Assembly: GCA_032622095.1 (NCBI GenBank) | Contig: CP136066.1 | Coordinates: 3,619,784 to 3,683,783, forward strand | Direction: 5' to 3' | Source of the DNA: Siphonodentalium dalli | Lineage: Eukaryota; Mollusca; Scaphopoda; Gadilida; Siphonodentaliidae | DNA length: 64,000 nt | Shown here: piece by piece, positions 1 to 64,000 of the stretch | Numbering within the stretch: the first letter of the stretch is position 1 | Layout: every line of letters begins with the position of its first letter | Program-made: the position numbers and the translations under genes | Notes under the pieces: model-generated | Told to the model about the DNA's origin: nothing | The model's input: only the letters and a program-made list of their open reading frames with translations | Database searches by the model: none

Positions 1-735
1 ATGGACACAGGACTTGTACACTGTAAAATGACCAGTATCATGGAGAGGGAAATGGCTGCTTGATGCATACCTGTGCAGGGACATATCCAGGCCATTTTTC
101 ATACTGTTTACCGGTTTGGGTGCCCAAACACAGGCGCCCAAAAAAAAAAAAAAATTGTTTTTAATTTAAATATTTTGTTTTAAATCAGGTCCCAATTCAT
201 ATTATAACAAGATATATATTGATATATATATTGATATAAGACATGTAAGTTTACACAAAGATTTAACTTATGTTTAGCAGTTGGAATAATACTGCAAATT
301 ATGTTTGGCTTTATCTAGCTCTCATCTGTGAAAACTTCAAATAGTTTGAGTTAACCCTTTAGACTTCAGTATTTCAAACAAATTGAAGTGAAATTACACA
401 ATACAGTACAGGAACAGTGACAATTTGATCAAGTAAACCTGGCTATCATGTGGGATCTCATAATGCCAAATTAATAATTAACATAGAGATTAGTACTACT
501 AGTAATTACCACATGCAACTTAATAGACATTATTTTCTCCCTCCCTCATGTCTTTGGGATACCGGTATGACTTCGGCATATCATTGCCCAAAAACAGGTG
601 TGCCCAAAAAAATCCCTGGATACTTCACTGCTGTGTCTTATACCATATATAAATATTAATAAACAAAAATTATTTCAATTATTTATCACTCACTCGTTGT
701 TTGGAAGGCCTATGCGAGGAAGTTCCAATTGTATT
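1..735. other. No gene recognised; AT-rich intergenic
   Basis: Nothing here could be assigned. There is an A15-type run near 140-155 and an imperfect GATATATAT stretch near 210-235. The only ORF (450-659) has no domain-like features. Confidence 0.6.
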
Positions 736-1575
736 TAAAGGTACTCAATCCGATTTGATGGTCCCCATATCATTAGATTCGAACAACAATTTCTTTTTAA
801 ACATGTTCAGTCAGAATCTATCAAGGGGGAGGTCAAGTGAACAATTTTGAAAGGGGATTTCCATGCAAATCTCTTGAACAGAAGTTACACAGTTACATCT
901 ACTTTTGAGTGATTTGGTGTGGTAATTTATCTGGCGGTTCCGCTTCGTAAATTATAGAATTTTGTAATAAATATAATTATTTTTTAGAATTTTTTGAAAA
1001 ATCAATATAAAATTAAAAAATTATGTACACCAGTGCTCATTATAATGGAACAAGTTACAAGGGGGGGGGGGGCGCCAGATAAATAAATACCTGTTGTTTC
1101 CAAAACCACATCAAGGGATTCAAGTCACACTCAGAAGTATGTGCAACTACCGGTATGTAACTTTACTCCACAGATTTGCATGGAAATCCCCATTCAAAAT
1201 TGTTCACTTGTCCTTCTCCTTAATTGCCGCAAAATAATGATGACCACAGTAAACTATAGTATATAGTTACCAAAACCTGTCATTTATCAACATTTTGTTC
1301 AACAAAAATTGGCAGGATTGTCAAATATTTGACACACAAAAGCCACTTGACTTTAGAATTATCCATCTACATCCGCAATTTGGTTCGAGATCTTCTCGTC
1401 TACTTTTTACCAGGCCACCAAAACAAAAAGTACCGGTGGTGAACAATAATGAATTTCAAAAATTGATATCTGATCACTCTGAGCTTTGATGGGTGGGTTC
1501 CTCGACTCAAATCAAATATTTTTTACCCCCAAAGCCAAAGAAATAGTAATTTGCGAGCGTTAATTCTGATTATGC
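736..1575 (+). repeat. Inverted-repeat (MITE-like) element, copy A, with internal fold-back
   Basis: A diverged copy of the element at 37575-38021, which lies in the opposite orientation. Shared parts are the end beginning GGTACTCAATCCGA (about 736), the GATTCGAACAACAA stretch and the 1290-1575 block. In copy B both ends carry ACTCAATCCGAAT as a terminal inverted repeat; here the right end is eroded. Inside, 829-935 and 1098-1226 form a fold-back: both arms contain AAGTGAACAATTTTGAA and GGGATTTCCATGCAAATCT. A 12-base G run (1061-1072) lies in the loop. No transposase is seen. Confidence 0.6.
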
Positions 1576-2897
1576 ATCTTTAAATAGGATAATCACATTA
1601 GAGCTGAAATGAGGGAATGGATGACTAAATGAATCTATACAAAGTGAAATAAACGTTGCTTTTTGTTTGAGAATATTGCCATATGATTGAAAGGGGGACT
1701 GGACTCCTCGCCGGAAGTAAATTTCGCCGGAATGGACTTTTCGCCGAAAGTCATTTTCGACGGAGTTACAGTTCGCCGGAATATTATAATCCTGTGAACT
1801 GCTAATTAGTCATTAGTGAAGACTGATTGACATAGGTAAGTACTATGAAAACAAACTTTGGGCTTCCTTCCAGGCACGTGTGATTATTACAATCATCCAG
1901 GTAATAGTGTTACCTGAGGTGTAATTACAAATCACCCGAAGCCAGTGGTGATCCGTAGTAAGTATGTTGTTTTAGCGACTGGTATAGGGTATATATATAG
2001 TTCACTTATATTATAGTTTGTTTATTATATCCCAATTGTCCCACAATCTACAACAAGGACCAACGCTTTTCAAGAATTTGCATCTTATAGTACTAGAATG
2101 AAGTGTTGGGAAACTCAAGATGGCAGGAAACACATTCTTTCCAAACTATTTGAGTTTTTCAAGAGTGCATTGGATGTCTTTGAGAGAGAACCCATTTGTA
2201 CACTGTTGTACATGTAAAGTGATTCTTGAATTGTGGTCACTAAGGAATTCACTCCATGAAGCTTATGCAGATTTCTTTCTCCTGTGCAACAAATCTTATC
2301 ATGGCATACATGTAGGGAAATCTTGTATATGTTTGGAAAGTGCCATAAGTTACACTTGAAGGTGTACCGGTATATCTGTCAGAAAGTGTACTGGTATTCA
2401 AAGAAGACCCGAAGACTCCACCATGGTGATATTTCGGTCTGATTAATAAAATATTGATGCCAACAATATGAACAACAAATTCACAAATTCACCATGAACC
2501 ATAATATCACAGTGGGTTATTTTGTTATTAGAATGACATGCCCGGTGGTGTCATTTTATAAAGTTCACTTGATAATTTCTTGCTATGATTGTCTTGTTCC
2601 AGGATACATAGTGTGCTAAACATACCAATAGATCAACTTTATTGTGGTTGGGCCTCGCTACCAAACCAATTTTACCCCCACCAAACCATATTTTACCACA
2701 CACATTAAAATGGACTGATTTCTCAGTTAAACTTTTGTTTTTGATTGAAGGTTATACAAACTTGTAGATAAAATATAAAACTTGTAAAGTCATAAGATCA
2801 TAAAAATAATAAAAATAAATATCTTTATGTCTTCTTGTTGACAGACTGGCAAATAAATTTCTACCCATCACCAATGTCATACACATGTACATGTATG
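1576..2897. other. No gene recognised; short TCGCCGGA-rich stretch
   Basis: Around 1700-1785 the motif TCGCCGGAA / TCGCCGAAA recurs four times at 20-30 base spacing, like a decayed repeat edge. The ORF at 2120-2359 shows no recognisable domain. Nothing else stands out. Confidence 0.5.
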
Positions 2898-3275
2898 TAT
2901 CAATTGCGAGCGCCCCTTTTAGACTAAAACTAGTTTAGTTCATTCGTTATGTTTCAAAAGCGAGTGACTCTCATTTTGATGTGGAAAGTTAGTTGAAAAG
3001 AGCAAGGTAAATTAAATTAATATGTATTACTTGTTCATGTACATCTATATACATGTATCCACTGTGAGTCGAGCTTCAGAGTGGATAACGTTATATACAT
3101 GTTTACTATAACTTTTGCTGACCTACATGTACCGTACTAGTATCGACATTCCTGAAACATGACAGCAAAAAGCAATTATTAGGTTCAATTACTGTAGATG
3201 ATCAAAAAAGAACATGTGTCACTGAACGATTGCAGTTAATCCCCCCTTCCAGTTAGATGTTATATGTTATGCAAA
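2898..3275 (+). repeat. Direct duplication, copy 1 (partner 4732-5075)
   Basis: About 350 bp repeated in the same orientation 1.83 kb away. Landmarks in both copies are GTGACTCTCATTTTGATGTG, CAGAGTGGATAACGTTATA, GACCTACATGTACCG and TTCCAGTTAGATGTTATATG (last with small changes). The copies differ by scattered substitutions and small indels. No reading frame is conserved, so this looks like a local or transposon-derived duplication. Confidence 0.8.
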
Positions 3276-4731
3276 GCAATTTGATATCATGCGATATTAG
3301 AATGGCGACAAGTTTGCCCATATACTTGCAACAGACAGATCACGGCCATATCACAATACGTCCCAGAGTCGATATATGTGGATATTCTGATAAGTTTGTC
3401 CATATGCTCGCGACATACGTGTATAACATTGTTTTGTCCTGTAAACTACCGATGGTGTGTAGTGTCTCTTAAGTTTAAGCATATATGGAACTTATCCCAA
3501 GACAAATAATATCACAAAAATTATTAAACTTTTCAGTTTTGTGGTTAGGTATACATGTATGAGTTTTTAAATATAAATTTTGCGATTCCACACACATCTT
3601 ATACAAATGTCGACATGACGGGGGTGGTGTTATATCATATCATAAACACAGCCGCTCATGTATTTTACTGGTGGAAAAGTTGACACTCCTGTAATATCGG
3701 AAGGACATTTGATAGGGCAAGCAGGGACGTGACGATTGGGAGGGTGCAATTGTTCTCGTAGTTTTATTTTCCAACAATTTATTAATAGGGAATATTTTTT
3801 TTAGAACAACATCTGTATATTTCCTACTTTTGATTAATTTGTTTTAATGTAGATAGGTTGGAAATTTATAAGTTGGATAGCTTGTGTCTGGGTCCATCAC
3901 TGAACCATTGTCATGGATCTCTACTCTTGCTACGTGCCGTGTGTAGAAAAGAGTAGAGATTCGTGACATGATCTCGGTCCCTCCCCTGTGGCCGGTCAAA
4001 AACTGCTCATTAATTTAAGAAAACAATATTTTCCGACTTTAGCCATCAGTTGGACATTTTCCAACGTCGGGATGTTACGTGGACAGGTGAAAAATTATCT
4101 TGCAAATATTAGATATTCTTGCCACGTCCCCGATCCAAATCTTTTAATCACGCCATTACAATCGTGCGATAAACTGACAACCGGAATACAAACATGCATT
4201 ATTATTGTTATGTATATTATCTCATGCCAAACGTGCGCCCATATGCTTGTGACATCAACGACAATTGTCTTAATTTGTTACTGGCACTTAGTTCAATCGT
4301 GGCAAATTCTTAATTGCACAATAAGTTTATTGTTAACCGTCTCAATTTAGAAGAGCATATATACAAATGACAAATATATACATGTTATATAAATATGTAT
4401 GCAAATGTTAATCATGCAGTGTTTATGCCATGTCAAACGCATGCGGCCAGGTTCTGACATTTTCAAGTTTTAAGTGTTAGTGAGGTCGGTGATAATCTAG
4501 AGGATTTAGAAATGGGAAGGCATACACAGAGATGCCAGAATATCAGTTGCCCTTTTAAAACCTGATTAGCAATATCACATGCGTGTGATCGAGCGAAATA
4601 AAATTTCCAAATAAAATATTTACTGCACATCAAAGTTGATTATAAGAAATTGAGAATGTGTGGCCTCATATTACATTCTCGAGTGAATTTAGACAAAGAT
4701 TTCAGACATCAAATTCACCAATATAATATTT
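3276..4731. other. No gene recognised; between the two duplication copies
   Basis: A degenerate GCGCCCATATGCTTGYGACAT-like motif occurs near 3310, 3400 and 4230, and again near 5855 and 6580, suggesting a loosely repeated unit. The 120-codon ORF at 3988-4350 has no domain signature and composition like the surroundings, so it is not called. Confidence 0.5.
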
Positions 4732-5075
4732 ATCAATTACGAGCGCTCCTTTTAGTTCATTCGTTGTATTGCAAAAGCGAGTGACTCTCATTTTGATGTG
4801 GAAAGTTAGTTGAAAAGAGCAAGTAAATTACATAAATATTTATTACTTGTACATTTATATACATGTATCTATTTTGAGTCTCTTCAGAGTGGATAACGTT
4901 ATAGAAATGTTTAGTATAAAAATTTTCTGACCTACATGTACCGGTGTAGTACCGGTATCTAAATTCCTGAAACATGACAACAAAAAGCAATTATTAGGTT
5001 CAATTAGATCATCAAAGAAAGAACATACGCCACTGAAGGATAGCAGTTAATCCCCCTTCCAGTTAGATGTTATGT
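4732..5075 (+). repeat. Direct duplication, copy 2 (partner 2898-3275)
   Basis: Second copy of the duplication described at 2898-3275, readable from GAGCGCTCCTTTTAG through the TTCCAGTTAGATGTTATG landmark, with independent small indels. Confidence 0.8.
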
Positions 5076-7500
5076 TTAAATGCACAACAATTTGAAATCA
5101 TGCGATATTTTAAAGGCGATAAGTTTTGTAAAACAGCCTTACGATTTTGACATACAAATATTGTCACTAAAATGGTTAAATTTTCCATTTTTTTGTTGTT
5201 AAATCTGTGTATCATGGTTGGGATATATCGATATTCCGGAAGATTCGTCCATATAGTATAACGACCTTGATGAACGCATCCTTGCATATATATCGAACAG
5301 CCCTTTATTGATGCAGTAGCGCAGTGTAAAATGATAAGTGCCTGAGCAAATTGTTCAAAACAACAGAGCCTTACGGTTGTGACATAGCCAGTAATTGGGT
5401 ATCGTGAAAGTGTTCTCGATGCTACCTGGTATGACCGAGTATTTGGTGTCAATTAAATTTAGTGAGATATGGCAATTATCCCAAGAAAATTACAAATATT
5501 GTCACTACAAAATGCTTAAATTTTCCATTTGTTTGTGTGGTTAAATCTATGAGTTTCCAACTTGAATTTTCCCGCTTCCATTGAACCACTCATCATTCTT
5601 TCATGGATGTAGAGGGAGTCATTTAGCATAATGATATCAGTTGAGTGTGAGGTAAACCCAGAATCGCATATGTGTGTTATATGTCAATAGGTTATGAGAC
5701 TTCTGTGATCAGAGAAGTGTAACACTAAGGGAACTTGACCGATCGTGCTATCCTTATGCCATTGCACTTGTCCGATAAACTGATGACAGTATAAGACACG
5801 CATGCGGTTTTGTGTATATCGTTCGTACCAATCGTGCGGTATTGATATAGTGGCAGATGCGTCCTTATGCTTGCGACATGCAATGCGACAACAATCACAA
5901 ATCTGTTAATTGCTCCTTATATCTTAATTCATGGCTATTTCTTAATTTCACAGTGCGCTTCAGAGTTTGGATATGTTGATATTCCAGGAAGTTTGTCCGT
6001 AAGCAGGCTTGCGACATGTAACAGGGTGTTCCACCAAATACACGTAACATGGTACGCGCCTTTAAGGACGCTCACCAACTACTATTGGGATCTAAATAAG
6101 CATATTTGTATGCTTGTATGATGTCCACCCTGTACTCTTATACTTGTATGCTTATTTATGTTTTTAATTGCCCTTTATAGTGTGTATTTGTGTCCGTATG
6201 TTTATTTAAACGGTGGGATTGTCAGACAGACTATATATACTAAAGGCCGATCAGAATGGATTATTTACTCAGATCAAGAAATGATGTTGCTGTTTGGTAA
6301 CACATATTTTCGACAAAACATTTCTGAATTTGGGACATTTATATGATTGACATAATAGAGCATTCATTTCCAGGCAGACTTTATTCTATGTTGGAAATTG
6401 CTACGGTGTCGCCCCGTATACTCGTATCGACTTTGGCAGAATTATCCACCCTGTTCCGCACTGCATGTATGCTCATTTAGACCACGCGGGGGTACCTCCA
6501 ATTTATGGACAGAAGCATTGGCAGCTCAGATTTGAATCATGCGTTGAAAGTGTTGGGATAAATTGTTATTCCAACAATTGCGCCCATACTCTTGCGACAT
6601 ATGCTGCGTATACGGCGTTTTTCCATCAAGCAACGTATATACGTTTCTTTCTAGGTCTATGGCTCAGTTTATCAACATACCATGGACTAAACATCACACT
6701 CTGTAATCACTTGAATACGGTTGTGCGTGCCCGTGTCGCACAACGTTGTCGTTAGTTATACATAGACGTTCTCGATGTGCATTTGTTCAATACTGCCGAA
6801 TTTAAACACAAAATGGACTAATGGGCGTACTTCGGGTACTACGGTAATAACCCGGCTGTTGGTAACTATATACGATTACGAATACATCAATCCAAGTCCT
6901 AACATGGTATTTTAGTGTGATGACACATACATTTATCCGAGTGGTGTAGCACATGGAGTACCCTGTACGGAACATCCTATAATTATTGTAATATTGAACT
7001 TAATGATCAACTTGGTGGTTGCTCCATTACGTGTCACATACGGTCATATTACGGGTGTATATTACGTGATGACCTCGACAAACAATGGGAATGGTGTTAA
7101 TAATATGTGTTAGGTATTGGCTGTCATGTGGGGTATATTATGTAATGACTTGGATGACCAATGTGAATTTCACTCCCCTCGAATTGTGTAGGTCCGTAAT
7201 ATGTTAATATTATTACGTCAGTACGTATTGACAACCCACGACACGCCCATCAATAAACTGATAAATGTATGCACGTTTCATAGGAGTGGCTATGTATACA
7301 CATAAACATGGAATTGTTGTTGTTGACTTTCGTGTTTCACTGTATGCTGAATGAGAGCTCGGGTACGTCTTTGTTAATTTTGGTGCTCGGGCCCTCCCGT
7401 CTGTCGGTGCTTTGGCAACTTTGTTCAAAATAATTACATTTTTCATATATAGACAACGTTGGACTACATAATTATAGTCATCATATCAATGATTTGTCCG
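5076..7500. other. No gene recognised
   Basis: The small ORFs here lack domain features and splice-like boundaries. Loose copies of the CTTGCGACATG motif (about 5868, 6008, 6590) indicate old repeat-derived sequence. Confidence 0.5.
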
Positions 7501-7590
7501 TATATATATATATATATATATATATCTATTATATATTTTGGAAGATCTGTGTGTGTGTGTGTGTGCGTGTGTGTGTGTATCTGTCTGTGT
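7501..7590. repeat. TA then TG microsatellites
   Basis: A (TA)n run at about 7501-7525 is followed by an imperfect (TG)n run at about 7549-7590. Confidence 0.9.
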
Positions 7591-8228
7591 GTAATCGATG
7601 GACTCGAAAACAGCTGAGCCAATTTCGATGAAACTTGGTATGTGGGGGTATTTTCGGGTCAGGAGTAACATAGGCCTATTGATTGTCAGATCCGAGGTCA
7701 ACTTTTCACGTGCCGAGGTCAAATCTGTTTTTACGCCGTTTTGCGCTAATATATTTCAGTTCGGTGCTCACAAATCGATTCGATATAGCGCGAATAATAA
7801 ATTGCCAGTCATATAATTTGCACGGTTAGAATCTGTGGCCCTTCATCTTTCCAATGATGTATCACACGCATGTGTACATTTAACGTTTCTACCTTAATTA
7901 TCGGGAAGAACGCAGGACCATGCTTCGCTCATCGAAAATCATTGCGTAAATATATTACGCCATCAACATATCGTGACGTGATCGCGTTAACTCATCACCG
8001 GCCGAGGTATCCGCAAATGACATTGGGCTATATATCTCGTAAACGGGTGGAGCTATCGACTTGAAATTTGGTATGTGAATGTATCTTGCCCCGGATACGA
8101 ATTTTATCGGGTCGCCAAGCCCGTGCGACGCCAGCTTCGCGCATGCGCAGACCAGATCTCGGAAACGGGTGGAGCAATCGACTTGAAATTTGGTTTTTGA
8201 ATAGCCCGGACGAAGTCGGGTCACCTTC
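7591..8228. repeat. Dispersed repeat with internally repeated GAAATTTGGT motif
   Basis: AATTTCGATGAAACTTGGTATGT (7620-7642) is echoed twice on the same strand as CGACTTGAAATTTGGTATGT (about 8057) and CGACTTGAAATTTGGTTTTT (about 8176). The last two sit in longer matching blocks (CTCGTAAACGGGTGGAGC and CTCGGAAACGGGTGGAGC). I know this style of sequence from high-copy, non-coding repeats of invertebrate genomes, often next to (AC)n or acagacag runs. No enzyme-coding frame is visible. Confidence 0.5.
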
Positions 8229-8285
8229 TAGTATATATATATATATATATATATAAATATAGCTATATATATATATATACAAAAG
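8229..8285. repeat. TA-rich microsatellite
   Basis: Imperfect (TA)n tract interrupted by AAATATAGC. Confidence 0.85.
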
Positions 8286-8840
8286 ACATATCTTAATAAA
8301 AAATATTCTGATTTGCATGTAACATTGATCTCTTACAACGGACTTAGAGTGACATCATTACTTTACGTTAAAAATAGATTATCACTTCTGCAGCATGATT
8401 TATATATAGGTTCCGAACTTCCTGGGTATATATATATATTTACGTTTATATATTGTATATTATATATTAATGAAATGCCTGTGACTCGGTCGTAAGTTTA
8501 TCGCCGATAGTTGCGTCCCGAATTTGGAAGTAAATATTTACATTTGAGCGTAGTTCGGACGATATTTTCTTTGGAATTATATGGTCGATTTGCTTCTGAT
8601 TTTCGGTTATGTTAGTAGAATGCTACATTCCCCTGATGGACCATGCATACTAATTTACCAGTTGTACGTACCCGATCAAGTGCATACTATGTCTTTAAAC
8701 AAATATTTAAATAAAATATTTGAAAAACTAACGCCGTTATATAATCAGTCAGGGTACCCCTAGTCAACACAACACATTCGAGTGAAATCGCACCAGCCGT
8801 CTGGGATAAAATATGGACATACAGACGGAAGGACAGACAG

Positions 8841-8858
8841 ATCATACTCTTATATACT

Positions 8859-8918
<60 letters not shown>

Positions 8919-8929
8919 AGAGTATGATA
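8841..8929. repeat. TA microsatellite bounded by a short inverted repeat
   Basis: A (TA)n tract (about 8861-8915) is bounded by ATCATACTCTTA on the left (8841-8852) and TAAGAGTATGAT on the right (8917-8928), exact reverse complements. The whole could extrude as a cruciform. It follows an ACAGACGGAAGGACAGACAG stretch typical of repeat ends. Confidence 0.8.
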
Positions 8930-9289
8930 TGACTCTGTTTCCGATTTATCTATCAGACACCTGCCCAGATTTTAACCAAATATGTTGTGGTAATACGTTG
9001 TTCCCTGGCGGACGTTATAACAGCGTTAGTTTTTCTCAATATTGATTTATAGATATTCAATTGAAATACAAACAAATTATATTAAGCTCACTATGGGCCT
9101 TTTTCAGAACCAAATAAGTCCAATGTGAACCTATGTGAATATTTATGGCTAACATGAACATATTTGCACGAACATATATTTCAGCACCAGATGTAGGGGA
9201 ATGTGGGGGGAAGTTAGACATGGAACAGAGAGAGACATTGCCTCTAATATTTTTTTTTCTAATTTCCAGACCAATATCCCCATGTTTAC

Positions 9290-10490
9290 TATATTTGGTC
9301 AAAATGGCTATCATCTGGTGAAGATTGAATCTAGTACAGCGACCAAATTCAAGACAACATTAATTGATTTAATTCGTGCATATTTCACATAGCCACATCT
9401 GATTTGTTTATAGAAATTTATGTTTGCTTGAATTTCAGAGAGTTACATGGGGTGGGGACTCAATGAGACACAAATTCGGGCATGTGGTAGGACCCACCTT
9501 CAGTAGATGATAGGCACTTCGAAAAGAAATGACAAACTTTGCCAAACGACCATTGTTTTGGGGCTGGTGTGGTTAAATAATTTAGATCAAACTGATGTCA
9601 TTGTGCAATATTGATATGTTCTGGGCGTTTGCTATAGGGTTACTACTCAGTAATCAGACGCGCATATATGCACGTTTACGGAGTTCACCTTAAAATCCAA
9701 GTCATGGCCTATTACAGACAATGTCATGTGCAACGATATATATTTCGATAAATAACAGACTATCGAACCACAAAAAAATTATAGATCACGTCATGAATCT
9801 CTACACTAACTATGACACCGTACAAACATCTGGGATTTTTTTATGTTCTGACAACGAACTTTATAACATTGAATTAACAAGCAGCGAATATATTTCCCTG
9901 TATTGTTATAACTTGTTCTCAACAATTTACTTCACAGTAGCGGTGGTCCCAGCTCGAGATTGCATGCTTGTTTGTGACTTATGTGAGCTGATATCATACT
10001 CTCAGGTGCCTTATCATTGTGATGGACAAAAATAGTGATGGAAATTTAATTTTATCTAATACTATTTTAATTTAATTCTATATATGTCTCTATGCCAAAT
10101 AAATTAATGATTGTCGATAATTGTATCCAAAATTACCAATCATGCGGCACATGCTGACACTATTGTTAGGCATATGATAGTATATACACATTTAAACATT
10201 GCCGTGGAGGAATTACATGAGTGTAAGGGATGGAAAGCAAAATCAACCACACCGTCACTTAAATCTTGCAATTTCAAAGTTGGACCTTCACATTCTATGA
10301 CACACATTATTAAGAACCAGGTATTTCATAATATATACTGGTTAGAATAGAGATTCATGGCATGGTCTAAGAAAATGCTACCGAATAACATTTACATGAC
10401 CATCTGGGATTGCCTCATGAGTCATGTAGAACTACAAGGTCGTGACAGTTCGACCAGCTCGGCCTTGAATTGTTAATATTAATTAATCTG
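9290..10490 (+). repeat. Dispersed repeat or segmental duplicate, copy 1 (partner 37480-38800)
   Basis: Long collinear similarity to 37480-38800 in the same orientation. Shared landmarks are CATATTTCACATAGCCACAT, CAGTAGATGATAGGCACTTC, TAATTTAGATCAAAC, AATCATGCGGCACATGCTGA, CTTCACATTCTATGACACA, ATTCATGGCATGGTCT and GGTCGTGACAGTTC. Copy 1 carries an extra stretch at about 9660-10090, and copy 2 carries an inserted MITE. ORFs are not conserved between copies, so coding function is unlikely. Confidence 0.75.
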
Positions 10491-10530
10491 ACGAGGATTG
10501 CCGAATTATATACGCCTATTTTAATTAAAT

Positions 10531-10824
10531 ACACATTAATTATTTAATTTTGAAAAAAAAGTTGCTTGTGTTTTTCAAATTGAATAGAATTGCTCTCTTG
10601 ATGCTGATCAAAGGAGAAATATAAATTCGTTTTGTTAGTTTATTAATTTATTTTACAGGCTGTTCGAGGTTATTCCCCCATTGCGGCCCCATAGGGGCTC
10701 ATAAGTCTAAATCGTCCGGATGTAAAAACATGTTTTTTCAGGTTGATGGACTTCAAAAACTAGTGACGTCACAACTATATTTGCGTCGTTTGCGAACAGT
10801 AAACAACCCGTGGGTTGTGATTAC
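10531..10824 (+). repeat. Dispersed repeat, copy 1 (partner 40209-40486)
   Basis: Both copies share TAAATTCGTTTT, a GGGGCCCATAGG-like stretch, CCGGATGTAAAAACA, TAGTGACGTCACAACTATA and GGGTTGTGAT. TGACGTCA inside it is a CRE-type palindrome, but here it is simply part of the repeat. This pair keeps the order of the 9290-10490 / 37480-38800 pair, so the two may be one larger diverged duplication. Confidence 0.7.
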
Positions 10825-10837
10825 TTCATATTATGTT

Positions 10838-10965
10838 AAAGGACACAATGCACTCGCGGTGTGTGTGTATTAAAGGGACACAATGCACTCTCGGTATGTC
10901 AATGTTGAAGGGACACAAGACTCTCGCTGTCGGCTAAAGTTAAAAGGACACATAACACAAGTTTA
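10838..10965 (+). repeat. Short tandem array around AAAGGGACACAATGCACTC
   Basis: Three to four imperfect units of roughly 40-45 bp, each with AAAGGACACA..., CACTCTCGGT or a variant. Degenerate minisatellite. Confidence 0.7.
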
Positions 10966-11302
10966 CACTTTAAAATTACAAAAATAAAAAAATATATAAA
11001 CTTTGAAAACTTCAAATTGTTCAAGTATTAAACAAAAATGTTTATATGTTCACAAATTTTCACAAATTAAGATAACATTTACCAATTTTGTTTTTAAACT
11101 TTAATTTTTTCGAATTTGATATTGTTCTTTAATACTTATTTTCGTATTTTTGTTTTAAACATCGTGACTGGGCTCTTAATGTACATTTTTCAATATGAAT
11201 CGCTTCTTTCTCTACAACTCCCAATAATCAGCCCCCCCCCCCTCTCTCTCTCTCTCTCCAATTATGAAGATATAACAAAGACAACAATAACATTTGATGA
11301 AG

Positions 11303-11649
11303 TTTATTGAAATTTAATCAACGCCGGTGTCTGAATCTTGACCATTTGAACGTATTTCAAAGAGTTTCGTGAATTTGCTCACTGCTTCCGCCGCCCATTT
11401 ATATTTATATCCGAGTTTGGTCAGCTGGACCATTTCTTCGTGATAGTATGTATGGGGGATGTTTTCAATCGATGCTGGTATTCTAACAAACGTCTGTATT
11501 TTTTTGAGAAATTGATCCAAAGCTTGCGTTGCCTGAGAACTATAATGTCGTAAGTCCATTTTTCCATTTCCCGAGAAAATCGAGTTTGAAATTTCGGATG
11601 GTCTGTTTCCGGATATAAACAGTTTGTACATATTGGAAATCGTGACCAT
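11303..11649 (-). pseudogene. Decayed ORF of unknown family, copy 1
   Basis: A 111-codon minus-strand frame (11649-11314) whose C-terminal ~70 residues match the frame at 30704-31068. Shared blocks are FLKKIQTF / FLKKLKMF, ASIENIP, MVQLTKLGY.YKW, EAVSKF.KL.EIR and a Gln-Asp-Ser/Thr-Asp end. Conservation of protein blocks in two copies shows a real coding past. In both copies the stop is followed within about 5 bases by AATAAA (here 11303-11308), a very compact 3' end. The upstream half is not alignable between the copies. I do not recognise the family. It may be part of a mobile element, since neighbouring non-coding sequence (11115-11230 / 30345-30440) is also repeated. Confidence 0.55.
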
Positions 11650-12075
11650 ATGATGGAAAACATCAATATATACACTAGTGTGGAAAATCGTGACTAATTA
11701 TTCGCACGTTTACGATTAAATGACGAAAACGTGTTTGGAGATACGACATTCTGCGCAAATAATAGTCGTCACGATTCCGGATTATAATGTCGAAGGAGAT
11801 ACGACACTCTTGCATACATATGCATATATATGTTATGTGTGCAATACTGTCTGTAATATAATACTCACAATTTGTCATTGTATATGTACGCAATAAACAA
11901 TGGACTCAATGTGGTTATGGGTTTTGAATACCTAAATATATATAGTATTTCGTTAGTCAAACGCGCCCCGCGTCGAGCCGCGATCGGCGCGATCTGGTAA
12001 CGTACTAATATACGCGCGTTCACATACGTTACTCTATCGAACTATTGAGTATATGTCCGCGACTATTTAATACGG
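11650..12075. other. No gene recognised; CG-containing patch
   Basis: Around 11955-12015 there is a short CG-rich patch (CGCGCCCCGCGTCGAGCCGC) in otherwise AT-rich sequence. No ORF or promoter architecture accompanies it. The 72-codon ORF at 11675-11893 is not supported. Confidence 0.4.
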
Positions 12076-13060
12076 GGACGTAGGACCTCATATGGGGTTT
12101 TTTTTGGGGGGGGGGCGGGTGGGTCCTTATGTTTAAACAGGGATGTGTCAAATGAAATGTGGGCTCTATGTTGGGTGGGGGGCAATGTCTTATATTACAT
12201 TGATAAATAATCGGAAATGAAGACTTTGTTGGGTAGGAACACTTCTATTTATCCCGTATATATGTATGTGTGGGTGGGGGCGCTCTATTGTTTAATTCAG
12301 GGACGTAACAAAATGGGTACACTGTGCGCTGGGGTACTCTTTTCTATACTTGGGTAGCCACGGCAAATGGCTATTTTGTGTTGGGGCATACTCATGTTTG
12401 ATACAAGGACACATTAGCGGTAATGGTTTATCTGGGGCTACATATATTAATGCAGTGTTGTATTATTGGAAATGGGGCACTTTTGGGGGGGGGGTAGCAA
12501 TTCCGTTCGACACGAGAGTGAACACTTGAAATGAAGCCTGTGCTTTGAATGGGAGCGTTTCTATTTGATGCAGGGATGTATAATTCGGTTTATGACCGCG
12601 GGTTTTTAATACAGGGATGATAGTACCATAATTGTGGTTCGGTTGGGGGGCATACTTATGTTTAATGAAGGGATGTGTCTCCGGAAATGGGGGTCTATGT
12701 GGGGGATACTTTATATTACATTGATAAATAATTAGAAATAAAGTGTTTTGGGCAGGAACGTTTCTATTTAATACAGGGCTGTGTGTTTGTAGGGGCGAAC
12801 AACTGTTTAATGCAGGGGTGTATCAAAGAGGGGACCCTGCGCATGGGGCTACTGCTTTTAATACAGGGGTATTTGCCAGAAATTGCTACTTTGGATTTTG
12901 GCATACTTATGTTGGACACAAGGACCGAACATGGAGTCTGTGGGGGCTTACTTATAATTAAGGCAGTGGTGTGATAACGGAAATACGGGCTCAATGTTGG
13001 GGGTGGCAATGCCTTTTACTGCATGGATGAATAACTGGAAATGTATTTCACCAACTACGC
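12076..13060 (+). repeat. Degenerate G-rich tandem repeat region
   Basis: Phrases such as TTTAATACAGGGATGT, GAAATGGGGG and CATACTTATGTTT recur at irregular 40-80 base spacing. A longer block recurs at about 540 bp (TTATATTACATTGATAAATAAT with AGGAACRYTTCTATTTA, 12190-12255 and 12710-12775), suggesting an old higher-order array. Several G runs of 7-10 lie within (for example 12108-12116). The overlapping ORFs are by-products of the repeat. Confidence 0.6.
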
Positions 13061-13186
13061 ACAACTATGGGTCATACAGTTAAGTTATTTGAGTAGGTCT
13101 ATCATCCACGCACCTAGAATTGATGGACACAACTGTCATTTTCAAGAGATAACCACGGGGCCACAGGGTATTCTAATCATCGAATG

Positions 13187-13490
13187 ACAAAGAGCATTGT
13201 GTTATTGTTTATCATTCGCGAAACAGTTTTTATTTGGGTCCTGAAAAGGATTGACCCGATTCCAATGAGTATGAACATTCATATGACAAAATGCACATTC
13301 GGTACACTACAATTAATGTATAAATAATACATAGCTACGAATTGATGTTTTATTGCATTGTTTGTCGCAATTAAGTGCGTTTCGAACCACTGGCTAGTAA
13401 CATACTATATTAATTATTCAGTAATAATTATTGACGGAAATATCGGTGAACAATGTTGGACTTCTCAAACAACAAGAATATCGACGGCGT
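13187..13490 (+). repeat. Dispersed repeat, copy 1 (partner 42658-42948)
   Basis: Same-strand partner about 29.5 kb away. Shared landmarks are TACGAATTGATGTTTT, ATTGTTTGTCGCAATTAA, GCGTTTCGAACCACTGGCTA, AGTAATAATTATTG and TTGGACTTCTCAAACAACAA. No frame is conserved. Confidence 0.75.
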
Positions 13491-13984
13491 GTCAAGCTGA
13501 ACTATTAACATTATCAGCTTTTATATTCAGAAACATTTTCAAATCGGATATATTGGTTTATTATATGGTAGTGGCACATGGTCTGCTTTTAGAAAAAAAA
13601 CAGCAAGTGTGACCTTGCTCTTCGCGCTGTAATTGGACAAATTACACTTTAATTGCGGACGCCACTGACGCTGTCTGAAGGAAATATCACTTAGCTAAAG
13701 TCGTAAGCCATATCGGTAGAATTTCTGTCACCAAATGGAAAAAAATGGAATAAAATTTATGTGTGGACAATTGAATAGCCAGTCTCATAAGAGTGAACAA
13801 GCTCTCGAATTATGCGAGGGAGAATTAGTCCAGGCTGTGCTATCCGTTGCACATCGGGGGCATGTATGCGACCATCATTTTCTTATGGGACAATTACTCT
13901 AGTTTTCGAATTCAGAGGGCGCCGAACCGTGATTGGTGACAACATATAACTTTTCACAATGTTTCATAGGGCGCCCTACCTAAA

Positions 13985-14990
13985 CAATGACATATTTTCA
14001 GAGGTTAAAATGCATTAGCCAACTGGTTAACAGGGCATCAACACCAGAATGATTGTAAACATATTTGCAAATTGTGGAACGAATGTAGACACTTAATCAG
14101 ATTCAACATCGTTTTCCTGCTGTCGATTTGATTTGGTGACTTCATGGTAAAGAATGTAATTAGGCGCGTCACAAATGCATGGCGATTCAGACAAAGTGTC
14201 GTGTGTCAACTCTGTACAAACATAATATATCTGCCAAATACTTCCAAGTTATATACTTTTGGAAATGGTAGGGTATTCCCTATATAAATATGTTCTTACT
14301 TACATTATATCTCTCCAAGTATTGACATAATATACACAAACTTAACCCTCCCCAAATTTCACAAATAATCACATAGATGCGTCCATGCAGTTTGTGTCCA
14401 CCAAATACATTGACAATGCACATGTGTCATGTGTTGTATAATCGTACGAGGACATTGATAATGTCAATCATCGTTCAAATCCTAGATTAGGAAGGTAATC
14501 AAATCCAAGATGGCGTCCAAGTTGGCCGCCAATTTTTATATTGACACTCTATACACCAGATGTATGCTAACCGGACTAGATAATCGCAAGTGCTTTATAT
14601 AATATGGCATTTTCTTGGATAAAGTATCTATCTTAATACGTATAAGGCAACTGGCTACGTAAAACAGATGATGGAGACCAAAATGGCCGCCAAAATAAAG
14701 AGAATTGTTCCGATAAAATGACCAACTTCTGAGTTGCAAGAAAATTGCATGGTATTACTGTTGTAGCTTATTTGTTGTACATATATGGCATTGTGGCCAA
14801 CGTGATCCGTATCTAAAGAAAATATGGGCATTGAGATAGTAACTGTTCATCAATTTCTCCAAATTACGACATCATATAATGTTAAATTGCCTAAGTAGGG
14901 CAAAATTTCAACCTGACATCCAATCATTTGGTGGTATATATGTCAATGTTCTGCTACACGATGCTACAACATCATACAATCACATTAGTA
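13985..14990 (+). repeat. Left arm of a ~1-kb inverted repeat (partner 18890-19770)
   Basis: The reverse complement of 18890-19770 aligns here in order: ACTTAATCAGATTC, TGATTTGGTGAC, CATGGCGATTCAGACAAAGT, TTCCAAGTTATATA, TTTTGGAAATGG, AATATGGCATT-like sequence, GGAGACCAAAATGGCCGCCA, TTTCAACCTGACATCCA. Similarity is moderate (by eye roughly 70-80%) with many indels, so the duplication is old. No ORF survives in both arms. Confidence 0.75.
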
Positions 14991-17746
14991 TAGCAATAAT
15001 GGAAGCCACAATGCCGAATAAAACATGCATATGCACTAATAGTTATATATTCAATTATCAATAACTTAAGGAGTTATTCCATGCTAGTAGCACATTAGAC
15101 CCGCAATCATAAACCGGCTGGAGATAACGGATCTATCTCTATTCCCGAAATTGCGGATATGTTGTTTATACGAAAAGCTTGGGCAACTTTGTTCACATTA
15201 CCCTAATGTTGTCAATTGCTTACCATGGTAGTTGGTTTCTACGTTCAAAGAAGCGATGCTCCAATATAATAACGGACAATAATTACAAGCAATTTAGACC
15301 GAACTAAAATTGTGTTCTCTACATTTCCTCGGTATGCCACCACGCACGGAAATGGGTGTTTGCATAAGCAGTTCTAACTCGTATCTGTTTAGTACTTATC
15401 TGAGTATTTAGATAACAATGAACGGTTACAGGTTCGTTGCAAATACTCATTTTATGAACTATTCGCATGGCAACCGATAGCTTAAATCAATTTCCCCACC
15501 AACGTACTATATCCGTGGGTGTCTCAGTAGAGATTGTCAAGTTAATGTGGTTGACGAGTTAATTCACAGGTTTGTGCCCTCACTTCATATTATTTTATTT
15601 CACACCGGCAGTTCAAGATTCACGTCGCTGTCGCAATACATCAATACATCCATTGAGCCTTGGGTAATGATGTTCATCCTTTACGTCAAGAGACAAAGAA
15701 ATGATAAGTTTCTACCATATCTTATATTGGATAAGGCCTACCCATTCGTATGCAATATCGTTAGACATTTAAACACCGATAACATGATTTCACCATGATA
15801 GTAATTATCAGCACTAAGTAACATACATATAGCGGATATACACAGCCGGGTGACACGATTAAGTTGATAGACGGATGATATATAAACATAATTTAATCAT
15901 TAGCTGTCAACTTGGGGAACACTGTAAAACAGTTGGTTGGCACATGTGCACAGGCATTTCTGTCAATTAGAATAAGCCGAGAAGTTGCTATTCATGCGCG
16001 GGCTGCAATTGTACGCTTGTTAGTCCACTGTGCCAGTATTGTTGGGTTCAATTGACCTGACCAATCAAATGATGAAATCCAGTTACTCTTCATCTGGTTA
16101 CGTGATTGTTCCAAACACATAATTGATTATCACAAGTAATTTATAAATGGCATGGGTATACATAATTGAAAACTGGATGAATTTTATTAATAGTGGGACT
16201 AATTAAAATTATAAGAAATAACTGTGTTTTCGATTTAATAAGGTGGTGAGTTAGAGTTAGGGAAAACACACTCATGAAGTATCTCGATCTAAATTCCTAC
16301 CAGGTGTACACATAAGAAAGTAGAGAGATTTGTAATTTGATATGCTTGATGCAAAGGGTGTTGCCATTTTCGAAGTTTCATATGTGTGGTATACTATGTG
16401 TAAGTTTACTATATGCCGCCGAAGAATCTACATTATGAGCAAATAGGTCCAACAGCCATCAAATGTCCGACTGCGATTGTCTATATATGCCACGAATTCA
16501 ATCCAACGACAATAACTTGACAATAACGTGTGTCATTGTCGAATATAGGACCGTTGCCACATGCAACCGTGGAACCTGATTTGATTGTATGGTGCTTACG
16601 TGGTAAACTTAGTCAAATAATACCGACCAATTACGGCTTCAAATTCCCCAATATTGGTTAAACATATGGATTCAAAATCAATTGTTGTCTGAGTCGTCTA
16701 CTTAGAGGATTGCACACAATAACTACCACACCTATGTACGTTATCTGATATCTGTGATAATCGCATGCTTGCATATATGCTTCTCGATCAGATACATATA
16801 AATATTTTACGCATATCGTACAATGTATCCTGGGGAGAACAGATTCATGAATATTTGACATATATTAGATAAATAGGTTGTTCCATTGCAGAAAATTTGC
16901 GATCGTGCTAAGGAGCTCCAACTTAATATTTGTGTTAAAAGTAGTAAAAGGCTAGTATATTTCTCTTTCTCTATTTTGAGCAGATAAGCTTTGTGTAGTC
17001 TGAGTGGTTTTGTGTGCGTAGTCGCTGGGTGGACCAACTAATTCCGCGCCTATGGCTGGTAGCATGTTACCAACGAGTTGTCATCCCGTTGGTTGAAATG
17101 GATTGGCATCAGCGAAAGGGACCACTTTAGTATGACAACATCATTATAATGCCTGAGCAACTGAGTATATGACATTTTGAGCACGTCTTCTAACTGTATC
17201 GCTTTCTAATCCTTGTATTTGAAATTTCATCTTTGGATAATTGCCTATATTGCTCCATACTGATATCTAAATTAGATGATATAGTTTTATCCCATTCGGG
17301 TACTGTACGTAATTCTCATAGAGAGTCGTGCGATACCTACAGCGTGAGAACACCTTTCATGCATCCAAAATTCATGAGACTTAGCACAATCAATACCCAG
17401 GCCTCACACTTACCATTATCATTTAAAGCATTAGCATTTACAAATAAGCACACATCCACGTGTGTTGAGTCCCTAGCAGCTGCGAGAATATAATGACACT
17501 GATACTTATTATGCCAGGTTTGTTTGAGATTTGTTTCGGTTATTTCAATGAAACCTCACTCCACTGAACGTGAAAATCAATGACCCCAGTACGCAATGAC
17601 AACATTTGCGAGATATATAAACTAAGTTGTCAATCCTTTGCATACCCGCACTTATCAGGATTCCAAATTGGTTGTCATCGCTTGACGGTTTGTGTAAGCG
17701 GGTCTAATGAGCCATTACCATGGGACACCTACATTGGTTATTGAGG

Positions 17747-17748
<2 letters not shown>
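14991..17748. other. No gene recognised; spacer of the 1-kb inverted repeat
   Basis: No ORF with domain features, no tandem array and no clear element. The small ORFs at 15547-15798, 16658-16861 and 17233-17493 look random. Confidence 0.5.

Positions 17749-17781
<33 letters not shown>
17749..17781. repeat. TA microsatellite
   Basis: Uninterrupted (TA)n. It is followed by a ~40-bp direct repeat containing CTATATATGTACATGCA and ACATGAAAGTTGGATAT at about 17828 and 18020. Confidence 0.9.
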
Positions 17782-17785
<4 letters not shown>

Positions 17786-18889
17786 AGTCGGTATTGTAGC
17801 TTCAATTCTTATTGTACGAATATAAAACTATATATGTACATGCACATACATGAAAGTTGGATATAGTTCCGTAGACATGGTTCTCGCCAAAGTGTCCCGA
17901 TATATCTGGACAGGCACATACCAGATACATGATACATGTATATAGATGTTACATCAGACACGCACTCTCTTACAGACCAACTAATTCGGTACCGAAGAAC
18001 GTATCTAAAGTGTATCCAAACTATATATGTACATGCAAATACATGAAAGTTGGATATGAATCAAACTTAATGACTCTCCTATAGCTGGATACATGTACGT
18101 TACTTTTACGTATAGGAGCTACATGTTGCACACGTTTAACTCCTACACTGTGTCATGATATACTGACGTGACTCTGTACGTACATATATATCTTGAAAAT
18201 TACTAACAAGAATTTGTGCTTAATGTCCTTTACATATTTGAGCTACATTTACTTGCACAATACTGCTGTTATACAAATATAAAAAGACAAAAAACTGGAT
18301 TGACCTAAGATGTGGCGAGGTCCAGAAAAAACTCCACAGTATATTAGTGTTCTGAAGTGGATGTGTCAATCACACCCAACGAACCAATGAAATTACGTGT
18401 TTGCTATACTGCCGTATTACACAAAGAACGGTGGGCGGACCCGAGCACGTGCTGGTTTGACAACCAATATTCTCAACATATTAAGTAATGCCCACGCAAC
18501 CTCAGTCTGCATTAACTTGCACTAACTGATGCTTCCGACTTATTGCCATTTCACAAAGAATGACGCAATTTACCCACGCTTATTATAATAAGCATGGTAT
18601 ACTTTGAACAAAATCCGAAGCCTTCTCAAATGCCATCGCTCAACTCAGCTGTCATCAGACAGACTGTATCTACCATGAACACATACGCACATACATGTAT
18701 GTGATGATCCCTCAGTTACTTTGAGGAATCTCTCTTCCGCTCTCTCCTGATGAGACCTTGCGGGTTAACCAATTTCTAAATTGGTTGACAAAATAGGTCG
18801 AAACACTAATAGGCAGTGTAGAGTGCTACATAGAATGCCCCGTCCATAGATCGGACGGGATGTTGGTATTTATCCAATTCTATATAAAA
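17782..18889. other. No gene recognised
   Basis: Apart from the short direct repeat at about 17828-17863 / 18020-18055, nothing identifiable. Confidence 0.5.
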
Positions 18890-19770
18890 AGCAGTTTCAT
18901 CATCAAGCAGAACGTTGACTTGTATACCACAAAATGGATGTCAGGTTGAAACACACTCCCAGTGTGGCAATCTGGCATTGCATGTCGATTTTGAGAAACA
19001 AAATGAGCATTTACTTTCTCAATGCCAACAGTTTTATCGGATTAGGATCACATTATCCACAAACATATGCACGAACGAATAAGCTACAAAACTCATAACA
19101 TGCAGATGCTACTGCAACTCAGAAGCCGGAAATTTTATAGAAACATTTTTTAGTTTTATGGCCGCCATTTTGGTCTCCGTCATCGGTTTACGTAACCAGT
19201 TGACTAATACATATTACGATATAGCCTCTATGAAATAACGATCAGTAACAATAAAGCACTTACTATTTTCCATTCCTGTGTGCACACTCGTTGTGTACAG
19301 AGTGCCAATATAAAACTTGGCGAAATCTTACATTATCCGTGTCCCCTGATGGTTCTACCCTGTATGATACTATAAAATATGCATTGTCGATGTTTTATTG
19401 GAAACAACCTGCATGGATGCATTTAAGCGGATAATTGTGAAATTGGGGTGAGGGTTAAGCTTTTGTCGATTCGTTTACCAATTGGAGATATTAATACAGT
19501 TATGAACACCATTTTGTAGGGAATACACTTCCATTTCCAAAAATATATAACTTGGAAGAAATTGACATATATGCTATATTTGCACAGAGTTGACACTTTG
19601 TCTGAATCGCCATGAATTTTTGACGCGTCATGACGTCACCAAATCAGAACGAAAGCAAAAAATAATGTCGAATCTGATTAAGTGTGAAAATTAGTCCCAT
19701 AAATTGCTAATATGTGTTCATTCTTTGCAATTTTGATGCCCGGTCAACCGGTTGTCAACTGCCTGTCAAA
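18890..19770 (-). repeat. Right arm of a ~1-kb inverted repeat (partner 13985-14990)
   Basis: Reverse-complement partner of 13985-14990; see landmarks there. It carries ATGGCCGCCATTTTGGTCTCC (about 19159-19179), which mirrors the left arm, and TTTTGTCTGAATCGCCATG-type sequence near 19598. Confidence 0.75.
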
Positions 19771-20641
19771 TCGCTGAAATGTGTCTATATTTCGGTAGGG
19801 TACCGTATGAAACATGGCGAAAATGTATATGTTGCTATTTCCGCTCCACGAACCAACTTTGTCCGAACCTGAACGAAAATTGTGTCTGAACCTGAACAAA
19901 ATCATGGCGAATGTTGCGAATCCGAACCTGAACATTTTGAAATTTTCAAAGGTCGTTTTTCGAAGTTAGACAATAAAAATATCGCCGGTTTTGCATTCCG
20001 AAGATGTGTGGTGACCTAATCTACCCACAACAATACATAAATTTGCGGATGCATGAGCCCAGGGCCAGAAAAATACGAAAAAGCGAACATTTCGCCGCCT
20101 CGATAAAATTTCGAAAAATTATGACGACTTGACACGCCAAATACAACAATTCACATTCCTGTCATGCGAAAGGCGTGTTACGTATGTGTTGGGCATACAA
20201 ATTCCTACATAACTGTTTCAAGGTGTATCACCGAAAGATGTCGTTGATTGCTGCTTGGAGACAATATACACACTTACCGTTTATCTGCTTTAGTGGGAGC
20301 CGCCATCTTGGAATGTCCGAACCTAAACGGGTATCCGACAGTGGACCTCATTGTTCTGTGAAATTTAGAAACATACCAGTTGTAACGCTGTGGTAATTTA
20401 GTGGCATGTTTGTTTAAAAACCCTACACGTATATGATCTAAAGCATACACTCGGAATTTACTATCCCCCTTTCAGCGAAGAACAAGACAAGGACTGTCGC
20501 TAGCTTGCGCATTGGAGGCAAAAACCCTCGTAAAGCAGAAAACTCGAAGTGTACTAATAACTTTCAAGAAACAGACTGAGGGGAATGTTTTTCAGTGGTT
20601 ATCAAATTTGAATCTGAAACAATATTCGGTCATCATGCGGT
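19771..20641. other. No gene recognised; CGAACCTGAAC mini-repeat
   Basis: Between 19850 and 19940 the phrase GAACCTGAACRAAAT recurs four times, creating a low-complexity minus-strand ORF (19744-19935) rich in Phe, Arg and Ser that is not called. GTCCGAACCTAAAC recurs at about 20315. Confidence 0.5.
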
Positions 20642-20696
20642 CATGCTTTCGAGATGTGATTTTATGTCTTTCGAAAAATCACATCTCGAAGGCATG
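20642..20696. other. 55-nt hairpin (22-bp stem, 11-nt loop)
   Basis: Arms 20642-20663 and 20675-20696 are reverse complements with one mismatch; the core is TTCGAGATGTGATTTT. The size and near-perfect stem resemble a small pre-miRNA or a tiny fold-back element, but no flanking basal stem or conservation can be judged. Function unknown. Confidence 0.6.
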
Positions 20697-21415
20697 GTCA
20701 ATCAGGCGTCTGCACCATTGTGTTCGAATTTGTATTTGTATGACTTCAATGTGGCTTCATAGACAAGTAATGATCGCAGACCGTTAGTTCGGGTATTTAT
20801 GGACATTTTTCGATACGAGGACAATTTTAAAAAGCGAAATGGCCAGGAACCTACATCATCAATCAAAATTATTGCACCAATCGGTTTGATGCGAATGACA
20901 CGTTATTGCAAGAACACCATATTCAGAAATGGTAACGCGCTCAAGATCATATATCATATACCCATGATTGTAATTAGAGAATTGTTTTCACTTATGTTAT
21001 TTGTAATTGGCATAGCTTATCACAAACCTAAAATCAAATAATAGACATAATGTAAACGCCAATAAATGAAATTAAAATTCTCAACTAAACCTTTTACCGG
21101 GTTCGGCATCGGGGTCGCACTACAGCTCGGGATCGGGGTCGCACTACAACCTTTAATGTGTCCCAATAATTAACATTATATAAATAGTAATCCCAGCGCT
21201 ATGACAGCGCCCAGGCGAAACAGGAATGTGTACATTATTATACACGCGGCGCGCGTAATAACAACGCATGTTTTGTCCAACATATACCATTCACTTATAG
21301 CATATTTAACCATACCGTAACTACAGCAGCACCATATTGATGTTAGTAGATATATGTATATAAATATAGTTTGAACATTAAAAGAGGTATATGTTAATTG
21401 TTGATTATTTATAAA
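20697..21415. other. No gene recognised; ATCGGGGTCGCACTACA doublet
   Basis: The only noticeable structure is a direct doublet of ATCGGGGTCGCACTACA at about 21110-21150. The ORFs at 20512-20787 and 20799-21041 lack domains. Confidence 0.45.
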
Positions 21416-21625
21416 ACATCCATTACCCTGCAGGGAGCCCCATATATCTATAGAAGCACATAGAAGAGTGTCGTCTGCTCATGTTTGTCTGGGGCTCTGT
21501 ATGGGTGAAATTATAAAATTGTTAAAGAATACAAGAACAAATTATTAAAATTGTAAAAAATTGTTAGGCCAATGCATTCTCTTATATGCATTCTCGCATA
21601 TATAAGAGAATGCATTGTCACAGGG
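21416..21625 (-). mobile_element. Truncated copy of the palindrome element (right part)
   Basis: Contains the module CATCCATTACCCTGCAGGGA ... GGCTCTGTATGGGT (21416-21507), also present at 23701-23792. AT-rich AAATTATAAAATTGTTAA sequence follows, then a centre-deleted copy of the 69-bp palindrome (about 21568-21618) ending CACAGGG. The palindrome arm TATAAGAGAATGCATTG matches the intact copies at 23566, 36402, 37103, 37300, 47446 and 47594. No coding capacity, so non-autonomous. Confidence 0.7.
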
Positions 21626-21628
21626 TAT

Positions 21629-21721
21629 CGGTATGTACATAATGTGTCGAAACCGGTATAGGTATGTACATAATGTGTCGAAACCGGTATACCTATGTAT
21701 ATAATGTGTCGAAACCGGTAT
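21629..21721 (+). repeat. 31-bp minisatellite, three units
   Basis: Three consecutive 31-bp units (21629-21659, 21660-21690, 21691-21721), each ending GTGTCGAAACCGGTAT. They differ at a few positions near their starts. Confidence 0.95.
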
Positions 21722-22889
21722 GGGTGAAATTATAAAATTGTAAAATATGTGTTAGAGCTGACATTCACACAGGTCATGTTGCGTACGGGACCACGAGGTA
21801 CAACAACACGTTTCGAACTCGTTTCGAATGCCTCTGTGCCGAAAAGCTAATTAAATACCTGAGTGGAACCTAACAATAATAGACTTTTGTCTGAATAAAC
21901 ATTTTATTAACATCAGCATTTTTTTAAATGTAAAAAACATAATTGGTTTCATAATACAACTAAACACAATATTTAAGTGAACATAATTGGGAATATCGCA
22001 AACAAAAAAGCGGTTTAAAACAAGTTAAAGTACGTAATATATATATACTGACATTCAGGTTGATATTGTTTTATTTAATTGCACAGTAATCGGTAACTCA
22101 TAATTTAGTGACGAAATAATATGTTCAGGTTGACGTCACCAATGACGTTGTTGACGTAATCGGCTTGTATTGTTCAAGAACAATTGTTATTTGTTATTGG
22201 TATTTTCGAATCTTGTATTTTGTTTCATGTCTCACATATAAGCCAATGGGGAGTGCAACGATGCTATATAAGTATGCATATAGTAGAGACCAGATATATG
22301 TTAGAACACCGAAAACGACAACCTGAGCTTTAGTCGAGCTCAATTTGAACACGAGAATGTGCTGCACGATCTGAATATTAGGCTGATTACGTGAATTAAA
22401 CTAACAAGAGACACACAGTTCATGTTTGGTTTCTAAACTGCGCAAGAATTTATGTTTTAATGGCAAATTATCTTTTCGAGGTTAGGTACTTCAAATGCGT
22501 TTATTTATGTGTGAGTTACTCGTACTACTACGGGAAGTAATGGATATTAATGTTTCACTCATGCAATTAATTGTAATTGCATAACGTTTCATTTTGAAAT
22601 TAGTTGTAATGGTAATCATACTGCGGAAATAGCAAGTAACGGTAATTAAAATGTATTACTTATGAACCCATCACTGCATAGAGTAAATCATGCTCCTCTA
22701 TGTAGGCCATGCAGGTTATATACCACACGCAAATATATATATAGTTTTCTGTCTTCATACACATAATATATTGTCTTTACACATGTTGTATTGTGTTGTA
22801 TAAGTAGAAAATTGTGATTGATGCGAAATAACCGAACAAAAATACAAATCAATCAACAAATCAAGAGACCCATAGACAATCAATAACTC
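21722..22889. other. No gene recognised
   Basis: AT-rich with no convincing ORF, repeat array or element ends. The minus-strand ORF at 22755-23003 overlaps the inverted-repeat element that follows and is not called. Confidence 0.5.
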
Positions 22890-22990
22890 ACTAAATAAGT
22901 ATTGGTTATAACCCGCTTGGGTGCCGCGGTCTATATTTCTTGTACATATACACAAGCGGGTTATGACATATTTATGAACCGATGCACACG
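22890..22990 (-). mobile_element. Small inverted-repeat element (ATAACCCGCTTG family), copy 1
   Basis: TTATAACCCGCTTGGG (22906-22921) and ACAAGCGGGTTATGA (22951-22966) are inverted repeats around a short core containing CCGCGG. The reverse complement of the whole, with flanks, matches 48312-48440 (ATCGGTT.ATAAATATG, ACCGCGGCAC). Two dispersed copies with paired ends indicate a MITE-like element of about 100-130 bp. Confidence 0.7.
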
Positions 22991-23559
22991 TCGAGGCAAA
23001 CATAATTGAGCCACTTTCAATATGATGATCACGTAATCAAAGATTAATTGAATGTTGTGTGGTGTTGTATATATCCCTACTCCACAAGTCAAATGATCGT
23101 TGGCAATGGGAGCATTTGGATCGGGATTATTTATCAGCGCTCGTCGATAAACATGTTGTTTCCAAATCCAATGTATTGTTAATTTCTCATTGCAACATTA
23201 AACTGTTGCGGATGTTGCTGTTAGTTGATAATGGACGTATCGTTCAGAAACGAGGCGTTAATGTCCCTATATTGTTCGAACATTCCGACTCCGAAGATAA
23301 TCTGTTCCAATTTACAGGAAGTTTGTTTGTTGGAATATCACGGACATTCATGTAAAACGACAAAAACAAATATGTGGTTTGTAGAATATTCTCAATGTTA
23401 TTGTTAAACAGTGATTATTGTGGATTATACTTTCCAAACCAATGTGGATTTCACTCAGTTAACTTACATGCACCCCCATGGCCGATACAAATTGTACGAT
23501 CCGCGTTTTAACCCGAGTGACAGGTGCGATCATTATCATGGCGCATTGTTAGAATTTTA
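22991..23559. other. No gene recognised
   Basis: Contains a 98-codon plus-strand ORF (23059-23355) with no recognised domain. It could be chance or a remnant. Confidence 0.4.
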
Positions 23560-23800
23560 CCCTGTGCCAATGCATTATCTTATATATGCGAGTCGACCAT
23601 AGGTCGCCTCGCATATATAAGAGAATGCATTGGCCTAACAATTTGTTATCATGTTTTTTAAATAAATGTTTCTTACAATTTTAGGACATAAAATAAAAAG
23701 CATCCATTACCCTGCAGGGAGCCCCACACATATATAGAAGCCCACAGAAGAGTGTCGTCTGCTCATGTTTGTCTGTGGCTCTGTATGGGTAAAATTATAA
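23560..23800 (+). mobile_element. Truncated copy of the palindrome element (left part)
   Basis: Starts CCCTGTGCC, followed by an intact 69-bp palindrome (23566-23634; 34-base arms around ACCATAGGT), an AT-rich stretch with TTTCTTACAATTTTA, then the CATCCATTACCCTGCAGGGA ... GGCTCTGTATGGGT module (23701-23792). With 21416-21625 it implies a full element: palindrome, AT-rich, module, AT-rich, inverted palindrome. The right end is missing here. Confidence 0.7.
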
Positions 23801-24042
23801 AATTGTTAACGAATCCGCTCCAATGTTCAGCTTACTCTCAAATTAATGGCAGTTTATTTAGCCCAAGTCTATATTTAACTCAGGCAAAATACAGATTCAT
23901 ACAAGAAATACTGTTCGTGAATTCGAGCGATCTGATTGGCCGAGGCGTGTGAACCGGTTTATAACTATAATATATAACAAACAAGAAAAAACAATCAATA
24001 ATTCATTTGCATGTTATATTCATGGAACTACCAGTTTCACTG

Positions 24043-24266
24043 CTATTCTATGTCCAATTCACAGTAATATGGACACGCGCTCCACCAACATGGGGCATAT
24101 ATCTGCTTGAAGCTGTTAGCCCCCCATTCGTTTGAAGTGTAGACACAGTCGTGGCCCTCTTTGGGTCCGTTCGATGGTTGGAATACGGGAAGATCTAGTG
24201 GTTTACCGTCGTATCCATAAAACTCTCCTTCAACGATATCATCCCGGCCATCGAGCCACATCCAAC
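24043..24266 (-). CDS. Exon 3 (last) of PAN + C-type lectin-like gene
   Basis: Encodes the C-terminal half of a C-type lectin-like domain, a secreted carbohydrate- or protein-binding fold. Visible features are the opening GWMWLDG (counterpart of the family's W-I-G-L strand), a DCV block, an NEW block and the closing YYCEL with the last conserved cysteine, then TAG at 24043-24045. The usual calcium/sugar motif (EPN or QPD) reads QPS and the WND motif is not kept, so classical calcium-dependent sugar binding is doubtful. The acceptor is a pyrimidine-rich tract ending TTTATTCCAG (AG at 24267-24268), phase 1. It joins exon 2 in frame. No canonical AATAAA was found just downstream. Confidence 0.75.
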
Positions 24267-24283
24267 CTGGAATAAAGGTTAAC

Positions 24284-24421
24284 AGTGATAACAACCGAAC
24301 TACTGGCCTACAACACATATATCATGGAGCCACATCCAACATGCAGTCAACGGTAAACTGTCACCACACACAACACATAAAGGATATCGTGATATATTAC
24401 TAGTATATAATAGACATATAG

Positions 24422-24511
<90 letters not shown>

Positions 24512-25456
24512 GCATAGGTATGTACATATGGTTCCTGATCGATGGCATGTTGAAATTCGATGAATATAATTGCAGTTTAACTCTGCCACCGCTCCTAGCT
24601 GATTGTCGTCCAACACGCAGTCAACGGTTAAATATCATTTCACGCGTACTACTCGCATACTACACATATCGGAGAGGTACATCAAACCTGCAATGGAATG
24701 TGAAAGGTCGCCACACCCATACTAATCGCATACAAGACATATATAATCGAATTACATCCAACTTGCAATCAAAGGTTAAATGTCGTCGCGTCCGTACTAC
24801 TCGCATACAACACATATAGCATCGAGCCAAATCCAACCTACAATCAAAGGTTAAAGGTCGTTACATCCTCCGTACTACTCGCATACAACACGTATGGCAT
24901 CGAGTCATATCCAATCTGCAATCAAAGGTTAAAGTTCGTCACATCCGTACTACTCGCATACAACACATATAGCATAGAGCAACACCCAACCTGCAGTCAA
25001 AGGTTAAAGGTCGTGACATCCGTACTACTCGCATACAACACATATAGCATCAAGCCACATCCAACTTGTGTCAAGGTTAAAGTTAGTCACATCCGTACTA
25101 CTCGCACAAAACACATATAGCATAGAGCAAAACCCAACCTGCAGTCAAAGGTTAAAGGTCGTGCCATCCGTACTACTCGCATACAACACATATAGCATCG
25201 AGCCATATTCAACTTGCATCAAAGGTTAAAGTTAGTCACATCCGTAGTACTCGCATACAACACATATAGCATAGAGCAACACCCAACCTGCAGTCAGAGG
25301 TTAAAGGTCGTGACATCCGCACTACTCGCATACAACACATATATCATAGAGCAACACCCAACCTGCAGTCAAAGGTTAAACATCGCCACATCCGCACTAC
25401 CCGCATACAACACATATAGCATCAAGCCACATCCAACTTGCAGTCAGAGGTTAAAA
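24284..25456 (-). repeat. 75-bp minisatellite built from the exon 3 splice acceptor
   Basis: About eleven 75-bp units (unit starts near 24644, 24719, 24793, 24871, 24947, 25022, 25096, 25170, 25245, 25320 and 25395), plus one diverged unit next to exon 3 (24290-24360) separated by a TA microsatellite. On the minus strand each unit carries TTAACCTTTGACTGCAG followed by GTTGGATGTGGCTC or a variant, matching the real acceptor and first codons of exon 3 (TTAACCTTTATTCCAG, GTTGGATGTGGCTC). Most units keep the AG. Two unit types, one with AGAGCAACACCCAACC and one with GAGCCACATCCAAC, largely alternate, giving a ~150-bp higher-order period. The ORFs across it are artefacts. Confidence 0.9.
24423..24507. 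repeat. Long TA microsatellite in intron 2
   Basis: About 85 bases of uninterrupted (TA)n, the longest dinucleotide run in the window. It lies between the diverged first unit and the main 75-bp array. Confidence 0.95.
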
Positions 25457-25801
25457 CAAAACAAGGTTCTATTTTGTAAGTACAATTCATGTTTGCATAT
25501 TGGCAACTGATAGACATAATTGTATTGGCGCACGTAGTACCCTATGATTGTGTTGTAGTATCATTAGAACGTGTAGTTCATTATGAGAAAGAATTCCAAT
25601 ACAGTGGACTTTATATTTTGAATAGCAGTTAACTGTTTCTATAATAAAACACCATTCATGAGTAGTTACCCCATAGGAATACTCAGACAAATCGTTTGTT
25701 GCTCTCATGATCTAAACATGACTCCTTCTGCATTTGTATTTATACATCGTGTATAACAACGGTCGGTTTGAAATGTTCCAGACCAGTTGTACATCACTGA
25801 C

Positions 25802-25999
25802 CTGGTGTGTTGAGAGTGTACATCAGTTCCTTGACATACAGATAGACTCCCTCGTTCTTATATTTGAGGATATGCCCGCCATCATTAGCACAGTCCACCA
25901 TCGCCTCGGACTGTAGTGCCCCTCCGCGCCAACTCAGACACAGCTTCATCGGGATCGCTGGACCGGAATAGAGTGAGTACCCTTTATCTTCCGGACATG
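25802..25999 (-). CDS. Exon 2 of PAN + C-type lectin-like gene
   Basis: A 198-nt phase 1-1 exon encoding the first half of a C-type lectin-like domain: an opening CPEDKGYS block with the first cysteine, a KLCLSW strand, then a helix with EAMVDCANDGGHIL, the family's A...C...GG.L signature, and a Tyr-rich second helix. The acceptor ends AATTATAG (AG at 26000-26001). The donor is CCAG then GTCAGT (25801 downward). Joined to exon 3 it reads TPG-WMWLDG without a frame break. Intron 2 separates it from exon 3 by 1,535 bases. The ORF running beyond both ends is intronic read-through. Confidence 0.75.
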
Positions 26000-26001
26000 C
26001 T

Positions 26002-26699
26002 ATAATTAAAATTAAGAAGTAACCAATATAAGTATCTTCCCTGAACTTGTACAGGGAAACTATAACCAGATAACAAAAACATCCACGACAGCTGACTGGA
26101 TAATTATTTTGACAAAATGAATACACAAATAAATGTACAATTGAGATTGTGAAAAAAGATGCATACTATTTGGAACCTTGCTGAATATTGTGATCACCTG
26201 ACCCCACAAGAACAACTTTGCGGTGTAATGTGTTTATACATGTACCTCGGAATTTATTCTGGAACATTTTGTAGTCAGGGAAATTGTGAAATTTGAAAAG
26301 GAAAAAATACAATAGTCCATCTTGCTTATTGTATGAGTTTATCAGAATTGAGACCCGCACCATGCCGAGTATGGGGTGTTGGTGAAATAGGTCCGTTTCA
26401 ACAAACATGACACGAACATTAGCATTGTCACCAATGGAAAATAAATATGTATGTATAACATATCAGGACATTGCCTGTTTGGGGCGCGTTCAAACACTGA
26501 CAAGTTTGTGTGGTATATGTGAAGGTAGTTCAAACCATATGGTGCGAAATTATATATGAACGGAAGCATGCGAATAACGTACACCTTACATGGATAAAGC
26601 GTAAACCATACATGCGTTTAATAATAATAGTAATTATAATGACAAGTTTGATATAGCGATTAACCAATTACTTGCTCTAACACGCTTGGTATATTACCA
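26002..26699. other. Intron 1, lower part; nothing recognised
   Basis: AT-rich with no ORF showing domain features. Confidence 0.45.
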
Positions 26700-27046
26700 C
26701 AGTCATTTGTACAAGCCAACCAACGAACCGGCTGCAGCCATTGCAGGCGCTGCTCTAGTTTGATCAGAACATGCCCAGGTACTCATCAGCACGACAAGCT
26801 GACGGGTACTCGTTTAACGTATGAGTGATGCGAAGCCGACACAGTACGAGCGACCTTGCTCAAGGTCATAACTTGGAGCGGGTTTTTAAACAGAAGCAAT
26901 TCGACAATAATGATTGCGCGTCGCTCAAAGCGGCCAAGCCACTGATATGTGGACACTCAATGACCGGCGACGCACTGCGGACCCACATCGATGTGCTTAA
27001 AGCGAAGACAATACCGACATGCTAACCACTGAACCACGGAGCTCCA
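26700..27046 (-). mobile_element. Candidate tRNA-derived SINE
   Basis: On the minus strand, CTCCGTGGTTCAGTGGTTAG at about 27043-27023 closely resembles a tRNA 5' end with a polymerase III A box (TGGTTCAGTGG). A clear B box is not found at the expected distance. The body runs toward a distal block rich in GCTGCAGCCGGTTCG and ends near 26700. No other copy is visible in the window, so the SINE call rests on the head alone. Confidence 0.4.
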
Positions 27047-27404
27047 TAATGTACACCATTCCTAAATATATCGATATTATAAATACTCGTTATTTAGTTC
27101 CACAGGTAACAGTGACATTGGTGCAAACAATACATACAAGCGTTGCGTATACCGACATGCTGGGTACACCATGTAAATGGTGGATACGCCAGTATACATA
27201 TTTTTTTCTTCTTATTGTTTTCTTTTATTTAGATGTTACTATATGTTACGTTGTCGGCAGGAAAACTTTATATATGGTCATGCTGCTACTGTTCAATACA
27301 CTAATATTTAGTTCCGAATATTTCACTGTTAGCATTATGCTTGTAAATAATGTATAAATACAATATCAATAAATACTACAATGTGCCGCCATATGTACAT
27401 ATAG

Positions 27405-27550
27405 AATATCCGTATAGTTTGACGAGATACTAGGTTTATTTTCGCGAGTATGATTCAGCAAATGGGGGACCGAGCTTTAACGAGGTCCCCCATTTGCTGA
27501 CTCATACGAGCGAAAATAATACTCGTATCTCGTCAAACTATATGGATATT
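27405..27550. repeat. 146-bp near-perfect palindrome
   Basis: The left arm runs from AATATCCGTATAGTTTGACG and the right arm ends in CGTCAAACTATATGGATATT. The centre is GGGGGACC, a 12-base loop, then GGTCCCCC. Arms are about 67 bases with few mismatches. It would transcribe to a long hairpin on either strand. It shares no sequence with the 69-bp palindrome family. Confidence 0.9.
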
Positions 27551-28050
27551 TTTTTTATCCATCGCCAACTATTGTTTGAAAGTCATTATAATCAATTACA
27601 TTTATATAAATATGGAATTAACCGCGAATTTCGTTGGAATATATTTAAAACAATTACAAGTTTTTCGGTCGGCGAAGTGTTAAAATAAACTCATTAATAT
27701 TCATAAGGCTGTGACCTGCCAATCCTTACGCGAGTGATGAGGTCCCTAACTCACAACTCGACATTTGGCGCCGTTACGCTGTCGAGAGTAAGTCCAATCT
27801 ACCCCGCATCAAATAGAGAACAATTATTCGGGGAACCACCCACAATATGCCCTCAGTTGTTGTAATAATAACTGTACAAGTGTGCGTTTTAACATCATTT
27901 TCAAAATATCATGAATTCAAGTTTACTAGAAGTTTCGTTCCACATGTCAGTCTGTTCAAAAATACAAAATGCTACTTCCGTCCGACACAAAATTTAACAA
28001 TCACAAATTCATTCTTGTGAGGATATTTGTTGGTCTTGTGTAATGTCACG

Positions 28051-28056
28051 TTTATT
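28051..28056 (-). terminator. AATAAA polyadenylation signal downstream of Crypton-like ORF
   Basis: AATAAA on the minus strand about 100 bases past the stop at 28154. Position and strand fit the recombinase-like pseudogene; chance occurrence in AT-rich DNA cannot be excluded. Confidence 0.35.
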
Positions 28057-28153
28057 TTGGAACTGGACATGTGTATATATACATGTTGGATATGGTAACA
28101 GTGTTACTATGAAACAAACTTTGGAGCGCTGGCTGAACAACATTTTGCTGACA

Positions 28154-29823
28154 CTACTGTTTATTTGCGCTGTTGGAAGAAACACTGGTACTGCACACAG
28201 GCAAAGAACTGCTGCTAGTGTTACTGCCACAAGTAGGATTATTGATGATGTTGATAGGAACTGTTGTCGAATATGGAGCAGACACTGTCGTGGCTGTTGT
28301 AGAAGATGGAAATTCAAATCTGAGTGAATCGATAGTGCACATACCGATACTTCTATTTTCTGGAGGAGGCACGCTAACCGTCGCACTAGGTGTTGGAGGA
28401 ACAAACTGAGAACGAGACACATGTACTCCACTGATAATGTGCGAACAATGCTCCTGTTGCTTGCTACTGATGCAAGATTAGTTGTTGATTGATGCCAAAT
28501 TTCGATGTCCTGAGATGTTTGCTATATCTGTCGCTTCGATGTTGTTCTCCCTCAGCTTGCTGACCAAAGTTTTCCTGACACTCGTATTAGTGAAGCGCTT
28601 TTCTGTACTGTTTTCTATGTGAGTAGCCATCAACGGCATGATGTTTTCAAGCTTCCTTTCACACACAGGCTGCTTTCTGAACCATAGGTCATTTTCAGCA
28701 GTTACTGGTGTCGTCCGCGTAGCAATATAAAATGGATCATCAATGTTGCTGTAACCAAATGGACGCTTTTGACGCAAATAATTTGTATACTTGTACTGGA
28801 TCATGACCATAATTTGTTCCTGTTGCGTACATTCTTGGGGGCACATCTCTTACATTGCGAACATATACTCCAGTTCTGGTTTTGGTTTGACGTTCATTTA
28901 TTTGTATATATTCGTGCCCATCTTCATCCGTATTTAATTTAACGTCACCCCATGCCAAATGTATGTGTTCTGTTTTCCCACGAAGTCCGAGATGTAAAGT
29001 GTTATTGAACCACATGGTGTTTAGTACTGCCTCGGGGCTTGAAATGCCCAACTGCTCACTTTGAAATAATTGACTTATATCCGAATCGGTCAGTCGATCT
29101 GCCTTATATGGCCTATTACCACGGCCGGATTTCTTAAGTTGCTTCTGCTTTGCCAAAAGTGCCCGTCTGGTAATATCAAAGCAGTCATATTTCGCATTCA
29201 TTATCGTTGTTCCGTATTTGTGTCTTTTTAGGTACCGATCCACACTTGACATGATAGAGCGAAGAGATGATGGTTCAAATTAATCCCCGTTCCTCTTGCG
29301 AACACTCAGTAGGAATTTACCCAGGACCATATATAATTCCGACGATGGGATCTCGTGAATTTTTCTATATTCACCGGTTCTTGTCAAGTACTGTTCAAGG
29401 ATGTTCAAATCTTATTATTTATTTTTTTAGTGTATTTCTGTTTTCCTGCTCATGAATGAAGTCATTCAGATTTTGATCGGTGACATCACCAAACCTTTGG
29501 AGTGTGGGCATATCAAATTGTTCAGAAATGTTCATATCTGGCAGTGGCACAATATGTCTGCTAGGCTCTCTAGAAGGCTCAGTTACATTCAAAACTGTTT
29601 CAATCTCAATAATGTTATTACTTGTTACCGGTAGATCAACAGCTTCAAGTATAACAGGTGTGACATTTTGATTGTTGTTGTTGGAATTTTCTGCAATCTG
29701 ATCACCATTATCCTCAGACTCAGGATACGGAGCTAAGAACATTATTTCTAAATCTTCTTCAGACATTTCTTCGAGGAGTCTGATTTTGAAAATCGGATTT
29801 ATATATCCCGTTGATTCTGCCAT
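28154..29823 (-). pseudogene. Crypton/DUF3504 tyrosine recombinase-like pseudogene
   Basis: One reading path from ATG at 29823 to TAG at 28154, interrupted four times. The N-terminal part (29823-29419) is acidic and ends in a RFGDVTDQNLNDFI block typical of the helical lead-in of DUF3504 proteins (KIAA1958/ZMYM-like, derived from Crypton recombinases). The catalytic core follows: GLRGKTEH with the first Arg, a WGDVKL strand, NERQTKTRTG, PRMYATG, RPFGYSN, NTSVRKT with the second Arg but Thr where His is usual, and SGHRN. A Ser/Thr/Pro-rich tail ends the frame. Lesions: a frame change at an A7 run (29422-29428), TAA at 29280-29282, a one-base frame change at an A4 run (about 28767-28770), and TAA at 28478-28480 where the catalytic Tyr is expected. 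Family certain; dead copy likely. A recently dying domesticated gene is the alternative. Confidence 0.85.
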
Positions 29824-30692
29824 GTTTACAAATTCATAAAAACGCCGTGCGCTTTATTTTGACAGTTCGCAACCACGAGGCAGACGGCATGAATTGTTTA
29901 CGTTTTGTTATCGAGGCTCGCTTCAAACTCTTTGTTTTTACACAAATAATTACTAGCACTGTATGTTTAATAGCCAATAATTTAGAAATAAATGTTCGAT
30001 CATACTTTATATTTCATTTTATAACCCGGTTTTAGATACAGTTGGATGAAAACTGATTCATGTCGCTTACAATAGAATCGAAGCGAGCGTATTATTGGAT
30101 GGCACCTTGTGAACTCTTGCGGGGTCAAGTACTTGTAGCCGTTTTTGCTATATTTTAGCACGTGCTAAAATAAAGCTGTGGTTTATTTTGCAGCCTTTAT
30201 CTATATAGTAGGCGACAAAGGTGACGGATAAAATTGTATACAAGTATGTTCTATATGTTAACGCTGCGTATCTTGAAGTATTATTTCAATAGTTGGAACT
30301 ATATTAAGTTTGAACTCCTCATACAGTTCAAATTTGATATCGCTATTTAATACTAATTTTCGTATTTCTTTTTAAACATCGGGACCGTGCTCTTGGTGTA
30401 TCTTTTATAAATACGTATCGCTTCTTGCTCTACAATTCGCAATAATCCACCCACGTAGCATAAATGCAGAAGAGAGAAAATGTATACATTATGTATATCA
30501 TATAACGATATATAGTAATGTTGTCGAGCATCGGGTGCGCAACCATTCGGATGCGCAATTTATTTTATATATATATATTTATTTATGTTTTTTTTCTCCA
30601 AGTGGCAAATACAATTATTTGTCTTTCTTCCCACTTACTTTACTCTTATTACTATAATTGTAATTAATTTAACTTTTCTCACTTTTCTCAAC
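29824..30692. other. Upstream of Crypton-like pseudogene; part-repeated sequence
   Basis: No ORF of note. About 30345-30440 matches 11115-11230 (TTAATACT.ATTTTCGTATTT, CGCTTCTT.CTCTACAA), so the similarity between the two decayed-ORF loci extends past the coding part. Short TA runs occur near 30500-30570. Confidence 0.5.
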
Positions 30693-31068
30693 TTTATTGA
30701 AATTTAATCATCGTCGGTGTCTTGACCCCTTAAACGTATTTCAAGGAGTTTCTTGAATTTGCTCACTGCTTCCGCCGAGGCCCATTTATAATTATATCCA
30801 AGTTTGGTCAGCTGGACCATTTTATTCATGATAGTATTATGTATGGGGATGTTTTCAATCGATGCTGCTATTCTATCAAACATCTTTAATTTTTTAGAAA
30901 GATATCCAAATCTGTATCGATGAATTCTTATTCTGGGATGCTCTCTTCATTCATTATCATATCAACCGTATCGGACCACACTCCCGCTCCTTCCGCGTCA
31001 TTGCTGACGCGCTTCAACAGACTCTTGAATGTATCTATCTCGTTGAAACATTTCACAGCTTTCTTAAG
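30693..31068 (-). pseudogene. Decayed ORF of unknown family, copy 2
   Basis: Minus-strand coding remnant homologous to 11314-11649. From 31068 an open stretch reads KKAVKCFNEIDTFKSLLKRV through an acidic IMNEESIPE, then a stop. After a frame change come FLKKLKMF, ASIENIP, MVQLTKLGYNYKW and EAVSKFKKLLEIR, ending at TAA 30704-30706 with AATAAA at 30693-30698. Its 5' side is cut by the TIR element starting at 31073. The acidic ORF on the other side (35968-35809) may be the same gene's start. Family not recognised. Confidence 0.5.
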
Positions 31069-31350
31069 CTAGCCACACATGATTGCGTATGCGTATGGTG
31101 CGTTGTGTTATTTGTATCGCATCCGATTGTCGGACGGAAAATAAAATAGAAATGCACGGGCACCCACACATGCATGCGGTTCCGATGCGAAACTATTATG
31201 ACGCTCCGAATGCCTCCGATTTTTATCGGACCGAAAATACTCGTATTTTCCATCCGATAGAAATCGTCGCTACGTTTGCGTTCGCAGCGGAATTCCCAAT
31301 TATTTATGACGTCATCATGGAAAAGCCGCGATTTTTCAAAGTAATAAAAC

Positions 31351-31629
31351 ATGCCGCGAATTAGATCTACTCCCATAACACCCCAAGAAGTGGAAGATGT
31401 GTGCCTTCTAATTAAACCCCGGGTCTATCTGCATGTGTGCCAGCATGTGGACTATGACGACAACCAGAAATCATTTAATGCGTGGCAGGATATTTCGGAG
31501 AAGATCAGGGTCGGACAAATATTCCAGGCACGTATGATGGGGTGGTTGGGTGTCTCTCGGGTCCGAAAAGCTATTTTTTCCATGGGCCAATTTTGTTTCC
31601 CCATTTCTGCTATTGAGTCTTATTTTTGA
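31351..31629 (+). CDS. MADF-domain-like ORF inside TIR element
   Basis: ATG at 31351 opens MPRIRSTPITPQEVEDVC. Residues about 13-52 fit the first two helices of a MADF (Myb/SANT-like) DNA-binding domain: hydrophobic LLIKPRVYLHV, DYDDNQKSF, then NAWQDISEKI, the family's best-kept stretch. A full MADF domain needs a third helix, absent after residue ~55. Either an intron starts there or the copy is broken. Position just inside the left TIR suggests a transposon-encoded accessory DNA-binding protein. The last ~35 codons look non-coding. Confidence 0.5.
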   Translation: MPRIRSTPITPQEVEDVCLLIKPRVYLHVCQHVDYDDNQKSFNAWQDISEKIRVGQIFQARMMGWLGVSRVRKAIFSMGQFCFPISAIESYF

Positions 31630-31871
31630 TGTGTTTTTAACAGCAACAGGTCATATATAGTTAATTGCAATGCTATACTATATATAGATTATCAGAAGTT
31701 GGATCATTTGCACAATGGCCAACAATAACCCAAACCCAACTGGATAGAACAAGAAACTGCGATAATGAAAACATAAAATTTAATCAGTGTTCCATCTACT
31801 GATACAAAAAAATAAGAATAACTATGCAGAACTCAGCTGAAAATAAACAATAAAATGAAAGCACACTTGAC

Positions 31872-32417
31872 CAGTGTTCACGCTGCCGTGAGCAAATTTC
31901 GCAAATTGCGAAAGAAAAACAGAAGTGGCTCAACAAAATGGGCTTGTGGCTAAAGAAAGTGGTTCAAAGAATTTGAGTGTATGGCTCCTAAATGAAATGC
32001 TGTCCGACAGATTAAGTTCAACAATCAGGCAACAATATCCCGCCACGAGAGCATGAATGAAAGCATTCGCTGATTCTCAGCTTATGCCACAGGGACTGGT
32101 TGAAATTGTATTACGCACAGTGAATGGGTTTCATATTTCTACTCAATAAAACACACATTCATTGTACAGCTTTCACATCGCCAGACATTAGTGAAACAAA
32201 GAAGTGACACATATCCTATAATATCAGACATTGCAAAAACACTATATTGTGTACCCGTGTCGACTGGAATGTGAGAGGGCCTTCTCGTACCAACATTCAA
32301 TCAAAGATAAAATATAGGATGGAAAAATGTGGCTCAAGAAAACGAAAAATGGCTTCAAACAAATCACAAGTGGCTGAGGTGGTGGCTCCAACATTTGTTG
32401 GGCCAGTGTGAACACTG
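31872..32417 (+). mobile_element. Non-autonomous hAT element, 546 bp, with transposase remnant
   Basis: Left end CAGTGTTCACGCTGCC and right end, reverse complemented, CAGTGTTCACACTGGCC are hAT-style terminal inverted repeats. The flanks are an exact 8-bp target duplication CACTTGAC (31864-31871 and 32418-32425), the length diagnostic of hAT insertion. Inside, on the plus strand, 32228-32266 reads DIAKTLYCVPVST and, after a two-base frame change, 32270-32290 reads CERAFSY. This is the conserved VPVS..CER.FS block of the hAT C-terminal dimerisation domain. The rest of the transposase is missing, so it is an internally deleted copy. Confidence 0.9.
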
Positions 32418-32483
32418 CACTTGACCATGCATATGTGACATGGAAATAAAGATATAATAAATAATTGAATAAAATAGACTTTT

Positions 32484-34811
32484 TTTCCATATGAGTTTTG
32501 GAAATTTTTCTGGCTTGACTTAGGCCCAATTCTATGTGAATCACTCAATGAAGCTTATAATAAAGGGGAACTCTCAATCACCCAGAAACAAGGACTAATT
32601 ACTCTGATCCCAAAAAAAGATAAAGAAAGACATCATTTGAAAAACTGGCGACCAATTTCACTCTTAAATATATCTTACAAATTAGCTTCTTCATGCATAG
32701 CTAAAAGATTAAAACGTGTTCTACCATATATAATAAGTGATGATCAAACAGGATTCTTAAAAAATCGTTACATCGGAGATAATACTAGACTTATCTATGA
32801 CCTTATTCACGAGACGAAATTGGCCGGTAAACCTGGGTTGCTGCTCCTCCTAGACTTCGAAAAAGCTTTTGATTCAGTATCATGGAAATTTATACATAAA
32901 TGCCTCGACTTTTTTAATTTTGGAGATGCCATGAAGAGGTGGATTTCTATATTTTATACGAATATCAACTCATCTATTTTAATAAATGGGCATATATCTC
33001 AGAGTTTCAAACTGCATCGTGGCTGTCGACAGGGTGACCCAGTCTCGCCGTATATTTTTTTGATATGCGCGGAAATCTTAGCTATTATGATAAAGTCCAA
33101 TGACCGCATTAAAGGTATCAACCTCGGCAATTTAGAATACAAAATTACACAGTATGCAGACGACACGACTCTCATCTTGGACGGTAGTGATGAAAGCCTT
33201 AGGGAAGTATATACTATTTTAAACTCATTTGCAGATTATTCAGGCCTGAAAATTAACAATAGCAAGTGTCAGGCGTCGTGGATTGGCTCTTATACGGACC
33301 GTACGGATATTATATGCCCAGATCTTGGACTAAAATTTGATAGTACTTTCAATCTCCTTGGAATACACTTTGATACCAACCTTGACAACATGCATATTAA
33401 TTATGATAAAAAACTTGCAGAAGTCAAACGTTTGATAGCAACATGGAAACACCGGTTACTTACACCCATTGGTCGAATAACGGTGATAAAATCGCTAATA
33501 CTCCCAAAATTAACGCATCTGTTTGTAGCTCTACCAAATCCCAGTAATATTTTTATGAAAAATCTTGACACAGCGCTCTTTAATTTTCTCTGGAACTCTA
33601 AGCGTGATCGAGTTAAACGAAAAGTTATTTGTCAGGGTTATAAGAATGGCGGATTAAAAATGGTTGATGTAAACAAATTTATGCTATCCATGAAAATAAC
33701 TTGGGTGAGGCGCCTCGTAACTAAAAGTGCCAAATGGATCCCCTTAACAGATATACCTTTACGCAATGACCCTATGTTCCTTACTTATGACTATTCTTAC
33801 ATAGAAAAACAGGCACAAAAATTAACCAATCCTTTTTGGCATGATGTCCTGATGGCATTCACAAAATTTCTAGAGAAAGATCGAAACAATCGTAAAATAT
33901 CAGCATGTACATTATGGAATAACCCAAACATAAAGCAATATGGAAAAGTAATAAATTTCACCTCCTGGCGGGAAAAAGGGATCATATTTTTAAATGATAT
34001 GCTGGACAATAATGATCGCTTTCTTACACGAGACGATTTACTAAAGATTTATAACATACGCACAAACTTTATCACTCTTAATAACATTCAACATCAAATA
34101 AAATTACTTACAAAAAAACTTGACCAGCCTATAACTCGAATTTGCAGCCCCCTTTTACCAAATAATTTCATTAAACTGCTTAAAAACTGTCGAGGAGGAC
34201 AGGACTTTTATAACATCTTAATGGATACTCCAACTTCTACAGTAGCGCACAGAAAATGGCAAGCGTTATATCCTGACAACACAATTCAATGGTGTAAAGT
34301 AGATAAACTACCCTTTCTCACGACGCCTGACACAAAACTGCAATGGCTACAATTCCGAATAAACTCACGAATATTATCAACTAACAAGTTTCTTAAAATG
34401 TCCAATTTACGACAAGATGATAAATGCGATAGATGTAAAAGCGAGACAGAAGACATCTCCCACATATTTTGGAACTGTGTTCACGTTCAGAAATTCATTA
34501 AGGAACTCAGCGATTGGGGTAAAATTAACAGCATTGATCTATGTCCCCAACAGATGACAATGATTCTCGGCTCATCACCAACGAATCCGAACTTTATAAC
34601 GAACATGCTATGGCTTCTAATTAAACAATACATTTATAGGACCAAATTCAAGCCAACTAACGTATCGCTAAATGTTTTCCTCAAAGAATTGAATTATAGA
34701 TACCAATGTGAGAAGTATACCGCACGATGCCAATCGAAACAAGAAGAATTTTCGAAAAACTGGTTCCTTTTAGAAAAAGCTATACATATACGCACGAGTC
34801 CACACAAATAA
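32484..34811 (+). CDS. LINE ORF2 fragment: reverse transcriptase + C-terminal zinc knuckle
   Basis: An open frame of about 775 codons with no start of its own; ATG at 32637 is internal, since typical L1/Tx1-like sequence (YEFWKFFWLDLGPIL, ITQKQGLITLIPKKDK) precedes it in frame from 32484. Numbering from 32637, motifs are NWRPISLLN (3-11), LDFEKAFDSVSW (73-84) with the first catalytic Asp, GCRQGDPVSPYIF (about 130-142) and YADDTT (173-178) with the Asp pair. A thumb region follows (LLGIHFDT, then NFLWNSKRDRVKRKV and GGLKMVD), and a late CDRCKSETEDISHIFWNC CCHC-type knuckle at about 597. The frame ends at TAA 34809-34811. Full ORF2 proteins are about 1,200-1,300 residues, so about 500 N-terminal residues including the endonuclease are absent. 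It cannot mobilise itself. Confidence 0.9.
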   Translation, partial: FPYEFWKFFWLDLGPILCESLNEAYNKGELSITQKQGLITLIPKKDKERHHLKNWRPISLLNISYKLASSCIAKRLKRVLPYIISDDQTGFLKNRYIGDNTRLIYDLIHETKLAGKPGLLLLLDFEKAFDSVSWKFIHKCLDFFNFGDAMKRWISIFYTNINSSILINGHISQSFKLHRGCRQGDPVSPYIFLICAEILAIMIKSNDRIKGINLGNLEYKITQYADDTTLILDGSDESLREVYTILNSFADYSGLKINNSKCQASWIGSYTDRTDIICPDLGLKFDSTFNLLGIHFDTNLDNMHINYDKKLAEVKRLIATWKHRLLTPIGRITVIKSLILPKLTHLFVALPNPSNIFMKNLDTALFNFLWNSKRDRVKRKVICQGYKNGGLKMVDVNKFMLSMKITWVRRLVTKSAKWIPLTDIPLRNDPMFLTYDYSYIEKQAQKLTNPFWHDVLMAFTKFLEKDRNNRKISACTLWNNPNIKQYGKVINFTSWREKGIIFLNDMLDNNDRFLTRDDLLKIYNIRTNFITLNNIQHQIKLLTKKLDQPITRICSPLLPNNFIKLLKNCRGGQDFYNILMDTPTSTVAHRKWQALYPDNTIQWCKVDKLPFLTTPDTKLQWLQFRINSRILSTNKFLKMSNLRQDDKCDRCKSETEDISHIFWNCVHVQKFIKELSDWGKINSIDLCPQQMTMILGSSPTNPNFITNMLWLLIKQYIYRTKFKPTNVSLNVFLKELNYRYQCEKYTARCQSKQEEFSKNWFLLEKAIHIRTSPHK

Positions 34812-35186
34812 ACTTGAGTGTCCTGAAAATTATCTCTTCACCAGTTCAAAAACTCACTCAACTACTATACCCAAGAAATACTATTACCGCCCATGACCAC
34901 AATGCCGTCTATAGTTAGATGTCGTACCGATGCGCCGTACACATGAACAAAGTTCGAAAGATTTAAAATCTATATAAAAATGAACACATTATTCGATTGA
35001 TACCTATTCACATGTAAGTCACTGGGAGTGCATATGATGTACGAAAGGCGTGTAAATGAAGTGAGCGAGATGTGAGAGAATTGGAAGAATGTAACTTTAT
35101 ATATAATAACATGTACCCTTGTCTGTATTACATTCATTCATTGATGTCTGTTTATTCCAATAAAAAAAATCTATAAAAAAAAAAAA
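32484..35186 (+). mobile_element. 5'-truncated LINE (L1/Tx1-like), with target site duplication
   Basis: Bounded by a 13-bp direct repeat AAAATAGACTTTT (32471-32483 and 35187-35199). The 3' end has AATAAA (35159-35164) followed by an A-rich tail (about 35175-35190). The endonuclease and the start of the reverse transcriptase are missing, the usual result of incomplete target-primed reverse transcription. The 3' untranslated part is 34812-35174. The intact frame and clean duplication suggest a recent insertion, into the TIR element and hence into intron 1 of the lectin gene in antisense orientation. Confidence 0.9.
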
Positions 35187-35808
35187 AAAATAGACTTTTG
35201 ACAACGTAAAACATAAAATCTTAACATATAAATTGAAGGCCAGCCGGGCCAGCTTGAACAATTTCAAATTGTTTTCCAAGTTAATGTTGATCAGCTTGTA
35301 ATGCTAATCAGAGTAACAAAGATTTTATCGTCACTGATATCGTGAGCAAAACAGAAGTGAGATTGGGCTATCCATCCATATGTTATTCCCAATTATTACG
35401 AAGCCTATTACTTCAGGCAGTGGCTGCCATCCTGCCATTACACACTATAACATGTTTCCTCAGTTCTGGTTTCTGAGATGCCCCAAGAAGAATCATGCGG
35501 GTATATCATGATTATGCTTGGTATTATCATTATTCTTTCCGACCCCCCGCCTGAGAAGATGTGCAATTCCTCCGTAGATGGTGAGTATATTGTGGTATCA
35601 ATTCATTGTTGACATTTTATTCATATATAACAATTCCTCCTCCTGTAAATACATGGCGAATTGACTAAAACGATCCTATCGGACAACGTTCGCATGACCC
35701 CAAACGGAACGATAACGCAAACAGGTGTGGGTACTTTCGCACGACGAACGGATCCGACGAACGGATCCGATTATTTTCGCTAATGCATACGCAAGCATGT
35801 GTGGCTAG

Positions 35809-35968
35809 ATTTACAGTCGATTACCGCCGTACTACCGGCGACACCATCATCCTCCGAATCTGACAACGTTTCCCGTTCATCTTCGTCGGAATATAGAACC
35901 GTTTCTAGGTCATACGCAGTATCTTCGTATTGCCAGAACATATCGTTCTTTAACTGTGTTCCTGACAT
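35809..35968 (-). pseudogene. Acidic N-terminal ORF fragment, cut by TIR element
   Basis: Minus-strand ATG at 35968 opens a ~53-codon frame with YSDEDERETLSDSEDDG. It runs into the right TIR of the 31073-35804 element. Removing that element would bring it next to the decayed ORF at 30693-31068 on the same strand, though the join is not in frame. I infer the element inserted into one gene-like unit. Acidic starts like this are common in transposase genes. Family unknown. Confidence 0.35.
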
Positions 35969-36353
35969 AACTCCACTTCCGTGTTTACTTTTCTTTTGTA
36001 TTTGTAAATTGTAGTTTGTTGATAAGATATTTCCGCCGGTGTATTATTCCGAATTATAGGAAGAACGATCCACCTTATACAAGCGAAAATAACAGAGAAT
36101 ACTGTGTGGTTTACACTCGCCACGTTAATAGTTCGTACGTTTATTTGTCTTTTATATGTGTATTGTTCTTAGCTACCTCACGAGAACCATTGGTTGGTGA
36201 ACGCGCGCGAATCCTTCCCATCCCCTCCCTTTTTTAAATACCAGGGCCGCCATCATTAAAATATTTTAAAATAGTTCTTGAATGCATATGTTTCATACAG
36301 CACCATGGCAACTGAGCGGGACCATTTGACCCTGTTTATGCTAAATTGATTAA
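35969..36353. other. No gene recognised
   Basis: Short stretch between the acidic ORF and the first TTAA-flanked element; no identifiable feature. Confidence 0.5.
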
Positions 36354-36824
36354 CCCTTTCAGTGCCAGGTCCGATTTTTTGTATCAACCCATATACCCTG
36401 TGCCAATGCATTATCTTATATATGCGAGTCGACCATAGGTCGCCTCGCATATACAAGAGAATGTATTGGCCTAATAATTTTTCATTATTTATTATTATTT
36501 CTTACAATTATTTACAAGTTTAATATTTTTTTCTTATATTCTTTAACAGACTTATTTTGTAGGTTTAGTGCCAGGGAATCTCACGTTTTTCTTGGGCATC
36601 AAAATTATTACTATGAATACTTGGTGATAGTTTTGAGTTATAACATGCCCCTTATGAATTACCCAGTTTGTTTTTAAATTCGCTATAGTATGCTTAAGCA
36701 TACCCAAAATAATTCAACCAAAAAAAACCCAAACAAAATCTAAAAATAAAATATTGTTTTTTTAGGGACGATTTCACAGAACGTAAATTAGGGCCGATGA
36801 GATCGGCCTGTGGCACTCAAAGGG
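36354..36824. mobile_element. TTAA-flanked inverted-repeat element carrying one 69-bp palindrome
   Basis: TTAA at 36350-36353 and 36825-36828 flank ends beginning CCCTTTCAGTGCCAGG (left) and, reverse complemented, CCCTTTGAGTGCCACAGG (right). TTAA plus CCC ends is the piggyBac hallmark; without transposase the assignment is by ends only. A 69-bp palindrome occupies 36402-36470, followed by AT-rich TTTCTTACAATTATTT sequence. No coding capacity. Confidence 0.75.
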
Positions 36825-36954
36825 TTAACACAGTCAGTTAAATAGTGTGCATTGGAATTGGATGTTACGTTGGACACGACAGACGACAGATAAAACAATG
36901 TGAAGTAGGAGCCATATTTATTTGGGGAAATGTTTATATACTAAGTTCAATTAA

Positions 36955-37394
36955 CCCTTTACCCAACAAAACGGCCAAAACGCCCAAATAAAGCTTCAAC
37001 AGCCTAAAATGTCTTCCGTCTGTCTCAATAACACCATACAAATATGGATATCATTGGAACCGGTTCATTGACCACATTGCGATGGTTACAATTATGCCCT
37101 GTGCCAATGCATTCTCTTATAGATTCGAGTCGACCATAGGTCGCCTCGCATATATAAGAGAATGCATTGGCCTAAAACACTTTTTACCATTTTTTCTTAC
37201 ATTCTTTAATAATTTAATAATTTTGTCTTACATTTTTTAACAATTTTATAATATTGTTCTACATTCTTTGACAATTTTATCATTTTTAATATGTGTGAAG
37301 CCAATGCATTATCTTATATATGCGAGGTGACCTATGGTCGACTCGCATATATAAGATAATCCATTGATACAGGGCCGTTATGTTGGGTAAAGGG
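36955..37394. mobile_element. TTAA-flanked inverted-repeat element with paired 69-bp palindromes, copy 1
   Basis: TTAA at 36951-36954 and 37395-37398. Ends are CCCTTTACCCAACA (left) and TGTTGGGTAAAGGG (right). Two 69-bp palindromes in opposite orientation (37103-37171, 37300-37368) flank a 128-base AT-rich spacer. The arm between the left end and the first palindrome (TCTCAATAACACCATACA, ATATGGATATCATTGGAACC) recurs reverse complemented in the 47420-47810 copy. PiggyBac-like, non-autonomous by its ends. Confidence 0.85.
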
Positions 37395-37479
37395 TTAACA
37401 ACCTATGGTATTTGTTGAACTTATCATCGGAACATTTCTTACGGAATAACTATACATCAGTAATGGTTTAGTAATATTA

Positions 37480-38800
37480 CTATATTTGTTAAAAATACAG
37501 TCATCAGGTGATGGTTGAATCTGGCCAATCGACCAATTTTCAAGGCAAAATTATTTAATTTAATTTTTGCAATTTTAATCGTACTCAATCCGAATTAACC
37601 CTCGCAGATTACTATTTCCTTGACTTCGGAGGTGAAAAATATTTGATTCAAGTCGAGGAACCCACAACGTCAAAGCTCATAGTGATCAGATACCGATTTT
37701 TTAAATCTATCATTTTAATGTTGAGTGGCCCAGCAAACAGCAGACGAGAATACTTTCTCTGACCAAATTGCAGATGGAGATGGATAACTCTAAAATCAAG
37801 TGTTTGTGTGTGTGTGTCAGATGTTTGACAAACCAGCAATATTCGTTGAGCAAAAAGTTGATAAATTTCAGGTTTTTGTCAATGTTATGCTATAATTGAC
37901 TGCGGTTAGCATTATTTTCCAGCAATTAATCGATTCTGTCAACTGAAGCGGCATTTCAAAAAATCTTGTTGTTGTTGGAATCTGATGATTTGGGGACTAC
38001 TGATTCGGATTGAGGACCTTTAAGAGAAAAATATCTTTATTGGATAAATTTACATTTAATACTGGATACATTTTTTTGAAAACGGGGATTTATTGCATAT
38101 TTCACATAGCCACATCTTATTTATTTATAGAGGTTTATGTATGCTTTACTTTCAGCGAGTTACATGGATGGGGCACAATGACTCAATGAAACACATTTTA
38201 TGGCCTGTGGTAGGATCCAACTTCAGTAGATGATAGGCACTTCGAAAAGGAATGAGATAATTTGCCAAATGCCTATTGTTTTGGGGTTGGAGTGGATAAA
38301 TAATTTAGATCAAACAAACTGATGTCATTGTGCAATAGTAGTATGTTCGGGGCGTTTCCTATATGGTTACTACTTAGGGGTGACCCCTCTATTCCAAAAA
38401 ACTTAATGATCGTTGATAATTTTATCTAAAATTACTAATCATGCGGCACATGCTGATTTATTTTAATAATTGCCCGGGAGGAATGACATTAGTATAAGGG
38501 ACGCAAAGCAAAATCCATCACAAAGTCACTTAAATCTTGCCATATCAAAGATGGATCTTCACATTCTATGACACATTATTAATAAAAGGTATTTCATAAT
38601 TTATTAACTGTACTAGTTACTTCCCTATCGCAACAGCAAAAACTTTGTACTGGTGGAATATATCATTCTTGACGGGCATAGATATTCATGGCATGGTCTG
38701 AGAAAATTCTACTAGATTAAACATTTATATGATTGCCTCATTAGTCATGTACATTGATAACTAGAAGGTCGTGACAGTTCATCTAAGTTGACCTGGAATT
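37480..38800 (+). repeat. Dispersed repeat or segmental duplicate, copy 2 (partner 9290-10490)
   Basis: See copy 1 for landmarks. This copy is interrupted by the MITE at 37575-38021 and has a shorter middle. It lies in intron 1 of the lectin gene. Confidence 0.75.
37575..38021 (-). mobile_element. MITE-like element, copy B
   Basis: Ends carry ACTCAATCCGAATT (about 37580) and ATTCGGATTGAGG (about 38002), a terminal inverted repeat. It lies inside copy 2 of the 37480-38800 repeat, where the 9290 copy lacks it, which supports insertion. Its reverse complement aligns to 736-1575. A (TG)n run lies near 37806-37816. No transposase. Confidence 0.7.
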
Positions 38801-40208
38801 ATTATGTTTAGCATATATATTATTCCATCCCAATGTGTCAAGTCGACCATAGCAAGTACGCAGGGGTATATTTAATAATTTTTCGACAAATAGCCACTAG
38901 TTAATATATATGCTAGCCATGCTGATCAAGCTCCCGCTTAATGCTTAAGGTTTAAATCAAGAACACAGTGTTAAAATCATGAATTATTTAATATCTGAGA
39001 ATGATATAACTAATCACCGTGCATTCTAATTATTATATTTAACTTGATGTGTGCATCACAGGAAACATAATTCATACACACAGTCACAGATGGAAAGTTG
39101 GCCCGGAAGCATATCCTCTCGCCAGTCACTGCATTACCTCTGTAGTATGCCGAGACCAAGTGGGATTGGGGGATGTTCTTATTTTCCTTTACTCAACAAG
39201 AAGATAAATGGCTCACTTTGTTATTCACCAATTCACTGGGCTTCACATGTTTGTTACGTCTGTGTGTCGACTGCTCTGTAGATGGCTAGAATTGTATTTT
39301 GACCTGAGTCACAATCACAGTGAGTGGGTGAGGCTGAGCCTGAAGTCCTTGATAACTAAATGTAATAATCTGTAATCACTAAATTGACTGATACAATCCT
39401 AATATTATTATATTAGTAGGCCACATGACCGCTTTCACCGATTTCTGCTTCCACAATTTCCAGCTACACACTACGTACAATGGTTCATGACTGAACTATA
39501 CAGTAATTACTAACTGTCAATAGTAAATGAGTAAATCAGTCAGCTCTAAAATGTGCATTCTCTGATTTCCTTGACCCAAGTTGAGGCTTGACCTGGCAGT
39601 GTTAGATATTAACAATTAATTTTACTATTTAGATAAGTAGTTAGTAGACTGAACAATTTGCCGCTTGAAGTTTCAACTCTAAGCTTAACCAGTCCAGGTG
39701 AAAACATACTTAAAATTTGATAATAACAGAACAAGTCAAATCGCCATGGTGATCAGTCTGCACAGACCAGTCCACATTCCACTCCAGTGAGCTTCATTTT
39801 CATATTTGTTCAGTCACATATTCGTCATTGAGTTTCTTTCCGACTGACTGATTTTCACTTTTAAACTTCAATATCAAAACAAGTTGTTGTTGTTCTTCTT
39901 CTTTGGACTGCTTTGACTCTAAAGTCATTCCAGTAATGAGCTCGTTGTGCTATCATCGCTTGTGCTTTCTCTGTGTTCTTAACGCTTACGTGCTATGATA
40001 CCGTTGTATATTTAAAATACGAGCGATAACAATAACAAGCAATTCAATTTCAAATTTCGCAAATAAGAGAGCGCCACCATTTTGTAACGAAATTACGTCA
40101 TCATTTCCAACGTTGCTATGGCCTGCCAGGGGGCGTAATTTTCAAACTGTAACGGTACGGAATCTGGGGAGGTTTGCCGAATGCTATCCGCCCGTGTCAG
40201 CTCAATCC
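38801..40208. other. Intron 1, upper part; nothing recognised
   Basis: ORF 39051-39281 shows no domain. TCACAGTGAGTGGGTGAG (about 39320) looks like a splice donor, but no coding frame supports it. Confidence 0.45.
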
Positions 40209-40486
40209 ACATTAAGCATTTAATTTTGAATAAGGTTGATTTTGTTTTTCACATTTAATAGTTTTGCTATGGGGAGGCTGATCGAAGAAGAAAAATAAAT
40301 TCGTTTTATTAATTTGTCAATTCTATTCCAACATGGCGGCCACCACTGGGGCCCATAGGTCTGAATCGGCCGGATGTAAAAACAATTTTTTCATGTTGAC
40401 GGAGTATAGAAAATAGTGACGTCACAACTATACTTGCGTCGCTTACGCAATACAGTAACACAACCCTTGGGTTGTGATAAACAACC
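40209..40486 (+). repeat. Dispersed repeat, copy 2 (partner 10531-10824)
   Basis: See copy 1. It ends about 45 bases from the exon 1 donor of the lectin gene. Confidence 0.7.
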
Positions 40487-40532
40487 ACCTGATGGTTGCT
40501 ATAACAAGGGTTAACCAGGGTTGGTAACTAAC

Positions 40533-40815
40533 CTGGTCCGAAGGCTTGACAATCTGTGTCGTTAATCACACCAGCAGACAGACGACACTCGCCACTTCCG
40601 GTGACGTAACAGAATGTGACACACCGCGGGTCAGCCAGGCAGGCGAACGAACAAACGCGCTGATTCGCCAAAACCAATGTCGAAAAGAGAGTGGCGTTTT
40701 CCAGTGGCGTTTTTAAGTTTGTAGCTGCTGTGAACAACATGGAATGAAACTGGCTCTGGATTAACACAAACTCAGAGAAGATCACCGCTAACAAAGCAAT
40801 TGAAGCTGGATTCAT
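40533..40815 (-). CDS. Exon 1 of PAN + C-type lectin-like gene (signal peptide, PAN/apple-like)
   Basis: Start chosen at ATG 40815: the next ~20 residues (MNPASIALLAVIFSEFVLIQ) form a typical secretion signal, and the frame further upstream looks non-coding. A cysteine-rich module follows with VCSFAC, PRC, TFC, GEC and TDC spaced as in PAN/apple domains. The exon ends CCAG then GTTAGT (donor 40532 downward), phase 1, 283 nt. Spliced to exons 2 and 3 it gives a 234-residue secreted protein: signal (1-~20), PAN-like (~45-92), lectin-like (~96-234). PAN domains bind proteins or glycans, so an extracellular recognition role is inferred. The 14.5-kb intron could hide other exons; linkage to exon 2 rests on phase, strand and domain logic. 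Confidence 0.65.
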
Positions 40816-41631
40816 GCTTTTAAAGATTGAGGTAACACTTAAAACAATAGCGCTTGTCTGCCGGTACGTCATGTGGTTGCTGTTCAACGTTGATGAAACG
40901 ATTGCGCATGTCGCGGTGTGCTTTGTAGTTTTATTCGATATTATGGTTACTGGTGTACCATATATGACGCACATTGCATTATGTAAATAATGTGCGATCA
41001 GCAAAACACTCAACGCCGGGGGGGGGACACCACAGGGATGTTGTTTCGCCTTAATACACGGTGAACATGCGCGAATCCCATATTAATATGAATCAACATG
41101 AATCCTGGATATTGACCAGGGCTTATCAATAATCAAAGGGAACCATGCACTGATAATGGACTCAAACAACCGACAACTGCTGTCATGTCTGATTGTTGAT
41201 GTCCTAAGCTGTGTGTGTTACATGGCCATACAATTATAAAACTGCAGATCAATAAGATGGTTCCTCAGATACTTTGCTGATAAGTCAGTTGTTGGCAGTG
41301 TGATATAATATATTTGATTCGAATTGCAAGAATTATGACAAATGTCAAAATAGTTGAAACTTGCTTGTCCTACCTTACAGAGAGCATGTTGATAAAATTA
41401 CCTACATAATATATCCAAAATGACTGATTGGTTCGTGGTGATTTTTGGTGAGCCCTGATCAGTCACTATGTCGATTCATATAATAATGGAAAAATATATT
41501 CTAATTTTGATTGCCAGAAATACTTTGGCATTTCCAAATCACAAAAAAAAGGTTATTAACATCATTCAGACTAAGCACACACATTGGCTATAGACAGAGA
41601 CCGATATAAACGACCTTAACCTGATACACAA
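40816..41631. other. Upstream of lectin exon 1; promoter not resolved
   Basis: A C/G run at 41018-41026 and AT-rich sequence. No clear TATA box or initiator can be assigned on the minus strand. Confidence 0.4.
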
Positions 41632-41826
41632 AGATTAGAACACTTTTTTCTACACTGCATAAAATATGTTCAACAACGTGATGTTTTATTGAACAAACTA
41701 AACTTTGTTTATACCCCTATTGCACAAAATTCGTCTGAATCTTTTAAGATTCTAGAACAAATTCTGAACCCAACAAACCCTAGCGATACTAGATATATCT
41801 GCGATTACATTAAATCATGTGCATAA
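41632..41826 (+). pseudogene. LINE 3' coding fragment
   Basis: A 64-codon frame beginning RLEHFFLHCIKYVQQRDVLL and ending at TAA 41824-41826. The H-F-L-x-C-x-x-Y-x-x-x-R pattern is the usual tail of invertebrate non-LTR ORF2 proteins, part of a C..C..H..C knuckle whose first cysteines are lost. A stop lies just upstream. Different from the 32484 LINE in sequence. No target duplication was found. Confidence 0.55.
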
Positions 41827-42080
41827 TCAACCTAGAACTACAAGGTACACTTCAAAAAACGAATTTAAAAATAACTCAGCAGTACAGTAAACTGTAAAGC
41901 ACATATTTCCAAGCTAGATACTTCGATATTGATTATATAATGTGTTGTTCTGTATCAGTCACTTTGCATGTCATTGTTATATTTTCAGTGTTTGTGTTTA
42001 AATAGTTTGGCTGACACCATTGTAATGGTTTGCTTTCAATAACATCTTGAATCTATAATCCGTTCCACGCAAGTTCACCG

Positions 42081-42535
42081 AAAAGATTGACCGTGGATCA
42101 TAGTGCTCCCAAAACGACTCAGAAAAGATTGACCGTAAATCCTAGTGCTCCAAAGAGGACCCATAAAAGTGTATCCTAGTACCCAAAGAGGACTCAGAGA
42201 AGATTGACCGTGTATCCTAGTACTCCAAAGAGGACTCATAAAAGATTGACGGTGTATCCTAGTGCTCCAAAGAGGACTCAGAAAAGATTGACCGTGGATC
42301 CGAGTTCTCCAAAGAGGACTCATACAAGATTGACCATGTATCCTAGTGCTCCAAAGAGGACTCAGAAAAGATTGACCGTGGATCCGAGTTCTCCAAAGAG
42401 GACTCATAAAAGATTGACCATGTATCCTAGTGCTCCAAAGAGGACTCAGAAAAGATTGACCGTGGATCCGAGTTCTCCAAAGAGGACTCATAAAAGATTG
42501 ACCGTGTATCCTAGTGCTCCAATGAGGACTCATAG
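42081..42535 (+). repeat. 42-bp minisatellite with alternating unit types
   Basis: About eleven units; one is shortened near 42165-42197. Two variants (one with GTGGATCCGAGTTCTCC, one with TATCCTAGTGCTCC) alternate between 42282 and 42491, giving an 84-bp higher-order period. Because 42 is divisible by three, long ORFs exist on both strands (152 and 136 codons). They reflect the period and are not called as genes. Confidence 0.95.
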
Positions 42536-42657
42536 GGTCACCGGCGTTGTGTGTATTTGCTTATCGCACACTTTGTATGTACTCTATGCCAATTGTGTCA
42601 ATTTGTGTGGGTAGATTGTTTGTTAGGCAACGTGCACACAAACAAAGCATTATAATC

Positions 42658-42948
42658 GTCAAATGACAACGAACAGTTTCTTATTGATTATCATTTGCAT
42701 ACAAACTTTCATTTGGGTACTGAAAATGATTGACTCTAGTCCGATGAGTAGACATAATGGACATGCGGTGCACTACCATTAATGTATACATAATACATAG
42801 TTACGAATTGATGTTTTGTGGTATTGTTTGTCGCAATTAAATGCGTTTCGAACCACTGGCTAGTAGCATAATATATTTATTATTTAGTAATAATTATTGC
42901 CGGTACTATCGGGGAACAATTTTGGACTTCTCAAACAACAAGATTACG
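42658..42948 (+). repeat. Dispersed repeat, copy 2 (partner 13187-13490)
   Basis: See copy 1 for landmarks. Confidence 0.75.
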
Positions 42949-43680
42949 TATTAACGTGCCGTCTGATTCTGCAACCCTAAATTATTTCGATTTTTTGAAA
43001 TTTTATTTTCTATCCATCGAATTATTTTCAGCCAGGCACAAATTTCACTATATATACGAAAATGCGCGGATGTCACAATGTAATTTGTGAGATCGCATTT
43101 AGCCATGTGTGGAAATTATTCGCGGAATAAAAGATGACAATATTGACGGTATATTGTGATAGATGTCATGCGGATACATAGGCACAATTACTTCCGAATC
43201 AGTAATAATGTGTCAACTTAGACAAGTCTTAATACCATGCCAATCACACTTGAAAGAACAAGTTTTTGTGTAACCATTCTTGTGGAATTTGTGTTGAAAC
43301 GGGCTTGGGAAAGTGCAGTTCGAATCAGGCATCGTCATATATGAAATTCGAGGTGCAGAAACTAGATTTGAAAACTGAAAGCGTGATTTATCTGAGCGTT
43401 GATGTGTGACTTCCGTAACTCAAATCAGATATTGCTGTTTCGTGTGGTTGGGCCAAATGCAAGACGCCAAGGTTGTTAAACAATGTTAGGTTTCAACCTG
43501 TATTAGAACAACACATACTAGTACTATGTCACATGTAAATGGATACATCCACATGCATGGGATATATGGAAATACATAATGCACAAAGCACGTCCGTATG
43601 GATGCGACCAAATGCTACATAATGCAAATTCAATAAATGGCAACTAAGAAAGAATACACAAGGAAGACGTTAAATTCAAC
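42949..43680. other. No gene recognised
   Basis: Nothing identifiable apart from short AT-rich ORFs. Confidence 0.5.
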
Positions 43681-44876
43681 TACACTCTTAGAACCAGAAG
43701 TCCTTCCGAGAACCCAAAAAGGTTCTTCACCTTGTCACAATAGGAGCACCTTATTTGGTGCTTCGAAGGACCCCATCATAAGGTTCTACTGAAGAACCAT
43801 ATCATAAGGTTCAACAGAAGAACCCCAAGATGGTTCTTAAGGGAACCATAATATGAACATGGTTCTTCAGGGAACCTTTATAAGAACCCCATATGGTACT
43901 TCGGAGGACACAATCATAAGGGTCACACGAGGTTTCTCCAGAAAACCGTTCATATATCAGAACAGGGTTCGTAAGGGATCCATAATCTACCCCAACAGAG
44001 AACTTCAGAGAACCTGTAAGATGGAATAGCGTACGATGATAATATAGTATGTTTGCGCTCTTGCGTATATCGCGACATTCAGTGCACTTTGAGGTGTTTT
44101 ATAATAACTAATAGATTGTCATAATATTGAAGCATTTGGGGAATGATATATACAAGGCAGCTTATACCTACACGTTCCATATACAATTCGCTTAATTTTG
44201 GTGTGATTCATATTCTTGAATACCAGAAGGTGGTGAATTAGTCTGCACTTTAACATATATTTATGTGTATTTTACGATTATCACACGAGGGTTCTTCAGA
44301 GAACCTATCATATATCAGAACATGGTTCTTAAGGGAACCATAATCTATCCCAACATGGTTCTTTAGAGAACCTTTATAAGAACTCCAGATGGAATAGCGT
44401 ACGATGATAATATAGAATGTTTTCTTCTTGCGTATATCGCGACATTCCGTAAACTATAATGGTCTGAGTGCACTGCCTGTGGTTTTTACCCTTAGATAGC
44501 AAGTTTTGGCTCAATTGGTCGAGCTGTTTTCGAGTTTATAAAGGACACACACACACGAAAGTATCGAAATATATAGTAGAGTACTATTACTATTATACAT
44601 TACTATTCCCCAACCATGCGAACAAACACATACTCCTCCTTTCTCTCTGGTTGATGTTTTATTCATGTTCATCACTCAATTCGGCTCCATGGTACATGTA
44701 ACAACTGCATTATTGTTTGGTCATGAACCCTTCAGCATCCAAAAGAACCCTAGTCAAACACCGACGAACCCTATCGATCACAGAGAACCTTTTCTGACAC
44801 CGAGGAACCTATGGGTTCTTAAGAGAACCCTTGAGTTCTTCAAAGAACCACAAAGAACCCTTATTTCTTAGAGTGT
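43681..44876. mobile_element. GGTTCTT/AAGAACC-rich TIR element
   Basis: Outer ends TACACTCTTAGAA (43681) and TTCTTAGAGTGTA (44864-44876) are inverted repeats with one mismatch, flanked by TA. Inside, three blocks (43690-43995, 44288-44390, 44727-44872) are dense with short inverted repeats of GGTTCTT...AAGAACC type. A segment with ATGGAATAGCGTACGATGAT and CTTGCGTATATCGCGACATT is present twice (about 44022-44085 and 44391-44453). No transposase. Probably a MITE with internal duplications. Confidence 0.6.
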
Positions 44877-45784
44877 ATCCGAACGAGACACTTTAGTAGT
44901 TGACTTTACATGTATAATACGAACACAATGGTATAAACGTGTGGTCCTTCCAAACTATAAACACACCACAATTGAAATCAACTTATCAAATAGTATACAG
45001 TATACCACAACAAATGTCACTAAAGAACACAGATGTATGCATCACGATAGCTCGGTGTCATATGAAGATAGAAACCAGCCGGGTGAATTATCATCAGAAT
45101 CGATAGTATTCCAATCCGTATCACCTGAGTAAGCAAATGAAACAGAATCAGTATCATTCACTCGTGGTCTGTCTGGTATTCTAAGTATGCCTTCGTAACA
45201 CTTACACGTTGGTGGGCATATTTGTGGCCGATGTGAGTAGGAAAGTATGAAAGTTGTGTTCGAATTCAGTTGTCGACGGTGAAAGTGCGAAAGTTTGAGC
45301 GGTTATCGTTCAGTTCGAAAATGTGGTCTTCACCAACGGTACCAACAACAACGCCAGCGATTTCAACGTAGTGATATGACATTCATTGAGCGTGAATCAG
45401 ATCCACGTCTACTACACGTGTACGAATCCACATATAATTACATTGATGATGCACAGTCGAAATCGTTATGACTCCCATCACTCTCACAGCTATATACATA
45501 TAGATTGCATCTGAACAGTATTGGAATATTCAATATCAGGAATAAAGGATTTGATTTACGAGAAATTCGGTCACAGTTGAATCACACTCTATCACCGCGT
45601 GATACAATTGTCACCGTCGATCAAATCCGAACAAACACTAATTTGGTGGGAGTCAAATCGGACAGGGAATCTTTAAGACACATATAACAACTATCTCCCA
45701 AATCTTAATCATGTCACGGATGCTATAATAATTATATGGTACTTTGAACATGAGAAAATGTGTTATAATCCGAGTTTGATGCCT
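44877..45784. other. No gene recognised
   Basis: Small ORFs (44941-45132, 45505-45687) without domain features; no repeats noted. Confidence 0.5.
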
Positions 45785-46080
45785 TCAAATCCTTCAAACT
45801 CGACTGAAAGCTAAAGAACTCGACTGACAACCAACCAAGCACGACTGATATCCCTCCGAGTTGGGTTGATAAGAAATCAAAATCGAATGATAACCCTCCA
45901 ATCCTACTGAGAACCCTTCAAACGCGGCTTTTAAACCACCAACCTCGGCTGATAGACCACAAAACTCGACCGACAAACCACCAAACTCGGTTAATAACCC
46001 TCCAAACTCGGCTGATAACCATCCAAACTCGACTGATATCAATCCAATGTCGGCTCATAACTATCCAAACTCGACTCCAA
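45785..46080. repeat. 21-bp minisatellite
   Basis: Imperfect 21-bp units of the form CCAAACTCGGCTGATAACCAT, about 13-14 copies. The seven-codon period gives a spurious minus-strand ORF (45794-46042) with an EFGGLSA repeat. Confidence 0.9.
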
Positions 46081-46261
46081 AATTACTTCTTCGAGAAACA
46101 AATGCTCTTTAAAAACGCTCTTTAAAAATGATGTTTGATTTATGTATATTTTCGCTATTTAGTCACAACAACCATCCACCCTAGTGTGTCCGTCGTCAGT
46201 TTAGTATCAAAGTTTATATAACGTAATGATGGCCTCAATGGGCGTATACGGTGAGCCGTTA

Positions 46262-46517
46262 AGTATAATATATATATGTCAGAGTTATGGAGGCACGGAC
46301 TCAGTATGAGTGATCATTGCTTCATATATGCGTGAACAAATTCTCATTTCTTATCGAAATGGCCATGTATCGATCGGAATGGTACATTGGGATGTTCCTC
46401 AAGCTAGAAAACCGGTCCCGATTTTCATCCATGCCGGGGTTCGAAACCGCGCCAACCTCGTCTAGCCCAGACTGTGATTATCTCATCCACGACCTAACCA
46501 CCTCGGCTACGGGGACA
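46262..46517 (-). mobile_element. tRNA-derived SINE, copy 1
   Basis: Reading down from about 46517 the minus strand gives GTCCCCGTAGCCGAGGTGG, a tRNA-like 5' end with A box TAGCCGAGGTGG. About 65 bases later GGTTTCGAACCCC appears as the B box. The body (GACCGGTTTTC, CAATGTACCATTCCGATCGA, GGCCATTTCGATAAGAAATG) leads to an AT-repeat tail near 46262-46280. A second, 5'-truncated copy sits at 46727-46925 on the same strand. A B-box-like GGGTTCGAACCC also occurs at about 46570-46581, upstream of this head. Confidence 0.75.
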
Positions 46518-46675
46518 TCCAAAAGGAAACCCTTTCACCGAGAGTTAGGAAGCGTATCAGTCTGAACATGGGTTCGAACCCACTACCTTCGAATTCTTGA
46601 TCTGCCATTCTGGAAACATGTCAATGCACTTCCTCCGAAATTGCATCTGTGACCATACGATTACTGGTACTGGCG

Positions 46676-46679
<4 letters not shown>

Positions 46680-46726
<47 letters not shown>
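46680..46726. repeat. TA microsatellite at SINE 3' end
   Basis: (TA)n directly abutting the 3' end of the second SINE copy, so it may be an expanded SINE tail. Confidence 0.9.
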
Positions 46727-46732
<6 letters not shown>

Positions 46733-46925
46733 GTTAGAGTTATGGAGGCACTGACTCAGTATGAGTGTTCATTGCTTCATATTTGCGTGAACATATTCTC
46801 ATTTCTTATCGAAATGGCCATGTATCGATCGGAATGGTACATTGAGATGTTCCTCAAATCAAATCAAGCTTGAAAACCGGTCCCGATTTTCATCTATGCC
46901 GGGGTTCGAACCCGAGCCAACCTCG
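46727..46925 (-). mobile_element. tRNA-derived SINE, copy 2 (5'-truncated)
   Basis: Matches copy 1 from the segment GACGAGGTTGGC onward, including B box GGGTTCGAACCCCGG and the GGCCATTTCGATAAGAAATG block. It lacks the A-box end and has a short insertion after AAGCTTGA. Same strand as copy 1, about 450 bp away. Confidence 0.75.
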
Positions 46926-47419
46926 TCTATGGTAGAAATAACCCCCCATTAAGTATATATGTATAATAATGCTTTGCAGATCTGGCGATTTAAGAGAATA
47001 AATGTAACACTTTGAACAAGAGTATGCTCTATTCCAACCAAGTGTCCACAACGGAAGATTCAATATAACTCGTTCTGGGTAACGCCGGGTCACCATCCGG
47101 TAAAACCATATATACAAGGGCTCATACTCACCAGCCTTGTTTAATTTATCAAATATGTGGTTGTGTTCATGGAGGTATATCCACGGCGGTATATGTGATA
47201 TTTAATGAATGTGGTAAAACGTGTCTGGGGAATATTTTGATTTGTTAATTGAGATAGCATACTCATTAAACATAGTATATACATTAAACATATACAAACA
47301 TGTCCAGTATTACCCCATATATACACATTGTAAATGAAGAGCTGAACATTTTAACATAGGTGTATTTATATCGGCTACAAAAGTGTTAACGGATCGACGG
47401 CTCGAGATATGCCTGATAA
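46926..47419. other. No gene recognised
   Basis: Minus-strand ORFs 46890-47117 and 47141-47326 have no recognised domain. Confidence 0.45.
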
Positions 47420-47810
47420 CCCTTTACCCAACAGAAGGGCCCTGTGCCAATGCATTCTCTTGTATATGCGAGTCGACCATAGGTCGCCTCGCATATATAA
47501 GAGAATGCATTGGCTTAACACATTAAAAATTATAAAATTGTTAAAGAATGTAAGAAAAAATGGTAAAAAGTGTTAAAAAAAAGATTTTTGTAGGCCAATG
47601 CATTCTCTTATATATGCGAGGCGACCTATGGTCGACTCTCATATATAAGAGAATGCATTGGCACAGGGCATAACTGTAACTATCACAATGTGGTCAAGGA
47701 GCCGGTTCCAATGATATCCATATTTGTATGGTTCTATTGAGACAGACCGAAGATATTTTAGGCGGTTGAAGCTTTATTGGGCGTTTTTGGCCGGTTTGTT
47801 GGGTAAAGGG
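47420..47810. mobile_element. TTAA-type inverted-repeat element with paired 69-bp palindromes, copy 2
   Basis: Opposite orientation to 36955-37394. Ends are CCCTTTACCCAACA (47420) and TGTTGGGTAAAGGG (ending 47810). TTAA is intact on the right (47811-47814) and reads ATAA on the left. Palindromes are at 47446-47514 and 47594-47662 with a 79-base spacer (TAAAATTGTTAAAGAATG). Shared internal arm: AACCGGYTCCNATGATATCC-type sequence. Two copies with palindromes at the same internal position show that the palindrome pair travels with the element. Confidence 0.85.
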
Positions 47811-47923
47811 TTAATGCCGAGGTCAATCAGGGATGATACAGAAATTACCATATGATACTTATTTCCATTGTGATCCGTAAATATACCCGGAAATATGAGA
47901 GTTGATGATATACGATTTCTTAA

Positions 47924-48127
47924 ATGGGCACTGTACACTAAATCCGGCCATTTATGGGACCATCTCCTTTTATGCTCAACACAATATATGCAATGAATTT
48001 GAGCAATTTATTAGTGCAAAATACACTCATGTGCTCTATGAACGATATAAATAATATGGTAATTGTAATTACATTGGATTTATTACTGGGGTCCCATAAA
48101 TGAACGGATTTAGTTTACCTAACCCCT
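47924..48127. mobile_element. Short TTAA-flanked MITE
   Basis: TTAA at 47920-47923 and 48128-48131. Inner inverted repeats ACTAAATCCGGCCATTTATG (47937-) and CATAAATGAACGGATTTAGT (-48114) agree except at two or three positions and continue with GGGACC / GGTCCC. Non-coding 204-bp element. End sequences differ from the CCCTTTACCC family. Confidence 0.75.
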
Positions 48128-48311
48128 TTAAGACATAGTGGTAAATTAGATAATTGGAGTAGGATTACATCGTTCCTCTGACAAAGACACTACACTGGAT
48201 ACAATTATCTATACACCGGTTAACACCACTTGGTCAATCAAATTACTCTAATCAATGAGCAATATTTAGTGTAGGAGTCAGTAGGTAGACGGTTGAGTTT
48301 GCCTCTGGGTG

Positions 48312-48440
48312 TGAATCGGTTTATAAATATGCCATAACCCGCTCGGGTATCTGTACATGAAATACAAACCGCGGCACTAAGCACACATTGGTCTATAGTT
48401 ACTGTACATGTACCCAAGCGGGTTATAACCTATACATATA
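48312..48440 (+). mobile_element. Small inverted-repeat element (ATAACCCGCTTG family), copy 2
   Basis: CATAACCCGCTCGGGTA (48333-48349) and TACCCAAGCGGGTTATA (48411-48427) form an inverted repeat around a core with CCGCGGCAC. The reverse complement matches 22890-22990. Confidence 0.7.
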
Positions 48441-50433
48441 TTGCAAAGTGTGTACTAATTAACATTAGTAAGTAACGATGATGACTGATAGAAGTGTCTG
48501 AGGCCAACTAATCACCGAAGGCCGGTAAGCGGTCGCGGGTGATTATTTGTGTATCATACACTTCATTATCTGACTGAAAACCAACATACCCATGTATTCA
48601 TCATATGTGAGTGGCAATGTGCATGTTGTGACAATGTGTAGTGAACACATGCAGTGTCATTCCGAATAGCTGTTAATGGATAAGCTGACTGACCATCTGG
48701 GACAATGTGCCTTTTCATTGAACGGTAATTAAAACCTGCTATCCAATCGGTTTGGCCTGTGTCATATTTCAGGACGGACTGACTGCAAGTTATCATTAAT
48801 CAGGAATATGTACGGCATCATCCGCACCTCATACCTATGGTCGCCCATTCAGAATCCATATCTGGAAGTAAAGAGAGTCTTACCATTGGATATATCCTTC
48901 ATGTGAAAATGCACGAGAGCACGCATTCCCTCCATTCTCCATACGTGTTAGGGTCAGGGTTGGGGTTAGGGTCATGGCTGGTGCTAGGGTTAAGGATATT
49001 GTGGTTTGTGGATTCACGGCACGCATGTGATATATGAGAGTCGTGATATTGGGGGTTGTCGCTGCACTATGGATCCACGGTATGCATCTGATATATGCGA
49101 TACGTGTTTATCAGCAGGTATATATGGTATATTATTTAATATTCAATCGTTCATTGTTAAACGTTTACTAGCTTGGATTTCAATAATCCAACTTGGACAT
49201 ATATAAGTAGTTACACATAGTTCGTATTGGTGGGGCGTCAAGTAATGAAGTTTTAAATGCAATCACCCAATTATGCAATGCGTTATTCGTAACTTTTCGT
49301 GTTAGCATTCTTTAACTGGACTTCTTGTTGGCTATCTTTGTTTTCGGTTTGCCTGTCAATTTTATGTTTGCTTTTGGGCGCGTTTTATTTGTTAGTTTAG
49401 AGTAGACGCGATTACTCATCTTGAATCTCATAATTGTCGTTATTCTATTATTCGAAAATATGTATTTTGGTTGATTTAATTTAGAAATAGACCGATACAT
49501 TCTTGCAATAGTATGGATTTGGGGAATGGGGTTAGCTGGTGAAACGTATCATACATGACGATATGTACATCTAAGCTATATACCTACGAATTTTATTTAG
49601 CGTGGACATCACCCTGCTGTATTTAAATATTGTCGTGAAAATGTATCTTCGGTTTTTGTATGTCCAAATCAAATCTGAAAAATTCGATTTGGGGTGCAAT
49701 TATAAAACTGGTGTTCCTCAGCTGTCCAATCTCAAACATTCGCATATATGGTATATTTTCCAAATTTTTATATTTTTAGTACAAATTGTGATCAAATGTA
49801 AGAAAGATTTGAATTTGAACTTCAGATAAATTTCAACTTATTTATATATTTTTTTACATTTATTGTCTCATTACAAACATGAAATTTCCAACTATTGAAC
49901 ATTTTGATCATAGTTCGCGCGAAAACATCTCAATCCCATGTCGCCACGCCCACGTTTGACAATTTTCGCAAATTTGGAATTCAGTTTGTTGTAATTCTTC
50001 CCTATTGATGTCGCTGGAGGATAAACATGTGGAAAGACACCCACACATTATGTTTCCGCCCTGGTTAAGTATAGTCCTGCTAATTTGTTATGATGATGTG
50101 GATCTTGCTGATTTGTTATAATGGTAAGGGAAAACTATTATTGTTAAATACAATGTGCTATTTTTCTAAAGACGATTTGTTCTGCGTTTGGCTATTCCGA
50201 TTTCAGAAAAACCTAGTGTGCACGCAAAATTCAAAATAATGTATATTTTAAAACATTAAAGTCATGGCTGTGCAAGTGTTTCGAACAGTCAGCATGATTA
50301 TGGCCAGTTTTCAATAACCAAACGTGCCATTAGTTATTAGAACTTCAAAATGTCGACGTGAATTTGAAAGGAAGTGTAAAATATGTTAATAAATACAGGA
50401 TACATTGATATACCGACTCAATATGCTCTGAAC
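48441..50433. other. No gene recognised; short telomere-like stretch
   Basis: 48947-48994 contains GTTAGGGTCAGGG, GGGGTTAGGGT and CTAGGGTTAAGG, degenerate TTAGGG-like units on the plus strand. This could be an interstitial telomeric remnant or a G-rich chance run. Otherwise AT-rich with small unsupported ORFs. Confidence 0.5.
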
Positions 50434-50746
50434 TATACTCATAACGGCTACCACCTCATAATATACTCATTACGGCTACCACATCATAATATACTCATTA
50501 CGGCTACCACCTCATAATATACTCATAACGGCTACCACCTCATAATATACTCATTACGTCTACCACCTCATAATATTCTCATTACGGCTACCACCTCATA
50601 ATATACTCATAACGGCTACCACCTCATAATATACTCATTACGGCTACCACCTCATAACCGGCAACCGCCTCATAACGGCAACCACATCATAACGGCTACC
50701 ACCTCATACCGGCTACCACCTCATAACGGCTACCACCTCATAATAG
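50434..50746 (+). repeat. 28-bp minisatellite (TACTCATTACGGCTACCACC)
   Basis: About eight full 28-bp units, then shortened 17-19 bp units toward the right (from about 50655). A common core is ACGGCTACCACCTCATA. Confidence 0.95.
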
Positions 50747-50866
50747 ACTAACACTGAACACTCCTTAGTGTTCCGTGCTGTCCCGAACTTTCCGAGTTCG
50801 ATCAATTGAATTAGTCTTTCTTGACATAACATGCCACACAAAAACAGTTATTTATCGAGTATGTAT

Positions 50867-50970
50867 CGACCCATGTTGACCCATATTGACCCATGTTGAC
50901 CCATGTTGACACATATTGACCGATGTTGACCCATGTTGACACATGTCGACCCATGTTGATCCATGTTGAC
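50867..50970 (+). repeat. 10-bp minisatellite (GACCCATGTT)
   Basis: About ten units of GACCCATGTT / GACCCATATT / GACACATGTT. The minus-strand ORF across it is repeat-driven. Confidence 0.95.
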
Positions 50971-51198
50971 AACATAACCGGACCATGATGCAATACATAC
51001 GGCAATAGTTTGATCCACGAAACCACCCAGTTCCTTGAATTTTGTTACGACATCTGTGTTTTTGAATGTTTTATAAACACAATGGCTTCTTTCCTTTCGG
51101 TCAGATTACCCACAAGTCGTGAAAATGACAACTTAGAAGAAATAACGGTGCATTTTAAAAATAGCAACACTTTTCTTTATCAACATCATTGTAATTGA

Positions 51199-51261
51199 CC
51201 AGGATCCACCAGGACCCACAGGACCCACCAGGACCCACCGGGACCCACCAGGACCCACCAG
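51199..51261 (+). repeat. Short GGACCCACCA array
   Basis: About six units of 10-11 bp. Confidence 0.9.
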
Positions 51262-51472
51262 CATAAAAGCAGGAACAACTAATCAGGAGTGTTTTCCTCT
51301 TTCCGAGGTGGTCACTATTTTCCGGTCATTATCATGACAATGCACAGTTGAGCTAATAATGACCTGCACAAATAATTACTGTCTCGGAAATCTAACACAT
51401 CGGCGTTGTTGGTGAATGAAATTATTCGAGATATTACTCAAACGACAACACCAGGGAGACGCACAAGTGGGT

Positions 51473-51503
51473 TATACATATATATATATATATATATATA
51501 TAT
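51473..51503. repeat. TA microsatellite
   Basis: (TA)n tract. Confidence 0.9.
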
Positions 51504-51880
51504 GGAATAGGGAGTAGCGGTATATGTGCACTATTGGGGAAATGGGGTGATACGACAATGGTACGACAAATTTGGCGAGCTAACTCAAAATACATACATT
51601 GCAGGCATACATTAATAATAATAACCTGCATAATTATATACAATGCACCACCATTTCGCCCCATTCAGTCACAGCTGTTCCAGTCATCAGAAGTAGAACA
51701 TGTATATATCAATAATGGGGAGGATGCATCCATTTCGATTATAACTTAACAGAGGAGGGCGCACACATAATTTATCGAGAATGGGGAGAGTGTGTGCACA
51801 GACGACATTGCACAACAAAGAGACCGCAATCAAGGACATAAGTACATGTGGGTACTGTGTGACAAAAAATATCCCCCTTA

Positions 51881-53289
51881 GGCCCGTTCCAAACGACGGA
51901 TTTTGTCGACTCGAATCTAATACCAGACCCACAATTGTATTAAATGCGTCTAAAATGCGACGTTTGAAACAATTAGATCCGTGTCAGACGCATCACAGAC
52001 GAATCTCCGTCCAATTCAGACGAATCTTCGTCGGTGATGCGTCTGAAATCCGTCTTGGTTTCAAACGACGGATTTTTGACGACTCGAATCTAATACATGT
52101 GATGAGAAGAGCCGAAAGTTGCCGAATAACGAATGCAAATGATATGATAATGATATGATAATGATATGATAATGGATAATAACGAGGGAATTCCCCTTAT
52201 CTGCGGAAATACCCACATGACGTCATTTGTCGCACGCTCTCTTTGTTATAAAGAAAGATATATCTATAAGAATTGCTTAGGTAACATTATGAAAATATTA
52301 ATTATTATGGTAGTTTGATTTCCCAACGAACATGGCATGTCACTGACGCACATCTTATAATGGATATAGTATCAATGATTTATAATAATTCATATATACC
52401 GGTATAAGGGATATGGATTGTAGCAACTGATTTATAATAATTCATATAGACCGATATTCCTTATTGTAAGGGATAGGGGTGGTAGTCTCTGATGTATAAT
52501 AATTAATATATACCGGTATTACTTATTATAAGGGGTAGGGGTGGTACCACTGATTTATACTAATTCATATATACCGACATTACTTGTTATGAGGGGTAAT
52601 TGGGTGGCAACCTCTTATTTATAATAATTCATATATTCCGGTATTACTTATTATAAGGGGCAGAGTGGTAGCCTATGATTTATAATAATTTATATATACT
52701 GTATATACCGGTATTACTTAGTATGAGGGGTAGGGATAGTAGCCTATGATTTATAATTATTCATATATACCGGTAGTCCTTATTATAAAGGATATAGGGT
52801 GGTAGCCTATGATTTATAATCATTAATATATTCCGGTATTCCTTATTATAAGGGGTAGGGGTGGTAGTCTCTGATTTATAACAATTATTTAATACCGGTA
52901 TTTACATGCATGATATACACATAGATGGTAATTGGTTGCACGATATATAACATTTATTGGTAGCGCCTATTATAGTATATTATATATCTGTATGTACTAT
53001 ATAAATCCTCATATACATTATCACATATATTCGCACTGCGGTCGCGCATATATAAATATATGCATAACTTATACTGTATTTTAGTATATATGTGTATAAC
53101 ATATACGGGTATATATAGGCCTCTATATCTACGCGTGACCATTTTTTTTACGGTAACCGGGAATCCACCTTTAAATAAATCGACCGATGTATTAGATTCG
53201 ACGCGACAAAGATGCGTCCGTCTGTAACAAAATCTACCGCCGACGCATCACCGACGGATTTAATACAATTAGATTCGAGTCGACAGGCC
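51881..53289. mobile_element. PIF/Harbinger-like non-autonomous element, 1.4 kb
   Basis: Ends GGCCCGT (51881) and, reverse complemented, GGCCTGT (53289) are flanked by TTA on both sides (51878-51880, 53290-53292). A 3-bp TWA duplication with GG-start ends is typical of PIF/Harbinger. Subterminal TCGACTCGAATCTAAT and ATTGTATTAAATSCGTC are shared in inverted orientation; the left end has an extra CAAACGACGGATTTTG-type insert that is repeated at about 52057. No transposase. The interior holds a ~62-bp minisatellite. The ORF at 51781-52158 spans the boundary and is not a gene. Confidence 0.7.
52372..52905 (+). repeat. ~62-bp minisatellite inside the Harbinger-like element
   Basis: About nine imperfect units starting TGATTTATAATAATTCATAT, followed by ACCGGTATT, CTTATTATAAGGGG and GGTGGTAGCC. 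Unit starts are near 52377, 52430, 52490, 52552, 52617, 52677, 52748, 52810 and 52872. Confidence 0.9.
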
Positions 53290-53292
53290 TTA

Positions 53293-53964
53293 CGTATCAC
53301 AAATAGACAAAGGTGTTGTCATCACGTTTTGTTAAAAACGGTGAGAATACGATATATTACCCATTGATTTCAATATTTGGAATCACAGCTGTGGTGAAAT
53401 AATTTGTCTAAGCATTTCCAAAGCCGGGACGGGGAGAGAAACTATGATAGGACCAGACTGTTATTATTGGTTCGCTTAATCTGGGATTTTATTTTCTGAG
53501 ATGTTTAGTATCATAATCAGTCAATTAACCCTTTCGCTAGGTTTCTGTCAAAATCAGTGCCACAACTGCAGCAGTATGTAATCAATTTAGTGCGTTGCAT
53601 GCAGTATATTTACATACTAAGTGTTGTCATCACTAAATCCAGCATTCTGATTGGTCGGCGCCCACGTGGCTAGTTACAGTTATTTATCGGTGAATGCGCA
53701 ACGGCTAATAACACCAAGCTCATAACACCATCGATACGTCATTGGGTTTGGAAAGACGAACGCGTAATGTTTTGGGCGCATTTGGACTCGCGCAGGATTG
53801 ACTTAATACATAATCGGGTTTCAATATGAAGAGAAATTGTTCCTATTAACGTTTGCCAAGGAATGTTGGGCTGTTTTTTTTCGCGATACACTTTTCGATT
53901 TAAATACATTTACAAAAGTGGCTTCTTCGCTAAATGTATATAAATATAAGGATTAAATGTCATG
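53293..53964. other. No gene recognised
   Basis: No identifiable feature. Confidence 0.5.
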
Positions 53965-54087
53965 TGGACTATTGTTATGGAGATGTAACCGTGAGGTAAG
54001 TGGTCATAACTTGTATGTAAAACCCTTCGGGTTTTACACAAGTTATGTCCACTTACCTCACGGTTACATCTCCATAAAAACAGTCCA
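53965..54087. repeat. 123-bp near-perfect palindrome
   Basis: Left arm TGGACT...GGAGATGTAACCGTGAGG, right arm CCTCACGGTTACATCTCC...AGTCCA. The centre is AAAACCCTTCGGGTTTT, which would fold to a very stable TTCG-capped hairpin. Arms are about 58 bases with four or five differences. Unrelated in sequence to the other palindromes. Confidence 0.9.
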
Positions 54088-55040
54088 TCTGACAGTTAGT
54101 CCTTATATATCCTCTCTCGGTTCGATATTGCAGGGATAAACTGCATAGTGCAATTTTTTTTTTTCGTTATCTGCAAACGTATATTAGTTGTATATGAGAC
54201 TATGGCAAATCAAAATCCCCATGACTAATCAAAGTGTCACTGTGTTAATGCGAACATCAAAGACATATCATGTATTCTTGTTCGGGTGCGTGAAGCCGAT
54301 AAGTTACTATTTGGATGCTAGGCCAACTGGATGAACGTAGAATTCTACTAACATCATCGCAAATTTCAAGCAAATCGACCGTACCACTCCATATATAACT
54401 GTCTGAACTACGCTAAATTGTAAATATTTACTACTCGAATCGGGACGCTTCTATCGGCGATAAACAAACGAAAACGATTACGCCATCGGCAGTCACTGTC
54501 AATTTAGATATAATATTTGTAAAACTAACTGCCTTGAACAAGATCATTCACCATTTCTATTTGATCACCCTACCGGAGTGTTTCACATCACTTTAACGTG
54601 ATTCTGAATTTCCTTTTGAAAAACAAACATGGCTATACATACATTTTAATCTGTAATTAGACTTAAAGAGAAATGATTGTCCCATTATACCATTATCTAT
54701 ATTTTGATCAGGTTGAACTGAGTTCGTGAACATGATGTAAATACCACTGCATGCGACAAATAAATGTGATAATCCAATGTGATCTCGTGGTTTAATCAAG
54801 ATGGATTTAACGTTTTCTAAATATTGTGCCAACTAGTTGTCCACAGCTACGTACTAATAGTGTCCATTGCCTGGCTAAGAATATTCTGATCGGGATTGAC
54901 ACCAAGACCAAGCGGACAATGTGCGGACTGAATCGTCCACATAAAACATAATATAAACTCGTAGACCAGAGGTCCATGCACTTTAATCATGTCGCTTTTC
55001 GATTGGCTTCATTTTTGCTGGAATTGATCGTTCATGCTCC
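54088..55040. other. No gene recognised; possible 3' flank
   Basis: Lies downstream, on the minus strand, of the candidate last exon at 55041-55213. No clear AATAAA was noted close to the stop. Confidence 0.4.
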
Positions 55041-55213
55041 TCATTCGTGCTGCGGTTCAGTGGCTCCTGGTTGAAATACATAATACATTGCATACGGCCC
55101 TGACGTGAATACAGTAACGGACGGTCTTGTGACTGTTGTCGATGATTCCCCATTATGTCCGGAAGTGACGCCTGCAATCGTCGTATTCTGCTCCCCTTCT
55201 TCCGATTCATCGG
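55041..55213 (-). CDS. Candidate terminal exon, cytoplasmic-tail-like
   Basis: Minus-strand acceptor TCTATTCATTTTAG (AG at 55214-55215), then a phase-1 frame reading DESEEGEQNTTIAGVTSG, a Ser/Thr-rich middle and GPYAMYYVFQPG, ending at TGA 55041-55043. Acidic/Ser/Thr-rich tails with tyrosines are common at the cytoplasmic ends of invertebrate membrane receptors. A competing frame from the same acceptor (MNRKKGSRIRRL..., stop at 54983) is also open, so the frame is not certain. It may belong with the transmembrane exon at 63832-64000 or a gene in between. Confidence 0.4.
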
Positions 55214-55215
55214 CT

Positions 55216-56068
55216 AAAATGAATAGATTAACAACAAACGGTTTCACACCAAATAAATCAGACATCGAACAATTTGAGACAAAATGAACAATCTGTTGTT
55301 GTTTTTTTTGCAATCACAACAATGTGTTTGTCACAATTATCGCGAACATTCATACAACCAACTATTGGTTCCACAATGGAAAGAGTACAATGATCATAAT
55401 TGAGCACACTCTTTATTGTACAATCACTCTAGCATACGGATATGTAGATGTCGTCTGTAGTCACAACGTCATGACAATTCAGATAAATCGAAAACTACAT
55501 TCAAAACAACTATATATGGTGTAGCCGTTCCTTGACGTAATGCGATATGTGATCGTCTGGTGATGCATTAAAAACTCAGGAGTCATCGGCAACATTGTTG
55601 TTCTACTTGGAAACACATGCATGCCCAATATCCATATTCTGCTGCCACGTTCTGCTGTGCGCCAAACGGATGATGAATCGGTTATCAGTGTGTCACCCTT
55701 TGTATGGCGATGCCCATCCACCCACGCCTGTACCATATGCTTACAGTTAGTGTGAGTGTACATGCAACATATTTCAATGTTTTTATGTGTAAGCAATATT
55801 TGCTAAGTGGGTGTCTGACCAGGTAACACGTTGTCCGAGACGTAGTGAACACCAAACCTGGCACACCAGAATGACAAAAACAAGTCAAAGTGAGATGCCG
55901 GCAGGTAGACCAGAGGCCTTTTGGAAAAGTCAAATGAGGATAAGAGCAAAAAACGGCTTAAAACATATTTGTCAAAAGAATCGTTCACGCAATACTGCTG
56001 GACACAAAACACACAGGCTATGTTGCAATGTCTCCTCTACACACACTGTGCTTGGCAATATTTTAAGT
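55216..56068. other. Unassigned; one long minus ORF
   Basis: The 105-codon minus-strand ORF at 55479-55796 contains DTLITDSSSVWRTAERGSR and RIWILGMHVFPSRTTML. Composition is protein-like, but I recognise no domain and no good splice sites. Confidence 0.35.
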
Positions 56069-56368
56069 TCCCGTCCCGATGACTCAGTAAGTAAGGCACA
56101 TGGTACTAAATGGAGGGGGCCTCGATGACCCAGTCAGCAAGGCGCACGAACTCCCACGCGGAAACCCCGATGTCCCAGTCATCAACGTGTATGACTCTCT
56201 TACGGGTTGGATCCCGGTGCCTCAACCGGTAAGGTGCATGGTATTCTCATGGAAGGACCCGGGTGATATAATTAGTAAGTCGTATACAATCTTATGGAGG
56301 GGACCTCGGTATCCAATATTACTACGGAGGCGGCCCCGGTGCTTCAACCAGCAAGGCGCATGGCCATA
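56069..56368 (+). repeat. ~46-bp array with tRNA-like phrases
   Basis: About six or seven imperfect units, each with a CCCGGTGCCTCAACCGGTAAG / CTCGATGACCCAGTCAGCAAG phrase followed by GCGCATGGTA and TGGAGG. The phrase resembles a tRNA D-arm/A-box region, so the array may have grown from a SINE head. No B box within a unit. Confidence 0.65.
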
Positions 56369-57978
56369 AACCTTAAATTCTGATCTGGTACCCAACATAA
56401 ATCAGTTTGTGGTGTATCTATGACACAAATTTTTGTCAGCCTCCAAGTAATGTAATTATATATATATTTATAATATCAAATAACATATATGTAGTGGGGT
56501 TGTATATAGTCCAAAGCAACCCCGAAACTCAACACTAGGATGTGATACTAACATAAGATAATAAATTGTTTGTATATTATATTAATAAATGTGTTAAAGT
56601 CTATATATATTAATAATGCCATATAGGCAGTGTGCTTGTTAAAAATAATAACAGGTAGTAAAGTTCCTCAAAGTAGTAACAGGTAGTAAAGTTCCTCAAA
56701 GTAGTAACAGGTAGACTAGTTTATAGAATGTATAGTTAATAAGTGATGGAAAAGTCTAGTTTATAACTATGCCCTTGTTGTTATCGGGTGGTATCTGAAT
56801 TCAACGAGATCGCATCGCGCGTATAAATATTTCCGCGCTATCATATATGCGAATTTACATATTAAATATTGGTAAACACAAATTAGGGCATCCAGGTGAG
56901 ACATAAAAATCTTTTGCGGAAAACAGACGAACACGGACGGACGGGCGGACTGAACAAACGGCAGACACGGAATGTCGGCCACAAAACGTTATCCGACATT
57001 ATATTAAATATGTATTAGCGACTTTTATGTGTCAAGGAGTTGATTGTATGCGCGGCTGGAGCTGGACCGTAGGACTCCGCAATATTTATAACAACCAACG
57101 CTATCCAAATACATGCATACGCACGTGTTCATATGCTTGACACTCTGGGGTCCGGAGCCCCCGTCTTTTGTATAAATATGTAAACCATAATATTTATATA
57201 CTTATTAAAAGATACCAACACTGAAAATTTTAAATTATCGAATTATCCACACTATCGTGACAGGTTATTTCGTTTACTTGATCAAGGGAGGTCCCGTTGT
57301 TTGATCATCGGCAACCATAAGTCCGTATTAAAATAAATAATAAATAAACAAATCCTCGTGCAACACAGCAGCCCCGGGTCAAAGGCCAAACATGCAGCAA
57401 GCATCCACACATCACACGACAACATGTCCATCTTACACTTGTCATGATAATTGATAAATAGGGCTGTTGTTAGTAAGTAATTAAATTACAAACCTATACA
57501 TATGACATGGTGAACGCTCTTTACTTGGAGTATATAACAGTTATGTATATATATGGTACATCGGTTGGAATTGTGTTCAAAGTTCCCATGCATACAATTT
57601 GTTATCGTGATAGCAGACAAAAACGCGGGCCATCCCACATACATGTATACAATCAACATCCATACGTTAAATGGTTTGTTGGTTAACGGGTCCTGTTTCT
57701 AAAGTGGTGTTGACATGTGGAACTATGTAAACATGTCATATTTTCTGTATTTGAGTGTTTATTTTTATAGTGTTTATTTTTTGACTTATCGTACTAGCTT
57801 GATAACACAGAAGGAATCAATTGTTTGGAAAATGTTTACTAAGTCCGTTCCGAAATCATATTTTTGTACCGAAAGTTGGTCCTATAAAAAAAATGTTTGG
57901 CCACAGCAGCTCATCAGGTACACCTCTGGTCTATAACAGATATAAAGCAATCTGTTATTTCATATATGGTTTCGGGAG
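56369..57978. other. No gene recognised; small 28-bp doublet
   Basis: 56648-56714 has two and a half units of TAACAGGTAGTAAAGTTCCT plus CAAAGTAG. Otherwise AT-rich with unsupported ORFs (56767-56982, 57715-57936). Confidence 0.5.
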
Positions 57979-58295
57979 TTAAGTGCACGACCTTATGGAC
58001 AGACCAGTTCTCCCGTACAGACCAAGTCCTTGGCCTGTACGCTGAAAGCCAGAAAATTGCCTGCTGATTCCTTCAATATCGACTAGTATGAACTGCCAAA
58101 GGTATTTTATCACGCGCGATGGTAACAGTGCACTGTAAAATCGCGACGGTATTATTTTCCGCACACATAATATATTTTAAACTGTGTTGATAGTTTATGG
58201 GTGGTCTAACCACAAATTTGCGCAAAGTAAAACCGTGTTGTGTACGGTAAAAACCCCACCAAAACAAAACGTAGTATAAATTAACATTAGTTTAC

Positions 58296-58476
58296 CTGTA
58301 ATCAGAAAATAAACACATGTATTAACCTCCATGTAGTTTTTCCCGTTCGTCAGTACATGTGGATGATTTAAGAACACATATCCTCTATCCGCGAAGGAGC
58401 CTAAAGTGCACAGCCTACCCGGGCCTAATTCCTGCCAGTATGAAGCGCAGACGTTATGAGAAACGTCATGATTCAC
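58296..58476 (-). CDS. Candidate internal exon, extracellular (CUB-like) module
   Basis: Minus-strand frame with NVCASYWQELGPG, LCTLGSFADRGYVFLNHP and NTCVYFLI, ending at a strong donor ATTACAG then GTAAAC (58295 downward), phase 1. A Gly-Tyr...Pro...Tyr...Cys...hydrophobic pattern before a phase-1 donor resembles the first strands of a CUB domain, but the match is weak. The 5' boundary is not resolved. The next exon should lie below 58290 and was not identified; a frame at 58164-57979 is open but unconvincing. Confidence 0.35.
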
Positions 58477-58592
58477 GAGCTCCGGTGTGACGTATACCCG
58501 CCCGTGACGTCACACGTCAGGTGCGTGTAAGACAACTTAAAGGGATACATATTGAACGTGTGTCGCCCATAACAAAATAAATTCGTATTATA

Positions 58593-58968
58593 TAATCAAC
58601 TGTACAGTTGGGATGTGGATATTATATAATTATTCCTAGAATAATTTGGGTGAATTATGATTTCGAGTTGCGGCCATTCCCTTAGGTTAGTTTAAGCTCT
58701 TTTAAAGAGCGTTGTTACTTGAGCATGTGCATGATTGAACCAACCCATTAAGGAGTGTCTATAAATTTGTAAAAATATATCGTAATTGGGTACCAAAATG
58801 GGTACCAAAATGGCTATGTACATCGTGAAATTAATTATTACACCAACGAGGCGCGTTCACGTGATGGTATGGAAATCATAAGCGGGAAGTTCCATTTATA
58901 AATAATATCTTGAAAACATATTTTGTGTAAATGTTATGCATCACGACTGTACTGTCGTGATTAAGGTT
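58593..58968 (+). repeat. Tandem duplication ~390 bp, copy 1
   Basis: Adjacent to copy 2 at 58973-59327. Shared are TGTACWGTTGGGATGTG, GCCATTCCCTTAGGTTAGT, TTAAAGAGCGTTGTT, TTAAGGAGTGT and GGCGCGTTCACGTG. Moderate divergence. No ORF conserved. Confidence 0.85.
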
Positions 58969-58972
58969 TCGA

Positions 58973-59327
58973 TCACTTGTACTGTTGGGATGTGTATATT
59001 ATATAATAATTCCAAGATTAATTTTAGTGAAATGATTCCGACTTTTGGCCATTCCCTTAGGTTAGTGTAGCTCATTTAAAGAGCGTTGTTCCTTGAGTTG
59101 TGCGTGATTGGCACCACACAATTAAGGAGTGTTCATAAATTTGTATGATTATAGTAAATGGGTACCAGGTTTTCTGTGTCCACTGCGAAATTAATGATTA
59201 TAACAACAAGGCGCGTTCACGTGGTGGTATGGGAATCATAAGGGGGGAGTTGTGTTTATAAATAATATCGTGAAAGCACCATGTGTAAATATTATGCATA
59301 GCGACTTTACTGTCGTGGTTAAGGTTG
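58973..59327 (+). repeat. Tandem duplication ~390 bp, copy 2
   Basis: See copy 1 (58593-58968). Confidence 0.85.
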
Positions 59328-60810
59328 TGAAAAGGGGGTGGTACTACATTGTATGCATGAGTCCTGTACCAAGTGATTTAATTGGATGAATCTTACCGGT
59401 TACCAATCATTCTTATTACTTTTATTGACTATTACAGAGCGTTATACAAGTGATTTATTAATAATAATATTGTCATGCAAGACAACTCATCGTATTACTG
59501 GATTAATGTACATGTTAATGGTCGCCACAAAATTCACGGCAATATATACCTCTCTTTGCCGAATTAGGAAAATAAAGTTTTGAAAGTATGATAACAGTTT
59601 CAGCTAATTGTCTTGTGAAATTCCAAACTGATGGTATGTCGTGAATAACATGTTGAATAGTCTGACCAAATTTGGGTGAGACACCAACAAACAATGCCCA
59701 TGTTCATTGTCAGTCTATTCATTAATTATGTGTACACTAAACATGCAGTGCCGTGTAGTTCCCCTATATAGTTACGTCTGAGCGCTTCCCACAAACACAT
59801 GTAAATCATTTTGCTAGTGTAAGCTTGTGTTATTAATATCGTCTGCTCGTGTTACGTGAACACCCATCAACATGATCAAATACCGTTCCAATGTATACGT
59901 TTTAACTGAATGTGAGAATCCACTCAGTATAGGAAGGGTTAAATATAATCAGAGGAGAACCATACATGACTTCACATCACATATCCCCCTGTATACGATT
60001 CGCACAACTATGACGTATGCATCAGCCCATACATTAAATAAGACGAGAGGGAAATTATACACGTCTGCTTCACATCTCTCTGATAGCATGACTTATTTCG
60101 GCCAATTTGGCCGGTTACTTCATGTGACTTTTTCATCTGACGTGTGTGTCGGATAATTGATCTGGAGGATTTATGTAAATGTTAGCCCAAACTACATTTC
60201 CAAGTAACGATGGTTTTGTTGTTTATTTTGAGGAATAATACCGCGTCAGATGAATTCAGCCCAAATATGTTAACAGTTGTCGTGTCAAACATTCGGCAGT
60301 AGGTTGGCGTTATTTAGTATTTGTGGATGTCCTTTAACATGGGGAAAATAGACTACTGCGCTTGAACGAGCATGTGAATTTGTCGTTTTTAATGTACAGC
60401 AACTTGATAATCAATAACAGAGGCATTCTCTGTCAAATAAGGTCGCTCTATTTACGGTATTAATTGCGGAACTTTCTAAAGTAAACTACGCGTAAACGGA
60501 TACATACGGTAAATTATAGAATGTGCCGGAATCGGCCTAATCGCCCCATGGCCAACTCGCCCAGTCGACGTGTGTCAATTCGGTACCTACTATAACATGT
60601 ACCCGAGTCCGATTCGGAATAAAAGATGTATACGGGTGTTATATAGCATTTGGTCCGTTGTTTCTCAATGAATATTATTGAAATTTGGTGTATATGTCCG
60701 GGCTGGGACATGGAATACAACAACGTTTGAATTGTTTTTAAATTTACAAATTTGTTGATTTTATTCAATTTTTTTTCGTTCTGAAAACGCACTATAAAGT
60801 GTATATAATA
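59328..60810. other. No gene recognised
   Basis: ORFs at 59872-60156 and 60514-60834 show no domain; no repeat noted. Confidence 0.5.
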
Positions 60811-60943
60811 TAATAACGAACACGAGACATACATAATTTATAAACTGTTAACAAAAGATATCAAATTCAATACATGACAAAGATGACTCAGTGGAGTTTA
60901 TAAAGTGAACATAAAAACATTGAGGTAAGAATCTTTTTAAGGA
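60811..60943 (+). repeat. Tandem duplication ~170-bp period, copy 1
   Basis: AATAACGAACACGAGACATA through GTAAGAATCTTTTTAAG. Nearly identical to 60981-61112, differing at only a handful of positions, so recent. Confidence 0.9.
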
Positions 60944-60980
60944 ATGCAACTTTATTTAATGATAATAAACACATAAATTA

Positions 60981-61112
60981 AAATAACAAACATGAGACAT
61001 ACATGATTTATAAACTGTTAACAAAAGATATCAAACTCAATACATGACAAAGATGACTCAGTGAAGTTTATAAAGTGAACATAAAAATATTAAGGTAAGA
61101 ATCTTTTTAAGC
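60981..61112 (+). repeat. Tandem duplication ~170-bp period, copy 2
   Basis: See copy 1 (60811-60943). Confidence 0.9.
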
Positions 61113-62547
61113 ATTACTAAACCGTTTAGCACAGACCACAGTCCACTTCACTCATCCGATCATCACCAAACTTCATATTTATCTTGATATTGATCTATCA
61201 GATGAGAGCTATCAAATATTTTTTTAATTTCATAGGAAAAAATGGTCGCCAGCGGCCATATTGCATTTACGTTATATTTTATCGCGTCATGTCGATATCT
61301 AGTATTACTTAGAAATTTCACCTTTCCAGATTCATAATTGCTCCATTGACTGTAACAGATGAAAATATTCCCCTCTTCGGATAGAGTGTCACTGAAACTT
61401 TATTTTGTCAGACTGTCTGTATAATCACTGATTATATATGGCAATAATCTGTAATAAGATGTAGCACTATTTTATTTTATATTTACACGCAGTGCTGTTT
61501 TTATACATCAATTCTAATCCCCCTAGATCATCATGTGATCGATCATACATCGCGCGAGGACCTGGTTGAATTAAGGGGGGTTTTATGGATCACTTCTGTC
61601 CTCAAGCTAGATTATACTTATGACATTTAATGGCATGTTTCAAACGTGGAGGGTTAGATATGCTTGAGAAACCACCACTCTTTAATTCACACCAAGTTCT
61701 CAGCTGTCATGTTCGGATATTAGAACCCATAGCCATGATATATGGTTTATTTTGTGTATACTAGTAATATAGTTATTTTCAGTACCTTTATATACCAGTA
61801 CTTTGTATAACAATGCATATAAATTAATCCATGTATACATGTATATTGATTCAACGGATTCAGTGGTTTTGTCCATCAGTCTATCAAATTTGCGGGGAAA
61901 ACATGGCCACAAGCAGTACACCCTGCTAAATTTCGAATTTGAATCAATTGGCGCACCCTGCAGCCAGCTTTTATTGGAGAACTTTTTCTTATGTGGATAT
62001 TTTGGGTCACCGCTAGATGTGAGCCATATTTTGTTCTCAAACTGTCCTTGTGAAGACATCACTGCCAGCGGTGATCTTCAATTTTACTATTTTTATGGCT
62101 AAATAATTTGGTTGATCCTACAGACGACACCCTTGTCCGATCGTCATCAGATTCCACAATTATCTTCTGGATAACCAGGGTGAGAGTAATCTAATTTTCC
62201 CGAATTTCGTTAAAAAACATTACCACAGGCAGCAATTTGGTATCTTACTCTTTGATCCTCTTTTGCATGACTGAATTGTTTAGCATCTGGACAGACATAT
62301 CCCTCATCTGGTTTTTATATACATGTATATCTCTTCATGCGGATAGCCAGTATTACGTAGGTACTTCAACTTTCTGCATGCCTGTCATCATTTGAAATAT
62401 AAAAATTTACCTGATACATGCACCCTTCAAAATTTGTTTCGTCGTATCTATTTTAATGACCCGTATGGTAATATTGATACAGATATATTTGTCAAACATT
62501 TCTTTGTACAATATACAGGTATTTAGTTTGTAACTAAATCTAGAAAT
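61113..62547. other. No gene recognised; faint internal duplication
   Basis: 61137-61350 and 62127-62390 share weak similarity (CCGATCRTCAYCA..., GATAKCYAGTATTAC.TAG), suggesting an old duplication of about 1 kb period. ORFs on both strands around 61700-62100 mirror each other and are not called. Confidence 0.45.
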
Positions 62548-63060
62548 ATATAATAGTAGCTCGTGGACCCCACTTCGTTCCGGATGTTCCCCTCTGATTT
62601 TCGGAGAAATGCGCGATTTAACCTTGAATTGACTATTTTAAAGGTGAAGGTCATGTCGGGGTCACGATTTGACCCGTTCAAAACACTCCCCGGACAAAAG
62701 TCACGACAAAAGTACCCGTCGAAATCCGCCCGGCTTTATAAGCGATTTGACCTTGAATTGACAATTTTGAATGTCAAGATCAGGTCAGGGTCATGATTTG
62801 ACCCACCCGAAACACTCCTGGGACAAAAGTAACAGTAGGTATCAAATTTCGTTGAAATACTTCCGTTTTACCAGATTTGACCTTGAATTGATCTTTTTGA
62901 ATGTCAAAGTCAGGTCGGGATCAAGATTTGACCCGTCCAAAATACTCCCTGGAAATAATTTCCCCTAGGTATCAAATTTCGTCAAATCTGTCCGGCAGTT
63001 TTCCCGGCCATAGCTAACAGACAAACAGACAGACAAATGTCCAAAATATATATTAAACTA
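62548..63060 (+). repeat. Dispersed repeat with ~115-bp internal units, copy 1
   Basis: Begins TAGCTCGTGGACCCCACTTC. It contains three units built on TTTGACCTTGAATTGA, TTTTGAATGTCAARRTCAGG and GATTTGACCC, and ends with a CAGACAAACAGACAGACAAA stretch. Layout (CTTCGTTC-type start, acagacag-type end) is typical of abundant invertebrate repeats. Confidence 0.7.
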
Positions 63061-63430
63061 GCTGATGTACTCGACTTCGTTCGGGCTAGTTAGGGATTTT
63101 TTTTGTGATCGCCTCCATCTGGACAGTACCCAGTATATACAGCGTCTGGCCAAACTATTGTTCAATTGGTCCAGAAACATGCCTATATCAGCACGTTCGA
63201 GAACATGGTCCCACGTGAAATTGGACCCGTCCATATTGCTCCCGGGATCGAAGTAGTCCTACACACAAATTTTTAGTCGGATCGGTCAAGGTCCAGAAAC
63301 ATGCCTATGAGCGAGGTCAAGTTGACACGTTAAATACCAAATTCGAGCAGTGTTAGAGTCTATAACACATACACACATGCATTCACGCATACACACATAC
63401 ATACATACATACAGACAGGTGTTTCAAAAT
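63061..63430 (+). repeat. Related dispersed repeat, copy 2, with ACAT microsatellite end
   Basis: Starts AGCTGATGTACTCGACTTCG, like the start of copy 1, has two CCAGAAACATGCCTAT blocks (63170, 63291), and ends in (ACAT)n and ACAGACAGG near 63395-63420. Confidence 0.6.
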
Positions 63431-63831
63431 GTATAATCGATAGCTACAACAATTCTATGGTAGATAGTTCACGGCCGACCTGATGCATGCATCTTAGTTT
63501 TCTTGTGAATATTTGGTGTCATAATTACTAAATAGTCCGGATAAACAATCAGGTGTACACACAATGTCATCAGAGCCTTTGTTCAGCACATGCATTATGC
63601 CATTCAGTTATGGAAGTGTACATGGTACTGCACTACTATTTAACTGACTGGATGGTCCCACGCGGCATACAGGGGGAACATCATCATTAGCATGTAAGTT
63701 CACATAAACAAGCGGATTCATAATCAACGATTGTACGTGACATTGTTCAGATAATAAGTTCTACAAACGCATACTTGTAAAAGGCAACTTCTGGCCAATA
63801 TGTTAGTAATTCACGTATGTAATAATACCAC
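63431..63831. other. Intergenic or intron; nothing recognised
   Basis: Probably intron or 3' flank of the gene entering from the right edge. Confidence 0.4.
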
Positions 63832-64000
63832 GTACATGTATTTGTAGACGACAGCGGTCTGACAATAGTGTTCGATTTCCAGCAATTAGCAATACGAACA
63901 ACAATATACACTATTATGCTGACCAGGAAGATCAAACCGAATATGGCCCCAAACACGATCCCAACGATGCTCCCGGCGCTGAGTGACTCTGCGGATGCTG
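63832..64000 (-). CDS. Transmembrane exon of a membrane protein, partial at window edge
   Basis: Minus-strand frame from the edge reads ASAESLSAGSIVG, then about 25 hydrophobic residues (IVFGAIFGLIFLVSIIVYIV), then a basic/cysteine stop-transfer RIANCWK. This is a typical single-pass type I membrane segment with a small-residue (G-x-x-x-G-like) face. The exon's 5' end is outside the window. The 3' boundary is uncertain; a donor GTGGTA at 63831 is one option. Function unknown. The terminal exon at 55041-55213 could encode its cytoplasmic tail. Confidence 0.55.

Follow-up and report, generated by a model that had tools for sequence, protein, structure and literature searches.

Duplicated intron-exon boundaries have been described in amphioxus under the name of mirages, whose copy number varies and alongside which normal splicing stays intact in the cases covered by the cited portions of the reports (PMC3087553, PMC3902484); the same portions state that in Adh and troponin C the mirages give rise to no aberrant mRNAs and that PGBD5 holds similar imperfect repeats (PMC3902484). 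In amphioxus BflGb6, as far as these sources describe it, the duplicated segment runs from the 3' end of an intron into the 5' portion of the exon that follows, AG/GT is kept in many but not all units (PMC3087553), and the units turn over as tandem repeats ordinarily do, homogenisation sparing the edges of the cluster (PMC3087553, PMC3902484). The array analysed here resembles BflGb6 in the first two respects and appears to do so in the third; it differs in having 75-bp units, 13 of which could be aligned, and in being more decayed, the amphioxus units measuring 150-160 bp and numbering 6 or 3 in the part of the report that gives them (PMC3087553). It shares four structural features with mirages: it is minisatellite-like, its units span an intron-exon boundary, the authentic boundary stands at its end and the splice signal is partly kept.

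Further parallels come from other gene systems, each as presented in the cited part of its source. In potato RdRp, a duplication across an intron end and exon start likewise turned the upstream exon piece into intron, although there a single duplication produced a new intron whose splicing is backed by RNA, whereas here the copies are many and give no sign of a new intron (PMC4974935). The UBC array also consists of tandem AGGT units (here 6 of the 13 units and the real boundary), but its AGGT sites, which can act as donor or acceptor, lie at the borders of coding monomers and undergo stochastic splicing, while the units here are intronic and hold candidate sites (PMC10809524). In IFI6/G1P3 a minisatellite multiplies a splice site within a gene, as here, except that donors are multiplied there, with transcript use reported, and acceptors here (Turri 1995; PMC4526556).

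Host gene and layout of the array

The window, by which we mean the whole 64-kb stretch of DNA that was analysed, carries on its minus strand a gene whose exons 2 and 3, joined in phase 1, form a 139-residue open stretch. We call this gene only C-type-lectin-like because its matches are weak: the Pfam Lectin_C match reaches 16.3 bits against a gathering cut-off of 22.6 and is therefore sub-threshold (E 0.017), and the structure-sequence matches include an IgE receptor chain (E 0.0038) and a type II antifreeze chain (E 0.0046), the top one by E-value (2lht, 0.0022) being short and to a chain not named as a lectin. The features of the locus, in the order in which the gene is read, are as follows.

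25802..25999, minus strand: exon 2 of the lectin-like gene (CPEDKG...LNTP), ending in phase 1 with CCAG and then the donor GTCAGT
25456..25801, minus strand: 5' part of the intron, unique sequence lacking similarity to the unit
24609..25455, minus strand: 75-bp minisatellite comprising U1-U11 and the head of U12, 11.3 copies in all (TRF, unit alignment)
24688..25380, minus strand: stretch with the seven exact-AG units, with U4, U6 and U10 in between carrying CAAG
24424..24508, unstranded: perfect AT microsatellite of 42.5 copies between U12 and U13 (TRF)
24284..24357, minus strand: U13, the unit adjoining the exon, directly before the genuine acceptor; AG lost (CATG)
24267..24283, minus strand: genuine acceptor GTTAACCTTTATTCCAG, ranking 2 of 78 AGs in 24200-26050
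24043..24266, minus strand: exon 3 with the stop codon, its first 18 nt equal to the unit consensus
24200..24248, minus strand: exon 3 nt 19-67, from which the unit tail probably derives (nt 28-60 agree with it at 24 of 33 aligned bases)
23853..23858, minus strand: AATAAA, which points to exon 3 as the terminal exon

The donor of exon 2 at 25801 is the top-scoring GT in 24260-25810 (5.23), and the stop at 24043 together with the AATAAA at 23858 suggests that exon 3 is the last exon of the gene. A simple thresholded scan of 26005-34000 returned no signal-peptide exon 1, and no convincing second lectin exon was found elsewhere in the window.

Within the intron ahead of exon 3, TRF called the 75-bp period along with periods of 148 and 372 bp over the same interval. 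We aligned 13 units with the real boundary and derived a consensus from 12 of them, U12 (24632-24557) being excluded as too decayed. These figures bear out the first-pass annotation, which had proposed about eleven units each carrying an acceptor box and an exon head; the span that it gave, 24043..25456, covers the array and runs on through the real exon 3 (24266-24043), which lies outside it. Between the AT tract and U13 the trace of a remnant unit is weak, its score being reached by 23 of 1000 shuffles, and of 88 pairs of inverted repeats, considered as possible marks of a mobile element around the array, the longest 25 all involve the AT tract. On the plus strand, 24704-25120 and 25196-25510 hold open frames of 138 and 104 aa with 25-residue repeats, which are probably a by-product of 75 being a multiple of 3.

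The unit might conceivably be a mobile repeat or dispersed satellite that had acquired a lectin boundary at some other locus before it inserted here, as the richness of the window in tandem repeats (53 TRF rows) and the presence of mobile-element genes would allow; this we regard as scarcely credible, since no convincing further copy of the unit occurs elsewhere in the 64-kb window and U13 runs directly into the real exon 3 in register, the authentic boundary thereby closing the array. A search of viral contigs for relatives gave 3 pattern matches, 0 of them confirmed.

Several other elements lie in the surroundings. At 28481-29279 (minus strand) there is a broken tyrosine-recombinase-like mobile element, which we take to resemble Crypton elements; two overlapping frames match DUF3504 (E 2.8e-13 and, below the cut-off, 1e-4), and the second also matches Phage_integrase below the cut-off (2.2e-4). 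A 777-aa open frame at 32478-34811 (plus strand) matches RVT_1 (E 4.9e-38) and, sub-cut-off, zf-RVT, which makes it a LINE-like retrotransposon, and an open frame at 40531-41082 (minus strand) has a PAN domain match just below the cut-off (20.8 against 21.4 bits). A 42-bp minisatellite of 11 copies at 42080-42532 has long open frames on both strands, the minus-strand frame matching the HGWP repeat model at 28.8 bits (cut-off 21.9), perhaps through low complexity. Finally, the stretch GCTCCGTGGTTCAGTGGTTAGCATG at about 27045-26940 (minus strand) resembles by eye the head of a tRNA-derived SINE and was negative with ARAGORN and Rfam, scans that gave no tRNA or Rfam matches in the entire 64-kb window.

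Unit content and extent of the copied segment

The 12-unit consensus reads TTTAACCTTTGACTGCAG followed, across the splice point, by GTTGGATGTGGCTCGATG, and the real site reads GTTAACCTTTATTCCAG followed by the same GTTGGATGTGGCTCGATG; the first 18 nt of exon 3 are thus identical to the consensus at 18 of 18 positions, and the intron box differs in its first base (T in the consensus, G in the real site) and in having TTTGACTGCAG where the real site has TTTATTCCAG. Each 75-bp unit accordingly spans the intron-exon boundary of its host gene, with the exon head on one side and the intron box on the other. A 26-mer of splice box and exon head, allowing up to 3 mismatches, occurs at 8 places, all of them in the array, and at a maximum of 0 in 100 shuffles; the likeness of unit layout to the genuine acceptor, which the first-pass annotation had pointed out, is confirmed. 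The derivation of the array from the intron/exon-3 boundary, with decoy acceptors left behind, is supported. As to its direction, the start of exon 3 (MWLDGRDDI) aligns weakly with SWIGLRDLD of the IgE receptor domain (E 0.0038 for the whole chain) and so looks like a conserved C-type lectin core, which suggests that the exon came first and was the source, the array being the copy.

The copied segment probably comprised some 14-18 nt of intron and about 60 nt of exon, such that the unit would contain not only the acceptor and the first codons already recognised in it but a larger share of exon, probably about 57 of its 75 nt. The left edge of the array coincides with a TTTAACC box. The preceding intron, 25801-25456, does not resemble the unit (best score 16 against a null mean of 19.7, reached by 947 of 1000 shuffles), and the left break is therefore placed at this box; under simple tandem duplication the unit tail should consequently derive from deeper in exon 3. 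The tail is indeed collinear with exon 3. Across exon nt 28-60, 24 of the 33 aligned bases agree, and ahead of a common GTTG the two sequences differ in length by 6 nt, which keeps the codon phase (read by hand).

All alignments and tests of the tail were framed after the sequence or the alignment had been seen, and their figures are to be read in that light: 7 and 18 of 5000 shuffles attained the local score of 30.5, as did 5 of 17887 window positions, all of them one locus, while an anchored extension of the tail scored 23.5, a value attained in 2 of 1500 shuffles of the exon, in 15 of 1500 of the unit and at 0 of 450 other GATG sites. A stricter end-to-end test gave a weaker result, its scores being attained in 76-165 of 10000 shuffles and at 59-151 of some 41,740 positions in the window. 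Taken singly, 5 of the 13 units scored high against exon 3 (0-4 of 500 shuffles), U2 gave 14 of 500 and the other 7 gave 43-322 of 500.

An alternative is that only the 18 nt of exon were duplicated together with 57 nt of true intron, the likeness of the tail to exon 3 being due to chance. It would account for the uneven identity of head and tail (18/18 against 24/33; Fisher p 0.019), which under one shared history would need uneven change, and it sits well with the value of about 0.01 from the end-to-end test and with the 7 of 13 units that, past the head, do not clearly match exon 3. An array of this origin would begin with a tail, however, yet its left edge is the TTTAACC box, a difficulty that could be removed by supposing that this edge was deleted later, and the tail extension outscores 450 of 450 control sites; we therefore consider this origin rather unlikely and favour a tail copied from exon 3. 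The two ends of the segment so delimited share GTTAACC/GTAAACC, which by hand would imply a founding unit of 77 bp, against the 75 observed.

Decoy acceptors and splicing

An AG at the exact position is present in 7 of the 13 units and AGGT in 6 of 13, a pattern of many but not all; 4 of 13 carry CAAG, one base later, and the remaining 2 (U12 and U13, the two units nearest the exon) have lost the AG.

25363 (U2), 25288 (U3), 25139 (U5), 24991 (U7), 24916 (U8), 24838 (U9) and 24688 (U11), minus strand: G of the exact AG

Under an approximate splice-site matrix, one that gives exon 2's own acceptor only 1.13 and hence is rough, the real acceptor scores 5.57 (rank 2 of 78 AGs in 24200-26050), U11 6.50, U2, U5 and U7 5.07, U3 5.00, U8 3.57 and U9 3.40. 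By the same rough measure five decoys come close to the real site or outscore it and two fall about 2 bits short of it, and the top 9 of the 78 AGs are the 7 exact-AG decoys, the real site and, at rank 8, one AG within exon 2, as would be expected were the array an expansion of the exon boundary that left decoys behind. All 11 decoy joins tested (7 exact and 4 shifted) truncate the protein 3-26 codons past exon 2.

The first-pass annotation had thus rightly anticipated that use of a decoy would cut the lectin domain short, and its statement that most units keep the AG is true by a narrow count; its TAG about 13 codons in is reached from 4 of the 11 decoys (U2, U5, U7 and U9), the other 7 stopping at 3, 17, 18, 22, 22, 22 and 26. 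Its further suggestions, that the array tunes splicing or makes poison exons, went unsupported.

Were the array to regulate the gene, the decoys would compete with the real acceptor and copy number would set the amount of full-length lectin, a reading to which the acceptor ranking on the rough matrix, with U11 above the real site, and the truncation by every join tested both lend some weight. We nonetheless hold it to be very unlikely: the column of the AG's G (7/12) is among the 6 most variable of the 75 unit columns, which gives no sign of the decoys being maintained, the two units nearest the exon have no AG, the matrix is crude, and normal splicing is reported for published mirages in the portions of the sources cited (PMC3087553, PMC3902484). 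Selection keeping the decoy AGs was rejected on the variability of that same column, and poison exons were rejected because the array has no strong donor, its best candidate scoring 2.19 against 5.23 for the donor of exon 2. Exon-junction-dependent decay needs a junction downstream of the stop. With exon 3 apparently the last, the main outcome of a decoy splice would be a truncated product, its stop followed by no later junction, and not a poison exon of the classic type.

The first two bases of exon 3 are GT, so a splice to an AG/GTT unit would also re-create a donor-like site, from which a second splice to the real exon might follow. The six AGGT units would then be ratchet points for a stepwise removal of the intron that leaves the mRNA unchanged, and the tolerance of such arrays would be explained as well; with in-array donors of 2.19 or less against 5.23, we give such self-erasing decoys only a very slim chance. 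Mostly silent decoys are the reading that we retain.

Turnover, proposed origin and significance

Pairwise identities are highest in the interior, where U2, U3, U5 and U7 are 89-96% alike (U7 being 95-96% like U2, U3 and U5), and fall toward the exon: U11 is 67-72% and U13 72-81% like U1-U10, and U12 is 44-56% like the other units, U11 and U12 being the most decayed. Inner units that are more alike and a decayed exon-side edge would fit unequal exchange, though U1, at the far edge, is still 79-85% like U2-U10, so that the decay is lopsided.

We propose that the terminal part of the intron, starting at the TTTAACC box, was duplicated in tandem together with roughly the first 60 nt of exon 3, perhaps via the short end match GTTAACC/GTAAACC, and that unequal exchange would have expanded the product into the 75-bp minisatellite. 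The last copy would have stayed the working exon, and the upstream copies would have become intron and decayed; the spliceosome most probably keeps to the real acceptor, any use of decoys being low-level noise that gives a truncated lectin-like domain. Taken as a whole, this account of boundary duplication, expansion by unequal exchange and mostly silent decoys appears to us likely to be correct. The array belongs by its structure to the kind described in amphioxus and probably has little effect on its gene, and variation of its length between individuals is plausible, by analogy, because published mirages vary in copy number in the material cited (PMC3087553).

Mirages have been put forward, in the cited part of the source, as a route to new introns (PMC3087553), and the edges of the present array allow the founding segment to be inferred. 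In addition, the series of acceptors from intact to decaying within one intron would be useful for studying how the spliceosome chooses among similar sites. Beyond its interest for intron origin and splice-site choice, the array is ordinary repeat evolution within a gene.
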